Below are positions 1 through 64,000 of a stretch of DNA of 64,000 nucleotides, piece by piece (positions within the stretch are counted from its first letter, which is position 1; every line of letters starts with the position of its first letter). This DNA comes from Ferrimonas marina (GTDB taxonomy: Bacteria; Pseudomonadota; Gammaproteobacteria; Enterobacterales; Shewanellaceae). Position numbers and translations under genes: made by a program. Under the pieces are notes generated by a model. The model was not told the DNA's origin. It was given only the letters and a program-made list of their open reading frames with translations, and ran no database searches. The stretch covers positions 1-64,000 of the forward strand of contig NZ_FQXG01000011.1 of the NCBI RefSeq assembly GCF_900129905.1, in the 5' to 3' direction.

Positions 1-148
1 AAGCGGGAAGCGAGCCTCAAGATGAGTTCTCACTTGGACTTTAAGTCCACTGAAGGGCCGTGGAAGACTACCACGTTGATAGGCAGGGTGTGTAAGCGTT
101 GTGAGGCGTTGAGCTAACCTGTACTAATGACCCGTGAGGCTTAACCAT
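1..148 (+). rRNA. rrl: 23S ribosomal RNA, 3' end (partial)
   Basis: The first ~148 bases match the conserved 3' end of bacterial 23S rRNA: the stretch from the gaagggccgtggaagactac region through the cctgtactaatgacccgtgaggcttaacc terminus. The gene begins outside the window, so only its end is seen. The 3' boundary is set by analogy with E. coli, where the molecule ends a few bases after GGCTTAACC. The 5S gene follows after about 100 bp in the same orientation, the usual 23S-5S order of an rrn operon. Confidence 0.95.
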
Positions 149-246
149 ACAACACCCAAGTGGTTTTGTTTGCTGGATATCCAGCACTTGTAAGAATTAA
201 GAGAAAGACGTTCGCAAGAGCGCAGCTTATCTAGATTGACGTTTTT

Positions 247-365
247 TGTCTGGTGACAATAGCGTTGTGGTCCCACCTGATCCCATGCCGAACTCAGAAG
301 TGAAACGCAACCGCGCCGATGGTAGTGTGGGAGTTCCCATGTGAGAGTAGGTCATCGCCAGACGC
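247..365 (+). rRNA. rrf: 5S ribosomal RNA
   Basis: The segment carries the diagnostic 5S core (gtggtcccacctgatcccatgccgaactcagaagtgaaac) and complementary ends (gtctggtga at the start, tcgccagac at the finish) that form helix I. Its length of about 119 nt is typical of proteobacteria. It is the last gene of the rrn operon whose 23S end opens the window; an intrinsic terminator follows 12 bp later. No tRNA is seen between 23S and 5S or after 5S. Confidence 0.97.
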
Positions 366-376
366 TTATTTAGATT

Positions 377-406
377 AAGCCCCTGTCTTCGGACAGGGGC
401 TTTTTC
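377..406 (+). terminator. Intrinsic terminator of the rrn operon
   Basis: An 11-bp perfect stem (377-387 with 392-402) closes on a TTCG tetraloop and runs into a T-rich tail. It lies just after 5S rRNA, so it ends the rRNA transcript. Confidence 0.93.
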
Positions 407-652
407 GTATTTGGCGCCCCTCTTTAATGGCAGCATGTTCCTCTATTGTTGGCCTTCAAACATCTTCTGCTCTGTTTCGTTATTACCGCTTTCCAACTGA
501 ATCACATTGGTTTTTTCGGCCCACTCGATGCTGAACAATATCCGGTGTAGGCTAATAACTTGTCCCTGAATTCATTCTGAATTGACACCGGATTGTCACT
601 GACAGGGAATAGGAGAGTGCGTATGCTTGCGCCTCGTTAACAGGGAGCTTGC

Positions 653-1903
653 ATGCGTCGTTTCATCCATTCCGTGTTGCTGATGGCACTGTCCTGCGGC
701 ACTGCATTGGCACAAGAGGATCTTGAGGTTGCCGAACCTCAAGCCGGACGCACCCGCAACGCTGCCGTTCCCATCGCTTTCTCCACCTCCAGTATGGGCT
801 TGTCCGTGGGGGCTGCGGCCTCCCTGCAGGGGATTGGTCAGCCCCAGGCTCAGGTCGTCGCCATCGGCGCCTACTCGGAAAACCAGAGTTACGTTACCTA
901 TCTTGCTGGCTACAACTACCAGCTGGTGTCCGGTTCCCGTTTCTTCTTCGATATCGAGGGCTTTGTCGGCCGCTTCAAGGAATCGACCCTGCACCTTGAC
1001 GGCGACATGCCATTTTCACCTCCGGCGGGCAGCCACGACTCGGCCTTCGAGGATGCGGTGGTCGGTCTGCAGAACCAGTGGGATGTGCGGGGTACCGTTC
1101 GATACCTGTTGCCGCTGGGGGCGGGCAGGGAGCCCACACCGAGGCGCCCCGAGTTGCGAGAGGGCCTGCCGGTGCCTAAGGCGGAGCGTCAGCAGCAGCG
1201 CCAGGGTGCCTACACTGCACTGGAACTCTCCCCGTTCTACGAAAAGCGCTACGTCGGCCCGCTGGACCGCACCGAGCTCAGTCAGGGCCTGACCCTGACC
1301 TTAGAGCACGACGCTCGCAACTTCCTGCCTTCGCCGACTGACGGCTATCGCTTCTCGCTGGAGGTGGATCGCGATTGGGGTAGCGAGGATCGGGTGGCCT
1401 ATACCCGCTGGCAGGCCCAATACCGCCACTACTTCGATCTGGGCCAGAGTGATTGGTCCAAGCAGCAATCGGTGGCGCTGACCGCCTACCTGTCCGATGT
1501 CCCGACCTGGGAGGGGGGCAGTGAGGGAGATCTGGCAGCACCGCCCTGGTTTGCCCAGTCGACCCTGGGGGGCTGGTATCGACTGCGGGGCTACAGCAGT
1601 GCGCGCTATCACGACCGCAGCGCCATCTATTACGGTGCTGAATACCGCACCGTACCTACCTGGCAGCCCCAGGGCGGGATCCCCTTCATCAACCGCTATC
1701 GCTTCCCCTGGTATGAAGTCGCCTTGTTTGGTGGGGTGGGTCGGGTCAACCATGAGTTCGACCTACCGGAGCTGCACCGTGACCTGCAGTGGTCCGCCGG
1801 CGTTGGTTTACGGCTTTGGGTAGAGAATGTGCTGGTGCGGCTCGACCTGGCCTTTGCCCAGGACGACAGCGGCCTGGTGGTGGCAGTAAACCAACCCTTC
1901 TGA
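653..1903 (+). CDS. Outer-membrane beta-barrel protein, BamA/TamA-like surface-antigen (D15) domain, no POTRA domains
   Basis: A 416-residue protein with an N-terminal signal peptide (MRRFIHSVLLMALSCGTALA, cleavage predicted after ALA-Q) and a C-terminal phenylalanine typical of outer-membrane barrels. The C-terminal half alternates polar and aromatic strands and contains an R-L-R-G-Y motif around residues 310-314, matching the conserved VRGF/Y loop-6 motif of Omp85 barrels. It is too short to hold POTRA domains, so it belongs to the stand-alone surface-antigen proteins rather than being BamA or TamA. A GGGAG Shine-Dalgarno lies 8 bp before the ATG. The 246 bp between the rRNA terminator and this gene contain only a possible promoter (TTGACA at 582). 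The substrate is unknown; transport or lipid-related export is inference. Confidence 0.7.
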   Translation: MRRFIHSVLLMALSCGTALAQEDLEVAEPQAGRTRNAAVPIAFSTSSMGLSVGAAASLQGIGQPQAQVVAIGAYSENQSYVTYLAGYNYQLVSGSRFFFDIEGFVGRFKESTLHLDGDMPFSPPAGSHDSAFEDAVVGLQNQWDVRGTVRYLLPLGAGREPTPRRPELREGLPVPKAERQQQRQGAYTALELSPFYEKRYVGPLDRTELSQGLTLTLEHDARNFLPSPTDGYRFSLEVDRDWGSEDRVAYTRWQAQYRHYFDLGQSDWSKQQSVALTAYLSDVPTWEGGSEGDLAAPPWFAQSTLGGWYRLRGYSSARYHDRSAIYYGAEYRTVPTWQPQGGIPFINRYRFPWYEVALFGGVGRVNHEFDLPELHRDLQWSAGVGLRLWVENVLVRLDLAFAQDDSGLVVAVNQPF

Positions 1904-1916
1904 ATCCGCTTCCAAT

Positions 1917-1940
1917 CACAGGTGGCAACAGCCACCTGTG
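1917..1940 (+). terminator. Hairpin after the barrel protein gene
   Basis: A 10-bp perfect inverted repeat (1917-1926 with 1931-1940, loop AACA) lies 14 bp after the stop codon. No T-run follows, so it may act as an mRNA 3'-end stabiliser rather than a strong intrinsic terminator. Confidence 0.5.
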
Positions 1941-1990
1941 GCCTCCCCATTGGGGTATAGTGCTCCGCTTCATGAAGTAGAGAGGGCAGC

Positions 1991-2611
1991 ATGAGCCAAA
2001 CCGTCACCCCCGAATTGCACTACACACCACTCCAGCCCGAGCACTTTGCCCAGGTCGTGGCCTTGGGCAATGCCGTCCACGGTGAAGGCTACCTGACTCT
2101 GCCGATCCTTGAGGACTGGGCGCAGCGCGGCCATGCCAAGGGCATCAACGCCAGCTACGTAGCGCTTAACCAGGGACGTTTAGTGGGATTCCGCATCACC
2201 TTTGCGGTAGGCCAGTGGCAACCGGATGACTGGTGCACCCCCTCCCAGTGGCCGGTGAATCCGGCGCAGGTGTGCTACTTCAAGTGCAACACCGTGGCGC
2301 CGGATTGTCAGGGCCAGGGCATCGGCTCGGCGATGTTGAGTCACTCCATCTCCGCCGCCCAGCAGCAGGGTGCAGTGGCCGGTTTAGCCCACATCTGGAA
2401 GCAGAGCCCGGGTAACAGTGCGATGCGTTACTTCCAGCGCTGTGGTGGTGTGCTGATCGCCAGCCACCCGGGTAAATGGCGTCAGGCCAGCCTGGAGGGG
2501 TACGACTGCGTGGTGTGTGGTATCCCCTGCAGCTGTGAAGCGGCGGAGATGCTGCTGGATTTTGCTCAGCTGCCTGCCGCCCTGGCAGACAAGGTCGCTA
2601 GCACTCGCTGA
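1991..2611 (+). CDS. GNAT-family N-acetyltransferase
   Basis: A 206-residue cytosolic protein with the GNAT acetyl-CoA binding signature Q-G-Q-G-I-G at residues 107-112 after a beta strand (CYFKCNTVAPD). The following helix (SAMLSHSISAAQQQG) and the H-I-W segment fit motif A/B of the fold. GNAT enzymes transfer an acetyl group from acetyl-CoA to an amine; nothing here identifies the acceptor. It is unusually rich in cysteine near the C-terminus (CVVCGIPCSCE). The 3' end overlaps the convergent pilin-like gene by 14 bp. An AGAGGG ribosome binding site precedes the ATG. Confidence 0.8.
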   Translation: MSQTVTPELHYTPLQPEHFAQVVALGNAVHGEGYLTLPILEDWAQRGHAKGINASYVALNQGRLVGFRITFAVGQWQPDDWCTPSQWPVNPAQVCYFKCNTVAPDCQGQGIGSAMLSHSISAAQQQGAVAGLAHIWKQSPGNSAMRYFQRCGGVLIASHPGKWRQASLEGYDCVVCGIPCSCEAAEMLLDFAQLPAALADKVASTR

Positions 2612-3170
2612 AATCGCTGCCGATGACCCCGGCCTTGGGATCGTCCGGTTGGGTGGTGGCGTTAGGGTTGAGGTAGTAGAGGTAGCAGCGCTGGTTGTTG
2701 ACCTGGTAGCCGTAGGGAAAGATCACGAAGCCCCGGCCCATGCCGTCGGCACTGTAGCCCCGGCTGGCAAACCAGCCGCCACCCCGCTGGCGCACGCACC
2801 AGCGCACGTCGTCCAGATCGCAGCTGTTGCTGTTGACCTGCTCAGTCGCTTCAAAATCGGTGAGGTGGATAAAGGTGTTGTTCCAGCGGCCGTCGGGGAT
2901 GCCGCCACGCAGGCGGATCTGCTCTCCAGAGTCCAGGGTGAAGCGGCTGGCCGCGGCATTGATCTGCTCCGGTCGGAGCTGGATCTGCATGTTGGTCATC
3001 GACAGGGTAGAGCGCAGGGCGCCGGTCATGGCGCGCATTGCGGCCTGATCGGCATCGGTGGAGAGACTGATAAAACGTGGCGCTGCGGTAGCGGCCAGCA
3101 TGCCCACCACGGCAATGACCACCACCAGTTCAACCAGGGTAAATCCCTTGCTGCCCATCTCTCTTTTCAT
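2598..3170 (-). CDS. Type IV pilin-like protein (prepilin N-terminal methylation motif)
   Basis: A 190-residue protein with a short positively charged leader (MKREMGSKG) followed by F-T-L-V-E-L and a hydrophobic helix. This is the canonical class III signal cut between G and F by prepilin peptidase, with Glu at position +5. The mature part has several cysteines (SCDLDD, RWCVRQ, NQRCYL and a terminal EC) that could form the C-terminal disulfide loop of pilins. I chose the ATG at 3170; ATG 3158 is also possible, and an in-frame TTG at 3224 lacks a sensible leader. No pilus assembly genes are nearby, so it is an orphan. MSHA-like minor pilin or pseudopilin cannot be told apart. Its 3' end overlaps the GNAT gene tail to tail. 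Confidence 0.8.
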   Translation of the reverse strand: MKREMGSKGFTLVELVVVIAVVGMLAATAAPRFISLSTDADQAAMRAMTGALRSTLSMTNMQIQLRPEQINAAASRFTLDSGEQIRLRGGIPDGRWNNTFIHLTDFEATEQVNSNSCDLDDVRWCVRQRGGGWFASRGYSADGMGRGFVIFPYGYQVNNQRCYLYYLNPNATTQPDDPKAGVIGSDFSEC

Positions 3171-3285
3171 CCCTGCATCCTTACTGCCGTTGGGTGAACT
3201 ACCCCAATCTCGTTTCCTCGCCAATTTAACAACTTGAAACAGTAAACGCTAGCGCAACCAATCCCCAGGTGGTATCGGTGCAGTG

Positions 3286-5220
3286 CTAGGTCAGGCACTG
3301 GGATGCCAGCTGCCGTACCTGGGCATAAGGCACTTCGGCCAAAGCTCCGTAACCGGTCAACTGACGTGCCTTGACCTGGGTCAGCCAGGGGCTGGGCAGC
3401 CCCACCAGGAAGCGCGCCGCCAGGGTGGCGGTGAGCGCGGTGTGGCACTGGTTGGTGATGGTCTGCTGCAGCGGCTGAAGCCAGGACTGGACGGTTGCAG
3501 GCTCCGGCAGCGGCAGTTCAGGCATGGGCTGAAGCTGAGCCGGCTGATGGCGACAGGCGGAGCAGTGGCCGCAGGCAGTGGGGGCCTGGCCATCACCAAA
3601 GTAGTGGGCCAAGGCATGGCTGAGGCAATCCGGCGCCTGCAACAGCGCCAGCATCTGTTCGATGCGCTGCACCTCGCTGAGCTCCTTCTGTTCAAACTGC
3701 TGCAGCAGCTGCTGTGCCAATGCCTCCATCGGCGGCAATGGCTGGTGCACCCGGTAGACCTCGGTCATCTGTTTGCTCTGCAGCTCCACCAGGCCCCGAT
3801 CTGCCAGGTATTCGATCGCCGCCATGGCACGGTTTCGCTCGGCACCGTAGGCCTGGTACAGCGCTTCAAAATCTGCCTGGTACCAGGTGCGCCCCTTGGG
3901 GCTATGGGCCAGCAGGGCCTCGAGAAAGACCCGGCGCTCGCCCTGGAAGCGCGCCAGCAGCTCGGAGACCTCCACCAGCAGCTTGAACTTCACCTCGGCA
4001 AAGTAGCTGTACTGGGGCTCGATCACCCCCGCCATCTCCAAATAGACCAGCAGGGTGCGCAGCGGCAGCGGACGAATGTTGCTGGCCTTGGACAGGGCGT
4101 TGCCCATCAGCTCCCACTGGTTTCCCGCCTGGGCTATCTCCTCCAACACCCGCTCGATGCCGGCACGCTCCGGGGTGTCACCGTAGACAAAGTTCTCCAA
4201 CACACTGCGGTTGGCGAGGTTGGCCATCACCAGGCATTCGCTGGGCTGGCCGTCACGGCCGGCCCGACCGATCTCCTGGGAGTAGTTCTCCACTGATTTG
4301 GGCAGGTCATAGTGCACCACCAGGCGGATATCGGCCTTGTCGACCCCCATGCCAAAGGCGATGGTGGCCACGATCAGATCCAGCTGACCGGCCATAAAAC
4401 GCTGCTGGATCCCCTGGCGTTGTGGGTGTTCCAGGCCCGCATGGTAGGCGCTGACCTTGTGCCCGGCAGCGGCGAGCTTGCTGGCCAGCACCTCGGCGGT
4501 TTGCTGTTGGGTGACGTAGATGATGCCAGGCCGATGGCGTCGAGTGTCCAGGTAGCGCAGCAGGGTGGCCTCCCGCTGCTCCGGTGCCACCGCCTCGACG
4601 CTCAAATCCAGGTTGGCCCGGTAGAAGCCGGTGGTGACGATGTTACCGCTGGGGATGGCAAACTTGCTGGCCATGTCCTCAATCACCTTGGGGGTAGCGG
4701 TGGCGGTCAGCAACAGGACCTGGGGGATGTTCAACTGCTGGCAGTAGCGTGGCAGCTTGAGGTAGTCGGGACGGAAGTTGTGGCCCCACTCCGAGATGCA
4801 GTGGGCCTCATCCACCACCAGCAGGGACAGGGGCACCTGGCCGATAAAGCGACGGAAGCGCTCGTTCTTGAGCCGCTCTACCGAGATCATCAGCACCTTG
4901 AGCTGACCCGCCCGGGCCGCGTTCATCACCGCCTGGCTCTCGTCATAGCTCTGGGTCGAGTCGATGGTGGCGGCGGGGATCCCCTTGGAGTGCAGAAACG
5001 CCAGTTGATCCTGCATCAGTGCCAGCAGCGGTGAGATCACCAGGGTCAGGTGGGGCAGGGCCAGGGCCGGCAGTTGGTAGCACAGTGACTTACCGGAGCC
5101 GGTGGGAAAGATGGCTGCAGCGCTTTGGCCGGCCAACAGGGTGTCGATCGCTTGTTGCTGACCGGGGCGAAACTGGGAGAAACCGAAGTGCTGCTGGAGC
5201 AGTTGCTGGGCTTGGGGCAT
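3286..5220 (-). CDS. RecQ-family ATP-dependent DNA helicase with displaced zinc motif
   Basis: A 644-residue superfamily 2 helicase. RecQ features in order: motif 0 (FGFSQFRPGQQQAI, 12-25), Walker A TGSGKS (40-45), DEAH box (137-140), TATAT (173-177) and motif VI QEIGRAGRDG (315-324). The RecQ zinc pattern C-x17-C-x2-C-x2-C is present at C532, C550, C553 and C556 beside an HYFGD motif. In E. coli RecQ the same pattern begins near residue 380, directly after the helicase core; here about 200 residues separate motif VI from the zinc site. An HRDC domain is not obvious. It probably unwinds DNA 3' to 5' in repair or recombination. It resembles a RecQ paralogue rather than canonical RecQ, so no symbol is given. 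Confidence 0.85.
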   Translation of the reverse strand: MPQAQQLLQQHFGFSQFRPGQQQAIDTLLAGQSAAAIFPTGSGKSLCYQLPALALPHLTLVISPLLALMQDQLAFLHSKGIPAATIDSTQSYDESQAVMNAARAGQLKVLMISVERLKNERFRRFIGQVPLSLLVVDEAHCISEWGHNFRPDYLKLPRYCQQLNIPQVLLLTATATPKVIEDMASKFAIPSGNIVTTGFYRANLDLSVEAVAPEQREATLLRYLDTRRHRPGIIYVTQQQTAEVLASKLAAAGHKVSAYHAGLEHPQRQGIQQRFMAGQLDLIVATIAFGMGVDKADIRLVVHYDLPKSVENYSQEIGRAGRDGQPSECLVMANLANRSVLENFVYGDTPERAGIERVLEEIAQAGNQWELMGNALSKASNIRPLPLRTLLVYLEMAGVIEPQYSYFAEVKFKLLVEVSELLARFQGERRVFLEALLAHSPKGRTWYQADFEALYQAYGAERNRAMAAIEYLADRGLVELQSKQMTEVYRVHQPLPPMEALAQQLLQQFEQKELSEVQRIEQMLALLQAPDCLSHALAHYFGDGQAPTACGHCSACRHQPAQLQPMPELPLPEPATVQSWLQPLQQTITNQCHTALTATLAARFLVGLPSPWLTQVKARQLTGYGALAEVPYAQVRQLASQCLT

Positions 5221-5296
5221 GGTGAGTGCTGACGGATGGGGGATGCCAGCGAGTGTGACGCTAGCCCCAGTAGACTGTCAACGACCAAGACAACGC

Positions 5297-5319
5297 AAAA
5301 GGGCCGCGATGGCGGCCCC
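5297..5319 (-). terminator. Intrinsic terminator after tupA
   Basis: Stem 5301-5307 with 5312-5318 (GC-rich, 4-nt loop), followed on the minus strand by TTTT. It lies 19 bp past the tupA stop. Confidence 0.75.
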
Positions 5320-5337
5320 TTGTTGGGTTTGTTGCGA

Positions 5338-6147
5338 TTACTGCTGGTAGGTGGCCTGGAACAGGCGCTGACCGTTGATGGTGAAGCTGTCGATCATCTG
5401 CTGACCCTCTTCGCTCACCAGCCAGTCACTGAAGGCTTCGGCGCCGGCGTGGTTGAGGTCCGGGTAGTGGGTCTCGCTGACCAGGATCACCTGGTAGGGG
5501 TTGAGCAGGCTGTCATCGCCTTCGTGCACCACCTCCAGTTGCAGACGCTCCATGAACGCCAGGTAGGTGCCACGATCGGCCAGCACGTAGGCTTCCATCT
5601 CACTGGCGGTCAGCATCGCCGGGCCCATGCCCTGGCCGATGGCGGAGTAGCCGGTAAAGTCGGTGGCCACGCCGGCTTGCTGCCACAGTGCCAGCTCCTT
5701 CATGTGGGTGCCGGACTCATCCCCACGGGAAACGAAGGGACGCTGCTGCTCGGCGATCACCTTGAACGCCTTCACTGCGGAGTCCAGTTGGCTCAGACCG
5801 GCAGGGTCCGCCTTGGGGCCCAGGATCACAAAGTCGTTGGCCATCAGCTGACGAGGTACACGGCCATAACCGTCCTCAACGAATTGAGCTTCTGCCGCCG
5901 GAGCGTGGGTCATCACCACATCGACGTCGCCGTTACGGCCATGGCGCAGGGCCTTGCCGGTACCGGTGGCGATCACCTGAACCTGGTAGCCGGTCTTTTC
6001 TTCAAAGGTAGGCAGCAGGTAGGCCAGCAGGCCGGAGTTGTCGGTGCTGGTGGTGGTGGCCAGCTTGATCACCTTGTCGTCGGCGGCTTGGGCACTGACG
6101 GGCAGAACCAGGGCCAGCAACAGAGCGCTGATAGTGTGCTTCTTCAT
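5338..6147 (-). CDS. tupA: Tungstate/molybdate ABC transporter substrate-binding protein, TupA-like
   Basis: A 269-residue periplasmic protein with a Sec signal peptide (cleavage after VSAQA). The mature protein opens with KLATTTSTDNSGLL, the oxyanion-binding TTTSTxxSGLL signature of TupA, followed by the TGTGKAL and DVVMTHAPAAE blocks of that family. TupA captures tungstate (sometimes molybdate) for an ABC importer. The permease (TupB) and ATPase (TupC) are not in the neighbourhood, so this gene either works with a distant TupBC or has been co-opted. It follows a porin gene by only 29 bp on the same strand, so the two are probably co-transcribed, suggesting a matched outer-membrane and periplasmic uptake pair. 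Confidence 0.85.
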   Translation of the reverse strand: MKKHTISALLLALVLPVSAQAADDKVIKLATTTSTDNSGLLAYLLPTFEEKTGYQVQVIATGTGKALRHGRNGDVDVVMTHAPAAEAQFVEDGYGRVPRQLMANDFVILGPKADPAGLSQLDSAVKAFKVIAEQQRPFVSRGDESGTHMKELALWQQAGVATDFTGYSAIGQGMGPAMLTASEMEAYVLADRGTYLAFMERLQLEVVHEGDDSLLNPYQVILVSETHYPDLNHAGAEAFSDWLVSEEGQQMIDSFTINGQRLFQATYQQ

Positions 6148-6176
6148 GAGTCGGGGTCCTTATGGAGTTCAGCAGG

Positions 6177-7106
6177 TTAGAAGTTGTACTGCAGGCCAAC
6201 GGCCAGGTAACGGTCGTCGTTGTCGCGGCTATCCCACTCCACACCGGTGTAGTAGGCGTGCACGCGCAGCGGGGTGGACAGGCGGTACTCACCACCCAGG
6301 GTGTAGCTGGTGTTGGCCTTGCCGGGCACATCACCGTCGCTGTACTGCACCTTCAGCTTGGTTTTGCCGATGGTGTAGTTGGCAGAGACCAGGAAGGCAT
6401 CGCCGCTGGCACCGGCCTCGTCGCCATCCACGATCTCTTCGTCGGAGTAGATGGCACCCAGCTCAAAGCCAGCGATGCTGCCACCGACGGTGGCGCGCAG
6501 GATATCGCGGTTGGCAACCTTGCTGTCGTAGGCCACAGCGGCGTAGAAGGGCTGCAGCTGGTAGCGAGCGTCACCCAGCATCAGGGCGCTGGACAGGCCG
6601 GAGTCGCCGTTGTTGCCGTTCTCTGCCACGTAGGTGATCTCTGCCATCAGCAGGTTGGCGATGCGGGGGCTGGTGTAGGACACCTGCTGGCCGGCACGCA
6701 CCTCACCACCCATGGTCTTGTTCAGATCACCGTCGAAGGTCAGGAACTGCTCGACGTTACCGCGGGAGCGCTTCAACGCGGTATCGCGTCGGCCCACGGT
6801 GGTCATACCGAAGTCGCCCTTCAGGCCGATGAACTGGTTACGATGGCTGAGGGGGTCGCCGTCGGTCACCCGCAGGCCAAACTCCGCCTGGTAGATCGCC
6901 TCCAGGTTGGCACTGAGCTCATGGCTGCCGCGGATACCGAAGCGGGAGCCGTGGCTGGCTACCTTGGTCTCGCTGTTACCGGCCACCTCGTTGGCCTGAG
7001 CGGTCAGGTTAAGCAGACCGTAGAGTTCCGGGGTGTCGGCCAGGGCGGTGCTGGGCAGGGACAGGGCAGCCAGGGCGGCGGCGACAGGGGCGTACTTGAG
7101 TTTCAT
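6177..7106 (-). CDS. Gram-negative porin (general porin / OmpC-like)
   Basis: A 309-residue porin: signal peptide MKLKYAPVAAALAALSLPSTALA, then a mature start (DTPELYGLLNLTAQ) and a terminal GLQYNF, both hallmarks of 16-stranded trimeric porins. The RFGIRGSHELSANLEAIYQAEFGL block is typical of the family. The start at 7106 has an AAGGAAA Shine-Dalgarno 11 bp upstream; the frame is open further 5' but without signal-peptide character. It lies upstream of tupA in one likely transcript. Specificity is unknown; the linkage hints at oxyanions. The 510-bp upstream region contains a CRP-like site, consistent with control by CRP, inferred only. Confidence 0.88.
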   Translation of the reverse strand: MKLKYAPVAAALAALSLPSTALADTPELYGLLNLTAQANEVAGNSETKVASHGSRFGIRGSHELSANLEAIYQAEFGLRVTDGDPLSHRNQFIGLKGDFGMTTVGRRDTALKRSRGNVEQFLTFDGDLNKTMGGEVRAGQQVSYTSPRIANLLMAEITYVAENGNNGDSGLSSALMLGDARYQLQPFYAAVAYDSKVANRDILRATVGGSIAGFELGAIYSDEEIVDGDEAGASGDAFLVSANYTIGKTKLKVQYSDGDVPGKANTSYTLGGEYRLSTPLRVHAYYTGVEWDSRDNDDRYLAVGLQYNF

Positions 7107-7611
7107 TGAATCGACTTTCCTTAGGGTTGAATCCATCGCGTCACTGCGTGAGTTGAAGCGAAGAGGGCCGAAGTGCTGGAGAGGAGTGCCCAGCGCCCCG
7201 GCCCGAGATGCGCTAGATAATTGCAGAAAAAACAATGAGTTCAATTGGACACTTTGTCCGGCGTTGCGGGGCTATAGGGGATTGTGGAGGGTGATTTAAA
7301 TCGCTTTTAGCGATGTCTGGCGATTATGGGCTGTGAGAAGGGCCGATCTGAGACGGAATGACCCGGCAATCTGTTTTGCTCTTCCCTTAGGCGGACTCTT
7401 TGGGTCTCTGGCGGTGGGCTCAGGTCACACATTGGGTTTGCTTGCGGGAGCGGCAGGAGCCTTGAACTGTGAGGTGGATCACGCTCGAGGGCTGTGTGGG
7501 CCGAGGCTGTTCGAAACTGAGCTTTTGGACTGAGCAAGGAAGGCCGGTTTGGACAGAGGGGCTTAGGTAAAAAGGCGGGTGATTGTCGGTGCTATATCCC
7601 TGGGCAGAAAC
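7107..7611. other. Long intergenic region upstream of the porin
   Basis: About 505 bp without a convincing gene. It must contain the porin promoter (minus strand). One CRP-like site is visible at 7466-7485; I see no conserved RNA element. Confidence 0.6.
7466..7485. promoter_or_regulatory. CRP-like binding site
   Basis: TGTGA (7468-7472), six bases, then TCACG (7479-7483): 9 of 10 positions of the TGTGA-N6-TCACA consensus. It lies about 360 bp upstream of the porin start, farther than usual, so its target is uncertain. Confidence 0.4.
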
Positions 7612-7638
7612 AAAAAAACGCGGCCCGGGGGCCGCGTT
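7612..7638 (-). terminator. Intrinsic terminator after the ENPI lipoprotein gene
   Basis: Nine-base-pair GC-rich stem (7617-7625 with 7630-7638) with a run of T on the minus-strand 3' side. It ends the lipoprotein transcript 23 bp after its stop. Confidence 0.9.
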
Positions 7639-7660
7639 GTAATGCAGGGAAAGCGCTGGC

Positions 7661-9127
7661 TTAGTTGATCTTCACGTCGGAGGACATGGTGATGTGATCG
7701 GCGCTAAGGGCTTCGATACGCTGCTCTTCGGTCACGTCGAACTCGATATCCAGCTCGTCTTCCAGCAGGTACCACAGCTGCGGCTGGGTGCTCAGCTCGA
7801 TCTCCAGGCTGGTCAGAACCAGCTCAGCAGTGTCAGCACGCGGTGCTTGGGCAACGTCAATCACCAGCTCCGGCAGAGCAGTCACGGTCTGGTCGGTGAT
7901 GATGACGTGGCTCGGAGCCAGTTCTTTCATGCACTTCATGGTGTTCCAGTCGTAGCCCCACTCCAGGCAGTAGGCCTCGTAGTTGGCATGCATCACCTGG
8001 GTGTAGCTCTCCAGGGTGGTGGCCAAGCTCAGGGTACCGGCCAGCATGTTGGCGTAGCGCAGGTACTCGTTGCTCAGATCCGGCAGGCTGATGCTGTAGG
8101 GATCGGCGTGCAGGTTGACTGCCTTGACGACGAACTCATCGTTGGGAGTAAAGTAGGTGCGGGTCTGTACCATCAGCTCCAGCTCGGCCGGCACGAAGAT
8201 GTGGTCTTCGTGCTTCATGTTCGGCCAGCGGAGGCTGGTGCCGTCAAACCAGGAGGCGTAGAAGTCGTGCTCAGCGATGTTTTCCACCAGCACCTTATCG
8301 GCCATCTTGTACTCCACCGGCAGGGCGATCTTAATGTCTTCCTGGGCGTCGTGGTAAACCGGGTAGTGCTCAACGATGGCGTAATCCAGGTAGCCGGCTT
8401 GGTCCAACTGGGACAGCAGGAAGGCGCCTTCGTTATGGCTGTCCAGGGCGATCTCGTAGCCCGGGTAGGCATTGGACTCATCCAGGAAACGCTCTTCGCC
8501 GTTGGCGAAAGCGGCAATGGCAGAGCGGCTCACGTTGGCGTTGGTGACGTCCACCAGGGTGAACAGGTCGGCGCCTTCCGCCAGCTCCAGCTCTTCCTCG
8601 GCCAGGTTGTCACAGTCGGCAGCCACCAGGCCACGGGCCAGCTCAGGGGACAGCTCGATGACGGCGTCTTGCTGCAGCAGGCTCTGCTGAACGGTGATGT
8701 AGTTGGTGTCGGCGTCGTTGCCCAGGGCGAAAGTCACCAGGCTGTCTTCGTCCTGGTTGAAGGTGATCTGGCCGTTCTCGTCGGTGATCAGCGCGGTTTC
8801 CATCAGGTTACCGTCCAGGTCGTGCTGCATCAGGCTCAGGCCCGGAACCGCACAGATGGCGAACTCTTCGCGCTCGATCGGGTTTTCAGTTTCCGGCAGT
8901 TCAATCGGGTTCTCGATGGTCGGCGGCGGTACGATCGGGTTCTCGATCTCCAGGCCCGGATCTTCGATCGGGTTTTCAATGTCGCCGGAGCGCTTCACTT
9001 CGGTGACGAAGGTGAAGGTGGCGTTCTGAACCGCCGGGCCCTGGTTGTCGTTATCGTTGTCTTTGCTGGAGCTGCAGCCCGCCAGAATGCTGGCGCTGAT
9101 CAGGGTCGCTAACAGTTTCTTGTTCAT
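7661..9127 (-). CDS. Large lipoprotein with N-terminal ENPI repeats, function unknown
   Basis: A 488-residue lipoprotein: signal peptide MNKKLLATLISASILAGC with lipobox LAGC (Cys18), a Ser/Asp/Asn-rich tether, then a strand-rich acidic protein. Residues 51-84 contain four spaced ENPI tetrapeptides (51, 62, 72, 81) joined by Pro/Glu linkers, probably an extended spacer. After them comes a segment (FAICAVPGLSLMQHDLDGNLMETALITDENGQITF) that looks like a small beta-sandwich, as in carboxypeptidase-regulatory-like folds; that is inference. The C-terminal half has no motif I recognise. The upstream extension of the frame (to 9178) is not needed because the lipoprotein signal starts at 9127. It stands alone with its own terminator and a long upstream region. 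Confidence 0.75.
   Translation of the reverse strand: MNKKLLATLISASILAGCSSSKDNDNDNQGPAVQNATFTFVTEVKRSGDIENPIEDPGLEIENPIVPPPTIENPIELPETENPIEREEFAICAVPGLSLMQHDLDGNLMETALITDENGQITFNQDEDSLVTFALGNDADTNYITVQQSLLQQDAVIELSPELARGLVAADCDNLAEEELELAEGADLFTLVDVTNANVSRSAIAAFANGEERFLDESNAYPGYEIALDSHNEGAFLLSQLDQAGYLDYAIVEHYPVYHDAQEDIKIALPVEYKMADKVLVENIAEHDFYASWFDGTSLRWPNMKHEDHIFVPAELELMVQTRTYFTPNDEFVVKAVNLHADPYSISLPDLSNEYLRYANMLAGTLSLATTLESYTQVMHANYEAYCLEWGYDWNTMKCMKELAPSHVIITDQTVTALPELVIDVAQAPRADTAELVLTSLEIELSTQPQLWYLLEDELDIEFDVTEEQRIEALSADHITMSSDVKIN
8876..8977 (-). repeat. ENPI-encoding imperfect tandem repeat
   Basis: Four copies of a sequence coding Glu-Asn-Pro-Ile (plus-strand form about gatcgggttttc) spaced 11, 10 and 9 codons apart inside the lipoprotein gene. 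The shortening spacing shows degenerate repeat expansion. Confidence 0.8.
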
Positions 9128-9725
9128 GGTGTATCCGTTTCTCACTGAAACCGGTTTATCCAAAAAGGGAAAAACCAAAGAAAAACCGACACATTGTGAT
9201 GCGTCGGGAAATTGGCGCGAATTAGGCCATATGCTCTAGTTTCTGGCAAGCCGTCATGGAAATGTCATCTGTTTGGTGAATGTTGCAGAGTTATGTGCTC
9301 GTCCGTGGGGCGTAAAAACTTGAAGGGGGATGACGCGAAAGGGTGTAAGAGATCCGCTTTCGCGTAAGGCTCCAGAGAAAAACATCGCTAAAACAATAGC
9401 TTTAGAATCTAGATTCTCGAGTTGTTGGTGTCGGCTTGGCAGCTAAAGCGCGGACAGGTTGCGGGTGATACAGGCTTGGCGTTTCGCAACGGCGATATGT
9501 TGGGCAACGGAGGTGAGAAGGGTGAAAGGGGCGACTGCATTGTCGGTGATCGAATGAGCAGAGATGTAAACAGCTGACAAATAGGGGCAAACCCTAAAGT
9601 GTGAGCCGAGTCACCTCGGCTGGTGCGGCGTGGGACTGGTTGTCGCGAAAGGATATTTACCCTGGCGGCGAGGTTACGAGCTTCACTCGAAATGGCCGCT
9701 AAGTTGACCTCATTCGTGGGCAACA
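9128..9725. other. Long intergenic region upstream of the ENPI lipoprotein gene
   Basis: Nearly 600 bp with no supported gene and lower GC than its surroundings. Visible structures: an inverted repeat of 9-bp arms (9333-9341 with 9357-9365), a perfect 14-bp palindrome at 9404-9417, and a 7-bp hairpin (9604-9610 with 9615-9621). None has a T-run. It probably contains the lipoprotein promoter and perhaps remnants of lost genes. Confidence 0.5.
9404..9417. repeat. Perfect 14-bp palindrome AGAATCTAGATTCT
   Basis: An uninterrupted palindrome with no loop, so more like a protein-binding site than a hairpin. It is about 280 bp upstream of the lipoprotein start. The function is unknown. Confidence 0.4.
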
Positions 9726-9751
9726 AAAAGGGGCCCATAAGGGCCCCTTTT
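9726..9751 (-). terminator. Intrinsic terminator after aspA
   Basis: Perfect 11-bp stem (9726-9736 with 9741-9751) around ATAA, with T4 on the minus strand. It begins 15 bp after the aspA stop. Confidence 0.93.
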
Positions 9752-9766
9752 GGTAACGCGGTGGCG

Positions 9767-11209
9767 TTAGCCGTAGCGTTTGCCGGCGTAGGCGGGGGCG
9801 ATCAGATTCTGTACCGAGAAGATCTCCTCCAGCTGCGCTTCGGTCAGCAGGCCACGCTCCAGTACCACCTCTTTGACGCTGCGGCCGGTTTCGGCGCAGA
9901 TCTTACCGACGATGTCCCCTTCGTGGTGACCGATGATCGGGTTGAGGTAGGTGATGATGCCGATGGAGTTGAACACATGCTCTTTGCAGCGCTCAACGTT
10001 CACGGTGATCCCTTCAACACACTTGCTGCGCAGGGTACCGCTGGCGTTGCCCAGCAGACGGATGGACTCGAACAGCGCCTGGCCGATCACCGGCTCCATC
10101 ACGTTGAGCTGCAGCTGGCCGGCCTCGGCGGCCATGGTGACGGTGACGTCGTTGCCCATCACCTTAAAGCAGACCTGGTTCACCACTTCCGGGATCACCG
10201 GGTTGACCTTGGCGGGCATGATGGAGGAGCCAGCCTGGCGTTCCGGCAGGTTCAGCTCCTTCAGGCCTGCACGGGGGCCGGAGGAGAGCAGACGCAGATC
10301 GTTGCAGATCTTGGACAGCTTTACAGCGGTGCGTTTCAGCGCGGCCTGCAGCATCACGAAGGCGCCACAGTCGGAGGTAGCCTCGATCATGTTGTGGGCC
10401 TTCACTAGCGGGCGGCCGGTGATGCGGGCCAGGTGGCTAATGGCCAACTCACTGTAGCCCGCCGGGGTGTTCAGGCCGGTGCCGATGGCGGTGGCTCCAA
10501 GGTTCACCTCGTGCAGCAGTGCCGCGGTGTGGCGCAGGTTCTTCACCTCTTCGCGGATCAGCTCACCAAAGGCGGTGAACTCCTGGCCCACGGTCATCGG
10601 CACGGCGTCCTGCAGCTGGGTGCGACCCATCTTCAGCACGTCGGAGAACTCCCCGCCCTTGTCCATAAAGGCCTGCTGCAGCCCCTCGAACTCGGCTACC
10701 AAACCGTCGATCGCCTCCAGCAGGGCGATGCGGAAGCCGGTGGGGTAGGCGCAGTTGGTGGACTGGCTGTGGTTCACATGGTCGTTGGGATGGATGTGCT
10801 GGTACTGGCCCTTGTCATGGCCCATCAACTCCAGCGCCAGGTTTGCCACCACCTCGTTGGTGTTCATGTTGACCGAGGTACCGGCACCGCCCTGGAACAG
10901 ATCGGTGGGGAACTGGTCCATGCAGGCGCCCTGCTGCAGGATCTGGTCACAAGCGGCGATGATCTGCTTCGCCACATCGGTGGGGATGGCCAGCAGGTCG
11001 CGGTTGGCCATGGCCGCAGCCTTCTTGACCTGGACCATGCCACGGATGAACTCGGGTACGTCGTTGATGGTGGTACCGGAGATCTGGAAGTTGTCCATCG
11101 CCCGAAGGGTATGGATGCCGTAATAGGTGTCGTTGCACACTTCACGACTGCCGAGCAGGTCGTGCTCCGTACGGCAACCGCACGGGCTGATCTCGTTGAT
11201 TCCTTGCAT
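9767..11209 (-). CDS. aspA: Aspartate ammonia-lyase (aspartase)
   Basis: A 480-residue enzyme that converts L-aspartate to fumarate and ammonia in the cytosol. It carries the fumarase/aspartase signature [11 protein letters not shown], the substrate-binding blocks [10 protein letters not shown] and [11 protein letters not shown], and [10 protein letters not shown]. Its length matches E. coli AspA (478). The frame is open for 93 more codons upstream, but family homology starts at [20 protein letters not shown] (11209). Fumarate produced here can feed anaerobic fumarate respiration. A TGTGA-N6-GCACG motif at 11290-11305 on the plus strand, between this gene and the divergent CLCA_X gene, is a weak CRP-like match; E. 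coli aspA is CRP-dependent. Confidence 0.95.
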
Positions 11210-11422
11210 TGGGCGCTCTATGGTTCTGGGCACATGGCCTGGGTGGGTCTCAATGTCGTGACGATTATAGGGATGGTGCGAACGAACTCTGTGATCTGGC
11301 GCACGCTGTGGCCCGGGAAATTCCGCTAGGTGCCGACGAGGAAATCGATTAACCGAGGCGGTCAGCCAAGGCAGGTATGCCAACTCACTGACCTCCATAG
11401 ATTTGCAGACATCAGGAGCATA

Positions 11423-12223
11423 ATGGCAACGAGTAAGGGGCGAGGCTTGCAGCGCGAGTTTTACCGGCGAGGCCCGGATTATCGCCATGGCGAGCCCAGC
11501 AGCTTCGCCGAGATCAAGGGCCAGTTCGGCCTGGGCGGCATACAGATTGGTGCCTGGGTGACCAAAGCCGAGAAGGCGTTGGCGGCGGATCTGATCTTCG
11601 ATGCCATGGCGGACCTAGCGTTCCTGCTCAATGTGCCTCCGGCGCTGCTGGGGCTGCGGGGCGAGCTGGACCTGGCCTTTGGCACCGGTGGACAGCCGGG
11701 GGTGCAGGCCCACTATGCCCCTGGCAGTCGAACCCTGGCGCTGGCCAAGAACGCCGGGGCCGGCGCGCTGGCCCACGAATGGTGGCATGCCTTCGACCAC
11801 TACATCAGCGATCATCTGTTTCCCGATCATGGCCAAAGGATGGCGATGGCCAGTTCGTTATGGCTGGCGGCGGTGCCGGTCCAGCCCCATCCTCTGAACC
11901 GCCGGCTGGAAGCCCTGTTTGCCGCCGTGATGCTGACCCCGGATGGCGAGCAGCAGCACGATTACGTGCGCCGCAGCGTCGCCCTGGATAAGCGCCTGGG
12001 GCGGCGCTATTTCAGCCAGCCGACCGAGATGATGGCCCGGGCCTTCGAGTCGGTGATCCAGGCCGACGGTCGGATCAAGAATCGCTACCTGGTCAGCGGT
12101 ACCCAACAAAGTGAAGCGGCCCAGGCCGGCGCCTATCCCGACGAGACACACCTGCTTACGATTCGCTCAGCCTTACTGGGCTATTTTGAGCCCCTGGGCA
12201 CAGCCTTGCATAAGGCCCTATGA
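11423..12223 (+). CDS. CLCA_X-family protein, putative zincin-like metallopeptidase
   Basis: A 266-residue protein beginning [18 protein letters not shown]. Its core [26 protein letters not shown] contains HEWWH at residues 118-122, an HExxH zinc-binding motif followed by D125 and H126. I recall this layout from the CLCA_X family of Vibrio/Shewanella-type bacteria, whose function is not established. The second half has a conserved-looking [14 protein letters not shown] segment, which resembles the metal-site glutamate helix of related zincins. The ATG at 11423 is preceded by AGGAG at a good distance; an earlier in-frame start (11330) lacks one. It is divergent from aspA and has no signal peptide, so it is cytosolic. 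Confidence 0.7.
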
Positions 12224-12266
12224 TGCAATGAATTGAGCATGTTGCCGCACAACAGGGAGAGGGCAG

Positions 12267-12527
12267 ATGATACGATGGAGTGTGATCCTGGCAGCGCTGG
12301 TATTGGCCGGTTGTGCCACGCAAGAGTACGCCAGTGAAGTAGACCGTATCCTGGCGGAGGAGCAGCTCTGTACCGGGCTGGTGGACACCCAATACGAGCT
12401 CAGTGCCACGGTTTGGTCGAGCGACGGCGCTACCCCAACCTCTGGCCCCGCCCCCTCGGCGTCGTCCCGCTGCATCACCGATCCTGCCGAGATAGAGCGG
12501 GTACAACGGGAGCAGGAGCGCCCCTGA
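12267..12527 (+). CDS. Small lipoprotein, function unknown
   Basis: An 86-residue protein with a lipoprotein signal peptide (MIRWSVILAALVLAGC, lipobox LAGC). The mature part of about 70 residues has two further cysteines, a Ser/Pro/Ala-rich stretch (TPTSGPAPSASS) and an acidic-basic tail. A GGGAGAGGG Shine-Dalgarno lies just upstream. It lies 43 bp after the CLCA_X gene and could be co-transcribed with it. No family is recognised. A 13-copy heptamer repeat follows 63 bp after its stop. Confidence 0.7.
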   Translation: MIRWSVILAALVLAGCATQEYASEVDRILAEEQLCTGLVDTQYELSATVWSSDGATPTSGPAPSASSRCITDPAEIERVQREQERP

Positions 12528-12590
12528 AGTTCTAGTTACGCAGTCCGCCACGGTGCAACTGGATCTGCACGTGGAGGAAATTAAGCTCTG

Positions 12591-12681
12591 AGGAGCTAGG
12601 AGCTAGGAGCTAGGAGCTAGGAGCTAGGAGCTAGGAGCTAGGAGCTAGGAGCTAGGAGCTAGGAGCTAGGAGCTAGGAGCT
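12591..12681. repeat. Heptanucleotide tandem repeat (AGGAGCT x13)
   Basis: Thirteen perfect head-to-tail copies of the 7-mer AGGAGCT, 91 bp in all, in the 373-bp noncoding gap between the small lipoprotein and the GT9 gene. The unit contains an AGCT palindrome and an AGGAG Shine-Dalgarno-like core. The purity implies recent slippage. It lies upstream of a terminator, so it would be transcribed as part of the lipoprotein 3' UTR. Confidence 0.97.
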
Positions 12682-12690
12682 AGTTGCTAG

Positions 12691-12721
12691 AAAAACGTCG
12701 TGCCATCGCCCGGCGTTTTTT
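12691..12721 (+). terminator. Intrinsic terminator after the small lipoprotein and repeat
   Basis: Nine-base-pair stem (12692-12700 with 12711-12719, one G-U pair), 10-nt loop, then T6. It separates the lipoprotein transcript from the GT9 gene. Confidence 0.75.
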
Positions 12722-12900
12722 GTGGCAGGCAAAGACGGGTTTGATTCCCAAAGCCACGCCATTTGTAGAGGGGTGTATCATAGAATCCAGCCCCGCCTCT
12801 GGGATTTTGCGCCCAAGGATGGTGAGATACCCCTTTTACCCTATGGCCGGTGCACTGCACCCTCAGGGGCGTCCCCCCCTGCTGCCTTTTGGACGGAACT

Positions 12901-13908
12901 ATGGATCGCATCCTTATCATTCGAGTCGATAAGCTGGGTGACTTTTGTCACTCATTGCCCGCCTTCTCCCTGCTCAAGCGATCGCTGCCCGACAGCCAGA
13001 TCGACGTTATCGTGGCCCCGATCATGGAACCCTTTGCCAAGGCGATGCCCTTTATCGACAACGTGCTGGTCTACCGCAAGGAGGACGACAACCTGGTGGA
13101 GACCCTGCGTGAGCGGGATTACCAGGCGGCGATCGTGATGCACAGCCACAAGCGGATGGCCCAGATCGTCAAGGAGGCGGGGATCCCCTACCGCTTGGGT
13201 CAGCGTCGGAAGTGGTTCCAGTACCTCTACACACACCGCGCGCCGATCAACCGCAGCGCCTGCCTGAAACCGGAGTGGCGCTACTGTACCGATCATATCG
13301 AGTACTTCCTCTGCAAGAACCATATCCCGCCGGCGGATATCCACGACCGGGTCTGGCAAAGCCCCGATGATCGTGGCCAATGGCAGCAGTTCTACGGCCA
13401 GGCCGAGGGCGAGCGGCTGGTGTTTATCCATCCGGGCAGCGGCGGCTCTGAAGGCTCGTTGTCGACCCAGCAGTTCGCTGAGATCGCCGACAGCCTGGTC
13501 AGACATACCGAACAGCGGGTCAAGTTTGTGGTGACCTTCGGCCCGGGTGAGGAGTCGCTGGCCCAGGAGGTGGTGGATAAGATTGCCGGGCTGGGCCACA
13601 CCGCGGTCAAGGCACCGCCGTTGGCGGCGGTCGAGGAGTTTATCCGCTCTTTGGCGGCGGCGGACATGATGATCGCCGGCTCCACCGGGCCACTGCACGC
13701 AGCCAGCCTGCACAACGCCATCACTGTGGGCTTCTACCCGCACAAGACCCGCGACGATAAGATCCGCTGGCAGACCCTCAGCGAGGATGTGCGCCGGCTG
13801 TCGTTCTCACCGCCGCAGGGCAAAGAGACCGGGACCCAGTTGAAGCTGATCGATGCCCAACTGGTGGGCCGCAAAGCGGCGCAGGTGCTGCACAAGCAGT
13901 TCAGCTAG
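12901..13908 (+). CDS. Glycosyltransferase family 9 protein (heptosyltransferase-like)
   Basis: A 335-residue cytosolic/peripheral enzyme of the ADP-heptose:LPS heptosyltransferase family. It starts MDRILIIRVDKLGDFCHSLPA, the N-terminal strand-loop of GT9 enzymes. It then has the mid-protein FIHPGSGGSEGSLSTQQFAEI nucleotide-sugar block and the DMMIAGSTGPLHAASL motif. GT9 enzymes add heptose to lipid A core. No other LPS core genes are adjacent, so the specific acceptor is unknown. The ATG at 12901 aligns with the family start; 17 upstream codons are dispensable. It is followed by a bidirectional terminator shared with panD. Confidence 0.88.
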   Translation: MDRILIIRVDKLGDFCHSLPAFSLLKRSLPDSQIDVIVAPIMEPFAKAMPFIDNVLVYRKEDDNLVETLRERDYQAAIVMHSHKRMAQIVKEAGIPYRLGQRRKWFQYLYTHRAPINRSACLKPEWRYCTDHIEYFLCKNHIPPADIHDRVWQSPDDRGQWQQFYGQAEGERLVFIHPGSGGSEGSLSTQQFAEIADSLVRHTEQRVKFVVTFGPGEESLAQEVVDKIAGLGHTAVKAPPLAAVEEFIRSLAAADMMIAGSTGPLHAASLHNAITVGFYPHKTRDDKIRWQTLSEDVRRLSFSPPQGKETGTQLKLIDAQLVGRKAAQVLHKQFS

Positions 13909-13925
13909 CCGTTATGGCTGGGATC

Positions 13926-13957
13926 AAAAAACGCCGGGCAGTTGCCCGGCGTTTTGC
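13926..13957. terminator. Bidirectional intrinsic terminator (GT9 gene / panD)
   Basis: Perfect 13-bp stem (13928-13940 with 13943-13955) flanked by A-run and T-run, so it can end both the plus-strand glycosyltransferase and the minus-strand pan-pcnB transcript. Confidence 0.95.
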
Positions 13958-13977
13958 GTTTCTGAGTCTTTCCTGGC

Positions 13978-14358
13978 TTAAGCCGCCTGGGTGGGGATGC
14001 CGTTGCCGGTGCCCTTGATCTTGTTGTCGGCATCCAGGTAAACCAGGCTGGGCTGGTGGGCCTGGGCTTCGCCGTCATTGAGGCCGACGTAAGCGCAGAT
14101 GATCACCCGGTGGCCCGGGCTGGCCTTGTGGGCCGCAGCGCCATTGACGGAGATGATACGGGAGCCACGCTCACCGGCGATGGCGTAGGTGGCGAAGCGC
14201 TCACCGTTGTCGATGTTGTAGATCTCCACCTGTTCAAACGGCAGGATCCCGGCGGCGTCCAGCAGGTCCATATCGATGGCGCAGGAGCCTTCGTACTCCA
14301 GTTCGGCGTGGGTGACCCGCGCCTGATGCAGTTTGCCTTTCAGCATGATGCGTTGCAT
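13978..14358 (-). CDS. panD: Aspartate 1-decarboxylase precursor
   Basis: A 126-residue pyruvoyl enzyme that makes beta-alanine from L-aspartate for pantothenate. The self-cleavage site Gly24-Ser25 ([12 protein letters not shown]) is intact, as are the catalytic Tyr/Lys environment [21 protein letters not shown] and the NGAAAH block. The length matches E. coli PanD (126). It is the last gene of panB-panC-panD, 38 bp after panC, and is closed by the bidirectional terminator. Confidence 0.98.
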
Positions 14359-14396
14359 GGCAATTCCTTTTGTAAAACGAAAAAATGCCCCGCCGC

Positions 14397-15254
14397 TCAG
14401 GACGACAGGGTGAGGGTCAGGTTATCGATCAGGCGGGCCTTACCCAGGTAGGCGGCCGCCAGGATCACCAATTCTTGATCGCCGGGTGTGGCCGGCTGCA
14501 GGGTGGTGGCGTGGCAGATGCGAAAGAAGTCTGGCTCGAAGCCACGCTCCGCCAGGCGCTGCTGGGCTTGCTGCTCCAGCGTTTCGCGGTGTTCCAGCCC
14601 CATCTCGTCCAGCGCGGTGGCGGTGAGGTCGAGGGTCTTCTTCAGCTCCGGGGCGATGGCCCGCTCCAGCTCGGTGAGGTAGCCGTTGCGGGAGCTCATC
14701 GCCAGGCCATCGGCTTCCCGCACCGTGGCGATGCCGACGATCTCCACCGGCAGGTTCAGATCCCGCACCATGGCGCGGATGATCGCCAGCTGTTGGTAGT
14801 CCTTCTGGCCAAAGCAGGCCAGGTCAGGCTGCACCAGGTTGAACAGCTTGGTGACGATGGTGGTGACCCCACGGAAATGGCCCGGGCGGCTGGCACCGCA
14901 GTGCAGATCCGACAAACCCGGTACCTCGACAAAGGTCTGCTCGCCCAGACCGCTGGGATAGAGCAGCTGGGTGTCCGGGGTGAACAGCAGATCGCAGCCC
15001 GCCGCCACCAGGCGCTTCTGATCCGCCTCCAGGGTACGGGGGTAGCTGTCGAGATCCTCGCCAGCACCGAACTGCATCGGATTGACGAAGATGCTGGAGA
15101 CCACCTTGTCGGCGCGGCCCTTTGCCTGGGTGACCAGCTCGATGTGGCCATCGTGCAGGTTGCCCATGGTGGGGACGAAGGCGACCCGAAGGCCCTCCTG
15201 GCGCCATTGGCGGATCTTCTGTCTCAGTCGATTGACGTCACTGATGGTCTGCAC
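14397..15254 (-). CDS. panC: Pantothenate synthetase (pantoate-beta-alanine ligase)
   Basis: A 285-residue cytosolic ligase that joins pantoate and beta-alanine using ATP. It shows the adenylate-forming HIGH-like motif in [16 protein letters not shown], the [19 protein letters not shown] block, FGQKDYQQL and the KMSKS-like MSSRNGYL. The size equals the usual 280-285. It lies 8 bp after panB, so translation is probably coupled. Its substrates come from PanB and PanE on one side and PanD on the other. Confidence 0.98.
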
Positions 15255-15262
15255 GGCGACTC

Positions 15263-16054
15263 CTAAAAACTGTGCTCCGGACCAGGGAACTGACCCTGGC
15301 GTACCTCATCGGCAAAGGCGGCAGTGGCGGCCTGGATGCTGCCATGTTCGGCCAGGTAGTTCTTGGCAAACTTGGGGATGTAGCCCGAGGTGATCCCCAG
15401 CAGGTCGTGCATCACCAGGATCTGACCGTCGGTGTCCGCGCCGGCACCGATGCCGATCACCGGGATGGTCAGGGCTTGGCTGATCGCCTTGGCCAGGGCG
15501 GCAGGCACACACTCCAGCACCAGCATCGCGGCGCCGGCCTGCTCCAGTTGCTTGGCCTGGTCGAGGATCGCCATGGCGGCGTCATCGGTCTTGCCCTGCA
15601 CCTTGAAGCCGCCGAACACATGTACTGATTGTGGGGTCAGGCCAAGGTGGGCACACACCGGCACGCTGCGCTGGGTCAGACCACGAACGGTCTCCAGCAG
15701 CCAGCTGCCGCCTTCCAGTTTGACCATCTGGGCGCCGGCACGCATCAGGGTGGCGGCATTGCGGTAGGCGTTTTCCGGGGTGTCATAACTCATGAAGGGC
15801 ATGTCGGCCATCACCAGGGCACTGGGCGCCCCCTGGGCCACACAGCGGGTGTGGTAGGCGATCTGCTCCACCGTCACCTTGAGGGTGTCGGCGTCGCCCT
15901 GCAGCACCATCCCCAGGCTGTCTCCGATCAGCAGCACCGGGATATCCGCCGCCTCGAAGGCCGCGGCAAAGCTCGAGTCGTACGCTGTCAGCGCCGCGAA
16001 CTTGCGCCCGTCGCGCTTGTAGCGCGCCAGGGTGGAGGTGGTGATCTTATCCAT
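15263..16054 (-). CDS. panB: 3-methyl-2-oxobutanoate hydroxymethyltransferase
   Basis: A 263-residue enzyme that transfers a hydroxymethyl group from methylene-THF to alpha-ketoisovalerate, the first step of pantothenate synthesis. Family blocks: [59 protein letters not shown] and the catalytic-Glu region LVLECVP. The ATG at 16054 fits the family N-terminus ([19 protein letters not shown]); AGGAGA is slightly far upstream. A longer in-frame extension overlapping folK is not supported. The folK gene ends 76 bp upstream on the same strand. Confidence 0.97.
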
Positions 16055-16130
16055 AGACAACGGGTCTCCTAATTTGAGCAGCCCGTTATATGACAATTGC
16101 GGGGACGATTCAACGTCCGAACCGAATGGA

Positions 16131-16631
16131 TCAGTCCGGCAGGTGGCAACCGCCGTCGTGGCGATAGAGGGGTTGGGCTGGGCATTGGGCCAGCAGGGTG
16201 GTGAGTTGGCGACCGTCCGGCAGGGCCAGCTCCGGTGCCAGTTCAAACAGCGGGATCAGGACAAACGCCCGCTCTGCCATGCCGTAATGGGGCAGGGTTA
16301 AACGCTCGGTGCAGAGGGTGGTGTCGCCGTAAAGCAGCAGATCCAGGTCCAGGGTACGGGCCCCCCAGCGCTCCAGGCGCTGACGGCCCTGCTGGGTTTC
16401 GATCCCCTGCAGGGCATCGAGCAGGGCCAGTGGTTTTAGCTGGGTATCCAGCACCGCCACCGCGTTGGTGTAGTCCGGCTGCTCCATCCCCGCCATTGGC
16501 GGGCTGCGGTAATAGCTGGAGCTGTCCACCAGTTGGCTGTCGGGCAGTTGGGCCAGGGCGGACAGCGCCTGGTCCAGGTGGGCGACGGAGTCACCCAGGT
16601 TACTGCCCATGCCAACGTAGCAGCGGATCAT
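16131..16631 (-). CDS. folK: 2-amino-4-hydroxy-6-hydroxymethyldihydropteridine pyrophosphokinase
   Basis: A 166-residue HPPK enzyme of folate synthesis, transferring pyrophosphate from ATP to hydroxymethyl-dihydropterin. Diagnostic features are [15 protein letters not shown] at the N-terminus, SSYYRSPPM, the pterin-binding [12 protein letters not shown], and [16 protein letters not shown] with the two metal-binding aspartates, then [16 protein letters not shown]. The start overlaps the pcnB stop by 4 bp (ATGA), as in E. coli, so translational coupling is expected. Confidence 0.97.
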
Positions 16632-17992
16632 GCGTCGCTCTTGGCGCTGGGCTTACGACGACGGGGACGACGGCGACGGCGATTGCCTTCACCACCGACG
16701 TTGCGGGCCATCTGGCGACGACCCTGCTCATCGGCATCCTGGAACTGGGTCCACCAGCGGGCCAGTTCCAGCAGCTCTTCATCCTGCTCCGCCTCGGCCC
16801 GCAGTAGCAGGAAGTCGTAGGCGGCGCGGAAACGCGGGTGTTCGTACAGGCGGAAGGCGCGGGCACCGGAGCGCTTCTCCAGTCGGCCTTGCAGCTGCCA
16901 GATCTCCTGGGCCGGGGTGGTAAAGCGGCGCGGCAGTGACACGGTTTTGCACTGCTGGCTGATCGCTTCGCCACAGGCGGAGGTCAGGGCATCGTAGGGC
17001 GGAACCCCCTTCTGCTGACGCTTCTGGCTGATCTCCTCCACCACGTACCACAGCAGCGCAGCGTAGAGGAACGCCGGGGTCACTGGCTTCTCCGCGGCGA
17101 CCCGCTCGTCGGTGTTGACCAGCATCGCCTCGATCAGGCGTTCTTCCTTGCCACCGGGGCTGCGCTTCAGCTGCGCTTCCTGCAGCGGGAACATCGGCTC
17201 CCACAGGCCGTATTCGCGCAGCATGCGGAAGTTTTCCAGGCCCTTGCCGGACATCAGCAGCTTGAGGGTTTCCTCGAACAGGCGGGCCGGCGGGATGGTG
17301 CCCATCAGCGGCGCCAGGCGAGGGATCGGCTTGGCGGTCTGCTTCTCCAGGGTGAAGCCCAGCTTGGTGGCGAAGCGCACGGCGCGGATCATCCGCACCG
17401 GATCCTCGCGGTAGCGGGTTTCCGGATCGCCGATCAGGCGCAGACGGCGGGCCTTGAGGTCTTCCATGCCACCGAAGTAGTCGCGCACGCTGTAATCGCT
17501 GATGTCGTAGTAGAGGCCGTTGACGGTAAAGTCACGACGCTCGGCGTCTTCATCGATGGTGCCGTAGACGTTGTCGCGCAACAGGCGGCCGCGGTCGTCC
17601 TGCTTGGCGTTCTTGCTGGTGTTCTCTTCGTGATGACCACGCAGGGTGGCGACCTCGATGATGTCACGGCCAAACAGGATGTGGGCCAGGCGGAACCGAC
17701 GACCGACCAGACGACAGTTGCGGAACAGACGGCGGATCTGCTCCGGGGTGGCGTTGGTGGCGATGTCAAAATCCTTGGGCTGGTGGCGCAGCAGCAGATC
17801 GCGCACGCCGCCGCCCACCAGGTAGGCCTCAAAGCCCGCCTTGTGTAGGCGATAGAGCACCTTCAGTGCGTTTTCACTGATGTCATTGCGGGAGATCCCG
17901 TGGTGTTTGCGGGGGATCACCGCCAGTTCTGCGGCATCACTGGGCGCGTTGCCAATCAGTTTTTTTGCCAAAGATGTCAGGCGCTTAAGAAT
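16628..17992 (-). CDS. pcnB: Poly(A) polymerase I, probable AUU start
   Basis: A class II nucleotidyltransferase that adds 3' poly(A) tails to RNA and promotes decay. Key segments are EAYLVGGGVRDLLL, the catalytic DFDIAT (D-F-D), CRLVGRRFRLAHI, RRDFTVNGLYY and REDPVRMIRAVRFATKLGF, with a basic C-terminal tail (RRRRPRRRKP). No ATG or GTG fits the N-terminus. The best start is ATT at 17990-17992: GAGGTG lies 4 nt upstream and the reading is (M)LKRLTSLAKKLIGN. E. coli pcnB is known to use AUU. A TTG at 17971 is the next candidate but has no Shine-Dalgarno. With AUU the protein is 454 residues. It overlaps folK by 4 bp and follows gluQ by 78 bp. Confidence 0.95.
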   Translation of the reverse strand: MLKRLTSLAKKLIGNAPSDAAELAVIPRKHHGISRNDISENALKVLYRLHKAGFEAYLVGGGVRDLLLRHQPKDFDIATNATPEQIRRLFRNCRLVGRRFRLAHILFGRDIIEVATLRGHHEENTSKNAKQDDRGRLLRDNVYGTIDEDAERRDFTVNGLYYDISDYSVRDYFGGMEDLKARRLRLIGDPETRYREDPVRMIRAVRFATKLGFTLEKQTAKPIPRLAPLMGTIPPARLFEETLKLLMSGKGLENFRMLREYGLWEPMFPLQEAQLKRSPGGKEERLIEAMLVNTDERVAAEKPVTPAFLYAALLWYVVEEISQKRQQKGVPPYDALTSACGEAISQQCKTVSLPRRFTTPAQEIWQLQGRLEKRSGARAFRLYEHPRFRAAYDFLLLRAEAEQDEELLELARWWTQFQDADEQGRRQMARNVGGEGNRRRRRPRRRKPSAKSDA

Positions 17993-18070
17993 GGTACACC
18001 TCGTTTGTTCCAGGCCAATGGGCTTACATCGTTTTTCTGGCGCGCAATCATATACTACCGGCGGTGAAAA

Positions 18071-18952
18071 TTATACCGCCTCCGGTGCCAGCAACTGTCG
18101 CTGCTGTGGCAGTCGGCTCAGGTCAAACTGGGTCACGGCCCAGTGAAGCTGCTCGGCCACCGGCGCCGCCGTCAGTTCGGTCGGCAACGGGTGGCGCAGA
18201 AACGCCAGGCACCGGGCCAGGGTGGCACTGCGATTTGACGCTTCGATGGCACGGGCGTGATTCTGTTTCGACAGCTTGTTGCCATTGGGCTGTACTGCCA
18301 AGGGCAGATGCAGAAACGTCGGCGCCTGCCAGCCCAGCTGCTGGTACAGCGACAGTTGTCGCACCGTTGCCTCCAGCAGGTCGTTGCCCCGCACCACCTC
18401 GGTTACCCCTTGATCATGGTCATCCAGCACCACAGCCAACTGGTAAGCATAGAGGCCGTCTCGCCTTTTTAGGATAAAGTCTTCCTGGGCGAAGGCCGGC
18501 TCGGTGTGGATGGGGCCCAGCAGGGCATCGTCAAACTGGCTTACGCCGGGCAGATTACGCAGTCGCAGTGCGGTGCCTTCGGCGGGCAGCTGGCGTGCTC
18601 GGCAGTGGCCATCGTAGACCCCACCAATCGCCTTGATCCGCTTGCGGGTGCAGTCGCAGCGGTAGGCCAGGCCCTGGTCCTGAAGCTCGGCCAGCACCTG
18701 CTCATAGCGGTCGTGGCGCTGGCTTTGGAACAGCACCTCGCCGTCCCAGTGCAGACCGTAGTCGTCGAGCTGACGCAGGATGGTGTCGGCGGCGCCGGCC
18801 ACCTCACGGGGGGGATCCAGGTCCTCCATCCGGACCAGCCAGCGGCCGCCCTGATGGCGGGCACGCAGGTAGCTGCCTACGGCGGCCACCAGTGAGCCAA
18901 AGTGCAGTGGCCCGGAGGGGGAGGGGGCAAAGCGCCCGATATAGTCAGACAT
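18071..18952 (-). CDS. gluQ: Glutamyl-Q tRNA(Asp) synthetase
   Basis: A 293-residue GluRS-like enzyme that attaches glutamate to queuosine of tRNA(Asp). It is a truncated glutamyl-tRNA synthetase: N-terminal IGRFAPSPSGPLHFGSLVAA (HIGH variant), the zinc-type segment YRCDCTRKRI with YDGHCR, a KMSKS-like NKLSKQNH, and no anticodon-binding domain. The E. coli protein is 308 residues and has the same neighbours (dksA upstream, pcnB downstream). A terminator lies between dksA and this gene, so expression may be reduced read-through or from its own promoter. Confidence 0.96.
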   Translation of the reverse strand: MSDYIGRFAPSPSGPLHFGSLVAAVGSYLRARHQGGRWLVRMEDLDPPREVAGAADTILRQLDDYGLHWDGEVLFQSQRHDRYEQVLAELQDQGLAYRCDCTRKRIKAIGGVYDGHCRARQLPAEGTALRLRNLPGVSQFDDALLGPIHTEPAFAQEDFILKRRDGLYAYQLAVVLDDHDQGVTEVVRGNDLLEATVRQLSLYQQLGWQAPTFLHLPLAVQPNGNKLSKQNHARAIEASNRSATLARCLAFLRHPLPTELTAAPVAEQLHWAVTQFDLSRLPQQRQLLAPEAV

Positions 18953-18972
18953 GGTGTTTCAAGGCTGGGATC

Positions 18973-18999
18973 AAAAACGGGAGGCCAAGCCTCCCGTTT
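18973..18999 (-). terminator. Intrinsic terminator after dksA
   Basis: Perfect 11-bp stem (18975-18985 with 18989-18999, 3-nt loop) and T-run on the minus strand, 14 bp past the dksA stop. It would limit read-through into gluQ. Confidence 0.92.
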
Positions 19000-19012
19000 C
19001 GCTGAGGGGGCC

Positions 19013-19459
19013 TTAGCCCACCATCTGCTTCTCTTTAATCTCGGCCAGCGTCTTGCAGTCGATGCAGAGATCGGCGGTCGGTCGGGCTTCCAGACGGCGG
19101 ATGCCGATCTCGATGCCGCAAGAGTCACAGAAGCCGAAGTCGTCTTCCTGCACCTTGATCAAGGTCTTTTCGATCTTCTTGATCAGCTTGCGCTCACGGT
19201 CACGAGTGCGCAGCTCCAGGCTGAACTCTTCTTCCTGGGCAGCACGGTCAACCGGGTCCGGGAAGTTGGCAGCCTCGTCCTGCATGTGGTGCAGGGTACG
19301 ATCAACTTCTTCACGCAACTGGTTGCGCCACGCTTCCAGGATGGTTTTGAAGTGAGCCAGTTGCTTCTCGTTCATGTACTCCTCACCAGGGGCTTCCCGG
19401 TAAGGCTCCACGTTGGCGTAGGCCAATACGCCGATTTTCTTGGTCTTGCCCTGCGGCAT
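19013..19459 (-). CDS. dksA: RNA polymerase-binding transcription factor DksA
   Basis: A 148-residue factor that enters the RNA polymerase secondary channel and works with ppGpp in the stringent response. The coiled-coil tip [13 protein letters not shown] carries D68 and D71 (E. coli D71/D74). The C4 zinc finger uses C111, C114, C132 and C135. The ATG at 19459 has AGGAGA 7 bp upstream; the frame upstream of it (to 19573) is non-family. It lies between sfsA and gluQ, as in E. coli, with its own terminator. Confidence 0.98.
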
Positions 19460-19627
19460 CAGGCGTCTCCTGTTACTAGTTACGAGAGGCAATCCTCTGA
19501 TTGGGGCGGTATCTATATCAGATGGATCTCGTTTACGCAATTCCCTGCGAACCAGATTGCTAGCTAGAACCAATCAATTGAGCGGTATATCACGCTAAAT
19601 AAACTCACGCAAGTGAGAGCAAATGGT

Positions 19628-20335
19628 CTAAACATTGACCGCGAGGGGTGCTAGGGCCTGAACCCCATGCGTATCGCAGTCACAGGCGAGGGCATAAAAT
19701 TCCACCCCGGCGGCCTTGGCATCGCGGCACAGTTGGGCATAGGCCGGGTCGATGTGTTCCGCCGGTGCGACCCGCTCGATCCCGGTGTGGGGCACCACAA
19801 ACAAGATGGCGGCCCGGTGACCCTGCTGCACCATCGCCATCAACTCCCGCAGATGCTTCTGTCCCCGCAGGGTAACGGCATCGGGAAAGTAGCCCTGACC
19901 CTCTTCGCCCAGCAGGGTGACGTTCTTCACCTCGACGTAGCAGTCCGCCTTACCCTCGGCGCTGAGCAGCAGATCGATACGGCTGTTCTCTTCGCCGTAG
20001 CGGACCTCTCGGCGGATCTGCGGGTAATTAGCCAGCGGCGCCAGCAGGCCCGCCTCGATCCCCTCCTGGGCCAGGGCGTTTGCGCGACCGGTGTTGACCA
20101 TGATGCGGTGGCCGGCGTCGGACTCCACCCACTCCCAGGTGCAGGGGTATTTGCGCTTGGGGTTTTGCGAGTCGGAGTACCAGACGGTCCAGCCCGGACC
20201 GGCGCAGCCGGTCATGGCTCCGGTGTTGGGGCAGTGCAGGGTGAACTCCTGGTCCTGGTCGTCGATGACATCGGCCAGGAAGCGTTTGTAGCGCTTGATC
20301 AGGCGAGCGGATTGCAACGGAGTGGAAAACTTCAT
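19628..20335 (-). CDS. sfsA: DNA/RNA nuclease SfsA
   Basis: A 235-residue protein of the sugar fermentation stimulation family, now regarded as a nuclease-fold protein. Conserved parts are [35 protein letters not shown], the PD-(D/E)xK-like SRIDLLL...[10 protein letters not shown], and [16 protein letters not shown]. The size matches E. coli (234). The ATG at 20335 fits the family start; an upstream frame extension is not needed. In E. coli thpR is next to sfsA; here they are separated by about 5 kb of other genes. Confidence 0.95.
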
Positions 20336-20493
20336 AAACACCTTATGTAGCCGCAGGTGAAACGGTCGCTGCGGATTTGCGATGAAATGGTAAACTGGCG
20401 CGCGGAATCGTTTCTGAACCCCGTCCAAGGCGACGGGCTCGGCAACCATAAGAACAGTACGTTACAGCGACGGACAAAAAAAAGGAAAGGACA

Positions 20494-21771
20494 ATGACCA
20501 GCCGAATCAATGTGCTTCTGAGCGATCAGAGCATCCCCGCGCACTGGGGCAAGAGCAACATCAGCTTTGCCGGTGACAGCGTCACCATCCACCTGGCGGA
20601 CAGCCCGGATGCCGCCCGTGCCGTGCAGGCAGCGGCACGCAAGCTGACCAACCAGGGGATCCGCGACGTGGCCCTGGCCGGTGAGGGTTGGACCGAGGCG
20701 CTGCAGTGGCGCTTTGCCAGTGGCTTCGGTGAGGCGCTGGAGCCGGGCACCATTGAGTGGAATGGCGCAGGCGATCAGCTGGAAGCGCAGCGCGATGCCG
20801 CCTTGTGGCTGAAGTCCCTGACCCACGCCAGCCCCGAGGCGTTGAGCCCCGAGGTGCTGGCGGACGAGGTGGCCGAGCGCTTGACCGCCCTGGCGCCGGA
20901 GAAGATCACCTCCCGTCGTATCGTTGGTGAAGCGCTGCTGGCCGCCGGCTGGGTGGGGATCCATGGCGTTGGCCGCGGCTCCGACCGTCCGCCGGTGATG
21001 CTGGAGCTGGACTACAACCCCACCGGTGACACTAATGCGCCGGTGTCCGTGGCCCTGGTGGGCAAGGGGATCACCTTTGACTCCGGCGGTTACTCCATCA
21101 AGCCCTCCACCGGCATGGTGACCATGAAGTGCGATATGGGCGGTGCGGCCACCGTGGCAGCGGCGCTGAAACTGGCGATCCGTCGTGGCCTGGATAAGCG
21201 GGTCAAGCTCTACCTGTGCTGCGCTGAGAACCTGGTTTCCGGCCACGCCTACAAGCTGGGTGACATCCTCCACTACAAGAACGGCACCAGCGTCGAGATC
21301 GTCAACACCGATGCCGAGGGGCGCCTGGTGCTGGCGGATGGCCTGATCGCCGCCAACGAAGCGGGCGCTGAGCGCATCATCGATGCCGCCACCCTGACCG
21401 GCGCGGCTATGGTGGCCCTGGGCAGCGACTACAACGCGCTGTTCTGTGGTGACGATGCCGTCGCTGCCGAGGCCCTGACCGCCGCTGCCAAGGCGGACGA
21501 AGGCCTGTGGCGCCTGCCGCTGGCGCCGATCCACGCCGATAAGTGCCCCTCGGTGTTTGCCGATACCGCCAACTCAGTGGCACAGAAAGGTGGCGGTGGC
21601 GGCGGTGCCTCCAACGCCGCTGGCTTCCTCAGCCGCTTTGCCGGTACCCCGCCCAAGGGCTGGATCCACCTGGATCTGGCGGGCAGCTACGTCGGTGGCA
21701 ATGGCCAGAACCACGAAGGGGCCACCGCTCTGGGTCTGCTGACCGTGACCGAACTGCTGATGCAGGCGTAA
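20494..21771 (+). CDS. pepB: Aminopeptidase B (peptidase family M17)
   Basis: A 425-residue cytosolic dinuclear-metal aminopeptidase. Catalytic blocks: GKGITFDSGGYSIKPSTGM (Lys and Asp ligands), KCDMGGAA, and the family signature NTDAEGRLVLADGL. The length and N-terminal architecture match PepB of E. coli (427) more closely than PepA (503). AAAGGAAAGG precedes the ATG. It is divergent from sfsA and followed by a strong terminator. It would trim N-terminal residues during peptide turnover. Confidence 0.93.
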   Translation: MTSRINVLLSDQSIPAHWGKSNISFAGDSVTIHLADSPDAARAVQAAARKLTNQGIRDVALAGEGWTEALQWRFASGFGEALEPGTIEWNGAGDQLEAQRDAALWLKSLTHASPEALSPEVLADEVAERLTALAPEKITSRRIVGEALLAAGWVGIHGVGRGSDRPPVMLELDYNPTGDTNAPVSVALVGKGITFDSGGYSIKPSTGMVTMKCDMGGAATVAAALKLAIRRGLDKRVKLYLCCAENLVSGHAYKLGDILHYKNGTSVEIVNTDAEGRLVLADGLIAANEAGAERIIDAATLTGAAMVALGSDYNALFCGDDAVAAEALTAAAKADEGLWRLPLAPIHADKCPSVFADTANSVAQKGGGGGGASNAAGFLSRFAGTPPKGWIHLDLAGSYVGGNGQNHEGATALGLLTVTELLMQA

Positions 21772-21788
21772 GCCGCATTTAGGTAAAG

Positions 21789-21823
21789 AAAAAGCCCCAA
21801 GGCGCAAACCTTGGGGCTTTTTT
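21789..21823 (+). terminator. Intrinsic terminator after pepB
   Basis: Perfect 14-bp stem (21789-21802 with 21809-21822), 6-nt loop, T-run. It starts 18 bp after the pepB stop. Confidence 0.96.
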
Positions 21824-21944
21824 GTGTCAGGCAAATTAGGAAAACATACGAACCGGAGCGTGGCTCGCTGGAGCTCAGCTACTGTCGAACAGGAAAGTTT
21901 GCACATCTGGTCGAGACAAAGATCGCCAAATGTTCTGAGAGGAT

Positions 21945-22595
21945 TCAGAACATATAGCTAGCTCTCAGGTCAATTGGCCTGCGTTCGATCATCAGCCTAC
22001 CTTTAGGTGCTTTGTTCAGTGCGGAGGAGGGTTTCTTGGCGTTGCTGTGATGCGTGACGATGGGCACTCTGCCGGCACCGTGAAACAACGATTGGTTGGG
22101 GGTGTAGCGTGTTGCTTCTGGTGCGGACTCGCCGGTCTCCAGCGACATGATCACTAGATATCTTGCTTCCGGGAGAGGGGTGACTGCTGCCCTAAGATGA
22201 GACCGTTCCATCAGGGAACCGCCAAAGTGTTTCATCTGCAGTGAATAAGCATGTATCAACTGGCGATCAGCATTGAGCTCAAACAGCACAGGATCGAAAT
22301 ACTGGCGCTTATGTAGTCCACGGACGTAGCTCTTCAGCATGAAATAGTGATCGGTCATATCCGGCAATTCCATTGCCACGGCATAGCTTCGCTCTCCCTC
22401 GTATTCGTACACGGAGAGACCGGGCCCCATCTCTAGCTTTAACGCCTTTGTGAAGTCTGGCTGCAGCATAGTGAGTTCGGCGAAATGGGAGCAGCATACA
22501 GGTTCAGCCATAAGTGCATGGCGCTGCTGTTCAGGTGGAGTGGCGCAGCCGGTCAGCACAATCAGGGCAGCAGCTAGCAGAGCGTTGTATTTCAT
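21945..22595 (-). CDS. Lipoprotein, MalM-like
   Basis: A 216-residue lipoprotein with signal MKYNALLAAALIVLTGC (lipobox LTGC). After a short linker, a double cysteine (EPVCCSHFAEL) precedes an all-beta region: SVYEYEGERSYAVAMELPD, YFDPVLFELNADRQLIHAY and ARYLVIMSLETGE. This layout resembles the MalM periplasmic protein family (CC motif, then two beta-sandwich-like halves), but the similarity is remembered, not computed. No maltose genes are nearby. The TTG at 22634 is an alternative start, but the lipoprotein signal points to the ATG at 22595, which has only a weak Shine-Dalgarno. Base composition is less GC-rich than in neighbours, suggesting transfer. Confidence 0.5.
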   Translation of the reverse strand: MKYNALLAAALIVLTGCATPPEQQRHALMAEPVCCSHFAELTMLQPDFTKALKLEMGPGLSVYEYEGERSYAVAMELPDMTDHYFMLKSYVRGLHKRQYFDPVLFELNADRQLIHAYSLQMKHFGGSLMERSHLRAAVTPLPEARYLVIMSLETGESAPEATRYTPNQSLFHGAGRVPIVTHHSNAKKPSSALNKAPKGRLMIERRPIDLRASYMF

Positions 22596-22755
22596 GAGAG
22601 GTCCATCTATCCATAGTTTTGGACAGGCTAACAACCCTCATACATCAGGATGGGGATACGGATACAGGTGGATGGGTAACTGTGACTTGAGGCTCGAATG
22701 AGGTTTGGTTGCGCCACCTTCCTCGGCCTATTTGTGCCTGACGGCTCAGGCTCGC

Positions 22756-23535
22756 TCAGGGCAGCGGCAAGCTGGCCTGGTGCGGTACCTGGGTCTGCAG
22801 GGTCAGGCTGTCGTCACCGGACTGGGTTACCTGGAACTGACCGCCCTGGTGGGACAGCTGCGTCACCAGTAGCTGTTTCTGATTGAGGCGCTGGAACCAG
22901 TAGGGCGCCAGCGAGCACTGGGCTGAGCCGGTGGCGATGTCCTCGTCGATGCCGATCTTCGGGGCAAAGTAGCGCAGCAGGTAGCCGTCGCTGCCATTGC
23001 CATTGCCGTTGGCGGCGACGGTGAGGATCAGAGCATGCTGTGGTACCTGGGAGACCAGCCAGGCGAGATCCGGCGCGGCGGTACGCAGTTGGGCTTCGTC
23101 CTCCAACACCAGCACCAGATCCCGGGTGGTGAAGGCTTCGCGAGGCGTGACGCCGATACCGGGCATTGCTGGGGGCGAAATCGGCTTTCCATTCCAGGCG
23201 GGCAAAACCAGGCTGAAGCCGCCCTGCTGGTAGGACACCGCCAGGTCACCATGGGCGCTGGTGAAGGCCATCTCGGTCAGGTCCCAGCGGCGATGGATGT
23301 CTGCCGCTACCGCAAGGCTGCCATGGCCACACAGGTTGATCTCCGCCTGTTGAGAGAACCAACGCAGGGCAAAGGCTTCCCCTTCACGGCGATAGAAGGT
23401 GGTGACCGGCTGCGCCAGGGCACGGCTGATCGCCTGCATCTGGGCCTGGCTGGGCCAGCTGTCGACCGCCACCACGGCGGCAGGGTTGCCCTGGGCGCTG
23501 GGGCCAGCGAAGGGGTGATAAAGCTCAGCCTGCAT
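22756..23535 (-). CDS. PhzF-family isomerase/epimerase-like protein
   Basis: A 259-residue two-lobed protein of the PhzF/diaminopimelate-epimerase fold: AELYHPFAGPSAQGNPAAVV at the N-terminus, NLCGHGSLAVA and DEDIATGSAQCSLAPYW. The residue that is catalytic Glu45 in PhzF (in S-E-T-x-F) is Val44 here (P-V-T-T-F), so the usual acid/base is absent and activity is uncertain. The ATG directly abuts the TGA of a leftover thpR 3' end, and the GGGAG ribosome binding site lies inside that remnant. The gene was therefore probably translationally coupled to an ancestral thpR. Confidence 0.85.
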   Translation of the reverse strand: MQAELYHPFAGPSAQGNPAAVVAVDSWPSQAQMQAISRALAQPVTTFYRREGEAFALRWFSQQAEINLCGHGSLAVAADIHRRWDLTEMAFTSAHGDLAVSYQQGGFSLVLPAWNGKPISPPAMPGIGVTPREAFTTRDLVLVLEDEAQLRTAAPDLAWLVSQVPQHALILTVAANGNGNGSDGYLLRYFAPKIGIDEDIATGSAQCSLAPYWFQRLNQKQLLVTQLSHQGGQFQVTQSGDDSLTLQTQVPHQASLPLP

Positions 23536-23631
23536 TCAGAACTCCCAATGCTTAAGTCGATGGTACTCCACCCCGCCGGGGCCGTTTTCCGATAGCATCA
23601 GCTCGATCCGGTGTTGGCTTGGGGGCAAGGT
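23536..23631 (-). pseudogene. Displaced 3' end of a second thpR (2'-5' RNA ligase family) allele
   Basis: In frame to a TGA, these 31 codons end in ELMLSENGPGGVEYHRLKHW, then E-F-stop. The same 20 residues form the end of the intact thpR 1.7 kb away. Within the shared codons the DNA differs only at two synonymous sites (GAG/GAA, CTT/CTC). Upstream codons (TLPPSQHRI) are still alignable with thpR (ILPCHSV) but diverged. There is no start and no catalytic motif. The piece abuts phzF with stop-to-start TGAATG, so it is likely the original 3' end of thpR, displaced when DNA entered. Confidence 0.85.
23544..23606. repeat. 63-bp direct repeat, copy 1 (thpR 3' end)
   Basis: Same orientation as 25226-25288, with 61 of 63 bases identical; the offset is 1,682 bp. 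The two copies bracket the metalloprotease gene and its flanks. Confidence 0.93.
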
Positions 23632-23726
23632 AGTGTAGCAAGATCAGAGTTTGGGATAAGTCATCGCCTCGGGCGATATCAAGCTCTTGGCCGCTGGATC
23701 GCAGCCTAAGCGATCCTGTTTGATGA

Positions 23727-23770
23727 CGACAGCGGCGACGCACATTCCTCTGTGAGGCGCGCCGCTGTCG
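23727..23770 (-). terminator. Long-loop hairpin after the metalloprotease gene
   Basis: Perfect 11-bp arms (23727-23737 with 23760-23770) with a 22-nt loop that itself contains CACA/TGTG. It starts 10 bp after the stop. There is no T-run, so it is a weak terminator or a transcript-end structure. Confidence 0.5.
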
Positions 23771-23779
23771 CTTGTCGGG

Positions 23780-24613
23780 TTAGTCTTCCGGGTACAGGGC
23801 GTCGAAGGGCTGGCCCGGTGGGTTGTGCGGGCTGTACATGGTGCGCAGTACCCGCTCGGCGTTGGCATCAAAGGCGGCACCATCGCCAAAGCCTTGGAAG
23901 TGATTGCCCATCCCCAGGGCATGGCCCAGCTCGTGCAGGGTGACCTCGTCATCAGCGATGATTGTACAGCCCTCCCCCGGGATCTCGGCGCCGCTGTCGA
24001 TGTTGATCCAGGTGAACTCGTCTGGAACGTTGCGCAGCAGGCCCTGATTGCGGTCAGCCAGGTAGCTGACCAAGTTGCTCATGTTGGGGCCTTTGGAGAC
24101 CGTGCCGGAGGAGCAATTGCCTGGACTGGTGCCTTGGCTCCAGATAAAGCCCCACTCCGTCGGCAGGTGGCTGTAGTCGATAGGCTCCCACCATTCGCCG
24201 AGTTCCAGTTCAATCACGCCGCCGCTGCGGTCGAACATTGGGTAGCCGACAATGGCTTCGGCGCGGTCCATCGCTTTGGCAAAGCGCGGATCTTCGCTGC
24301 CGAGGTAGTAGACGGGGATCAGCTCGCCCTGGATAAAGCGGGTCAGGCCCGGGTGTTCGGGGGCCGGAGACTTGTCCTCAAAGCAGTACTGCCCTTTGCA
24401 GTAGCCGTGCTCATGATCCCAATCGCCCCAGGCGTAGCCCGAGTTGGCGGTGCAGTAACTGTCCGGCTGGCTGGGTTTACCCAGCCGCAGGTTGGAGCAC
24501 TTGATGGTGTCAAACAGCTGTTGATTGGACCAGGAGTTGTCGGTATCGCTGTCGCTACCACAGCCGATCAATAGGGTGGCACAGGCCACAGTTAGAGCAG
24601 ATAACCGCATCAT
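23780..24613 (-). CDS. Metzincin-like zinc metalloprotease lipoprotein
   Basis: A 277-residue lipoprotein (signal MMRLSALTVACATLLIGC, lipobox LIGC) with a cysteine-rich N-terminal part (CSNL, SYCTAN, YCKGQYC) and a zinc protease core. HELGHALGMGNH has H227, E228, H231 and H238, with Gly234 between. The third histidine is one residue farther than in the canonical HExxHxxGxxH. A Met-turn-like TMYSP follows at residues 259-262. The order HExxH, Gly, His, Met-turn is typical of metzincins. It probably acts at the cell surface or in the periplasm on unknown substrates. AAGGAT lies upstream. The gene is enclosed by 63-bp direct repeats of the thpR 3' end and is probably acquired. Confidence 0.75.
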   Translation of the reverse strand: MMRLSALTVACATLLIGCGSDSDTDNSWSNQQLFDTIKCSNLRLGKPSQPDSYCTANSGYAWGDWDHEHGYCKGQYCFEDKSPAPEHPGLTRFIQGELIPVYYLGSEDPRFAKAMDRAEAIVGYPMFDRSGGVIELELGEWWEPIDYSHLPTEWGFIWSQGTSPGNCSSGTVSKGPNMSNLVSYLADRNQGLLRNVPDEFTWINIDSGAEIPGEGCTIIADDEVTLHELGHALGMGNHFQGFGDGAAFDANAERVLRTMYSPHNPPGQPFDALYPED

Positions 24614-25220
24614 ATAAATCCTTTACGTTAAAAAAGTGAACTGGCTACTTCGTTCCGTCATGACCCTTTTTCTGCCCTCGAGCGCTCATTTGCAGATCGC
24701 GCTCCGAATGCAATTCAGCGCGTGGAGCTGCGCGTGACGCTGAAGGTGCAGGGTTTCGCTCACCAATGGGTTCACAACAGGTCAAAGGCAGCCTGCGCTG
24801 CCCCATCACAATTCATTTGAGTTTGCCCAGCACCAGAGACACGGTGTATGGCTCTTTTTCCCAGGTACAAAGCCGCTGTCAAAACTGGGGTTAAGACTCG
24901 AGGTATAGGATGGGGATCATTGCTGACGGTGATTGGCGCGAGGTGCTGAGGCTTGGCTCCTAAAGTACTCTGCCCACATTGGTTTTGTGGCTTCGAGGGT
25001 ACTCATGATTGTCCTCGGCGGTAGAGTCAATATCTGACATTTCGCCGAATGAGTCCGTCCGTGCCACGGGAATTTTGAACGCCTTACCGGCGGGGGGGCG
25101 GGCAAACTGGGCATAAAGAGGGGGGCGAAAAGGACCAATAGCGGGGAACCTGGCTTATCGCTGCCTTCAACGACCTGGGTGTGAATGGCTCAGTCATTCA
25201 ATAGCCCGGATGGCCCAGGT
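24614..25220. other. Noncoding arm of the putative thpR island
   Basis: About 600 bp of mixed composition between the metalloprotease and thpR. I see no integrase, transposase or tRNA. A 29-codon frame with a GAGGA ribosome binding site (24917-25006) is the only coding candidate. The region must contain the metalloprotease promoter and may hold decayed genes. Confidence 0.5.
24917..25006 (-). CDS. Possible 29-residue peptide
   Basis: The frame MSTLEATKPMWAEYFRSQAS... ends at TGA and is preceded by GAGGACAATC before the ATG, a credible Shine-Dalgarno. It has no signal peptide or membrane helix and I recognise no family. It may equally be a decayed fragment. Confidence 0.2.
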   Translation of the reverse strand: MSTLEATKPMWAEYFRSQASAPRANHRQQ

Positions 25221-25745
25221 TTAGGCCCAATGCTTGAGTCGATGGTACTCCACCCCGCCGGGGCCGTTTTCCGATAGCATCAGTTCGACGCTATGGCAGG
25301 GCAGGATGATGGGCGGCTCCAGTTGCTCAGGCAGCTCGGGCAGCAGTGCCGAGGCGCCGCGGAACAGGGTAATGTGGGGGCGAAACGCCTGACGGCTGGC
25401 GTGCAGGCCGTGATGGGCGGCGTCCTGCTGCAGGGCACTGGCTAGCTGGCCAAGGGCGATGGGGGTGCGGCGTGCACCCAGGGCCAGGACCCCGGGCTTG
25501 GCCCAGTAGTGCAGGGTATCCAGCGATAGCTGCAGATCTGGCGGCACCAGCTCAGCCCAGCGCTCCAGCAAGCTGGCCTTTTGACTGGCGGTGACGTTGC
25601 CCAGAAAGGCCAGGGTGAGATGGAAGTTGGCGGCTGGCACCGGTCGCCCGCGCACGCCGGCCTGGGCCAGCGCACTTTGCTGACGCAGCAGCGCCAGCTG
25701 GGTGACGCGGGGGACCGGCACGGAGAAAAACAGTCGTTGGGCCAT
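25221..25745 (-). CDS. thpR: RNA 2',3'-cyclic phosphodiesterase (2'-5' RNA ligase family)
   Basis: A 174-residue two-lobed phosphoesterase with the paired HxTx motifs that define the family: F-H-L-T-L near residue 41 and P-H-I-T-L near residue 125. It opens 2',3'-cyclic phosphates on RNA and shows 2'-5' ligase activity in vitro in relatives. The ATG at 25745 has GAGGTG close upstream; a GTG two codons earlier is less likely. It is divergent from hrpB, as in E. coli. Its last 20 codons are repeated in front of phzF, so this 3' end may have been supplied by incoming DNA. Confidence 0.93.
   Translation of the reverse strand: MAQRLFFSVPVPRVTQLALLRQQSALAQAGVRGRPVPAANFHLTLAFLGNVTASQKASLLERWAELVPPDLQLSLDTLHYWAKPGVLALGARRTPIALGQLASALQQDAAHHGLHASRQAFRPHITLFRGASALLPELPEQLEPPIILPCHSVELMLSENGPGGVEYHRLKHWA
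25226..25288. repeat. 63-bp direct repeat, copy 2 (3' end of intact thpR)
   Basis: Partner of 23544-23606, inside the functional thpR coding sequence just before its stop. It differs at 25236 and 25284 only. Confidence 0.93.
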
Positions 25746-25886
25746 GGGCACCTCATGCTGGGGTTAGGTCACCGGGATCTGTCTGCGACCGGCGCAAGAT
25801 CAAAGCCTCGGGTGTGCTGGCTGACGGCGGCGAGCAGGACAAGTACACTGTGGACCGATTTTTCTTCGATTGGAGCCTGAGCCCCG

Positions 25887-28349
25887 TTGTCCAACCTGCC
25901 TATCGCCGCCCTGTTCGGTTCGATCCGAACCGCACTGCAGCAACATAACCAGCTGATTTTACAGGCTCCAACCGGGGCAGGGAAGTCAACGGCCCTGCCT
26001 TTGGCGCTGCTGGAGTGGCCGGAGCTGCAGGGCAAGATCCTGCTGCTGGAGCCCCGGCGCCTGGCGGCGCGGATGATAGCCCGTTACCTGGCCAGTCAGC
26101 TGGGGGAGAAGGTCGGTCAAACCGTCGGCCTGCGGGTGCGGGGAGAAACCCAGGTCTCCAGCCAGACTCGGATCGAGGTGGTGACCGAAGGGGTGCTGAC
26201 CCGGCTGATCCAGGCGGATCCTGAGCTGGAAGGGGTGGGGCTGATCCTGTTTGACGAGGTGCATGAGCGTCACCTGGCCACGGATCTGGCCCTGGCCCTG
26301 GCGCTGGAGGTGCAGGGTGGGCTGCGGGAGGATCTACGACTGATGCTGATGTCCGCCACCCTGGAAGGGCAGCCGCTGCAGCAGCTGATGCCCCAGGCAC
26401 CGCTGCTGGAGAGCGAGGGGCGCAGCTACCCGGTCAGCGTCGAGTATGTCGCGGTGGCCACCCACCAGCGCTGGCTCAATGAGCTGGTGGCCCAGGTACG
26501 ACGGCAGCTGGCCAGCCAGGAGGGCAACCTGCTGGTGTTCCTGCCCGGGATGGCGGAGATCCGCCGCGCTGCCGAGCAACTGCAGGATGGCCTGCCAAGC
26601 AATGTGCGGGTCTGCCCGCTCTATGGCCAGTTGGCTCCAGCGGAGCAGGATGCCGCGGTACAGCCCCCATCGGCGGGTCATCGTAAGGTGGTGCTGGCCA
26701 CCAACATCGCCGAGTCCAGTTTGACCATCGAGGGGATCACCGTGGTGGTGGACGCCGGCTGGCAGCGCCGGGCCGGTTTCAACCTGCGTACCGGTCAAAC
26801 CCGGTTGGAGACCGCTCGCATCAGTCGCGCCGCGGCGGCCCAGCGCGCCGGCCGTGCCGGGCGCTTGATGCCGGGTCATTGCGTCCGGCTGTGGAGCGAG
26901 GCGATGCAGCAGGGGCTGGCCGAGGCGGAGACGCCGGAGATCCTGCGGGCGGACCTAACCTCGCTGGTGCTGGAGCTGGCGGCCTGGGGCAGCGACCCGG
27001 AGGAGCTGGCCTGGTTAAACCCACCCACCGAGCTGGCACTGCAGCGCGCCCGTGATGTGCTGCGTCAGCTGGGCCTGTTGGATCAGCATGACAGTCTGAC
27101 CCGGCTGGGGCGGCGGGTGCATGAGCTCGGCGCCGATCCGCGCCAGGGACTTATGCTGGTGCGGGCCGCTGAGCTGGAGGCCGACAACCCGGGCGCTTTG
27201 CAGCTGGCCTGTCTGCTGGCGGCGCTGATCGAAGAGGGTGACCCACTGAAGGGGCGGGACCTGGGGGCCGATCTCGGTCGTCGCCTAAGTGCTGCGGCCC
27301 AGGGTCGTCACGGCCAGATGGCGCAAAAGTGGTTCCGCCAACTGGGCCGCGGCGCGCGCAAACAGCCGGCCCATCATGAGCTGGCGGGTCTGCTGCTGGC
27401 GCTGGCCTACCCGGACCGGGTGGCGCAGTGTCGTGATAACGGCGCCCGCTACCAGTTGGCCAATGGCAGTGGCGCCACCTTGCTGGAGCAGGACCCGCTG
27501 CTGGGTAGCCCCTACCTGGTGGTGGCCAGCATGAACGAACGGGTCGGCCAGGGGGATGCGCTCATTCACCTGGCGGCGGAGCTGGATCCCGCGACGCTGC
27601 AGGCCCAAGCCCCCCATCTGTTTGTTAGCGAGCGTCACGCCCAGTTTGACCGCAAAAGCGGGGTGCTGCGGGCGGAGCAGCGGCTCTGTCTCGGCGCCCT
27701 GGTGATCCGTCGGTCAGCGCTGACGGATCTGGAGCCGGAGGACCACCGCCGCGCCCTGCTGGCGGAGATCCGCCGCCGTGGTTTGGACAGCCTGCCCTGG
27801 AGCGACCGGGCCCAGACCCTCTGCGCCCGGGTGGCCCTGGCCCGCCAGTACCTCTGCCAGGAGGCCTGGCCGGATCTGGGCCCGGAGGCCTTGCTGGCCA
27901 ACCTGGAGCAGTGGCTGGCCCCCTACCTGGACGGCATGACCCGCTTTGCCGCGCTGGCCAAGCTGGATCTTTACACCCTGCTGCGCAACCAGGTGCCCTG
28001 GTCGCTGCATAGCCTGTTGGACGAGGAGCTACCGGAGCGGCTGACTGTTCCCACCGGTAGCGAGGTGCGATTGCACTACCGCGCCGACGGCGTCAGACTG
28101 GCGGTACGAGTGCAGGAGATCTATGGCCAGAGCGACACCCCCAGACTGGCCCGGGGCCTACTGCCGGTGACCCTGGAGCTGTTGTCACCGGCCCGGCGTC
28201 CGCTGCAGATCACCGAGGATCTGGCCGCCTTCTGGGCGGGATCCTGGCACGAGGTGAAGAAGGAGATGCGGGGCCGTTACCCCAAGCACCTGTGGCCGGA
28301 CGATCCAGCCAACACCCAGCCCACCAAGCGCACTAAGAAATTCAGTTAA
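25887..28349 (+). CDS. hrpB: ATP-dependent RNA helicase-like protein HrpB (TTG start)
   Basis: An 820-residue DEAH-type helicase: Walker A APTGAGKS (27-34), LLLEPRRLAARM, DEVHERH, MSATL, NIAESSLTIEGI and the motif VI AAAQRAGRAGR, then the HrpB-specific C-terminal domain. An in-frame TGA lies three codons upstream, so TTG 25887 is the first possible start, and MSNLPIAAL aligns with the E. coli N-terminus. TGGAG is the likely ribosome binding site, somewhat distant. It is followed 12 bp later by mrcB, as in E. coli. The precise cellular role is not established; it is a ribosome- or RNA-related helicase by family. Confidence 0.94.
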   Translation: MSNLPIAALFGSIRTALQQHNQLILQAPTGAGKSTALPLALLEWPELQGKILLLEPRRLAARMIARYLASQLGEKVGQTVGLRVRGETQVSSQTRIEVVTEGVLTRLIQADPELEGVGLILFDEVHERHLATDLALALALEVQGGLREDLRLMLMSATLEGQPLQQLMPQAPLLESEGRSYPVSVEYVAVATHQRWLNELVAQVRRQLASQEGNLLVFLPGMAEIRRAAEQLQDGLPSNVRVCPLYGQLAPAEQDAAVQPPSAGHRKVVLATNIAESSLTIEGITVVVDAGWQRRAGFNLRTGQTRLETARISRAAAAQRAGRAGRLMPGHCVRLWSEAMQQGLAEAETPEILRADLTSLVLELAAWGSDPEELAWLNPPTELALQRARDVLRQLGLLDQHDSLTRLGRRVHELGADPRQGLMLVRAAELEADNPGALQLACLLAALIEEGDPLKGRDLGADLGRRLSAAAQGRHGQMAQKWFRQLGRGARKQPAHHELAGLLLALAYPDRVAQCRDNGARYQLANGSGATLLEQDPLLGSPYLVVASMNERVGQGDALIHLAAELDPATLQAQAPHLFVSERHAQFDRKSGVLRAEQRLCLGALVIRRSALTDLEPEDHRRALLAEIRRRGLDSLPWSDRAQTLCARVALARQYLCQEAWPDLGPEALLANLEQWLAPYLDGMTRFAALAKLDLYTLLRNQVPWSLHSLLDEELPERLTVPTGSEVRLHYRADGVRLAVRVQEIYGQSDTPRLARGLLPVTLELLSPARRPLQITEDLAAFWAGSWHEVKKEMRGRYPKHLWPDDPANTQPTKRTKKFS

Positions 28350-28361
28350 AGACAGAATCCT

Positions 28362-30719
28362 ATGGCAGAAAAGAAAAAGGCTGCGGCACCGCGGCGGCGG
28401 AAAAAGGCGGCCTCCAAACGCGGGGCGGCCAAAGCGACCCCCTGGTGGCGTCGCCTGCTGTTGACCGGCGTTAAGCTGGGGCTGGTGGCCCTGACCCTGG
28501 TGGTGGCCTATGGCATCTACCTGGACGTGCGGATCGCGCAGAAATTCGAGGGGCAGAAGTTCTTCCTGCCAGCCCAGGTGTTTGCCCGACCGATGGCGAT
28601 CTACCCCGGCGCCCCCATCACCCACAGCCAGCTCAAGCAGGAGCTGGCGCTGCTGGGCTACCGCAATACCGGCCGCGCCGCCGCTGAGGGTGAGTTTGCC
28701 GTCGCGGTAAACCGCATCGAGGTGTACCGCCGTGCCTTCGAGGGCCCCAATGGCCCCGAGAGTCCGGTTAAGGTGATGATCCACTTCGAGCAGAACCGGG
28801 TGGCCCGACTGACCCGCACCCAGGATGACCGGCCGCTGGGCTTTGTTCAGCTCGAGCCGCTGCTGCTGGATCGGATCCTGGTGGGTGAAACCGAGGATCG
28901 ACTCTTTGTGCCGCGCCAGGAGATCCCTGAGGCGCTGGTACAGGCGCTGCTGCGCACCGAGGACCAGGCCTTCTACGACCATCATGGCGTCTCTCTGACC
29001 GGCATCGCCCGGGCGGCGGTGGTGAATTTCAAAGCCGGCCGTACCGTTCAGGGGGGCAGTACCCTGACCCAGCAGTTGGCCAAGAACTTCTTCCTGACCC
29101 GGGATCGCACTCTGGTGCGCAAGGCCAACGAGGCGCTGATGGCGCTGATCATCGATTTCCGTTACCCCAAGGATGAGATCCTCGAGGCCTACCTTAACGA
29201 GGTCTACATGGGCCAGGATGGCAACATCGCCGTGCACGGGGTGGGCCTGGCCGCCTGGCACTATTTTGGTACCCCGCTGGATGAGCTGAACCTGGCCCAG
29301 CAGGCGCTGCTGGTGGCGATGATTAAGGGCCCCAGCTACTACAACCCCTGGCGCCATCCGGACCGGGCCATGGCCCGCCGTGACCTGGTGCTCAAGCTGA
29401 TGCTGGAGGAGGGACTGATCTCCCGCCACCAGTACCAGCAGAACGTCAGCCTGGATCTGGCCCTGCGGGATCCCAACTGGCGTCAGCGTCACAAGCTGCC
29501 GGGCTTCCGCAGTCTGATGCAACGCGAACTGGCGGAGCGCTTTGGCGACAACGTGCTGAACCAGTCCGGCCTGCGGGTCTACACCACCCTGGATCCGCTG
29601 GCCCAGCAGGCCGCGGAGAAGGCGGTTAAGCAGGGGATGAAGGAGCTGAGCCGCAACCGTAAGGATGACCAGTTGCAGGCGGCTATGGTGGTGGTGGATC
29701 GCTACCAGGGCGGTGTGCTGGCGGTGGTGGCAGACAAAGACCCCAACTTCCGCGGCTTCAACCGGGCACTGGACATGCGCCGCCCGGTGGGCTCGCTGCT
29801 CAAGCCCCACGTGTTCCTGACCGCCTTGGCGGCGCCAGAGCAGTACCACCTGATGACGCCGCTCAAAGATGAGCCGATCACCATGAAAAGCGGCAGCGGT
29901 CAGCTGTGGGAGCCGCAAAACGTGGACAAAGCGTTCCGCGGCGAAGTGACCCTGCAGGAGGCACTGATCAAGTCCTATAACGTGCCCACGGTGAACCTGG
30001 GGATGTCGGTGGGGCTGGATGCGGTGATCTCCACCCTGTACAAATCCGGCTGGACCGATCGGCTGCGCAGCAACCCGGCGCTGCTGCTGGGGGCACTGGA
30101 TGCCAGCCCGCTGCAGATGGCCCAGCTCTACCAGACCCTGGCGGACGGCGGTCGCTACCGCGAGCTGTACGCCATTGGCCATGTGCTCAACAAGGCCGGT
30201 GAGCGCCTGGTGGAGCAAAGCCCGCCGTCGGAGCAGGTGCTGTCACCCTCCGCCGCCTGGCTGGTCAACCACACCCTGACCCAGGTGGTGGAGCAGGGCA
30301 CCGCGGTGCGGCTGGGCCGACAGTACCCGGGGATCACCCTGGCGGGGAAAACCGGCACCACCAGCCAGGGTCGCGACGCCTGGTACGCCGGCTTTGATGA
30401 CCGCGATGTGGTGGTGACCTGGGTGGGCCGAGACGACAACAGCGCGGCGGGCCTCTATGGCAGCTCCGCCGCTCTGCCGCTGTATCAGCATTACCTCAGT
30501 GAGCGGGAGCCGCTCTCGCTGGTACTGACCCGCCCGGCGGAGATCCTGCAGGGCCATTTCCTGGCGGATGGCTCGCCGGTAGCGGCCCGCTGTCGTGAGG
30601 CCCAGGCAGTACCGGCGGATCAAGCCAGCTGGCCGGCCCCCTCCGGCTGTGGCCACACCCAGATGGCGGACCAGGAGCCGGGCGAGCGTAACTGGCTGGA
30701 ACGCCTGTTCGGGCTGTAA
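28362..30719 (+). CDS. mrcB: Bifunctional peptidoglycan synthase PBP1b
   Basis: A 785-residue class A penicillin-binding protein that polymerises and cross-links peptidoglycan in the periplasm. It has a very basic cytosolic tail (RRRKKAASKR), one membrane helix (31-54), a UB2H region, and a GT51 domain with catalytic E200 in LRTEDQAFYDHHG and the GGSTLTQQLAKN motif. The transpeptidase has S478 in GSLLKP, a KSYN motif and KTGTT. It is somewhat shorter than E. coli PBP1b (844). The hrpB-mrcB pair is conserved. Confidence 0.95.
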   Translation: MAEKKKAAAPRRRKKAASKRGAAKATPWWRRLLLTGVKLGLVALTLVVAYGIYLDVRIAQKFEGQKFFLPAQVFARPMAIYPGAPITHSQLKQELALLGYRNTGRAAAEGEFAVAVNRIEVYRRAFEGPNGPESPVKVMIHFEQNRVARLTRTQDDRPLGFVQLEPLLLDRILVGETEDRLFVPRQEIPEALVQALLRTEDQAFYDHHGVSLTGIARAAVVNFKAGRTVQGGSTLTQQLAKNFFLTRDRTLVRKANEALMALIIDFRYPKDEILEAYLNEVYMGQDGNIAVHGVGLAAWHYFGTPLDELNLAQQALLVAMIKGPSYYNPWRHPDRAMARRDLVLKLMLEEGLISRHQYQQNVSLDLALRDPNWRQRHKLPGFRSLMQRELAERFGDNVLNQSGLRVYTTLDPLAQQAAEKAVKQGMKELSRNRKDDQLQAAMVVVDRYQGGVLAVVADKDPNFRGFNRALDMRRPVGSLLKPHVFLTALAAPEQYHLMTPLKDEPITMKSGSGQLWEPQNVDKAFRGEVTLQEALIKSYNVPTVNLGMSVGLDAVISTLYKSGWTDRLRSNPALLLGALDASPLQMAQLYQTLADGGRYRELYAIGHVLNKAGERLVEQSPPSEQVLSPSAAWLVNHTLTQVVEQGTAVRLGRQYPGITLAGKTGTTSQGRDAWYAGFDDRDVVVTWVGRDDNSAAGLYGSSAALPLYQHYLSEREPLSLVLTRPAEILQGHFLADGSPVAARCREAQAVPADQASWPAPSGCGHTQMADQEPGERNWLERLFGL

Positions 30720-30743
30720 TTCAACGGAGCAACGCAGCAGTCA

Positions 30744-31742
30744 ATGAATCGAAAGAAGCGACCCACCCTACAGGACGTGGCAGACCAGGTCGGCCTGACC
30801 AAGATGACCGTCAGCCGCTACCTGCGTGAGCCCTCGCGGGTTTCCGAGCAGACCGGTGCCCGCATTGCCGAGGCGTTGGAGACCCTGGGGTACATCCCCA
30901 ATCGGGCCCCGGACATCCTCTCTAATGCCAAGAGTCGGGCCATCGGCGTGCTGGTGCCTTCGCTGACCAACCAGGTGTTTGCCGAGGTGATCCGCGGCAT
31001 CGAATCGGTGACCGCCCCGGCCGGCTACCAGACCATGCTGGCCCACTACGGCTATGACGCCGAGGTGGAGCAGGAGCGGATCACCGCGCTGCTCTCCTAC
31101 CATGTGGATGCCCTGCTGCTGTCCGAATCGGAGCACAGCGAGCGTACCCTGCGGATGGTGGAAACCGCCGGGATCCCGGTGGTGGAGATGATGGATGTGG
31201 TGGCTGAGCCTATCCAGCAGTCCGTCGGCGTGGATAACGAAGCGGCGGCCTACGCCATGGTGTCGGCGATGATCGCCAAGGGCTATCGCCATATCGTTTA
31301 CCTGGGGGCGCGGATGGACCGACGCACCCGGCTGCGTCAGCAGGGCTACGAAGCCGCCATGGCCGCCCATGGGCTACAGGCGGCTACTGTCGCCACCCCG
31401 CAGCCCTCCAACTTCAGCCTGGGTGCCCAGCTGCTGGACCAGGCGCTGGCGCGCTATCCTCAGATGGATGCGGTGTTCTGCACCAACGATGACCTGGCCG
31501 CCGGGGTGGTGTTTGAGTGCCAGCGTCGCGGTATGGCGGTACCGGGTCAGCTGGGGGTCGCCGGCTTTCATGGCCTCGATTTTGGCCAGGCGATGTCGCC
31601 ACAGCTGGCCACGGTGATGACCCCCCGCTTCGACATCGGTGCCCGTGCCGCCCAGCGGGTTCTGGCCCAGTTGGACCAGGACGCACCGGTGGGCGAAAAC
31701 GAAGTCCTGCCCTACCAATTGGCGCTGACCGGCAGCCTGTAA
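30744..31742 (+). CDS. gntR: LacI-family gluconate utilisation repressor
   Basis: A 332-residue regulator: N-terminal helix-turn-helix TLQDVADQVGLTKMTVSRYLREPSRVS with the hinge helix NRAPDILSNAKS, then a periplasmic-binding-like effector domain (IGVLVPSLTNQVFAEVIRGIE). It resembles E. coli GntR, which represses gluconate uptake and kinase genes until gluconate binds. Location directly upstream of gntK, and two matching operators in the window (31788-31802, 34155-34170), support the assignment. The start lies 24 bp after the mrcB stop. Confidence 0.92.
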   Translation: MNRKKRPTLQDVADQVGLTKMTVSRYLREPSRVSEQTGARIAEALETLGYIPNRAPDILSNAKSRAIGVLVPSLTNQVFAEVIRGIESVTAPAGYQTMLAHYGYDAEVEQERITALLSYHVDALLLSESEHSERTLRMVETAGIPVVEMMDVVAEPIQQSVGVDNEAAAYAMVSAMIAKGYRHIVYLGARMDRRTRLRQQGYEAAMAAHGLQAATVATPQPSNFSLGAQLLDQALARYPQMDAVFCTNDDLAAGVVFECQRRGMAVPGQLGVAGFHGLDFGQAMSPQLATVMTPRFDIGARAAQRVLAQLDQDAPVGENEVLPYQLALTGSL

Positions 31743-31773
31743 CGGGGCCGGTCACGGTTTCGCCAGGGTTGCA

Positions 31774-31802
31774 TTTACAGTGGCGGAAGTTACCCGTAAC
31801 AT
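31774..31802 (+). promoter_or_regulatory. gntK promoter with GntR-type operator
   Basis: A -35-like TTTACA (31774-31779), 17-bp spacer and a -10-like TAACAT (31797-31802). The inverted repeat AGTTACCCGTAACAT (31788-31802) overlaps the -10 and matches the ATGTTAC-N2-GTAACAT style of known GntR operators. Binding would block gntK transcription. Confidence 0.75.
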
Positions 31803-31857
31803 TGCGTTGTAAGGCACCGCAGATGTGCCACGACAGGTTCGATAACGGGAGACGATA

Positions 31858-32373
31858 ATGGCTCAGCCAGACGCAGGCACTAGCTTGATCATCATGGGGG
31901 TATCCAGCACCGGGAAATCCGTGGTGGGCGCTCAACTGGCCACCCAGCTGGGGGCCAAGTTCATCGACGGCGATGATCTTCATCCCAAGGCCAACATCCT
32001 CAAGATGGCCTCTGGTCAAGCCCTGAACGACGACGACCGTGCTCCCTGGCTGGAGCGGATCCGCGATGTGGTGTTCTCGGTGGAGCAAAAGAACGAGGTC
32101 GCCGTGGTGGTGTGCTCCGCGCTAAAGCGGGCCTACCGGGACCAGATCCGCGAAGGCAACGGCCAGGTGCGCTTTTTGCACCTGCACGGTGACTTTGAGC
32201 TGATCGCCCAGCGGATGCAGGCACGCAAGGGCCACTTTATGCCGCTGTCGCTGCTTGAGAATCAGTACAACACCCTGGAGCTGCCCGGCGCGGAGGAGGC
32301 GGATGTGACCGCCATCGGCGTTGAGGTGCCACTGGCGCAGGTGGTGAAGCGCTGTGTCGATGCCGTGCGTTAA
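31858..32373 (+). CDS. gntK: Gluconokinase
   Basis: A 171-residue P-loop kinase phosphorylating D-gluconate to 6-phosphogluconate for the Entner-Doudoroff or pentose phosphate route. The Walker A region is GVSSTGKS (14-21), followed by the substrate-binding FIDGDDLHPKANILKM, the DRAPWLERI block, CSALKRAYRDQIR and the GHFMPLSLLENQY lid region. All are typical of bacterial GntK. It follows gntR by 115 bp, which contains its own promoter-operator, and ends at a strong terminator. Confidence 0.95.
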   Translation: MAQPDAGTSLIIMGVSSTGKSVVGAQLATQLGAKFIDGDDLHPKANILKMASGQALNDDDRAPWLERIRDVVFSVEQKNEVAVVVCSALKRAYRDQIREGNGQVRFLHLHGDFELIAQRMQARKGHFMPLSLLENQYNTLELPGAEEADVTAIGVEVPLAQVVKRCVDAVR

Positions 32374-32393
32374 GCCCTGACCCAATTCCAAAC

Positions 32394-32423
32394 AAAAAAA
32401 CCGTGGCATGCCACGGTTTTTTT
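32394..32423 (+). terminator. Intrinsic terminator after gntK
   Basis: Perfect 30-bp palindrome (AAAAAAACCGTGGCA and its complement) with A- and T-tracts, so it is active in either direction. It begins 20 bp past gntK. Confidence 0.95.
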
Positions 32424-32505
32424 GTGTTTTAAAGCGCATTCCCCCTAACGAGGTTATGGCGCAAGCTTCATCCTGACCGCATTGGCCGACTGCCGTGAAG
32501 AGTAC

Positions 32506-32592
32506 GATGCGTGCGATCACGCATCATGGAAGGGGTGTAGCCGTGTCAGGGACGCGAGCCGGTGCAGGCGACCAAAGCCGTACACCTTTTTT
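32506..32592 (+). ncRNA. Candidate structured small RNA between gntK and gntP
   Basis: The segment holds a perfect 8-bp hairpin (32506-32513 with 32518-32525). After it comes a three-way fold: a closing 10-bp helix (32530-32539 with 32581-32590, two G-U pairs), a 6-bp hairpin (32542-32547 with 32551-32556), and a small CGG/CCG-closed loop (32560-32580). It ends in T6. This density of pairing ending in U-tract is what an sRNA 3' end looks like. I find no convincing promoter, no coding frame and no match to a known RNA family, so this is an unverified candidate. Confidence 0.3.
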
Positions 32593-32625
32593 GCTCCTGT
32601 CGGTGCGATGCTGTTCAGTCAGCAA

Positions 32626-32654
32626 CAAAAAACCGGCGTAAGGCCGGCTTTTTC
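32626..32654 (-). terminator. Intrinsic terminator after gntP
   Basis: CCGGC/GCCGG stem (one bulged base) with flanking A- and T-runs; the minus-strand tail is T6. It lies 17 bp past the gntP stop. Confidence 0.75.
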
Positions 32655-32670
32655 TGGATGTGAGAATGGC

Positions 32671-34050
32671 TTAAATAAACCAGCTCAGGATCCACACCAT
32701 CAGGAAGGCGATGGTGCCCAGCAGGGTCTCCATCACGGTCCAGGTCTTCAGGGTGGTTTTCTCATCCATCTCCAGGAAGCGGCTGACCAGCCAGAAGCCG
32801 GAGTCGTTGAAGTGAGACAGCACGGTGGCACCACCGGCGATGGCGATCACGATGAAGCACAGGTGTAGCTGGCTCAGCTCCGGCATGCCCAGAACAATGG
32901 GAGACAACAGTGCTGCAGTGGTGGTCAGGGCTACGGTGGCAGAGCCCTGGGCCACACGGAGGATGGTGGCGATCAGGAAGGCCGCGACGATGATGGGCAT
33001 GCCCGTATCGGACAACACGTTGGCCAGTGCTTCACCGATACCGGAAGCGCGCAGAACACCACCAAACATACCACCGGCACCGGTCACCAGGATGATGCCG
33101 CAGATCGGCGCCAGGGCGTCCCCGCAGAGCTTTTCCAGACGCTCTTTGCCTTGGGTTTTCGAGAAGTAGGCCAGGCACACCAGCAGGGTGATCAACAGGG
33201 CGACCGGGGTCTTACCAAACAGACGCAGGAACTCAACCCAAGTCTGGCTACCATCGATCATACCGGCCACGGCCAGCGTGTTCAGACCGGTGTCCAGGAA
33301 GATCAGCAGGATTGGCAGCAACAGGATGCTCATGACGATGCCAAAGCTTGGCAGCTGGTCTTGCGGCACCGGCTTGGCCTTGTCCGCGCCAAAGGCGTTG
33401 GGCACTGGCAGATTAAACTTCTCACCGGCCCAAAGACCGAACAGGTAAGCACCGAGGTACCAAGTAGGGATAGCCACCGCCAGGCCGACGAACAGCAGCA
33501 GGCCGATGTTGGCACCGAGCAGATCCGCTGCGGCCACGGGGCCCGGGTGCGGCGGCACAAAGCCGTGCATCACGGCGAAGGCACCGGCGGCAGGGAGGGC
33601 GTACTTCAGAACCGAGCCGCCAAATTGACGGGCCACGCTGAAGATGATCGGCAGCATCACCATCAGACCGGCGTCAAAGAAGATGGGGAATCCGAATAGC
33701 AGCGAGGCAACACCCAGCGCCAATGGAGCGCGTTCTTCACCGAAACGGTTGATCATGGTATCGGCCAGTACCTTGGCACCGCCACTGACCTCCAGAATCA
33801 CCCCGATCATGGCACCCAGGCCCACCAGCAGAGCAACGCTGGCAAGCGTGCCGCCCAACCCGCCGGACATGGTCGGTAGGATCTGGTCGTAACTGATACC
33901 CGTGGCCAAGGCCGTCAGCAGGCTGACCAGGATCAGAGAGACAAAGGCATGGACGCGGAAGCGCATGATCAGCACCAGCAGCAGTGCGATTGCACCGGCG
34001 GCGATGGACAGCAGATACGCTACATCAGGAGAGGAAGCCACTTCGTTCAT
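32671..34050 (-). CDS. Gluconate:H+ symporter, GntP family
   Basis: A 459-residue inner-membrane permease with about 12-14 hydrophobic segments. Family features include GLGAMIGVILEVSGGAKVLA, FGFPIFFDAGLMVMLPI, MHGFVPPHPGPVAAADLLGAN and GGATVLSHFNDSGFWLVSRFL, all highly typical of GntP/GntT/GntU. It imports gluconate, which the nearby GntK phosphorylates. It is transcribed away from yfcC, and the shared 379-bp region contains a GntR-type operator overlapping its likely -10. Whether it corresponds to GntT or GntU is not decidable here. Confidence 0.94.
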   Translation of the reverse strand: MNEVASSPDVAYLLSIAAGAIALLLVLIMRFRVHAFVSLILVSLLTALATGISYDQILPTMSGGLGGTLASVALLVGLGAMIGVILEVSGGAKVLADTMINRFGEERAPLALGVASLLFGFPIFFDAGLMVMLPIIFSVARQFGGSVLKYALPAAGAFAVMHGFVPPHPGPVAAADLLGANIGLLLFVGLAVAIPTWYLGAYLFGLWAGEKFNLPVPNAFGADKAKPVPQDQLPSFGIVMSILLLPILLIFLDTGLNTLAVAGMIDGSQTWVEFLRLFGKTPVALLITLLVCLAYFSKTQGKERLEKLCGDALAPICGIILVTGAGGMFGGVLRASGIGEALANVLSDTGMPIIVAAFLIATILRVAQGSATVALTTTAALLSPIVLGMPELSQLHLCFIVIAIAGGATVLSHFNDSGFWLVSRFLEMDEKTTLKTWTVMETLLGTIAFLMVWILSWFI

Positions 34051-34154
34051 GGGACACCTTATGAGGTCTGAGTAGTGTTCAGATCTGGCTTATGCAGACC
34101 TGAAGTGTAGAAACTGGACGGCGCAGCCTAGGGCTGAACCACAATCGGTCTCGG

Positions 34155-34170
34155 ATGATACCCGTAACAT
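34155..34170 (-). promoter_or_regulatory. GntR-type operator of gntP
   Basis: ATGATACCCGTAACAT, an inverted repeat nearly identical to the gntK site (shared TACCCGTAACAT). On the minus strand it includes TATCAT, a plausible -10 for gntP, so bound GntR would repress. Confidence 0.8.
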
Positions 34171-34330
34171 TGCCCTATTGGCAGTCTAAAATGACCATTT
34201 CGGTGAAAAAGTGGTGTTGGCTGTGAGATGGGCCCCGAATTAGTGCGATTTACTCCCTGGCAGAGCCGGGAGGCTGTGAACCCCTGTGATTTGCCTTTGC
34301 TACCCGGTTATCTGCGCTGCAGCCATAGGG

Positions 34331-34346
34331 TGTGAGCCACAGCACA
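34331..34346. promoter_or_regulatory. CRP-like site upstream of yfcC
   Basis: TGTGA-N6-GCACA, 9 of 10 consensus positions, 84 bp before the yfcC start, an activating distance. It suggests CRP control. Confidence 0.5.
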
Positions 34347-34429
34347 AAATTCTATGATAGGCTTGTGTGCCACCAGGGTGTGGTTATTATGCATAAAAAT
34401 TACATAAAGATTCATCGCGAGCGTGCCAC

Positions 34430-35968
34430 ATGTCTTCACCTTCTCACTCCACCTCTGCCCAGGCGGTGCCACGGCCGTCACGCTGGCAGGTGCCCGATAC
34501 CCTGATCATCATCTTTTTCGTTGGCCTGCTGGCCGCGGCGTTGACCTACCTGGTACCGGCAGGCAGCTTCCAAACCCAGGAGATCAGCTACCTGGCCGAT
34601 GGCGCGGAGAAGACCCGCACCGTGATTGATCCCAGCTCCTTCGCCTACGGGGTGGATGAGAATGGCGAGCGGCTCTACAACCGGGTCGGCCTGTTCGAGG
34701 GGGGGGGTGGTGTCGGTCTGCTCAACTTCCCGTTCGAGGGGCTGGTGTCCGGTTCCAAGTGGGGCAGTGCCATCGGCGTGATCATGTTCATGCTGGTGAT
34801 CGGCGGCGCCTTCGGTGTGGTGATGCGCACCGGCACCATCGACAACGGCATCCTGCGTTTGATCGACAAAACCCAGGGTAACGAGGCGCTGTTCATCCCG
34901 GTGATGTTCTCGCTGTTCTCCCTCGGTGGCGCCGTCTTTGGCATGGGGGAGGAGGCGGTGGCCTTTGCCATCATCATCGCCCCGTTGATGATCCGGCTGG
35001 GCTACGACGGCATCACCACGGTGATGGTGACCTATGTCGCCACCCAGGTCGGTTTTGCCGCCTCCTGGATGAATCCCTTCTCGGTTGCCGTGGCCCAGGG
35101 CGTCGCCGGGGTGCCGGTATTGTCCGGCTCCAGTCTGCGTATCGCCCTGTGGGTGGGCTTCACCCTGGTCGGCATCGGCTTCACCATGTGGTATGCCCGG
35201 GGTGTAAAGGCCAAGCCGGAGCGCTCCTACAGCTTCCACAGCGACAAGCACTTCCGTGACCAGCCGGTAACCGCGTTGAAAGACAGCCGCTGGAACCTGG
35301 GTGACAGCCTGGTGATGCTGACCGTGCTGCTGACCCTGGTCTGGGTGATCTGGGGTGTGGTCACTCAGGGTTGGTATATCCCGGAGATCGCCTCCCAGTT
35401 CTTCACCATGGGCCTGGTCGCCGGCATCATCGGTATCGCCTTCCGCCTCAACGACATGACGGTCAACGACGCCGCTGATGCCTTTAAGGATGGTGCCGGC
35501 ATTATGCTGCCCGCCGCGCTGCTGGTGGGCTGTGCCAAGGGGATCCTGCTGCTGCTCGGTGGCGCCGATCCCAGCGAAGCCACGGTACTGAACTCCATCC
35601 TCAACAGTGCCGCCAACACCATCGGTGGCCTGCCGGAGGTGCTGTCGGCCTGGTTTATGCTGATGTTCCAGTCGGTGTTCAACTTCTTTGTCACCTCCGG
35701 CTCCGGTCAGGCGGCCCTGACCATGCCGCTGATGGCACCGCTGGCGGATCTGGTGGGGGTCTCCCGTCAGGTGGCGGTACTAGCGTTCCAGCTCGGTGAC
35801 GGCTTCACCAACGTGATCGTCCCCACCTCCGCCTCGCTGATGGCCACCCTGGGTGTCTGTCGGGTGGACTGGGCTGACTGGGCGCGCTTCAGCTGGCGAT
35901 TCGTGCTGCTGCTGATGGCGCTCTCCTCGGTGGCCGTGGTACTGGCACAACTGCTGGGATATCAGTGA
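34430..35968 (+). CDS. yfcC: YfcC-family transporter (DcuC/AbgT-like superfamily)
   Basis: A 512-residue inner-membrane protein with about 12 hydrophobic helices. Signature parts are PDTLIIIFFVGLLAAALTYLVPAGSF, the FGMGEEAVAFAIIIAPLMIRLGYD block, QVGFAASWMNPFSVAVAQGVAGVPVLSG and FVTSGSGQAALTMPLMAPLADLVGV. These fit the YfcC group of the C4-dicarboxylate/amino-acid carrier superfamily. The substrate is not established. It stands alone, divergent from gntP, with a CRP-like site upstream and two hairpins downstream. Confidence 0.88.
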   Translation: MSSPSHSTSAQAVPRPSRWQVPDTLIIIFFVGLLAAALTYLVPAGSFQTQEISYLADGAEKTRTVIDPSSFAYGVDENGERLYNRVGLFEGGGGVGLLNFPFEGLVSGSKWGSAIGVIMFMLVIGGAFGVVMRTGTIDNGILRLIDKTQGNEALFIPVMFSLFSLGGAVFGMGEEAVAFAIIIAPLMIRLGYDGITTVMVTYVATQVGFAASWMNPFSVAVAQGVAGVPVLSGSSLRIALWVGFTLVGIGFTMWYARGVKAKPERSYSFHSDKHFRDQPVTALKDSRWNLGDSLVMLTVLLTLVWVIWGVVTQGWYIPEIASQFFTMGLVAGIIGIAFRLNDMTVNDAADAFKDGAGIMLPAALLVGCAKGILLLLGGADPSEATVLNSILNSAANTIGGLPEVLSAWFMLMFQSVFNFFVTSGSGQAALTMPLMAPLADLVGVSRQVAVLAFQLGDGFTNVIVPTSASLMATLGVCRVDWADWARFSWRFVLLLMALSSVAVVLAQLLGYQ

Positions 35969-36001
35969 CAATAGCCGGTGGAGGCGACGCGCCCCACCGC
36001 A

Positions 36002-36035
36002 TTTGTCGGCGCCGGGTTTGCCCGGCGCCGACAAA
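36002..36035. repeat. Long perfect inverted repeat after yfcC
   Basis: Fifteen-base-pair perfect arms (36002-36016 with 36021-36035) around TTTG. There is no T-run after it, unlike the adjacent terminator, so it is probably an mRNA-end stabiliser or REP-like element. Confidence 0.85.
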
Positions 36036-36050
36036 CCGCAAATACTGGAA

Positions 36051-36082
36051 AGCGGGCCACGAGGCCGGCTTTTTTCTTTTTT
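36051..36082 (+). terminator. Intrinsic terminator after yfcC
   Basis: AGC-GGCC/GGCC-GGCT stem with one mismatch, ACGA loop, then T6CT6. It is the likely end of the yfcC transcript. Confidence 0.8.
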
Positions 36083-36098
36083 ATAGACTGAGGATGGG

Positions 36099-36695
36099 AT
36101 GGCAAAGCGGATTGTCTGCATTGACACCGAACTGAGCTGCTGGGACGACCCGGCGTTTCAGAAATCGCAAACCCTGGAGATATTCCAGTTTGGTCTGGCG
36201 TTGATCAACGCCGACACCCTGGAGATTGAGAAGACCGGCAGCTACTACGTCAGCAACACCCGTCATGAGGTGTCCAAGTTCTGTTACCAGCTGACCGGCA
36301 TCAGCCAATCCACCCTGGATAAACGCGGCATGCCGCTGGATCACGTCACCCATCTGCTCAAGGAGCGCTGGGGTGTGGCGCAGCGGTGGAATGCCCTGGT
36401 CACCTGGGGGGACGAACGACGCTGGATGGAGCCGGATTTCGTCGCCAAAGGGGTGGAGTACCCCTTTCATAACGGCCTGCTCAACCTGGCGGACTACTAC
36501 CGCTTCTGTCACTGCCAGAGCAAGCGAGACCGAGCTTCGCAAAAGGCCGCGGCCGAGCGCTACGGGGTGACCCTGGCGCAGCCGCAGCATAACGCCGAGG
36601 CCGACGCCACCACCCTGGCCCGCATCGTGATTGCGATGATCAAGGCCGGCGAGTTGTGGGCGCCTTTGAATGCCAGCGGAGCCGCCGATGTTTGA
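36099..36695 (+). CDS. DEDDh 3'-5' exonuclease family protein (ERI1/KapD-like)
   Basis: A 198-residue DnaQ-fold nuclease. Exo I is RIVCIDTELSCWDD (D9, E11). The middle has QFGLALINADTLEIEKTGSYYV and WGDERRWMEPDF (Exo II aspartate). Exo III is PQHNAEADATTLARI with His and Asp five residues apart. The ELSCW context is that of ERI1/KapD-like exonucleases rather than RNase T or DnaQ. The substrate, RNA or DNA, is unknown. The TGA overlaps the start of the next gene by 8 bp, so the two are probably co-expressed. Confidence 0.82.
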   Translation: MAKRIVCIDTELSCWDDPAFQKSQTLEIFQFGLALINADTLEIEKTGSYYVSNTRHEVSKFCYQLTGISQSTLDKRGMPLDHVTHLLKERWGVAQRWNALVTWGDERRWMEPDFVAKGVEYPFHNGLLNLADYYRFCHCQSKRDRASQKAAAERYGVTLAQPQHNAEADATTLARIVIAMIKAGELWAPLNASGAADV

Positions 36696-37659
36696 ACTAG
36701 CCAAGCTGATAGAGCAGCTGGATCTGGCCGCACTGGCCCCGGGTCGTCATGCCCTGCGCTTCGTGCCCCTGACCATGGGCAATGGCCAGAGCTGGCAGTT
36801 GCCGGTGCTGGTGCTCAAAGGCAGCGAGCCGGGCCCCCGGGTCTGGATCGTGGCCGGTACCCACGGTGATGAGCTCAATGGCGTGCTGACTGCCCAGCGG
36901 ATGGGGCGGGAGCTGAGCCCCGAGGGGATGTCTGGCACCCTGGTGATCCTGCCCAGCCTCAACCTGCCGGGCATGCTGCAGCACAGCCGCGACTTTATTC
37001 CCTCGGATCCCGACAGCTCGCCGGTCAATCTTAACCGCCTGTTCCCGGGCAAGGCCGATGGCAGCAGCGCCGAGCGCTACCTCCATGCCATCTGGCAGCG
37101 GCTATTGATGGGCAATGCCGACTACGTGCTCGACCTGCATACCCAGACCCGCGGTGCCAGCTACCCGCTCTATGTGTTTGCCGATTACCGCATCGAGGCG
37201 GTGCGGGCGATGGCGCTGCAGATCGGCGCCGACGCCATCCTCGACGACCCCGGCGAAGCCGGGGTATTGGAAAGTGAGCTTAACCGGGCCGGGATCCCCT
37301 GCATTACCCTGGAGGTGGGCAGTGGCAAGGTGATCGAACCTGAGCTTATCGACCGGGCGGTGACGGGATTGCGCCGGGTGCTCGGCCACCTTGGCCTGAT
37401 TTCGCCCTGCCCGGCGGCACAGAACCAGCCGGTGGAGGGCACCCAAACCACCACCATTCGGGCGGATCTAGGGGGCATGGCGCTGCCCCAGGTAAGGTTG
37501 GGACAGCGTGTGGTCACAGGCGAACTGCTGAGCATTCAATACGACCCCTTCGGCCAGGAGGCACGGCGCTACCATGCCCCTTGTGACGGCTGGGTGTTGA
37601 GTCTCAACACCGATCCGCTGCGCGAGCCGGGTACCCTGCTGGCTCGCTTGCTGCACTGA
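36688..37659 (+). CDS. Succinylglutamate desuccinylase/aspartoacylase-family (M14-like) hydrolase
   Basis: A 323-residue zinc hydrolase. Metal ligands H59 and E62 are in AGTHGDELNG and H151 in DLHTQTRG. NLNRLFPG supplies the usual Asn-Arg substrate clamp. A C-terminal beta domain (ADLGGMALPQVRLGQRVVTGELL) is like that of AstE-type proteins. These enzymes cleave N-acyl amino acids; the substrate is unknown. No other ast genes are present. I chose ATG 36688 (GGAG 7 bp upstream) over ATG 36670. Confidence 0.85.
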   Translation: MFELAKLIEQLDLAALAPGRHALRFVPLTMGNGQSWQLPVLVLKGSEPGPRVWIVAGTHGDELNGVLTAQRMGRELSPEGMSGTLVILPSLNLPGMLQHSRDFIPSDPDSSPVNLNRLFPGKADGSSAERYLHAIWQRLLMGNADYVLDLHTQTRGASYPLYVFADYRIEAVRAMALQIGADAILDDPGEAGVLESELNRAGIPCITLEVGSGKVIEPELIDRAVTGLRRVLGHLGLISPCPAAQNQPVEGTQTTTIRADLGGMALPQVRLGQRVVTGELLSIQYDPFGQEARRYHAPCDGWVLSLNTDPLREPGTLLARLLH

Positions 37660-37691
37660 GGGGAGATACCCTTGTTGCCAAAATGTGACGA

Positions 37692-37718
37692 AAATCCCGT
37701 CAGGGAGTGACGGGATTT
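37692..37718 (+). terminator. Hairpin terminator between the M14-like gene and ravA
   Basis: Perfect 11-bp stem (37692-37702 with 37708-37718), 5-nt loop, short T-run. It isolates ravA from the upstream operon. Confidence 0.75.
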
Positions 37719-37785
37719 CCTTGCATTGGTTGCCCACAGGCTGGCGGGAGGGGTAGATTAGGCACATCTAACTTGGGGACTTTCA

Positions 37786-39420
37786 ATGATGTACGAAGAT
37801 TCCAGCCTGCTGGCGACTCGCATTACTCGCCTGGTGCAGGCGCTTTCCACCGGCGTCTACGAGCGAGACCGTGCCTTCAAGCTGTGCCTGCTGGCAGCAC
37901 TCACCGGCGAAAGTGTGTTCCTGCTTGGCCCCCCTGGAATCGGTAAGTCTCTGATTGCCCGCCGGATCATGCACGCCTTTGAAGAGGGCAGTGCGTTCGA
38001 GTACCTGATGAATCGCTTCTCCACCCCGGAGGAGCTGTTCGGCCCCCTGTCGATCCAGGCACTGAAGGATGAAGGCCGCTACGTGCGCCTGACCGAGGGC
38101 TACCTGCCGGAAGCATCGGTGGTGTTCCTGGATGAGATCTGGAAGGCCGGGCCGGCGATCCTCAACACTCTACTGACTGTGGTGAACGAAAAGGTCTACC
38201 GCAACGGCAACCAGACCCTGCAGGTGCCGATGCGCCTGCTGATCACCGCCTCCAATGAGCTGCCCGACGGCGACTCCAGCCTGGAGCCCCTCTACGACCG
38301 GATGCTGTTGCGGGTCTATGCCGACCGGGTCTCCCAGAAGCAGCATTTTAAGGTGATGGTGGGGGACAGCTCAGACATGTACAGCGATCCTGTGCCGGCC
38401 GGGCTGAAGATCACCGAGCAGGAGTACCGCGAGTGGAAGGAGGGGGTTAAGGCCGTCTCCCTGCCGGACTCCTGTTTCGAGAAGATCTACCAGCTTAAGA
38501 CCTTGGTGGAGGAGCGTCAGGAGGAGCACCCGGAGCTGGATCTCTACGTCTCTGACCGTCGCTGGAAGAAGTCGGTGTCGCTGCTCAAGGCCAGTGCCTT
38601 TTTCAATGGCCGGATGACGGTCTCGCCCACCGATATCCTGATCCTGCGCAACTGCTTGTGGCGCGACCTGCCCACCCGGGAGCTGATCCAGACGGTGATG
38701 GGGCAGTACGCCAAAGAGGTGGCCTTCGAGCAGAGCGACATGCGTCAGCAGCTGCTGTTCCTCCATGCTGAGCTGGACCGCCTGGCCCACACCCGCGCCG
38801 AAGCCCTGATGCCACGCACCGTGAAAACCAGCAGTCTGCGCGGCGAGCGCTACGAGCTGGATCTCAACGAGGCGAACCTGGAGCCCCGCGCTGGGGTAGG
38901 GGAGATGGCGGTGTTGCTGCCGCTGCTGGCTCAAACCCCGTTGCACCAGGACCTGGATGAGCCCACCGCCATGGTGCGGGTGGCAGCCACCGAGTTGCAG
39001 AAGCTGGTGGCCCACGGGGAAGGCACGGTACCGGGCTTCATCAACGATCATGACACCCAGTCCTACGCCATCAAGCTGGCGCTGGATGCCAACCACCACC
39101 TGGTGCTCAAGGATGTGGCTAACCGGGAGATCCCGGTGGCAGCCTTGGGCCCCTGGCCGGTCAGCCGACTGACCCGGCAGGAGTGGGAGGAGCAACTGGC
39201 GGCCCTGACCCTGCAGACCGATCAGCTCGAGCAGCAGCTGATGGATCAACGGGCGATGTTCAACCGCACCATGCCCCACAACTTCATCGATACCGACCTG
39301 ACCGACATGGTCACCGAAAGCCTGGATGACCTGACTGAGCAGATGCATCGGTTGCGTCAAAGCATGGATAGCGCCGAACGCCTGTGGCAAACCATTCAGT
39401 GCAGCTATGACGCCCAGTGA
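37786..39420 (+). CDS. ravA: RavA, MoxR-family AAA+ ATPase
   Basis: A 544-residue regulatory ATPase. Walker A is GPPGIGKS (48-55), Walker B is VVFLDEIWK (D116, E117), sensor 1 is LLITASNELPD, and the MoxR-type LYDRMLLRVYADRV block follows. After the AAA+ core comes the triple-helical and LARA-like C-terminal region. In E. coli RavA forms hexamers with ViaA and binds the lysine decarboxylase CadA/LdcI; the pair affects respiratory complexes and aminoglycoside sensitivity. It overlaps viaA by 14 bp. Two ATGs (37786, 37789) are possible. Confidence 0.95.
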   Translation: MMYEDSSLLATRITRLVQALSTGVYERDRAFKLCLLAALTGESVFLLGPPGIGKSLIARRIMHAFEEGSAFEYLMNRFSTPEELFGPLSIQALKDEGRYVRLTEGYLPEASVVFLDEIWKAGPAILNTLLTVVNEKVYRNGNQTLQVPMRLLITASNELPDGDSSLEPLYDRMLLRVYADRVSQKQHFKVMVGDSSDMYSDPVPAGLKITEQEYREWKEGVKAVSLPDSCFEKIYQLKTLVEERQEEHPELDLYVSDRRWKKSVSLLKASAFFNGRMTVSPTDILILRNCLWRDLPTRELIQTVMGQYAKEVAFEQSDMRQQLLFLHAELDRLAHTRAEALMPRTVKTSSLRGERYELDLNEANLEPRAGVGEMAVLLPLLAQTPLHQDLDEPTAMVRVAATELQKLVAHGEGTVPGFINDHDTQSYAIKLALDANHHLVLKDVANREIPVAALGPWPVSRLTRQEWEEQLAALTLQTDQLEQQLMDQRAMFNRTMPHNFIDTDLTDMVTESLDDLTEQMHRLRQSMDSAERLWQTIQCSYDAQ

Positions 39421-40888
39421 GTCCCACTACCCGGATCGCGCCGCCCGGGATCCTGGTCATCAGCAGGCGCTGGGTCATCTGCTTGGCCGCCTGGTCGGTC
39501 AGCGTCGCGATGCCCTGCGTGACCAGCTGCAGCAACAGCAGCGCTTTGCCACCCCTGGCCTGGTTCAGGCGCTGGATGAAGAGCTAACCCGCTGGAGTCA
39601 GCAGCTGCAGTCGGTGCTCAAGGGCCAGGCGCTGCCGAAGGAGGCCCGGCGCGAGATCAGCTTGTTGGAAACCGCGATGCAGCAGGACGTGGGCCAGTTC
39701 CTCGATGAGCTGGATGCGGTACGGCTGCAGCTCAAGGGTCACTCCCCCATGGCCGACGAACTCAACCGCTTTGCCCAGGAAGTCGCGCAGATGCCCAGCT
39801 CGCGTCAACCAGACGCGCTGGAGTCCTTGTTGACACAGTGGCAGGTCAGTATTGAACAGCGCTACCTGGCCGACCAGCTAGCGCTGCTGGATAAACAGCG
39901 GGAGCAACTGCTGGACGAGCTCTACCGGCGAATGGAGGGCACCGAAGCCCTGGCGGAGCTGATCCCGGTGCACCAGCCCGGCGAAGCGGGGCGACTATGG
40001 GACATGGCGGACGTGACCCTGTCCAAGCGCCAGCGCAAGGACCTGGGCAAGCTGGCCCGTTGGCTCAGCCGCCAGGCCCAGATCCAGACCTTGGCTGAGG
40101 AGTTGGGACGCATGGCCCAGGCAGCCAACAGCGGCCGTATCCGTCGGGTCAAGGAGCCGGCGACGGCGCGGGAGATCCGCCCCAGCCCCCTGCCGGAAGA
40201 GGTGGTGGGGGTGCAGCAGGGCAAAGACCTGGGGCGGCTACTGGCGGTGGCGATGTCGCTGCTCTCCAGCGAGGAGCTGGAGCTACTGTTCTACAAGCAG
40301 TTGATCGACTCTCAGCTGCTGGTCTACCAGATGCGTGGCAAACAGCCGGTGCAGGGCAAGGTGAAGAACGTGTTTCGCGCCCGCCCCAGCGAGGCGATGG
40401 AGCACGGCGGCCCCTTTATCCTCTGCATCGACACCTCGGCATCGATGCAGGGCTACCCGGAACGCTGCGCTAAGGCGTTGGCCCTGGCGCTGGCTCGCAT
40501 TGCGGTTCGGGATGGGCGCGATTGCCAGGTGCTGATCTTCTCCACTCAGGTGGTGCAGTTTGACCTGGTGGGCAGCCAGGGGCTGAGCCAATTGCGGGAC
40601 TTCCTCGGCTACCACTTCCATGGTGGTACCGATCTGGGCCCCTGCATCGATCTGGCCTGCGACAGCCTCTCCAGCTCGGTATTCGCCAACGCCGATGTGC
40701 TGATGGTGTCGGACTTTATTGCCCCCCGGATGAAACCAGAGCGTCTGGCCAAGGTGGATGCGGCCCGCCAACGAGGCAGCCGTTTTCATGCCATCCCTCT
40801 TTCCCGTCACGGCAACGACGGCCTGTTGGCCCAGTTTGATCGCAGCTGGCCGCTGGATACCGGCCTGGGCAAACACTTCGGTCGCTAA
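39407..40888 (+). CDS. viaA: ViaA, VWA-domain partner of RavA
   Basis: A 493-residue protein with a long helical N-terminal part and a C-terminal von Willebrand A domain. The MIDAS motif is D342-T-S344-A-S346 (FILCIDTSASMQGYPERC), with the Thr in HFHGGTDLGPC and the Asp in LMVSDFIAP. ViaA stimulates RavA ATPase. The start lies inside ravA (14-bp overlap), so the two are translationally coupled. No downstream partner is seen in this operon; yihD is separated by 95 bp. Confidence 0.95.
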   Translation: MTPSESHYPDRAARDPGHQQALGHLLGRLVGQRRDALRDQLQQQQRFATPGLVQALDEELTRWSQQLQSVLKGQALPKEARREISLLETAMQQDVGQFLDELDAVRLQLKGHSPMADELNRFAQEVAQMPSSRQPDALESLLTQWQVSIEQRYLADQLALLDKQREQLLDELYRRMEGTEALAELIPVHQPGEAGRLWDMADVTLSKRQRKDLGKLARWLSRQAQIQTLAEELGRMAQAANSGRIRRVKEPATAREIRPSPLPEEVVGVQQGKDLGRLLAVAMSLLSSEELELLFYKQLIDSQLLVYQMRGKQPVQGKVKNVFRARPSEAMEHGGPFILCIDTSASMQGYPERCAKALALALARIAVRDGRDCQVLIFSTQVVQFDLVGSQGLSQLRDFLGYHFHGGTDLGPCIDLACDSLSSSVFANADVLMVSDFIAPRMKPERLAKVDAARQRGSRFHAIPLSRHGNDGLLAQFDRSWPLDTGLGKHFGR

Positions 40889-40983
40889 CTGAAGAGAATT
40901 CGGTGAAAAATGCTGGAGCTGGGTCACATCGCTGGGGCATAATGCGAGCCCTGCACGCAATGGCCAAGCTGTAAGGAGCATCC

Positions 40984-41265
40984 ATGTCCTGCCACCGTAT
41001 TGACGAACTAATTGAGCTGCTGGAACCGGTCTGGCAGAAGAACCAGGATCTCAACCTGGCCCAGATGCTGGTCCAGCTGGCCAAGGAAGCGGGCTTTGAT
41101 GGGCCGCTGGAGTCGCTGACCGACGATGTGCTGATCTACCACCTGAAGATGAAAGAGACCGGCGAAGGCAAGATGATCCCGGGCATCGCCAAGGATTACG
41201 TCGAAGACTTCGACTGGAAGAACGCCATCCTCAAGGCCCGCGGTTTCGATGAGAACGAGCGCTAA
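40984..41265 (+). CDS. yihD: YihD family protein (DUF1040)
   Basis: A 93-residue soluble protein aligning along its whole length with E. coli Yih[47 protein letters not shown] and the [18 protein letters not shown] end. The function is not known. AAGGAG lies 6 bp before the ATG. It is followed by a terminator, so monocistronic expression is likely. Confidence 0.93.
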
Positions 41266-41281
41266 GCCAAGTTTGAGCATA

Positions 41282-41306
41282 CACAGGGCCCTACGGGGCC
41301 CTGTTT
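41282..41306 (+). terminator. Intrinsic terminator after yihD
   Basis: ACAGGGCCC/GGGCCCTGT stem (41283-41291 with 41296-41304), 4-nt loop and TTT, 17 bp past the stop. Confidence 0.8.
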
Positions 41307-41402
41307 GCGTTTCAGGGCCCGGGCTTCTAGTGTTGTTGGCAGAAGATCCAGAAAGATAGAGTCGCCTTAGTCTCTCGTCAGTAGTACCAGGAGGGTCAGC
41401 CC

Positions 41403-41915
41403 ATGCTGCGAGATTATGCCCGTTTAACCCTGTTTATGTGCATGGTGCTGCTGGGGATCCAGATCCCCGGCTTCCTTGAGCTGTACCAGCAGCGTCTGCA
41501 GGCCCATGTTACCGAGGCCCGCCACAGCCTCAGTGGCTTCCAACAAACCGCCGACCGACACTTCGATGGCAACCTGGCTGCCCTGGTGGAGTACTACCGC
41601 AGCAGCAGCGACGCGGTGTTTCGTGAAGATGCCAACTCGCTGGCGGTGATCATCGAGCGGGTGCTGGTGCTGGAGTCGGAGATGGCGGCGATGGATTCCG
41701 GTCAGTTTGGCCAGATCGCCCACCTGATGACACGGGCGGATCAAAGCCTGCGCGCCGACACCCTGGCCCACTACCAGTACCGGGTGATCCTCAACCCTGC
41801 TGCGATCGGCTGGGGCCTGGGCATCGCTTTGCTGCTGAGTTTGTTGGTGGAGGGCGTCGGTAGGCTGCTCTGGCCGCGCCGCCGGCATCATCGCCATCGC
41901 CCGGTCTATAACTAG
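41403..41915 (+). CDS. DUF2937 family membrane protein
   Basis: A 170-residue protein with an N-terminal hydrophobic helix (LTLFMCMVLLGIQIPGFL), a helical periplasmic or loop part and a C-terminal membrane helix (IGWGLGIALLLSLLVEGV). It ends in a cluster of basic residues (RRRHHRHRP). This pattern matches DUF2937; the function is unknown. AGGAGG lies upstream. It is probably an inner-membrane protein with both ends cytosolic, inferred from the charge pattern. Confidence 0.8.
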   Translation: MLRDYARLTLFMCMVLLGIQIPGFLELYQQRLQAHVTEARHSLSGFQQTADRHFDGNLAALVEYYRSSSDAVFREDANSLAVIIERVLVLESEMAAMDSGQFGQIAHLMTRADQSLRADTLAHYQYRVILNPAAIGWGLGIALLLSLLVEGVGRLLWPRRRHHRHRPVYN

Positions 41916-41952
41916 CGACCGGCAGAGCCGATCAATCCTCTAGCCGGAAGTC

Positions 41953-41984
41953 TGCGGCCCCGCTCATGGCGGGGCCGCACTGTT
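41953..41984 (+). terminator. Intrinsic terminator after the DUF2937 gene
   Basis: Perfect 11-bp stem including TGCGGCCCCGC (41953-41963 with 41969-41979), 5-nt loop, then CTGTTTT. Confidence 0.85.
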
Positions 41985-42066
41985 TTCCCCATCCTCTGTT
42001 GAGAGCGGGCTGAAATTGCAGCGGAACCCCTGTTACACTGCGTTTTTTCCCCTCGGAGCTTTCGCC

Positions 42067-42876
42067 ATGCAAGGCACCCTTTCCAAGATGGCCAATGCCC
42101 TTGGCCAGCCCGCTCAGTACGCCCTTCGGGTGGGCGATGAACAACTGCCGCTGAACGAGCGCATCGGTCAGCCGTTGACCCTGACCTACACCGGCAAGAT
42201 CTTCTGCGACGCCTGTGGTCGCAAGACCAGCAAGAGCTACTCCCAGGGCCACTGCTTTCCCTGCATGAAGAAGCTGGCCCGCTGCGACATGTGCATCATG
42301 AAGCCGGAAACCTGCCACTTCGCCCAGGGCACCTGCCGTGAGCCGCAATGGGGCGAGACCCACTGCATGATCCCCCACTATGTTTACCTGGCCAACACCT
42401 CGGGCCTGAAGGTGGGGATCACCCGCCACAGTCAGATCCCCACTCGCTGGCTCGACCAGGGGGCGACCCAGGCGCTGCCGATCCTCAAGGTGGCGACCCG
42501 TCAGTTGTCCGGTCTGGTGGAGGTGGAGCTGGCCAAGCTGGTGGCGGATAAGACCAATTGGCGGGCGATGCTGAAGGGCGCCGGCGAGCCGGTGGACCTC
42601 AAGGCGGAAGCCGACCGACTGTTGCCGGCCATCGAGGCCACCCTGACCGAACTGGGCAGCCGCTTTGGGGTGGATGCCATCGAGCGCTTGGATGAAGAGG
42701 TGGTGACCATCGACTACCCGGTGGACAGCTACCCCACCAAGATCGCGTCCCACAACTTCGACAAGCAGCCGGAGGTGTCCGGTACTTTGCTGGGGATCAA
42801 GGGGCAGTACCTGATCTTCGACACCGGGGTGATCAATATCCGCAAGTTCACCGGTTACGAAGTCAGCGTCGGCTAA
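42067..42876 (+). CDS. DUF2797 protein with cysteine cluster and GIY-YIG-like segment
   Basis: A 269-residue soluble protein. Residues 48-95 contain a dense Cys/His set (CDACGRKTSKSYSQGHCFPC, CDMC, MKPETCHF, GTC), suggesting two zinc sites. It is followed by HYVYLANTSGLKVGITRHSQIPTRWLDQGA, whose YL-x-KVGIT-x-R order resembles the GIY-YIG/T5orf172 nuclease core. The match to DUF2797 is from memory and the function is unknown. CGGAG lies upstream; ATG 42067 is preferred to the longer frame. Its end overlaps fau tail to tail by 4 bp. Confidence 0.8.
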   Translation: MQGTLSKMANALGQPAQYALRVGDEQLPLNERIGQPLTLTYTGKIFCDACGRKTSKSYSQGHCFPCMKKLARCDMCIMKPETCHFAQGTCREPQWGETHCMIPHYVYLANTSGLKVGITRHSQIPTRWLDQGATQALPILKVATRQLSGLVEVELAKLVADKTNWRAMLKGAGEPVDLKAEADRLLPAIEATLTELGSRFGVDAIERLDEEVVTIDYPVDSYPTKIASHNFDKQPEVSGTLLGIKGQYLIFDTGVINIRKFTGYEVSVG

Positions 42877-43463
42877 GTCCGAAAGCGGCGCAGTCCCTGC
42901 TCGGTGGCCACCGCATCCAGCGGCACATCCCAGGCCTCGTTAGGCAGCTGCGCCACCTCCTGCACGCTGTGGGCTAAGCCCAACAGCTGCGGCCTCTGGG
43001 TGGTGGTGAAGCCACCCAGGGTGCGATCGTAAAAACCACCGCCCATCCCCAGGCGGTGGCCCTCTCCGTCAAACCCCACCAACGGCATCAATACCAGGTC
43101 CAGCTCCTGCAGCGGCACGATGTCCGGTTTGGCCAGCGCTGGCTCGGGGATCTGAAAGCGATTGGTGCGCAGCGACTGACCGGGTTGGTAGCGCTGGAAC
43201 AGCAGTTGATTCGGGCTGAAGGGGTGCATCACCGGCAGCGCCAGCTGTTTGCCCCGGGCGTGCAGCACCTCGGCCAGCAGGTGGGGATCCAGCTCGCCGT
43301 CGTTGGCGATGTAGATAGCGATTTGACTGGCGTGCTGCACCAGACTGTGGTCCGGCAGGTAGGTGGCCAGGGCGATGGCGGCCTGTTTTTGTTGTTCGTG
43401 GTTCAGCTTTTGCCTTGCTTGGCGTAGCTGACGGCGCAGCAGGGCGCGGTGGTCACACTCCAT
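42873..43463 (-). CDS. fau: 5-formyltetrahydrofolate cyclo-ligase
   Basis: A 196-residue enzyme (YgfA) that converts 5-formyl-THF to 5,10-methenyl-THF with ATP. Conserved parts are LRRQLRQARQKL, YIANDGELDP, LPVMHP, VLMPLVGFDGEGHRLGMGGGFYDRTL and LAHSVQEVAQLPNEAWDVPLDAVATEQG. It sits directly downstream of 6S RNA, as in E. coli ssrS-ygfA, and is likely made from the same transcript. The start 43463 gives a normal length; an in-frame extension into the RNA is not used. Confidence 0.95.
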   Translation of the reverse strand: MECDHRALLRRQLRQARQKLNHEQQKQAAIALATYLPDHSLVQHASQIAIYIANDGELDPHLLAEVLHARGKQLALPVMHPFSPNQLLFQRYQPGQSLRTNRFQIPEPALAKPDIVPLQELDLVLMPLVGFDGEGHRLGMGGGFYDRTLGGFTTTQRPQLLGLAHSVQEVAQLPNEAWDVPLDAVATEQGLRRFRT

Positions 43464-43526
43464 GTCCCGGTTCCAGATAGAGGGGGATGGAATAACTGTG
43501 AATCCAGTCGAGGGGAAAGGCAAGGG

Positions 43527-43708
43527 GCGCTCTCCGAAAGTGCCGCTGCGGAGTGAAGCCCTTGAACCGTAAGTTCAAGGCGGGAATCCCGTCGGTGCTT
43601 TCGGCTTCTCGGTCGTGCCGAGCATGCGCAGCCGCACTAAGCGGAACCCCCTGGTGTTAAAAGCATCGGCCAGGGACATGCACCGCTGGCGAACACTTCA
43701 GAGAGCAT
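43527..43708 (-). ncRNA. ssrS: 6S RNA
   Basis: Read on the minus strand, the segment has the 6S layout: complementary ends (GCTCTCTGAAG at the start, CTTTCGGAGAGC at the finish), a long interrupted helix around an open central bubble, and the conserved GCATGCTCGG and CGAGAAGCC elements. The CCTTGAAC...GTTCAAGGG hairpin follows. The position between zapA and fau is diagnostic in gammaproteobacteria. 6S RNA mimics an open promoter and binds sigma70 RNA polymerase in stationary phase. The ends are estimated to within a few bases. Confidence 0.95.
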
Positions 43709-43742
43709 CGAAATGGTGAGCGGTCGGGCTCACTGCCGTGTC

Positions 43743-44099
43743 CTAACCGTCGGATTCAGTGTAGGGACGCGGAGACTGGGGTTCAACCGTTTTCGGGTCA
43801 GCGCGAAACTGTTCGGATAAAGCCTGCTCAATGGTGTTCTGTAACAGGTTGATTCGCTGTTGCATTTGCCTTTCTTGCTCGGCCTGATTTTGTTCAGACT
43901 GCATCGATTCGTTGATCAGATTCAGCGCTGCCATCACCGCCAACTGCTCCAGGCTGCCCAATCCGGTGCGTTGGCGCAGCTGCTCCAGTCGCTGGTTCAG
44001 CTCCTCGGCAACCCGGTTGAGTTGGGCTACCTGTTCCGGCGGACAGGTGACGGTAAAGCTCTTGCCCAGCACAAAGATGTCGGTGGTTTGTTGGCTCAT
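43743..44099 (-). CDS. zapA: Cell division protein ZapA
   Basis: A 118-residue FtsZ-ring stabiliser. The N-terminal DIFVLGKSFTVTCPPEQVAQLNRVAEELNQRLEQLR is the FtsZ-binding beta-alpha unit. The C-terminal part (ESMQSEQNQAEQERQMQQRINLLQNTIEQAL) is the dimerising coiled coil. The frame extends far upstream but homology starts at MSQQTTD (44099). It is upstream of 6S RNA and divergent from ygfB, as in E. coli. Confidence 0.96.
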   Translation of the reverse strand: MSQQTTDIFVLGKSFTVTCPPEQVAQLNRVAEELNQRLEQLRQRTGLGSLEQLAVMAALNLINESMQSEQNQAEQERQMQQRINLLQNTIEQALSEQFRADPKTVEPQSPRPYTESDG

Positions 44100-44235
44100 A
44101 AAAACACCACGATAGGTCGAACATTCAGGGGAAGGAAAGCGCCCCGGCCAGCCTGAGTCAGCGTGGGGCCTTGGTGGAGCGATTCGCCCCGCCATGATAG
44201 CATGACAGCGAATTTTAACCTCGGAAGTTTCTGCG

Positions 44236-44805
44236 ATGAAATGCAACACCCCTTTATTGCTCAACAAGCTACAAGCCGCCCTGGATAAGGATGAGATCGC
44301 GGTCCTGCCGGCGGAGGTGCACGGTGTGCTGACTGGTTTGGTGTGCGGGGGCGTTGCAGTGGACGGCAAGGCCTGGCTCCGCCCCTTCCTGGAGCTGGTC
44401 AACGACGGTGAGCCGATGTCCGACAACCTCACCGCCATCGTCCGCGAACTCTACGTAGACGTGGTCAACACCCTGGTCGATCCAGAGATGCGCTTCTCGC
44501 CGCTGCTGGCGGACGAAGACGATCCGCTGTCCGATCGCCTGGAGGCCTTCATCAACTGGACCCAGAGCTTCCTGACCGGTCTGGCCATGGTCCAGCCTGC
44601 GCTGGACTCCGCCTCCGCCGAGGTGAAAGAGCTGATCGACGACCTCACCCAGTTCACCCAGGTGGAACTGGAGGTGGAAGAGAACGACGAGAACGAAGAG
44701 GGGTTCGCCGCCCTGGTAGAACACACCCGGATCGCCGCCTGGGAGTGCCTGCGGGAGTTCCGCGGGCTGGACGACGACGAGGACGAACCCAAAACCCTGC
44801 ACTAA
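44236..44805 (+). CDS. ygfB: UPF0149 family protein YgfB
   Basis: A 189-residue, strongly acidic, all-helical protein: LPAEVHGVLTGLVCGG, DEDDPLSDRLEAFINWTQSFLTGL, and a C-terminal EFRGLDDDEDEP. It belongs to the YecA/YgfB-type UPF0149 family. The biochemical role is not settled. It begins the ygfB-pepP-ubiH-ubiI cluster, 33 bp before pepP. Confidence 0.94.
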   Translation: MKCNTPLLLNKLQAALDKDEIAVLPAEVHGVLTGLVCGGVAVDGKAWLRPFLELVNDGEPMSDNLTAIVRELYVDVVNTLVDPEMRFSPLLADEDDPLSDRLEAFINWTQSFLTGLAMVQPALDSASAEVKELIDDLTQFTQVELEVEENDENEEGFAALVEHTRIAAWECLREFRGLDDDEDEPKTLH

Positions 44806-44838
44806 TGCCGTGAGCCCTCAGCAAAAGGAGTAGTACTG

Positions 44839-46140
44839 ATGGACCCGATAGATTTTCACCAGCATCGCCAGCGCCTGATGGCCCAACTGCCGGAAGGCTC
44901 GGTGGCCCTGGTTTACGCCGCCGCCGAATGCACCCGTTCCAACGACACCGAGTACCGGTTTCGCCAGGACAGCGACTTTTTCTACCTGACCGGCTTCCGT
45001 GAGCCCGACGCGCTGTTGCTGCTGCGCCCGGGCCAGACCCCGGAGAGCGTGGTATTTGTTCGCCCCAAGGACAGCCTGATGGAGATCTGGCATGGCCGCC
45101 GCTTGGGCGTCGATGCCGCGCCGAAGGCGCTGGGCGTGGATGCCGCTTTCAGCATCGAGGAGCTGGACAGCCAGCTGCCGGCGCTGGTCAACGGCGCCGA
45201 CATCCTGGTGCATCGCCCGGGTCAGTCGGAGCGTGAGGACGCCACCGTCGCCAAGCTGCTGCAGGCACTGCGCAACGGCCTGAAGAAGGGCTACCGGGCC
45301 CCGTCCCGGGTACAGGATCTGCGCCCTGAGCTGCACGAACAGCGGCTGATCAAGACCGACGCCGAGCTGGCGATGATGGCCGAAGCCGGTGCCTTGAGTG
45401 CCCGCGCTCACAGCCGGGCGATGAAGGCGTGTCAGCCGGGCATGTACGAGTACCAGCTGGAGGCGGAGATCCAACACGAGTGCGCCATGGCCGGTGCGGT
45501 GGATATGGCCTATGGCACCATCGTCGGCGGCGGTGACAACGCCTGCATCCTTCACTACACCGAGAACAGCGACCAGCTCAAAGATGGCGACCTGGTGCTG
45601 ATCGATGCCGGCGCCGAACTGCATGGCTACGCCGGTGACATCACCCGCACCTTCCCGGTCAATGGTCGCTTCAGCGAGGAGCAGAAGGCGCTCTACACCC
45701 TGGTACTGGAAGCGGAAGAGACAGCCATCGCTATGCTCAAGCCCGGCGCCTCCATTAAGGACGCCAACCAGGCGGTGCTGGAGATCCTGGTCTCCGGGCT
45801 GGTGAAGCTGGGCATCATGCAGGGCGACGTCAACGAGCTGATCGAGCAGGAAGCCTACAAGGCGTACTACATGCACGGCCTAGGTCACTGGCTGGGGCTG
45901 GATGTGCACGATGTGGGGGATTACCACCACGCCGACCGTCGCCGTCCGCTGGCACCGGGCATGGTGTTGACCATCGAACCGGGCCTCTACATCGCCCCGG
46001 ATGCCGAGGTGGATCCCAAGTGGCGTGGTATCGGTATCCGTATCGAGGACAACATCGTCATCACCGAACAGGGGCACCGGGTCTTGACCGACGGTGTGCC
46101 GAAATCCATCGACGCCATCGAGGCGCTCATGGCCGGGTGA
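44839..46140 (+). CDS. pepP: Xaa-Pro aminopeptidase
   Basis: A 433-residue cytosolic metallopeptidase (M24B) that removes an N-terminal residue preceding proline. The N-terminal domain includes YRFRQDSDFFYLTGFREPDALLLL. The pita-bread domain has metal ligands in LIDAGAELHGYAGDITRTFPV, HGLGHWLGLDVHDVG, LTIEPGLY and GIRIEDNIVIT. The length matches E. coli PepP (441). AAGGAG lies upstream. It is followed by ubiH after 17 bp. Confidence 0.97.
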   Translation: MDPIDFHQHRQRLMAQLPEGSVALVYAAAECTRSNDTEYRFRQDSDFFYLTGFREPDALLLLRPGQTPESVVFVRPKDSLMEIWHGRRLGVDAAPKALGVDAAFSIEELDSQLPALVNGADILVHRPGQSEREDATVAKLLQALRNGLKKGYRAPSRVQDLRPELHEQRLIKTDAELAMMAEAGALSARAHSRAMKACQPGMYEYQLEAEIQHECAMAGAVDMAYGTIVGGGDNACILHYTENSDQLKDGDLVLIDAGAELHGYAGDITRTFPVNGRFSEEQKALYTLVLEAEETAIAMLKPGASIKDANQAVLEILVSGLVKLGIMQGDVNELIEQEAYKAYYMHGLGHWLGLDVHDVGDYHHADRRRPLAPGMVLTIEPGLYIAPDAEVDPKWRGIGIRIEDNIVITEQGHRVLTDGVPKSIDAIEALMAG

Positions 46141-46157
46141 ACCCGGCAGGATAGGGA

Positions 46158-47363
46158 ATGAAACAGCACTACGATATTGCCATTGTCGGCGGCGCCATGG
46201 CCGGTGCCACCCTGGCTCTGGCATTGTCGGCCAGGGGCGACCGGGAAGGTCGCCCCTGGCGCATCGCCGTCATTGAGGCGCACACCCCGGAATCGCAACG
46301 CCATCCCGGCTATGACACCCGCGCCATCGCCCTGGCGGAGGGCTCGGTACGTCGTTTGAAAACCCTGGGCTGCTGGCCTGCCATTCAGGCCCACGCCGCC
46401 CCCATCGAGCGCATTGAGGTATCGGACCAGGGTCACTTCGGTGGCCTGGCCATGGCGTCGCAGGAGTACGGTGTTGAGGCATTGGGCCAGGTGGTGGAGC
46501 TGGAGCGGGTCGGCCCCGCCCTGTGGCAGCAGCTGGCCAAATCCGGGGTGGATTGCTTCAGCCCGGATCAGCTGGCGGAGCTGACTCAGCAGAACGACCA
46601 GGTCGCCTTGACCCTGACCTCCGGCCAGCAGCTGACCGCCCGGCTGGTGGTGGGCGCCGATGGCACCCACTCCAAGGTGCGTGAGAAGCTGGGGCTGGGG
46701 CTGCGCCGTACCCCCTATCCGCAGACCGCATTGATCGCCAACCTTAGCGCCCGCGACCACGGCGCCACCGCCTACGAGCGCTTTACCGCCGAAGGGCCGC
46801 TGGCGCTGCTGCCGATGTGCGACGACCGCTATTCGCTGGTCTGGGTACAGAGCCCGGAGCAGGCGCAGCGGCGCCTGCAGCTGTCAGAGGCGCAGTTCCT
46901 GGCGGAGCTGCAGCAGGCCTTTGGTTATCGTCTGGGTCGCTTTACCCAGGTGGGCCAGCGGGCCAGCTATCCGTTGGCGCTGTGTAAGGCGGAGCGGGTG
47001 ATCCATCACCGCTGTGTGCTGGTGGGCAACGCCGCACAAACCGTCCACCCCATTGCCGGCCAGGGCTTCAACCTGGGCTTGCGTGACGTGGAGGTGCTGG
47101 CGCATCTGCTCAGTCAGGCGGACGATCCCGGTGCCTTCTCCCTGCTGGCTCAGTATGAGCAGCAGCGGCGCAACGACCGGGGCCGTACCACCGGCTGGAC
47201 CGATCTGCTGGTGCGCTTGTTCTCCAACTCCTCCCGGGTGATGGCACTGGGTCGCAACAGCGGCTTGCTGGCGATGAGCCTGCTGCCGGGCCTGAAGCGC
47301 CAACTGGCGGGGCAGGCGATGGGCTGGCGCGGTGGCGCCCCCCGTCATCCACAACAGAAATGA
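46158..47363 (+). CDS. ubiH: 2-octaprenyl-6-methoxyphenol hydroxylase
   Basis: A 401-residue FAD monooxygenase of ubiquinone synthesis. FAD motifs: IAIVGGAMAGATLALALS (GxGxxG-type), the middle VVGADGTHSKVRE (DG motif), and CVLVGNAAQTVHPIAGQGFNLGLRDVEVLA (GD-like motif with N in place of D). It resembles E. coli UbiH by order and by position between pepP and ubiI. It lies 17 bp after pepP, so one operon is likely. Confidence 0.94.
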   Translation: MKQHYDIAIVGGAMAGATLALALSARGDREGRPWRIAVIEAHTPESQRHPGYDTRAIALAEGSVRRLKTLGCWPAIQAHAAPIERIEVSDQGHFGGLAMASQEYGVEALGQVVELERVGPALWQQLAKSGVDCFSPDQLAELTQQNDQVALTLTSGQQLTARLVVGADGTHSKVREKLGLGLRRTPYPQTALIANLSARDHGATAYERFTAEGPLALLPMCDDRYSLVWVQSPEQAQRRLQLSEAQFLAELQQAFGYRLGRFTQVGQRASYPLALCKAERVIHHRCVLVGNAAQTVHPIAGQGFNLGLRDVEVLAHLLSQADDPGAFSLLAQYEQQRRNDRGRTTGWTDLLVRLFSNSSRVMALGRNSGLLAMSLLPGLKRQLAGQAMGWRGGAPRHPQQK

Positions 47364-47425
47364 GGGCTGGCCCAATCGGGCCGGCCTGGCGGGCCACCGG
47401 GCCCGAACGCAAAGGAAACAACCAG

Positions 47426-48610
47426 ATGATGAAATCCCTCTCCGTTGACGTGGCCATTGTCGGCGGCGGCATGGTCGGCATGGCGACGGCACTGGGCCTG
47501 GCCCAGGCGGGGTACCAGGTGGCGGTGGTCGAACGCAGTGAACCGCAGCCGGTCCAGGGCGAGCCGCGGCTGCGGGTCTCTGCCATCAATCGGGCCAGTC
47601 AGCAGTGGCTGACCCAGTTGGGGGCCTGGTCACTGCTGCCAAGCGACCGGCTGGCACCCTACCGGGCGATGCAGGTGTGGGACAAGGACAGCCTGGGGGC
47701 CATCGGCTTTGCCGCCGAGGATCTGGAACAGCCGGACCTCGGTCACATCATCGAGAACGACGCCATTGCCTACGCCCTGTGGCAGCGTGCCGACAGCGAG
47801 CCCAACCTGCATCGGGTGATCGGTGCGCCGGAGCGTTGGGCTCAAGGTGAGCGGGAGGACTGGCTCAGCCTGGCCAGCGGCGAGATGATCACCGCCCGGC
47901 TGCTGCTGGCCGCCGACGGGGCCAACTCCTGGTTGCGTCAACAGGCCCAGGTGCCGCTGGTGTTCCGCGACTACGGCCACCACGCCCTGGTGGCCACCAT
48001 CCGTAGTCAGCATCCCCACGATGGCGTCGCCCGTCAGGTGTTTCTGCCAGAGGGGCCGCTGGCGCTGCTGCCGCTGGCGGATCCCCATCTTTGTTCCATC
48101 GTCTGGTCGCAGCCACCGGCCCTGGCCGAGCAGCGCCAGGCACTGAGCCCGGAAGAGTTTGGTCAGGCCCTGACCGTGGCCACCGAGGCCCGTCTGGGTT
48201 GCCTCAGTCTGGCGTCTGATCGTGCCGTATTCCCGCTGACCATGCGCTACGCCCGGGATTTCGTCCGGCCGCGCCTGGCGCTGCTGGGGGACGCAGCCCA
48301 CACCATCCACCCGTTGGCGGGGCAGGGGGTTAACCTCGGCTTTGGTGACGGCAAGGCGCTGGTGGAGCTGCTGGCCTCGGCCCGTGGCAGTGATTGGGAC
48401 ATCGGCGATCTGCGTCTGCTCAACCGCTACGGCCGCGCCCGTAAAGCGGCGGCCCAGGAGATGCTGGCGGCGATGGACGGATTCCGCTGGCTGTTCGCCG
48501 GCAGCCACCCGCTGAAGAAGTCGATCCGCGACCTGGGCTTGAGCCTGGTGGACAAGGCCGGTCCGGTGAAAAATCGTTTGCTGGCCCGCGCCTTGGGCCT
48601 GGAGGCCTAG
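47426..48610 (+). CDS. ubiI: 2-polyprenylphenol 6-hydroxylase (C5-hydroxylase)
   Basis: A 394-residue FAD monooxygenase paralogous to UbiH: VAIVGGGMVGMATALGLAQAG, LAADGANSWLRQQ and LALLGDAAHTIHPLAGQGVNLGFGDGKALVELL (complete GD motif). The position and gene order match E. coli ubiI (visC). AAGGA lies 9 bp before ATG 47426; a second ATG follows directly. The UbiH-UbiI pair performs two of the ring hydroxylations of ubiquinone. Confidence 0.94.
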   Translation: MMKSLSVDVAIVGGGMVGMATALGLAQAGYQVAVVERSEPQPVQGEPRLRVSAINRASQQWLTQLGAWSLLPSDRLAPYRAMQVWDKDSLGAIGFAAEDLEQPDLGHIIENDAIAYALWQRADSEPNLHRVIGAPERWAQGEREDWLSLASGEMITARLLLAADGANSWLRQQAQVPLVFRDYGHHALVATIRSQHPHDGVARQVFLPEGPLALLPLADPHLCSIVWSQPPALAEQRQALSPEEFGQALTVATEARLGCLSLASDRAVFPLTMRYARDFVRPRLALLGDAAHTIHPLAGQGVNLGFGDGKALVELLASARGSDWDIGDLRLLNRYGRARKAAAQEMLAAMDGFRWLFAGSHPLKKSIRDLGLSLVDKAGPVKNRLLARALGLEA

Positions 48611-48662
48611 GGCGGAATTTGGCAGTTTCCAAGGACAGTTTGTCCCGCTGACCGAACGGCCG

Positions 48663-48696
48663 AAATTGTATACAAAATATTTGTGAGCGGTATAAT
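48663..48696 (+). promoter_or_regulatory. gcvT promoter with palindromic operator
   Basis: AAATTGTATACAAAATA (48663-48679), built on the palindrome TTGTATACAA (48666-48675), overlaps the expected -35. A consensus -10 TATAAT follows at 48691-48696. The 17-bp string is identical to the site upstream of putA (60795-60811, reverse strand). The shape suggests a dimeric regulator, possibly of the GntR/FadR kind, acting as a repressor; that is inference. Confidence 0.7.
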
Positions 48697-48779
48697 GCGC
48701 CCAAAAACTGGGGCGTGATCCTGGGCTCGCCATGAGGTGGGTTTGTGATCTGCGTCCCGAGCGCTGGCAAGGGAGCATT

Positions 48780-49874
48780 ATGGCGAGCAAAACCGTACTC
48801 TACGACAAGCACTTGGAATCCGGCGCCAAGCTGGTGGACTTTCACGGCTGGGAGATGCCGCTGCACTACGGCTCCCAGGTGGAGGAGCACCACCAGGTGC
48901 GCCAGGACGCCGGCATGTTCGACGTCTCCCACATGACGGTGGTGGACATCAGTGGCCCTGACGCCAAGCCCTTCCTCCGTACCCTGCTGGCCAACGACGT
49001 GGCCAAGCTCACCGCCCCCGGCAAGGCCCTCTACGGCGCCATGCTCAACCACGACGGCGGTGTCATCGATGACCTCATCACCTACTACCTGTCCGACACC
49101 CAGTACCGCCTGGTGGTGAACTCCGCCACCCGGGAAAAGGATCTGGCCTGGATGAACGAGCAGGTTGCCGCCTTCGATGTGACCCTGAGCGAGCGCCCGG
49201 AGCTGGCGATGATCGCGGTGCAGGGCCCCAACGCCAAGGCCAAGGCCGCCGAGGTGTTTAATGCCGAGCAAAACGCTGCCGTTGAGGGGATGAAGCCCTT
49301 CTTCGGGGTACAAAGCGGTGATCTCTTTATCGCCACCACCGGGTATACCGGAGAAGCCGGCTACGAGATCGTGGTGCCCCAGGAGCAGGCCCCGGCATTG
49401 TGGCAGGCGCTGCTGGAGGCCGGGGTCAAACCCGCCGGTCTGGGGGCTCGCGATACCCTGCGTTTGGAAGCCGGAATGAACCTTTATGGCCAGGACATGG
49501 ACGAAGGGGTATCTCCACTGGCGGCTAACATGGGCTGGACCATCGCCTGGGAGCCGCAGGAGCGTGCCTTTATCGGCCGCGAGGCGCTGCAGGCGGCTAA
49601 AGTTAATGGCACCGACAAGCTGGTCGGCCTGGTGATGACCGACAAGGGTGTGCTGCGAGGCGGCCTCACCGTGGTCTTTACCGACGACCAAGGCAAGGAG
49701 CAGACCGGGGTGATCACCTCCGGTACCTTCTCCCCGACCCTGGGCCACGCCATCGCCATGGCGCGGGTACCGGCGGGGATTGGCGCTCAGGCCGAAGTGG
49801 AGCTTCGAAAAAAACGCGTTGCGGTGCAGGTGGTGAAGCCCTGCTTTGTCCGCAACGGAAAACAAGCATTCTGA
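48780..49874 (+). CDS. gcvT: Glycine cleavage system T protein (aminomethyltransferase)
   Basis: A 364-residue T protein that releases ammonia from the aminomethyl-lipoyl group on H protein and transfers the carbon to THF. Family blocks: [49 protein letters not shown] and [25 protein letters not shown] 48780 has GGGAG; ATG 48732 is upstream but is not the family start. It is the first gene of gcvT-gcvH-gcvP, under the palindrome-containing promoter. Confidence 0.97.
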
Positions 49875-49897
49875 CTTAAGCTAAAGGAAAGTCGATC

Positions 49898-50287
49898 ATG
49901 AGCAACATTCCGTCCGAACTGAAGTTTGCCTCCACCCACGAGTGGGTCCGCGCCGAGGGTGATGGCGTTTACACCATCGGGATCTCCGAGCACGCACAGG
50001 AGCTGTTGGGCGACATGGTGTTTGTCGAGCTGCCCGAGGTGGGTGACAGCATCAACGCCGGTGACGACTGCGCAGTGGCGGAGTCCGTGAAGGCCGCCTC
50101 CGACGTGTACGCGCCGCTGACCGGTGAGGTTGTGGCGGTGAACGAAGAGCTGGAAGAGTCGCCGGAGCTGGTCAACAGCGACCCCTACAGCGATGGCTGG
50201 TTCTTCAAGGTTAAGATCAGCGACGACAGCGAGCTGGAAGCGCTGCTGGACGCTGAGGGCTACCTCGCCTCAATCGAAGACGAATAA
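49898..50287 (+). CDS. gcvH: Glycine cleavage system H protein
   Basis: A 129-residue lipoyl carrier that shuttles the aminomethyl group between P, T and L proteins. The lipoylation site is K65 in [27 protein letters not shown]. The length matches the family (129). It starts 23 bp after gcvT with AAAGGAAAG upstream. A hairpin terminator follows, before gcvP. Confidence 0.98.
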
Positions 50288-50305
50288 AAACAATTAGTTA
50301 AGTTG

Positions 50306-50330
50306 AAAGCCCCTGTCTCAGGGGCTTTCT
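50306..50330 (+). terminator. Hairpin between gcvH and gcvP
   Basis: Perfect 10-bp stem (50306-50315 with 50319-50328), 3-nt loop, short T-rich tail (CTTTCTGTTT). It is likely a partial terminator that lowers gcvP relative to gcvTH. Confidence 0.7.
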
Positions 50331-50369
50331 GTTTCCTGCACCCTACTTGCTACAAGAGAGCTGTCATTC

Positions 50370-53246
50370 ATGAAAGAAACCTTGACCGCCCTGTCGACCC
50401 ACGACGAGTTTTTGCAGCGTCATATCGGCCCGGATGCCGAGCAGCGTAAGGCGCTTTTGAGCGCCGTTGGCGCGGACAGCCTGGCGGATCTGACCGATCA
50501 GATCGTGCCGGAGTCGATCCGCCTGACCCAACCCTTGGCGGTAGGGGAGCCCCTCTCCGAGGTGGATGCCCTGGCCCGCCTGCGTACCCTGGCCGATCAA
50601 AACGAGATCCGAAAAACCTACATCGGCATGGGCTACTACGGCACCCTGGTACCCCACGTCATCCAGCGCAACGTGCTGGAAAACCCCGGCTGGTACACTG
50701 CCTATACCCCCTATCAGCCGGAGATCGCCCAGGGCCGCCTGGAGGCGATCCTCAACTTCCAGCAGCTGACCATGGACCTGACCGGGCTCGACCTGGCCTC
50801 TGCCTCGCTGCTGGATGAGGCCACCGCCGCTGCTGAGGCGATGGCCCTGGCCAAGCGGATGTCTAAGAACAAGAAATCCGATCTGTTCTTCGTGGCCGAT
50901 GACGTCTTCCCCCAGACCCTGGACGTGGTTAAGACCCGCGCCGAGCAACTGGAACTGGAGGTGATTGTCGGCCCGGCTAAGCAAGCCGCCGATCACGACA
51001 TCTTCGGTGCCCTGCTGCAGTACCCCAACCAGCTGGGCGCGGTAGAGGACTACCGCACCCTGGCCGACGCCATCCACGACAAGAAAGCACTGGTGTGTGT
51101 CGCCTCCGATCTGCTGGCGCTGATCAAGCTGCAGGCCCCGGCCCAGTGGGGCGCCGACGTGGTGTTCGGCAGTGCCCAGCGCTTCGGTGTGCCGATGGGC
51201 TACGGCGGCCCCCACGCTGCCTTCTTTGCCACCCGTGACGCCTACAAGCGCTCCATGCCGGGGCGCATCATCGGTGTCTCCAAGGACACCCGTGGCAAGC
51301 CGGCGCTGCGCATGGCGATGCAGACCCGTGAACAGCACATCCGTCGGGAGAAGGCCAACTCCAACATCTGTACCGCCCAGGTGCTGTTGGCCAACATGGC
51401 CTCCTTCTACGCCGTCTACCACGGCCCGCAGGGGCTGAAGAAGATCGCCGACCGTACTCACCGCCTCACCTCCATCCTCTCTGCGGGCCTGATGCAGAGC
51501 GGCATCAAGGTGGTGAACAGCAGCTGGTTCGACACCCTGACCCTGGCCCCGGCGGATCGCGATGCGGTGCTGGCCCGGGCCGAGCAGGCCAAGGTTAACC
51601 TGCGTACCGATCTGCCCGGCACCCTGGGTATCAGCCTGGATGAGACCACCACCGCTGCCGACATCCTGCAGCTGTGGGACGTGCTGGTGGGTGCTGATCA
51701 CGGCCTGACCGTGGACGCGGTAGATGAGATGGTGGATGAGATCCTCGATCCGCGCCTGCTGCGCAGCGAGGCGATCCTGCAGCATCCGGTGTTCAACCAG
51801 TACCACTCCGAGACTGAGATGTTGCGCTACATCCGTCGCCTAGAGGGCAAGGATCTGGCGCTGAACCACTCGATGATCTCTCTGGGCTCCTGCACCATGA
51901 AGCTCAACGCCACCGCCGAGATGATGCCGGTGAGCTGGCCGGAGTTTGCCAACCTGCACCCCTTCTGCCCGCAGGAGCAGGCCCAGGGCTACAAGCAGCT
52001 GGTAGACAGCCTGACCGACTACCTGCTGGACATCACTGGCTACGACGCGCTATGCATGCAGCCCAACTCCGGTGCCCAGGGCGAATACGCCGGCCTGGTG
52101 GCGATCAAGAAGTACCAGCAGTCCATCGGCGAGGGCCACCGGGATGTCTGCCTGATCCCCAGCTCTGCCCACGGTACCAACCCGGCCTCCGCCATGCTCA
52201 CCAGCCTCAAGGTGGTGGTAGTGGGCAGTGCCAAGGATGGGACCGTCGACATGGACGATCTCAAGGCCAAGGCCGAGGAGTTCTCCGATCGCCTCTCCTG
52301 CATCATGATCACCTACCCCTCCACCCACGGGGTGTACGAGGAGCAGATCAGCGAGATCTGCGATCTGATCCACCAGCACGGTGGCCAGGTTTACATGGAC
52401 GGTGCCAACATGAACGCCCAGGTGGGGATCACCTCGCCGGGCCTGATCGGCTCCGACGTGTCTCACCTCAATCTGCACAAGACCTTCGCCATCCCCCACG
52501 GTGGTGGCGGTCCGGGCATGGGCCCCATCGGGGTGAAATCCCACCTGGCGCCCTTTGTCGCAGGTCACGCGGTAGTGAAGACCGGCGGCGAAGCCCAGGA
52601 CAATGGTGCGGTCTCCGCAGCCCAGTACGGCTCTGCTTCCATCCTGCCCATCAGCTGGATGTACACCGTGATGCTGGGCAGCCGCGGCCTGACCGAGTCC
52701 ACCCAGGTGGCAATGCTCAATGCCAACTACCTGGCCACTGAGATCGGCAAGCATTTCCCCATCCTCTACACCGGCCGTAATGACCGGGTGGCGCACGAGT
52801 GCATCATCGACATGCGCCCGCTCAAAGAGGAGACCGGGGTGACCGAGATGGACGTGGCCAAGCGCCTGATGGACTACGGCTTCCATGCTCCGACCATGAG
52901 CTTCCCGGTAGCCGGTACCCTGATGGTGGAGCCGACAGAGTCCGAGTCCAAGGCGGAGCTGGATCGCTTTATCCACGCCATGGTCAACATCCGTGAAGAG
53001 ATCGCCCAGGTGGGGCGCGGCGAATGGCCGGCGGACAACAACCCGCTGTGCAACGCCCCGCACACCCTGGACGACATCATGGATCCGGCCTTCGATGAAC
53101 GCCCCTACAGCCGCGAGCAGGCGGTGTTCCCGGTGGCGGAGCTGCGCGACAACAAGTTCTGGCCTACCGTTAATCGCATCGATGATGTGTTCGGTGACCG
53201 TAACCTGTTCTGCGCCTGCGTGCCGATGGACGCCTACCAGGACTGA
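50370..53246 (+). CDS. gcvP: Glycine dehydrogenase (decarboxylating), P protein
   Basis: A 958-residue homodimer-type P protein that decarboxylates glycine with PLP and passes the aminomethyl group to H protein. The N-terminal half has [21 protein letters not shown] and [13 protein letters not shown]. The C-terminal half has [11 protein letters not shown], the PLP-lysine site [18 protein letters not shown] and [14 protein letters not shown]. The length equals E. coli GcvP (957). It is separated from gcvH by 82 bp with a hairpin. Its last 24 codons and terminator occur again just downstream. Confidence 0.98.
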
Positions 53247-53293
53247 TAGTGTGGTGAGATAACGAAGCCCCGGCAGACGCCGGGGTTTTTTGT
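53171..53293. repeat. Direct repeat copy A: gcvP 3' end plus terminator
   Basis: About 123 bp matching 53322-53444 at an offset of 151 bp. The coding part is nearly identical (differences synonymous), the stop-to-terminator spacer is diverged, and the terminator is again similar. Confidence 0.93.
53268..53291 (+). terminator. Intrinsic terminator of gcvP
   Basis: CCCCGGC/GCCGGGG stem (53268-53274 with 53279-53285) then T6, 21 bp past the stop. Confidence 0.92.
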
Positions 53294-53294
53294 G

Positions 53295-53309
53295 GCCAGA
53301 AGTTCTGGC
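53295..53309. repeat. 15-bp palindrome between the two gcvP 3' ends
   Basis: GCCAGAAGTTCTGGC, 7-bp arms around one G, lying exactly in the 29-bp spacer between the two repeat copies. It could be a recombination scar or recombinase site; no enzyme is visible. Confidence 0.6.
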
Positions 53310-53321
53310 GCTCAATCCGGC

Positions 53322-53444
53322 TAACCGCATCGATGATGTGTTCGGTGACCGCAACCTGTTCTGCGCCTGTGTACCGATGGACGCCTACCAGGACTGATAA
53401 GGTCTAAAGACAGAAAGCCCCGGCATACGCCGGGGCTTTTTTGT
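53322..53444 (+). pseudogene. Displaced 3' end of a second gcvP allele with its own terminator
   Basis: Positions 53325-53396 encode the same last residues as GcvP ([11 protein letters not shown]...MDAYQD) and stop with TGA. The codons differ from gcvP at four sites (AAT/AAC, CGT/CGC, TGC/TGT, GTG/GTA), all synonymous. There is no start and nothing of the enzyme core. A homologous terminator follows (53415-53438). The pattern means that this tail diverged as part of a functional gcvP before it was cut off. Confidence 0.9.
53415..53443 (+). terminator. Terminator of the displaced gcvP tail
   Basis: AAGCCCCGGC/GCCGGGGCTT perfect stem (53415-53424 with 53429-53438), then T4. It is a better stem than the one after the intact gcvP. 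Confidence 0.9.
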
Positions 53445-53714
53445 TTGGATTTTGCCGGGTTGCCGGGTTGCCGGCAGCAACCAAAGGGGCTCTCGCCCCC
53501 TTGGAACCCCCTTTGCCTCCAATCGGTGCTGCCTCCTCCCTTCAGCGAGTTCTGCCGACGGCACAGACCAGAGGCGACATCCCTGTCTTCGCTGGTCACT
53601 CGGGCCATCCTGGCCCTCGGCCTGGCCGACAACGCTTCCACTCGGGCACCTCAAAGTCGGCGAAAGAGCAGAAGGAGCTCCACATCCCAACGGAGAAGTT
53701 CACTTACATAGGGG
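53445..53714. other. Unassigned intergenic segment, possible dispersed repeat
   Basis: About 270 bp with several short hairpins: GGTTGC/GCAACC at 53463-53486, and an AAGGGG/CCCCTT stem at about 53487-53505 followed by a second CCCCCTTT. There is also a doubled gccgggtt. All six frames stay open over parts of it but with no protein features. The mix of GGGGCTCTCGCCCC-type hairpins looks like a repeated noncoding element rather than a gene. Confidence 0.35.
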
Positions 53715-54935
53715 CTAGCTGGCCTTGAAGGCGGTGAGGGCCGCCAGACGACGCTTGGTTAACTCTTCTCGGATCTCGGCGCCCTTGAAGCCGGCGGCGA
53801 CGATACTCTTCACCTCGACGGCATTAGCGGTGGCTAGGGCCTGGGTCAGGTAGGATTGTGGCGGATAGTCATCCTGCTGACGACCGGGGCGGCCGATGGC
53901 GTCAAAGCGGCTGGCGGTCAGCAGCTGGGCAAAGCGCTCGCCCTTACGCCAGGCATCGCAGCGGTCGAACAGTTTCAGCAGGGTGGCGGGCTTGAGCTCC
54001 AGCGCCCGGTGCACATTGAGGTGCTGGGCGCACACCGCCAGGGCCAGCTCGCGGTGTTCGTTGGGCACCTTGAGTCTCTCACACAGCGCCTTGAGTGGTG
54101 CCAGTCCGGCCTGCTCGTGGCCGATGTGACGGGGCCACTGCGCTTTTGGGGTCAGCGCCTTGCCCAGGTCATGGGTCAGCACGGCGAAGCGCACCGCGGT
54201 GTCGGCCTGCTGCTGCGCCGCGGTTTGCAGCGCCAGCAGGGTGTGGTCAAAGGCATCCAGGCCACCGTGGTGGGCGTCGGGCTGGGGTACGCCCTGCAGT
54301 GCCGCCAGTTCCGGCAGCAGTGCGGCGAGGGCGCCGCAGTCAGCCAGTACCTGGAAATAGACCTGTGGCGCCGGCTCAGCCAGGGCCCGTTCGGTTTCCT
54401 GCCAGACCCGTTCGGCACTCAAGTGAGCCAGCTCGCCGCTGTCACTGAGGGTACGCATCAGCTCCAGGGTTTCCGCGGCCACGGTGAAGCCTAATGGATG
54501 GAAACGGGCGGCAAAGCGGGCGACCCGCAGTACCCGCAATGGGTCTTCCACGAAGGCGGGCGATACATGGCGCAACAGGCGCCGCTCCAGGTCTTGCTGG
54601 CCGCCGTAGGGGTCATACAGCACGCCCTGGTCATCCTGGGCCATGGCGTTGATGGTCAGGTCGCGGCGGATCAGGTCCTCCTCCAGGGTAACGCTGGGGG
54701 CGGCATCAAAGTCGAAGCCGCCGTAGCCCACCCCGGTTTTGCGCTCGGTGCGGGCCAGGGCGTACTCCTCACCACTGTCCGGATGGAGGAACACCGGGAA
54801 GCTCTTGCCCACCTGGCGGAAGCCCGCCGCCTTCATCTGTTCGACGCTGGCACCCACGACCAGGTGGTCCTTGTCCTGACTGGGGATCCCCAGTAAGCCA
54901 TCCCGTACCGCGCCACCGACCAAATACTGTTTCAC
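53715..54935 (-). CDS. cca: CCA-adding tRNA nucleotidyltransferase with HD domain
   Basis: A 406-residue class II nucleotidyltransferase that adds or repairs the 3' CCA of tRNA. The N-terminal [14 protein letters not shown] and catalytic DKD (Asp-Lys-Asp) are intact, with [12 protein letters not shown], the [12 protein letters not shown] block, and [16 protein letters not shown]. The C-terminal phosphohydrolase HD site is [15 protein letters not shown], so it is the E. coli-type multifunctional protein. The start is GTG 54935 with AGGAGAGG upstream. The frame continues open far upstream across gspA, but that is antisense chance. Confidence 0.95.
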
Positions 54936-55082
54936 ATCGCCTCTCCTGTCCTGGACCGCCAGTATACCCCAGCGCTTGGCGTCCCGGGCAGGGATCCCGC
55001 TCCCAGACCCCGCTTGGGCGCTGGACAAGCGCAGGGCGAGCCCGTAACTTGAGAAGCACTTAACAGGACGTGTTGAACCACC

Positions 55083-56603
55083 ATGTATAAAGGGTTTTAT
55101 GGGCTGAAAGAGAGCCCGTTTTCTATCGCGCCCAATCCGGCGTTTCTGTTCCTCAGTGACCGACATCGTGAAGCCCTGGCTCACCTGACCTACGGGTTGG
55201 GCGAGAACGGTGGCTTTGTGCTGCTCACCGGCGAGGTGGGCACCGGCAAGACCACGGTGTCCCGCAGCCTGCTGGCCAACCTGCCGGAGGACACCGACGT
55301 CGCCTTTATCCTCAACCCGGCGCTGACCGAGCTGGAGCTGCTGGCGACCCTGTGTGATGAGCTGAAGATCGATGTGGGTGAGGCGCCGACCCTGAAACAG
55401 CTGACCGACAAGATCAGCGCCTACCTGCAGGCCAACCACCAGGCTGGCCGCAAAACCCTGATGGTGATCGACGAGGCCCAGCATCTTAAACCCGAGGTGC
55501 TGGAGCAGCTGCGTCTGCTCACCAATCTTGAGACCGACACCCGTAAGCTGCTGCAGGTGATCCTGATTGGCCAGCCGGAGCTGCAGGCGCTGCTTCGGCG
55601 CCAGGAGCTGCGTCAGCTGGCTCAGCGGATCACCGCCCGCTATCACCTGTTGCCGCTGAACCAGCCCGAGGTTGGTGCCTACCTGGCGCACCGGTTGCAC
55701 GTAGCCGGCCGGGCCCAGCCGCTGTTTAAGAGCTCGGCGGTCAAGGCGCTGCACAAACTCAGTGGTGGCGTGCCCCGGGTGATCAACTTGATCTGCGAGC
55801 GGGCGCTGATGGGTGGCTACGGCGCCCAGCGGCCGATGCTGGATGCCTGGGACGTGGAGAGTGCTGCGGCCGAGGTGTTGGACAAGCCCGCCCCGACCCA
55901 GCGTCGCTGGCCGGCGGCGCTGGTGTCGGTGGCGGCGGCACTGGGCGGCTTTGCTGCGGTGCAGGCTATGACCCCCAGCGCCCCACCGCCACCGGCCCCG
56001 GTACCGGCGGTGCAGCTGGCGGATTGGCCCGGCGGCGAGCGGGAGGCGATGCAGGTGCTGTTTCATGCCTGGGGCAAGCCGCTGCCACTGCAGCAGGCCT
56101 GCCGCTTTGCCAGTCAATATGAGCTGCGTTGCCTGAACGAAACCGGCAGCTGGCAACAGCTGCTGCAACTCAATCGTCCGGCGATGATCGGTCTGCGCGA
56201 TGAGCAGGGCAAGGCCCGCAAGGTCGCTCTGCTGGCCATGAGCCAGGACCGCTGGCTGGTACAGCTGGGCAACCAGCAGCTGTGGCTGGACCACGATTAC
56301 CTGGCCCGCCATTTCGATGGTCGTTTCACCCTGCTGGTGCCGGAACTGCCCGCTCTGCCCAAGCTGATTGGCCCCAAGGCACCGCTGGCGCAGATCCAGT
56401 GGCTGGAGAACCGGCTGGCGGCGCTGGAGGCACGGCCGGCACGACTGCTGGGCCAGTATGATGCTCAGCTCGAGCTCGACCTGCGCCGCTTCCAGCAACA
56501 ACAGGGGCTGGAAGCGGATGGCCTGGCCGGCCGGCAGACCCTGGAGCGTCTGACCCTGCTCAGTGCGGAGCTGGGGCCCAAACTGATTCAGGAGGAGAGC
56601 TGA
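55083..56603 (+). CDS. gspA: GspA/ExeA-like AAA ATPase with peptidoglycan-binding domain
   Basis: A 506-residue protein of type II secretion. The ATPase has Walker [11 protein letters not shown] (about 50-59), Walker [10 protein letters not shown] and GQPELQ. One membrane helix ([21 protein letters not shown]) follows, then a periplasmic region ending in a peptidoglycan-binding domain ([35 protein letters not shown]). In Aeromonas, ExeA with ExeB helps the secretin assemble through peptidoglycan. It overlaps gspB by 1 bp (TGATG). The rest of the gsp operon is not in the window. Confidence 0.9.
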
Positions 56604-57520
56604 TGTCGCTGTTACTGGATGCGGTCAGCCGCGCCAAGCAGGCGCAATCCCAGGACCCGGCCATGGTGGTCACCTTACCTGGCGTTCGTCGCCGTCCCCG
56701 TCCCTGGCATTGGCTCTGGCCACTGCCGGCGCTGGCCCTGGGCGCAGGCTTGGGTTGGTGGTGGCAACCGACGGCGGCACCGGTGGTCGCCGAGGTGCCC
56801 CACTCGGGCGTGGCCCTGGGGCCCCAGGTCACCCTGCCGTCGCCGGTGGCGATGCAGCCGCGACCGGCGCTGGAGCCGGTCGCGCTGGAAGGGCTGCCCG
56901 TGGTGGCTCAACGCGAAGTGGCGCAACCCGAGGCCACGGCAACGCCCGCTGCGGCAAACTCAACCCCGGTGGCGGCAAACGGGTCGGCCCAACCGGCGCC
57001 TCAGCAAGTCAGTGAGCCCGAGGTGGACCCGGCGGTTCAGCGTGCCTTTGAGACCGCATTGGCCCAGGTTGGGGGCGAGCTGCTGCCGGCGATGTCAGAG
57101 GTTGAGGCGGTACCGACACCAGAACCGCAGGTAATGGAGACGGTGCAGGTAGTGGCGGACGCAGAATTGCCCGAGGAGCTGGAACCGCTCAGCTTTGAGC
57201 TGCAGCAGGCACTGGAGCGGGCCCAGCAGCAGGTGGCTACCCAGCAGGCCCGGCAGCGTGCAGGCAACGTCAGTGGCAGCGAGGTACCTAAGCTGGGGCA
57301 GATGCCCTGGGCGTTCCAGAAGCAACTGCCGGATCTGGAGGTGACCGCCCACGTCTACGCCAGCACCCCGGACAAGCGCTGGGTTCGGGCCAACGGCCGT
57401 GAGTTGCAGGAGGGGGACGAAGCCGCCCCGGGGCTGACGATCAGCGAGATCCTGCCCAACGAGATCGTGCTGGAGATGGATCAGCAGCGCTTCCGCATCC
57501 CGGCCCTGGGCACCTTGTAA
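56603..57520 (+). CDS. gspB: GspB/ExeB-like type II secretion assembly protein
   Basis: A 305-residue protein: a short cytosolic N-terminus ([15 protein letters not shown]), one membrane helix near residues 36-52, a long Pro/Ala/Val/Glu-rich periplasmic linker, and a C-terminal T2SSB domain ([56 protein letters not shown]). It is coupled to gspA by a stop-start overlap. It ends at a bidirectional terminator shared with putA. Confidence 0.9.
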
Positions 57521-57539
57521 CCCCGCGGTGAGAACACAA

Positions 57540-57569
57540 AAAAAGCGGGCCCCTCGGGGCCCGCTTTTT
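57540..57569. terminator. Bidirectional terminator (gspB / putA)
   Basis: Perfect 14-bp stem (57540-57553 with 57556-57569), 2-nt apparent loop, A- and T-tracts on either side. It terminates both converging genes. Confidence 0.96.
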
Positions 57570-57583
57570 GTTTGCCGTGGCGC

Positions 57584-60500
57584 TTAGCCGTCGCCCAGGG
57601 CCAGCAGCGTGGTGTTGCCGCCGATGGCGGTGATGTTGTTGCTGATGGTCTTCTCGGTGACAAAGCGGGTCAGGTAGTGAGGGCCACCGGCCTTGGGACC
57701 GGTGCCGGACAGGCCCTGGCCGCCAAACGGCTGAACCCCGACCACTGCGCCGATCTGGTTGCGGTTGATGTAGGCGTTGCCCGCCTTGACCGCACTGGCG
57801 ATGCGCAGGGCGTGACCCTCGTTGCGGCTGTGCACGCCCAGGGTCAGGCCGTAGCCGGTCGCGTTGATGTCGGCGATTACCTGGGGCAGTTGCTCCGCCT
57901 TGTAGCGGATGACGTGCAGGATCGGGCCGAAGTGCTCCTGATCGAGCTGGTCGATGGCCTGGATCTCCACCGCGGTGGGCGGCACAAAGTGGCCCTGCTC
58001 GGCGTTATCCGGCAGCGGCGTCTGGGCGATCAGCGCGCCATGCTGCTGGATCTGTTCGATGTGGGCCAGCAGCTTGTGCTGGGCATTGGCGTCGATCACC
58101 GGGCCCAGATCGGTGGCGTAGAGGGCCGGATCGCCGACCGATAGCTCGGCCATGGCGCCCTTAAGCAGCTCCAACATGCGTGGTGCCACATCCTCCTGCA
58201 CGTACAGCACCCGCAGCGCTGAGCAGCGCTGGCCGGCGCTCTGGAAGGCGGAGTGCACCACGTCGGTGATCACCTGTTCCGGCAGGGAGGTGGAGTCTAC
58301 CACCATGGCGTTCTGGCCGCCGGTCTCGGCGATCAGCGGCACGATGGCGCCGTCCCGCGCCGCCAGGCTACGGTTGATCGCCTTGGCGGTGGCGGTGGAG
58401 CCGGTAAAGCAGACACCGGTAATGCGTTCGTCGGCGGTCAGCAGCGGGCCGATCTCGGCGCCACTGCCGGGCAGCAGCTGCAGGGCATCCACCGGGATCC
58501 CCGCTTCGTGGGCCAGCTGAGTGGTGCGCAGCGCCACCAGGTTGGTCTGCTCCGCCGGCTTGGCGATCACCGTATTGCCGGTGACCAGCGCCGCCACGGC
58601 CTGGCCGAGGAAGATCGCCAGCGGGAAGTTCCAGGGGCTGATGCACAGGAAGGTACCGCGGCCCTCGATAAACAGCTCGTTGCGCTCGCCGGTGGGGCCG
58701 GGCAGCACGGTGCCCTTGGCCATCATGCTACGGGCCTCAATGGCGTAGTAGCGGCAGAAGTCCACCGCCTCGCGGATCTCATCGATGCCGTCCTGCAGCC
58801 CCTTGCCCGCTTCGCGGGTACACAGGGCGATCAACTCATCCTTGTGCTGCTCCAGCAGATCCGCCAAACGCTCCAGTGCCGCGGCGCGCTGCTCTACCGG
58901 GGTGGCGTTCCAGAGCGGGAAGGCCTGCTGAGCACGATCCAGCGCCTCGTTGACCTCCGCCACGGTGGCGAAGTGGACCTGGCCTACGGACTCGTTGTGG
59001 TTTTGCGGGCTGACCACGGTCACCGGGTTGCCCGGGGTGCGCAGCTCGCCGCCCACCAGTGGGCCGGCCAGCCATTGGGTCTGGGCAAAGCGGGCCTGGC
59101 CGGCGAAGAAAGGCTCGGCCTGGTGAGCAATATCCAGGTTCCAGCCCTGGGAGTTGCGCCGCTCGGCACCAAAGATCGCCGCAGGCTGCGGGATCCTGGG
59201 GTTGGCCAGTTGCTCAAAGCCCGCCAGGGTGGTGAGCGGGTGGGTGATCAGGCTGTCGATGGGGGTGCCGGGATCCACCAGCTTGTGGACGAAGGAGGTG
59301 TTGGCGCCGTTCTCCAGCAGGCGGCGTACCAGGTAGGGCAGCAGATCCTTATGGGCGCCAACCGGGGCGTAGATCCGCACCGTGGTACCCGGCTGCTGGC
59401 CCAGCAGGGTGTCGTACAGCTCCTGACCCATGCCGTGCAAACGCTGGAACTCGAAATGACGCTGGCCGGCAAACTGCTGGATGCTAGCCACGGTCTGGGC
59501 GTTGTGGGTAGCGAACTGGGGGTAGATCTGGCCCTGGGTCTGGTCGGACAGCAGGTAGCGGGCGCAGGCCAGGTAGGAGGCGTCAGTGCCCGCCTTGCGG
59601 GTAAACACCGGGTAGCCATCGGTACCGGCCTGCTGACACCATTTGATCTCGCTATCCCAGTAGGCGCCCTTCACCAGGCGCACCGGGATCAGGTCGCCCT
59701 GCTCGCTGGCCAGGGCATTGATCCACACCAGCACCGGCAGGGCACGCTTGGAGTAAGCCTGTACCACCAGGCCCAGGTTGCCCCAGCCCTGGGTGATCGG
59801 ATCGAGGTAGAGTCGCTCAAACAGCTTGAGGGACAGCTCCAGGCGGTCGGCCTCCTCTGCGTCGATGGAGATCCCCACGTCCACCGCGCGGGCCTGCTCA
59901 ATCAGCCGCAGTACGGTGGCGTGCAACTCCACCAGCACCCGTGCTTCGTTGGCCACCTCGTAGCGGGGGTGCAACGCAGAGAGCTTGATGGAGATGGTGG
60001 GGCGGGGGGCCTGTTGGCTGTCGAAGCTGCGCTTGCCCAGCGCGGCAATCGCCTGGCTGTAATCATTGAAGTACTTGTCGGCGTCGGCCTGGGTCAGGGC
60101 CGCCTCGCCCAGCATGTCGTAGGAGTGGGTGTAGCCCAGCTTGCGGTTGTCCTCGGAGTGCTTGAGCGCCTCCTCGATGGAGCGGCCCAACACAAACTGC
60201 TTGCCCATGATCTTCATCGCTGCGTACATCGCCTGGCGGATCACCGGTTCGCCCACCCGGTTAACCAGGCGGTTAAGCATGCCGGCGGGGCTGCCGTCTA
60301 CGTTCTTGTCCAGGGTCACCAGCTTGCCGGTCAGCATCAGGCCCCAGGTGGAGGCGTTGACCAGCAGAGAATCGCTGCCCTTGAGATGACGTGACCAGTC
60401 CGCACCGGACAGCTTGTCCTCGATCAGGGCATCCGCGGTGGCGGCGTCGGGGATGCGCAGCAGCGCCTCCGCCAGACACATCAGGATGATCCCCTCCTCG

Positions 60501-60754
60501 GTCTCCAGGCTGTACTGCTGCAGGAAGGCGTCGATCCCCACGCTCAGCCCCTTCTTCTCGAACTGGCGCACCGCTGCCACCATGGCATGGGCTTGCTGGG
60601 TGACCTGCTCGATGCTTTGCGGGTCGGAGGGCACCAGGGTGAGCAGCTCCTTGAGGTAGCTCTCCTCATCCACGGCATAGTGGGCACTGATGGCGTTAAA
60701 CGCCTGCTGTCGGTTTGGGGTGGGCGATTCCAGAACTTGGCTGGCACTGAACAT
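57584..60754 (-). CDS. putA: Bifunctional proline dehydrogenase / L-glutamate gamma-semialdehyde dehydrogenase
   Basis: A 1056-residue enzyme oxidising proline to glutamate in two steps. The FAD-dependent proline dehydrogenase domain has SIKLSALHPRYE (256-267), ISIDAEEADRLE and RLVKGAYWDSEIK (359-371). The aldehyde dehydrogenase domain has WNFPLAIF, FTGSTATAK, catalytic E810 (AETGGQN) and C844 (GQRCSAL). The E. coli-type N-terminal ribbon-helix-helix DNA-binding domain is absent, so this protein cannot autoregulate by that route; a separate palindromic site lies upstream. The start at 60754 gives MFSASQVLESP. The gene ends 14 bp before the bidirectional terminator. Confidence 0.96.
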   Translation of the reverse strand: MFSASQVLESPTPNRQQAFNAISAHYAVDEESYLKELLTLVPSDPQSIEQVTQQAHAMVAAVRQFEKKGLSVGIDAFLQQYSLETEEGIILMCLAEALLRIPDAATADALIEDKLSGADWSRHLKGSDSLLVNASTWGLMLTGKLVTLDKNVDGSPAGMLNRLVNRVGEPVIRQAMYAAMKIMGKQFVLGRSIEEALKHSEDNRKLGYTHSYDMLGEAALTQADADKYFNDYSQAIAALGKRSFDSQQAPRPTISIKLSALHPRYEVANEARVLVELHATVLRLIEQARAVDVGISIDAEEADRLELSLKLFERLYLDPITQGWGNLGLVVQAYSKRALPVLVWINALASEQGDLIPVRLVKGAYWDSEIKWCQQAGTDGYPVFTRKAGTDASYLACARYLLSDQTQGQIYPQFATHNAQTVASIQQFAGQRHFEFQRLHGMGQELYDTLLGQQPGTTVRIYAPVGAHKDLLPYLVRRLLENGANTSFVHKLVDPGTPIDSLITHPLTTLAGFEQLANPRIPQPAAIFGAERRNSQGWNLDIAHQAEPFFAGQARFAQTQWLAGPLVGGELRTPGNPVTVVSPQNHNESVGQVHFATVAEVNEALDRAQQAFPLWNATPVEQRAAALERLADLLEQHKDELIALCTREAGKGLQDGIDEIREAVDFCRYYAIEARSMMAKGTVLPGPTGERNELFIEGRGTFLCISPWNFPLAIFLGQAVAALVTGNTVIAKPAEQTNLVALRTTQLAHEAGIPVDALQLLPGSGAEIGPLLTADERITGVCFTGSTATAKAINRSLAARDGAIVPLIAETGGQNAMVVDSTSLPEQVITDVVHSAFQSAGQRCSALRVLYVQEDVAPRMLELLKGAMAELSVGDPALYATDLGPVIDANAQHKLLAHIEQIQQHGALIAQTPLPDNAEQGHFVPPTAVEIQAIDQLDQEHFGPILHVIRYKAEQLPQVIADINATGYGLTLGVHSRNEGHALRIASAVKAGNAYINRNQIGAVVGVQPFGGQGLSGTGPKAGGPHYLTRFVTEKTISNNITAIGGNTTLLALGDG

Positions 60755-60794
60755 GAGCGGTCCTCTCTACTGCTGTACGCGCGGCGTCATTCGT

Positions 60795-60811
60795 TATTTT
60801 GTATACAATTT
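60795..60811 (-). promoter_or_regulatory. Palindromic operator upstream of putA, identical to the gcvT site
   Basis: On the minus strand this reads AAATTGTATACAAAATA, the same 17 bases as 48663-48679, with palindrome TTGTATACAA at 60799-60808. It lies 41-57 bp before the putA start, a typical operator position. Confidence 0.75.
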
Positions 60812-60933
60812 TATCGATCGCGCGCACAGTATATCGGCAAAGTGTGAGCGGGAGTAGAGGGGCGTTACCGCAGCAAAACAAGATGGCAACCTAAAGCTAC
60901 AGCGGCAGGGGTAAGCGGTTGTGGGGAAACAAA

Positions 60934-60958
60934 AAAAGCAGGCCAGGGGCCTGCTTTT
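60934..60958 (-). terminator. Intrinsic terminator after the YgiM-like gene
   Basis: Perfect 11-bp stem (60934-60944 with 60948-60958), 3-nt loop, T-run on the minus strand, 19 bp past the stop. Confidence 0.93.
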
Positions 60959-60976
60959 CGGTTGACGGGGTTGGGC

Positions 60977-61564
60977 TTAGGCCCAGCCGTCGTTGCGCTT
61001 GCGACGCTTAGGACGGGGCAGGTAGGCCAGGATCAGGCCCACCAGCAGGCCAGCACCGGCGATCATGCCGCCTTGGCTGAGCCAGATGAAGCGCTCGTCG
61101 TTCTTCAGCTTGGAGACCTCGGCCTTGAGGCGCTCGTTCTCCTGCTGGGTCTCGGTCAGCTCCCGCGCTTGAGAGCTGGAGGCTTGCTGCTGCTCGCTGG
61201 TCTGCTGCTGCAGGGCATCGCGCTCTTCGGTGACGCGCTGCAGTTGGCTGCGAGTCTGGGCCAGGGCTTGCTGCAGTTCCGGCAACTGGGTGCGGAAGCT
61301 CGGGCCCTCGGCGATGAACTTGGCCTCGACCCAGCCAGTGCGGCCGCGGTCGTCGGTGATCTTGGCGTAGTTACCCTGGCGCTCACCGGTCACGGTGATG
61401 GCTTCGCCGGCGTTGATGCTACCCAGGGTACGGTACTGGGTGCTGGGGCCCGCCAGCAGGTAGATGTAGATGTCTTCCGAGACAATGTTCTTGGCGTCCT
61501 GTGCCGCCACCGGGCCTGCCAGTGCCAACAGGCAGATCAAAGTGGAGGTAATGCGTTTTGACAT
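60977..61564 (-). CDS. SH3-domain membrane protein, YgiM-like (TIGR04211)
   Basis: A 195-residue protein with signal peptide (cleavage after GPVAAQ), a bacterial SH3 domain (about 28-88: YIYLLAGPSTQYRTLGSINAGEAITVTGERQGNYAKITDDRGRTGWV), a Gln/Glu-rich coiled coil (about 95-160) and a C-terminal membrane helix (GGMIAGAGLLVGLILAYL) with a basic end. This is the layout of E. coli YgiM, which also lies next to cca; here gspAB and putA intervene. The exact function is unknown. Confidence 0.9.
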   Translation of the reverse strand: MSKRITSTLICLLALAGPVAAQDAKNIVSEDIYIYLLAGPSTQYRTLGSINAGEAITVTGERQGNYAKITDDRGRTGWVEAKFIAEGPSFRTQLPELQQALAQTRSQLQRVTEERDALQQQTSEQQQASSSQARELTETQQENERLKAEVSKLKNDERFIWLSQGGMIAGAGLLVGLILAYLPRPKRRKRNDGWA

Positions 61565-61635
61565 GGTCGTACGGTCTCGTTGGTTTGGGGCTCGATCCTA
61601 GGAGATCGACCGGACGGAGACAAGCATAAAACAGT

Positions 61636-61653
61636 AAAGGGGCCGAAGCCCCT
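61636..61653 (-). terminator. Terminator after the Pit gene
   Basis: On the minus strand AGGGGC-TTCG-GCCCCT, then TTTACTGTTTT. A second hairpin, a perfect 10-bp stem (61668-61677 with 61680-61689), lies between it and the Pit stop codon. Confidence 0.65.
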
Positions 61654-61713
61654 CATTTTTGGGCGCCCAGCCCCCAATTTTGGGGGCTGCGCCCGGTTTC
61701 ATGCGCTTTCCGG

Positions 61714-62982
61714 TCAGGACAGGATGGAGCGGATGATGGTGAAGAACAGGATGGACAGCGCGGCACCGGCCGGCAGGGTCACAATCCAGGACACCACGAT
61801 GTTGCGCACCACGCCCAGGTTCAGGGCGGCGATGCCGCGGGCCATGCCCACACCCAGTACCGCACCCACCAGGGTTTGGGTGGTGGAGATCGGCAGACCG
61901 GTACCGGAGGCGATCACCACGGTGGAGGCGGCGGCCAGCTCGGCGGCGAAGCCGCGGCTCGGGGTCAGGTGGGTGATGTTCTTACCAATGGTGGTGATCA
62001 CGCGCTTACCCAGGATGGCCAGACCGGCAACGATACCGATGGCACCCAGGGGCAGGATCCACCAAACCAGCGGGGCCTTGTCCGGGATCTCGCCACCGGC
62101 TTGAACGATGGTGACAACAGCGGCCAGCGGACCGATGGCGTTGGCGACGTCATTAGAGCCGTGGGCGAAGGCCATACAACAGGCGGTAACCACCATCAGG
62201 ATGGCGAACACCTTCTCCACGTTGCCGAAGTGGGTGTCACGGTCGGCGGTGGGGTCGAACTTGAGGCGGCCGATGAAGAACTTGCCGATCAGTGCCAGGA
62301 TCACCGCCAGCAGCAGTGCCAGGCCGTAAGCCTCGGCGGTGCTGAAGTTCAGGCCCAGGTGCTTGAGGCCCTTGGTGATGGTCACCAGCGACATGATAAA
62401 GGCGGCGAAGCCCATGTAGAAGGGAACGTACTTCTTGGCGTTCTCCAGCGGATTCTCGGTATCGAAGATCAGCTTCTGGGCGCTTTGGAAGATGAGGTAA
62501 GCGATGGTACCGGCGATGGCAGGGGTGATAACCCAGGAGCCGATGATGCCACCCACTTTGCCCCAGGCTACCGCGTCGGAGCCCACGCCCACGGCGGCGA
62601 AACCGATGATGGCGCCGATGATGGAGTGGGTGGTGGAAACCGGCCAGCCCAGGAAGGAGGCAGCCACCAGCCACAGACCCGCCGCCAACAGGGCGGAGAT
62701 CATACCGTACACCATCAGCTCAGGCTGATGGGTGAAGTAGCTGGCATCGATGATGCCACTGCGGATGGTGTTGGTGACCTCACCGCCGGCCAGGTAGGCA
62801 CCAGCGAATTCAAACACCATGGCGATGATGATCGCCTGCTTAATGGTCAGTGCGCCGGAGCCCACTGAGGTGCCCATTGCGTTAGCTACGTCGTTGGCAC
62901 CAATACCAAACGCCATCAAAAAACCAAATAGCGCAGCGGCCATGATCAGCCAGGGGCCGTAAGTTACCAGTACTTCTACCAT
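61714..62982 (-). CDS. Inorganic phosphate transporter, Pit family
   Basis: A 422-residue inner-membrane phosphate:H+ symporter with about 10-11 helices. It carries the duplicated Pit signature: FGIGANDVANAMGTSVGSGALT near the N-terminus and FAHGSNDVANAIGPLAAVV in the second half, plus two P-(V/I)-STT(H/Q) motifs (GWPVSTTHSIIGA, GLPISTTQTLVGA). It imports phosphate, probably as a metal-phosphate complex. It lies 43 bp after the DUF47 gene, forming the common Pit accessory-permease operon. Confidence 0.95.
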   Translation of the reverse strand: MVEVLVTYGPWLIMAAALFGFLMAFGIGANDVANAMGTSVGSGALTIKQAIIIAMVFEFAGAYLAGGEVTNTIRSGIIDASYFTHQPELMVYGMISALLAAGLWLVAASFLGWPVSTTHSIIGAIIGFAAVGVGSDAVAWGKVGGIIGSWVITPAIAGTIAYLIFQSAQKLIFDTENPLENAKKYVPFYMGFAAFIMSLVTITKGLKHLGLNFSTAEAYGLALLLAVILALIGKFFIGRLKFDPTADRDTHFGNVEKVFAILMVVTACCMAFAHGSNDVANAIGPLAAVVTIVQAGGEIPDKAPLVWWILPLGAIGIVAGLAILGKRVITTIGKNITHLTPSRGFAAELAAASTVVIASGTGLPISTTQTLVGAVLGVGMARGIAALNLGVVRNIVVSWIVTLPAGAALSILFFTIIRSILS

Positions 62983-63025
62983 GGTAAAACCTTGTCAGGA
63001 TGTCTTCTTAGACTTAGATAAGCAG

Positions 63026-63703
63026 TTAGTTGCGGGCCAGGGTCAGCTCCAGACGGGCGCCAACACGCTCCGCCAGGTCAGCCAGATCACCTGTCCATTC
63101 GAGGATCTTGTAGAGGAACATGACGTCCACCGGGTTGAGATCCTTCTCGATCTCAAACAGCTGTCGACGCAGCTGTACCTGCATGGCATCGGTGTCGTCT
63201 TCGATGGCGTCGAGTTGATGCAGCATCTCTTCCACCAGAACGACCTCACGGCCGCGGAATCCGGTTTCCACCAGGTCGTCCATCTCGTGGATCGCTTTAC
63301 GGGCCTGGTACACCGCATCAACACAGCGCTGTACGTAAGGGGTAAAGGTCTCCTGCAGTTGAGACGGGATCAGCATCTCGCGACCGATCACACGGCCAGC
63401 GATGTCTTTTGCCTTGTTGGCGATCTTGTCCTGATGGGTGACAATCTCCAGCAAATCAGTGCGAGCAACCGGCATGAAGATGCCAGACGGCAGGCCCATG
63501 CGGATCTCCCGCTTCAGGGTGTCTGCGTCCTTCTCCAACTGACTGATCTCTTGTTGAAGCGTACGGGCGGTTTCCCAATCTGCTGCCAGGACGGCATCAA
63601 AAAAGGGCACCAGCTTTTCTGCTGCTGCGCTGATCGTATCGATGTGCTGCTCAAGAGGTTTGATTGGCGACTTTGCGAAGACGCTCAAGAAGTTTGCCGG
63701 CAT
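63026..63703 (-). CDS. DUF47/TIGR00153 PhoU-like protein (Pit accessory)
   Basis: A 225-residue all-helical protein: MPANFLSVFAKSPIKPLEQHI, EKDADTLKREIRMGLPSGIFMPVARTDLLEI and DDLVETGFRGREVVLVEEMLHQLDAIEDDTD. It resembles PhoU in helical repeats and acidic metal-binding clusters (EKDAD, DAIEDDTD) and belongs to the family that accompanies Pit transporters. It probably regulates the downstream permease. Start at 63703 with AAGG upstream; the longer frame (to 63814) is unsupported. Confidence 0.92.
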   Translation of the reverse strand: MPANFLSVFAKSPIKPLEQHIDTISAAAEKLVPFFDAVLAADWETARTLQQEISQLEKDADTLKREIRMGLPSGIFMPVARTDLLEIVTHQDKIANKAKDIAGRVIGREMLIPSQLQETFTPYVQRCVDAVYQARKAIHEMDDLVETGFRGREVVLVEEMLHQLDAIEDDTDAMQVQLRRQLFEIEKDLNPVDVMFLYKILEWTGDLADLAERVGARLELTLARN

Positions 63704-63933
63704 TGCCTTGTTCCCAATAATGGACCACGGATTTGGTGGCCTGCGAATCATACTCAGGTGAATGAAAGTCGCAAGCCATCCTGTGCGATTGCATCTGTTC
63801 ACAGTGTATGACATCCGGTCAAAATGGCCGGAAAATCAACTGCGGCGTAAGGTATGTCAGTTATATGACACTTGTGTGACAGTATGACAGTTAAATTAAG
63901 TTGAATTGAATTTTTGATGAAGCGGGAGCCCAA

Positions 63934-64000
63934 GTGGAGATCGAAATCAAACTCTTACCTCCGGTCGGTCAAGCCTTGCCCAGCCTCGATGCGCTGGCGC
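63934..64000 (+). CDS. ygiF: CYTH-domain inorganic triphosphatase, 5' end (partial)
   Basis: Only the first 22 codons are visible. A GTG start with GGGAG 6 bp upstream gives (M)EIEIKLLPPVGQALPSLDAL. The ExExK motif E-I-E-I-K is the triphosphate/metal-binding signature at the N-terminus of CYTH enzymes. E. coli ygiF lies beside ygiM and cca, so the context fits. The rest lies outside the window. Confidence 0.75.
   Translation, partial: MEIEIKLLPPVGQALPSLDALA

Follow-up and report, generated by a model that had tools for sequence, protein, structure and literature searches.

It is often unclear how single accessory genes enter chromosomes when no phage, plasmid, IS or integrase is involved. 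In Ferrimonas marina, a putative protease gene lies between two copies of the 3' end of thpR, which raises the question of how this gene was added and from where. We analysed a stretch of 64,000 nucleotides (positions 1 to 64,000 of contig NZ_FQXG01000011.1; hereafter, the window), compared it with 13 congeners and scanned 47% of the genome for similar arrangements. The features discussed below are listed in Table 1.

The locus is bounded by a 63-bp direct repeat (BLAST E 1.8e-26 within the locus), and a search of the genome for further copies returned these two only (E <= 0.001). The intact thpR carries one copy at its 3' end, and the other is a headless tail, ...EYHRLKHWEF-TGA, which stands directly against the phzF ATG at 23535. 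The two differences between the copies (CTC/CTT and GAA/GAG) were both synonymous. On the repeat, the two thpR ends and the synonymous differences, the preliminary description of this DNA was confirmed. To judge from its letters, GGGAG overlapping the end of the block could be a candidate ribosome-binding site for phzF. When the flanks were joined without the insert, a 177-aa thpR was obtained, followed by the phzF ATG. No tRNA was found in the window using ARAGORN.

Table 1. Features of the thpR locus and of the second unit in the window (positions are those of the window).
Feature	Position	Strand	Remarks
phzF-family gene	22756..23535	-	matches 0/13 congener genomes
End of thpR tail, ORF HWEF-TGA	23536..23543	-	abuts phzF
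63-bp block, headless copy (thpR tail)	23544..23606	-	61/63 identical to the other copy
Inserted DNA between block copies	23607..25225	-	1619 bp; unit length 1682 bp
Gap from protease stop to thpR tail	23607..23779	-	173 bp with hairpin sequence
277-aa putative lipoprotein zinc protease (cargo), HELGHALGMGNH	23780..24613	-	sequence reading
DNA without assignable gene	24614..25220	.	607 bp; GC 0.540 vs 0.627 for window
thpR, intact	25221..25751	-	176 aa from GTG as listed; end HWA-TAA; TIGR02258 over cut-off
63-bp block, copy inside intact thpR	25226..25288	-	repeat comparison
gcvP-like gene, target of second unit	50370..53246	+	958 aa; presumably gcvP
74-bp block, copy at gcvP 3' end	53175..53248	+	repeat scan
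74-bp block, headless gcvP tail	53326..53399	+	71/74 identical; 77 bp downstream of first copy

It had also been claimed that a diverged thpR continues farther upstream of the tail; however, shuffle tests at the nucleotide and residue levels showed no similarity there. When stretches of 30, 60 and 120 nt on the upstream side of the block copies were compared, 68%, 96% and 80% of shuffles, respectively, scored as high, and the 13 residues preceding the block aligned no better than shuffles with either the thpR product of the window (fraction 0.89) or the 13 congener ThpRs (lowest fraction 0.056). The HMMER match to thpR stopped about three residues past the block, and a tblastn alignment reached approximately 10 residues upstream of it only via an 8-residue gap. 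By these sequence comparisons, the thpR repeat is a sharp block, and the tail is without thpR similarity past the block.

Orthologues of thpR were present in 13/13 congeners, which have the gene order pepB-[variable]-thpR-hrpB-mrcB in common. The pepB-thpR interval varied from approximately 0.4 to 3.8 kb among them, with differing contents. Between pepB and thpR, the protease, phzF and the neighbouring lipoprotein were found in 0/13 congeners, and a comparable second thpR end was absent from the locus (best E 0.01). These results support the earlier view that DNA entered at the thpR 3' end. Two other arguments of the preliminary description failed. Because phzF had no match in the 13 congener genomes, a genus-wide thpR-phzF ancestor is unsupported. 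Similarly, sfsA adjoins thpR in E. coli K-12, which had been taken as a sign of an altered locus, but 13/13 congeners have pepB beside thpR, and sfsA was seen beyond pepB in 12/13 (in the stretch examined); the difference from E. coli is older than the thpR insertion. Identity between the congener thpR ends and the block copies was limited to 28-44 of 63 positions, suggesting that the donor would be far closer than any congener examined; the congeners are too distant to stand for the uninterrupted target.

The cargo consists of the protease gene and 607 bp of DNA without an assignable gene (600 bp in the preliminary description). The protease had been described as a metzincin-like lipoprotein. 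Its N-terminus is lipoprotein-like in our own reading of the sequence, which agrees with the second half of this label. The metzincin motif, however, is HExxHxxGxxH, whereas 4/4 aligned members of the protease family have HExxHxxGxxxH, with the third histidine one residue later, at motif position 12; on the motif, the metzincin label appears loose. The protease matched no Pfam family and had no relatives in the PDB up to E 1, and its predicted structure (pLDDT 36.5) gave an unusable model. A paralogue occurs in the same genome (G000:C7:332000, 64%), and a homologue lies at a different locus in G004 (70%). The insert had matches in 20 further genomes, including 12 congeners, and at other places in the F. 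marina genome; all of them fell within the protease gene. The insert had no nucleotide match in the phage and plasmid collections, and the cargo had no PHROG match below E 0.09. The insert was also considered as a known RNA and rejected as such, since the three matches, all below the gathering score (E up to 1), lay at 21728-21834, outside the insert.

In the 2,364,948 bases scanned, which make up 47% of the genome, 22 isolated repeat pairs were detected, and each was inspected. Seven, picked by inspection and not blind, were classed as gene-3'-end duplications around 77-2559 bp, and six of these contained cargo genes. The targets of the seven units were thpR, gcvP, tRNA-Gly, an MFS transporter, a proton-antiporter subunit, a DUF1254/DUF1214 gene and a lipoprotein-like gene; the blocks measured 63, 74, 41, 91, 189, 565 and 76 bp and the units 151-2650 bp. 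In the gcvP unit, 3/3 differences between the block copies were synonymous, and the headless tail was then followed by a terminator-like hairpin of its own. The tRNA-Gly unit showed a block identical at 41/41 positions and one lipoprotein-like gene as its cargo. Across the units, only 2-7 of the 20 positions upstream of the blocks matched between copies. With both strands considered, no 8-mer was common to at least three of the seven blocks and a 7-mer was common to three at most; no 7-mer was common to at least three of the seven 40-nt tail-side junctions. Pfam searches of the cargo (five of the six main proteins and one small protein, as well as the protease) recognised no restriction-modification gene; the 100-, 208-, 337- and 518-aa cargo proteins, like the protease, had no match. 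For two other targets, four congener loci each were compared, with approximately 1.5 kb of flank; the cargo was absent from all of them, and the downstream genes were not conserved.

The 15 remaining pairs comprised one 5'-end duplication, two pairs near contig starts, and twelve tandem paralogues, within-gene repeated domains or unclassed pairs. The 5'-end duplication (C7:557011, 303/303 identical) belongs to a gene that we take to be REP-associated-transposase-like. Since pairs inside repeat arrays were removed by the filter (939 raw pairs on C10), units located there may have been missed. Control DNA from outside the genus (949,521 bases) contained 0 units against 2.8 expected (P = 0.06), although 399,521 of these bases were in loci of at most approximately 10.5 kb, where distant pairs are invisible; the controls do not prove that the F. 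marina genome is unusual. One unit was found in the congener G009 (hrpB/mrcB, L089). Its tail has a premature stop, and 5/8 hrpB differences were at third positions, with 12 other differences lying outside this count.

The copies of the blocks also differed in a manner that bears on their origin. The six coding units together contained 31 coding differences, of which 26 were at third positions and 24 were synonymous, with 0 stops. The proportion of 26/31 was significantly higher than one third (P = 1e-8) and than the 46% expected under duplication and decay (P = 1.6e-5), the latter being our own rough estimate; the count takes bases as independent, and the DUF1254/DUF1214 and MFS units each have one twice-changed codon. 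Of the 7 differences that change an amino acid, 6 fall in these two units. The antiporter unit contributed 14 of the 31 differences, and without it 14/17 were at third positions (P = 5e-5 and 0.002, respectively). The thpR unit itself gives two differences only, and the pattern is that of the six coding units pooled. The third-position excess and the absence of stops suggest that most of the divergence arose while the copies were still working genes that had not yet been joined; therefore, the DNA would have come from a close sister lineage and not from duplication followed by decay. One of the two thpR ends very likely originated in another lineage, as far as can be read from the sequence, and either copy could be the foreign one.

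We propose that the thpR site is probably the scar of an additive recombination, in which a circularised fragment from a sister lineage was integrated by a single RecA crossover. The donor fragment would have contained the last approximately 63 bp of the sister-lineage thpR and approximately 1.6 kb of downstream DNA, including the protease gene. After entering the cell by a presumed uptake step, its ends would have been joined to form a circle, and a single RecA-dependent crossover, within the 63 bp that the circle had in common with the resident thpR, would have integrated it into a presumably empty site. With transfer in this direction, the outcome would be an intact thpR whose end (HWA-TAA) comes from the donor, followed by the donor downstream DNA, and the resident thpR end (HWEF-TGA) would be displaced and still attached to phzF. 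Gene-tail insertions may survive because the target gene is left whole. The copies appear to stem from two diverged functional genes (six coding units pooled), as such an integration requires, and homologous recombination with foreign DNA, which was one of the options named earlier, is the best fit. However, an efficient RecA crossover would call for more homology than the 63 bp at thpR or the 41 bp at tRNA-Gly, which counts against the proposal, as do the premature stop and the third-position count of the G009 unit and the concentration of amino-acid changes in the DUF1254/DUF1214 and MFS units. Scars at several gene tails suggest one way of gaining genes without a mobile-element enzyme. As for uptake genes, natural competence of this bacterium is unproven by gene content: ComEC is present and TfoX_N is absent, but the ComEC family also matches 12/14 control genomes. 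An experimental parallel is given in PMC3240628: in E. coli receiving DNA with one-sided homology, part of the homologous locus was duplicated in 56/60 Lac- clones, over 109-950 bp in the 14 that were sequenced, which was ascribed to recircularisation and a single crossover.

Other routes to the same map were weighed against the single crossover. A local, within-genome duplication of the gene end, similar to the target duplication of a transposition, after which the headless copy decayed, would explain why a direct repeat flanks the insert, and the stop in the tail of the G009 hrpB/mrcB unit fits such decay. It is nevertheless hardly credible, as the third-position differences and the lack of stops described above contradict free decay of one copy. 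A double-crossover exchange of cassettes at the pepB-thpR interval, in the style of the Neisseria minimal mobile elements, would agree with the varying length and contents of that interval in the congeners. By itself, such an exchange makes no tail duplication, which would have to be a by-product of several rounds, and six further duplications sit at other loci; we regard it as very unlikely. A tyrosine recombinase acting in trans could have mobilised a small element without a recombinase of its own, for which the 63 bp would be the attachment site. The 3' ends of genes and of tRNAs are classic sites of integration, the new gene end would be supplied by the element, and the tRNA-Gly unit looks exactly like such an element. 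However, seven unrelated targets with blocks of 41-565 bp, no 8-mer common to at least three blocks and no 7-mer common to at least three tail-side junctions are unlike the attachment sites of one recombinase. In addition, a profile search found no PF00589 integrase on the thpR contig (C5), in agreement with the earlier statement that none is visible, and none was found on the same contig within approximately 50 kb of thpR in 14 genus genomes, the range being shortened by contig ends in F. marina, G008 and G010. A 26-bp piece of the block gave 0 matches in viral contigs. The decayed or trans-mobilised element of the preliminary description is accordingly not favoured, and mobilisation in trans seems improbable.

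A linear fragment that underwent homology-facilitated illegitimate recombination, in one direction or the other, would yield the same final map, and both the sharp internal boundary and the variable block length fit it. In one direction, a fragment with the thpR end and the protease would have been joined illegitimately at its far end inside the resident thpR; in the other, a donor fragment with the thpR tail and phzF, anchored on the pepB side, would have been joined illegitimately behind a resident protease. PMC3240628 reports this recombination in three naturally competent species, but states that the events as a rule remove about as much DNA as they insert and mostly show 3-10 bp of microhomology. 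In the E. coli assay of the same source, the illegitimate type accounted for 4/60 clones against 56 duplications. We consider this explanation rather unlikely.

If the single-crossover proposal is true, a headless gene tail, third-position differences and cargo between them form a signature of additions that can be read within a single genome. This signature would date additions relative to known relatives and mark the donor as a close sister, and the cargo is predicted to drop out again via recombination between the repeats. We also considered, as an unlikely extension, that the units are still-mobile cassettes without a recombinase, for which gene 3' ends would be genome-wide docking sites within a species complex, through homologous recombination alone. 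The tail would then be a homology arm, and recombination of the tail copies would release a circle of tail and cargo and restore the intact gene; once released, the circle could integrate again in a different cell, at the tail of the same gene. The docked cargo would be surface and accessory genes.

The units resemble several known systems in part. Neisseria minimal mobile elements have conserved flanking genes with differing cassettes between them, and gene-tail duplication is not known to be part of their definition; the thpR locus has similarly conserved flanks and variable content but differs in its gene-tail duplication. Integrase-bearing islands at tRNA or gene 3' ends supply the gene end and have a direct repeat at both ends, whereas here the contig has no PF00589 integrase, the repeat length is variable and a common core is absent. 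In the literature searched, judged by titles and the starts of abstracts, we found no match for described integrase-free gene-tail islets. A natural comparison from Helicobacter pylori is insertion with long target duplication (Nobusato et al. 2000), as described in PMC1643837, PMC3031569 and PMC4978471, in which the inserted genes lie between long direct repeats of the target with variable length. Accessory DNA between variable-length target repeats was likewise found here, with blocks of 41-565 bp at seven loci. According to these accounts, the H. pylori cargo frequently, although not necessarily, contains restriction-modification genes, whereas none were recognised here by Pfam; the H. pylori insertions are seen in one strain and absent in another, whereas the present units are known from one genome; and one account allows a site-specific manner. 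A further difference is that the targets here are gene 3' ends, and codon evidence for a sister-lineage source, available here, does not appear in the descriptions consulted. Recircularisation with a single crossover (Amarir-Bouhram et al. 2011, PMC3240628) similarly leaves a partial locus duplication (109-950 bp) flanking foreign DNA. That event was selected for in the laboratory and involved a plasmid delivered by conjugation, whereas the units described here are natural and have blocks of 41-565 bp.

To assess whether the structure at thpR is unique, we scanned 2,364,948 bases of the F. marina genome (the window and fetched stretches) for isolated direct repeats that were 36 bp or longer, at least 87% identical and no more than 15 kb apart. 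Among the 22 isolated pairs obtained, seven were classed by inspection as units in which an intact gene 3' end is followed by intervening DNA and a headless copy of the same end; the repeated part is called the block. The second target in the window is a gene that we take to be gcvP; this name and the lipoprotein labels are our own reading, and the domain names were obtained by a Pfam search. All three differences in the gcvP unit are synonymous, and each copy is followed by its own terminator-like hairpin. The other 15 pairs were all inspected and comprised one 5'-end duplication, two unassigned pairs near contig starts and 12 paralogues, repeated domains or unclassed repeats.

Repeat units and other features (window positions unless a fetched stretch, L, or a contig, C, is named; G000 is the F. 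marina genome and G009 a congener)
Feature	Position	Block identity	Gap	Content
thpR unit	C5	61/63	1619 bp	protease
thpR, intact	25221-25751, minus strand			ends HWA-TAA
Cargo protease	23780-24613			lipoprotein-like
217-aa lipoprotein-like gene	21945-22598			
gcvP unit	53175-53399	71/74 (last 74 bp)	77 bp	no cargo
tRNA-Gly(CCC) unit	L124 12026-13973 = G000:C5:96026-97973	41/41	1866 bp	one 518-aa lipoprotein-like gene
546-aa lipoprotein-like gene unit	C7	86/91, terminator included	2559 bp	570-aa PQQ-repeat lipoprotein-like protein; 100-aa protein
DUF1254/DUF1214 gene unit	C6	183/189	1032 bp	208-aa lipoprotein-like protein
Proton-antiporter subunit unit	L194 14512-17019 = G000:C6:334512-337019	551/565	1378 bp	428-aa protein, PGAP1-like hydrolase matches (PGAP1/DUF676-like)
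MFS transporter unit	C12	71/76	1313 bp	337-aa protein, no Pfam match
REP-associated-transposase-like gene, 5' part duplicated	L154 17011-18597 = G000:C7:557011-558597	303/303	~1 kb	138-aa ORF
Perfect tandem array	12591-12683			self-match distances 21-49 bp, all multiples of 7
Duplication of hrpB end plus mrcB start (G009)	L089 3209-5584	401/421	~1.5 kb	

At thpR, the 63-bp direct repeat was found as in the preliminary description, with both differences synonymous and two copies only in the whole 4.98-Mb genome. The headless copy indeed ends in HWEF-TGA with its stop adjoining the phzF ATG, and a GGGAG overlapping the block end would sit at the position expected for the phzF ribosome-binding site. 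When the flanks of the insert were joined in silico, a 177-aa thpR ran directly into phzF. The diverged thpR proposed farther upstream in the tail was not borne out, since nucleotide and protein comparisons upstream of the block scored no better than shuffles.

The differences between gene copy and tail copy bear on the origin of the units. The six coding units gave 31 coding differences, of which 26 fall at third codon positions, 24 are synonymous and none creates a stop; the third-position excess is significant against one third (P = 1e-8) and against the 46% that we roughly expect under duplication and decay (P = 1.6e-5). The antiporter unit contributes 14 of the 31; in the other five, 14 of 17 differences are at third positions (P = 5e-5 and 0.002, respectively). 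This excess and the lack of stops indicate that the copies diverged mostly as working gene ends in two lineages and met later. Duplication within the genome followed by decay of the tail should place about half of the differences elsewhere and is disfavoured. Taken over the six units, the codon pattern points to incoming DNA from a sister lineage that would have supplied a gene end; for thpR alone, this evidence consists of two synonymous differences. Block copies differ by 0-7%, whereas congener thpR matches 28-44 of the 63 positions, which places the two source lineages close to each other.

A single site-specific recombinase was also considered. The blocks range from 41 to 565 bp in length, no three of the seven have an 8-mer in common and no three tail-side junctions a 7-mer, similarity ends sharply at the tail-side edge (2-7 of 20 positions), and no PF00589 integrase was found on C5, the contig of both the thpR and tRNA-Gly(CCC) units; together these argue against such an enzyme. 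At the opposite edge, similar terminators continue in the gcvP and MFS units. We propose instead that a short linear fragment, consisting of a gene 3' end and downstream DNA, would enter and its ends would join into a circle, which would recombine once with the resident gene; the target gene would remain whole, followed by the downstream DNA of the fragment, and the resident's own end would be displaced behind it. The implied fragment lengths are 151, 1221, 1389, 1682, 1907, 1943 and 2650 bp; either copy may be the one that arrived, and the empty site is a predicted state. In E. coli, Amarir-Bouhram et al. (PMC3240628) report that 56 of 60 clones had part of the homologous locus duplicated (109-950 bp in 14 sequenced clones), ascribed to partial degradation, recircularisation and a single crossover. 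Insertion within a gene or over an operon promoter would usually be harmful, whereas insertion at a 3' end leaves the gene intact; therefore, the position may be explained by avoided harm, without targeting. F. marina has a ComEC homologue, but this family also occurs in 12 of the 14 control genomes; TfoX_N was not found in F. marina. Thus, uptake by natural transformation is possible but unproven. As a separate observation, 'CCACTCTGACCCCTT' occurs both at the transposase-like 5' duplication on C7 and beside the antiporter unit on C6.

The thpR cargo protein carries HELGHALGMGNH. Its designation as metzincin-like is loose: in the unusual spacing HExxHxxGxxxH, kept in all four aligned family members, the last histidine falls one residue beyond its place in the metzincin motif. 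Judging from this motif, the cargo is a putative zinc protease. It matched no Pfam family and the NF038122 metalloprotease profile only far below cut-off, no PDB sequence supported a fold, and structure prediction gave no usable model. F. marina has a paralogue on C7 (64%), and relatives occur in the congener G004 at a different locus (70%) and, weakly, in G018, another genome of the family; no others were found among 60 relatives and 369 class genomes (F. marina included), F. marina being the sole match in the latter.

The order pepB-[interval]-thpR-hrpB-mrcB is kept in 13/13 congeners, with sfsA beyond pepB in 12 of them within the stretch fetched; in E. coli K-12, sfsA directly adjoins thpR. 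The interval measures ~0.4 to 3.8 kb with differing contents, and in the 13 congeners it holds neither the protease, phzF nor the 217-aa lipoprotein-like gene, nor a second thpR end comparable to the headless tail (best E 0.01); phzF and the 217-aa protein had no matches in the 13 genomes. This makes the interval an accessory site and the thpR-phzF pair lineage-specific at most.

As controls, E. coli K-12 (550,000 bases) and 41 non-genus loci (399,521 bases) were scanned in the same way, and neither set yielded a gene-tail unit. We read the E. coli pairs as the aceF gene, neighbouring paralogues, tRNA clusters and REP-like repeats; the non-genus loci extend to ~10.5 kb at most and miss distant pairs. 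At the F. marina rate, 2.8 units would be expected in these controls (P(0) = 0.06); hence, the genome is not proved to be unusual. In 236,775 bases from congeners and G018, one unit was found, in G009 right beside thpR, with a 421-bp block. Of its 20 differences, 12 are unclassed and eight lie in hrpB; five of these eight fall at third positions, and one creates a premature stop in the hrpB tail. Although it has no clear third-position signal, it suggests that this kind of event is not confined to one species.

The closest natural description is the 'insertion with long target duplication' of H. pylori (Nobusato et al. 2000), whose inserts, as described in PMC1643837, PMC3031569 and PMC4978471, frequently carry restriction-modification genes and are flanked by long variable target duplications. 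On these accounts, the F. marina units fit the same anatomy and are a variant of it; however, they differ in cargo and in their position at gene 3' ends, and their codon pattern points to a sister-lineage source.
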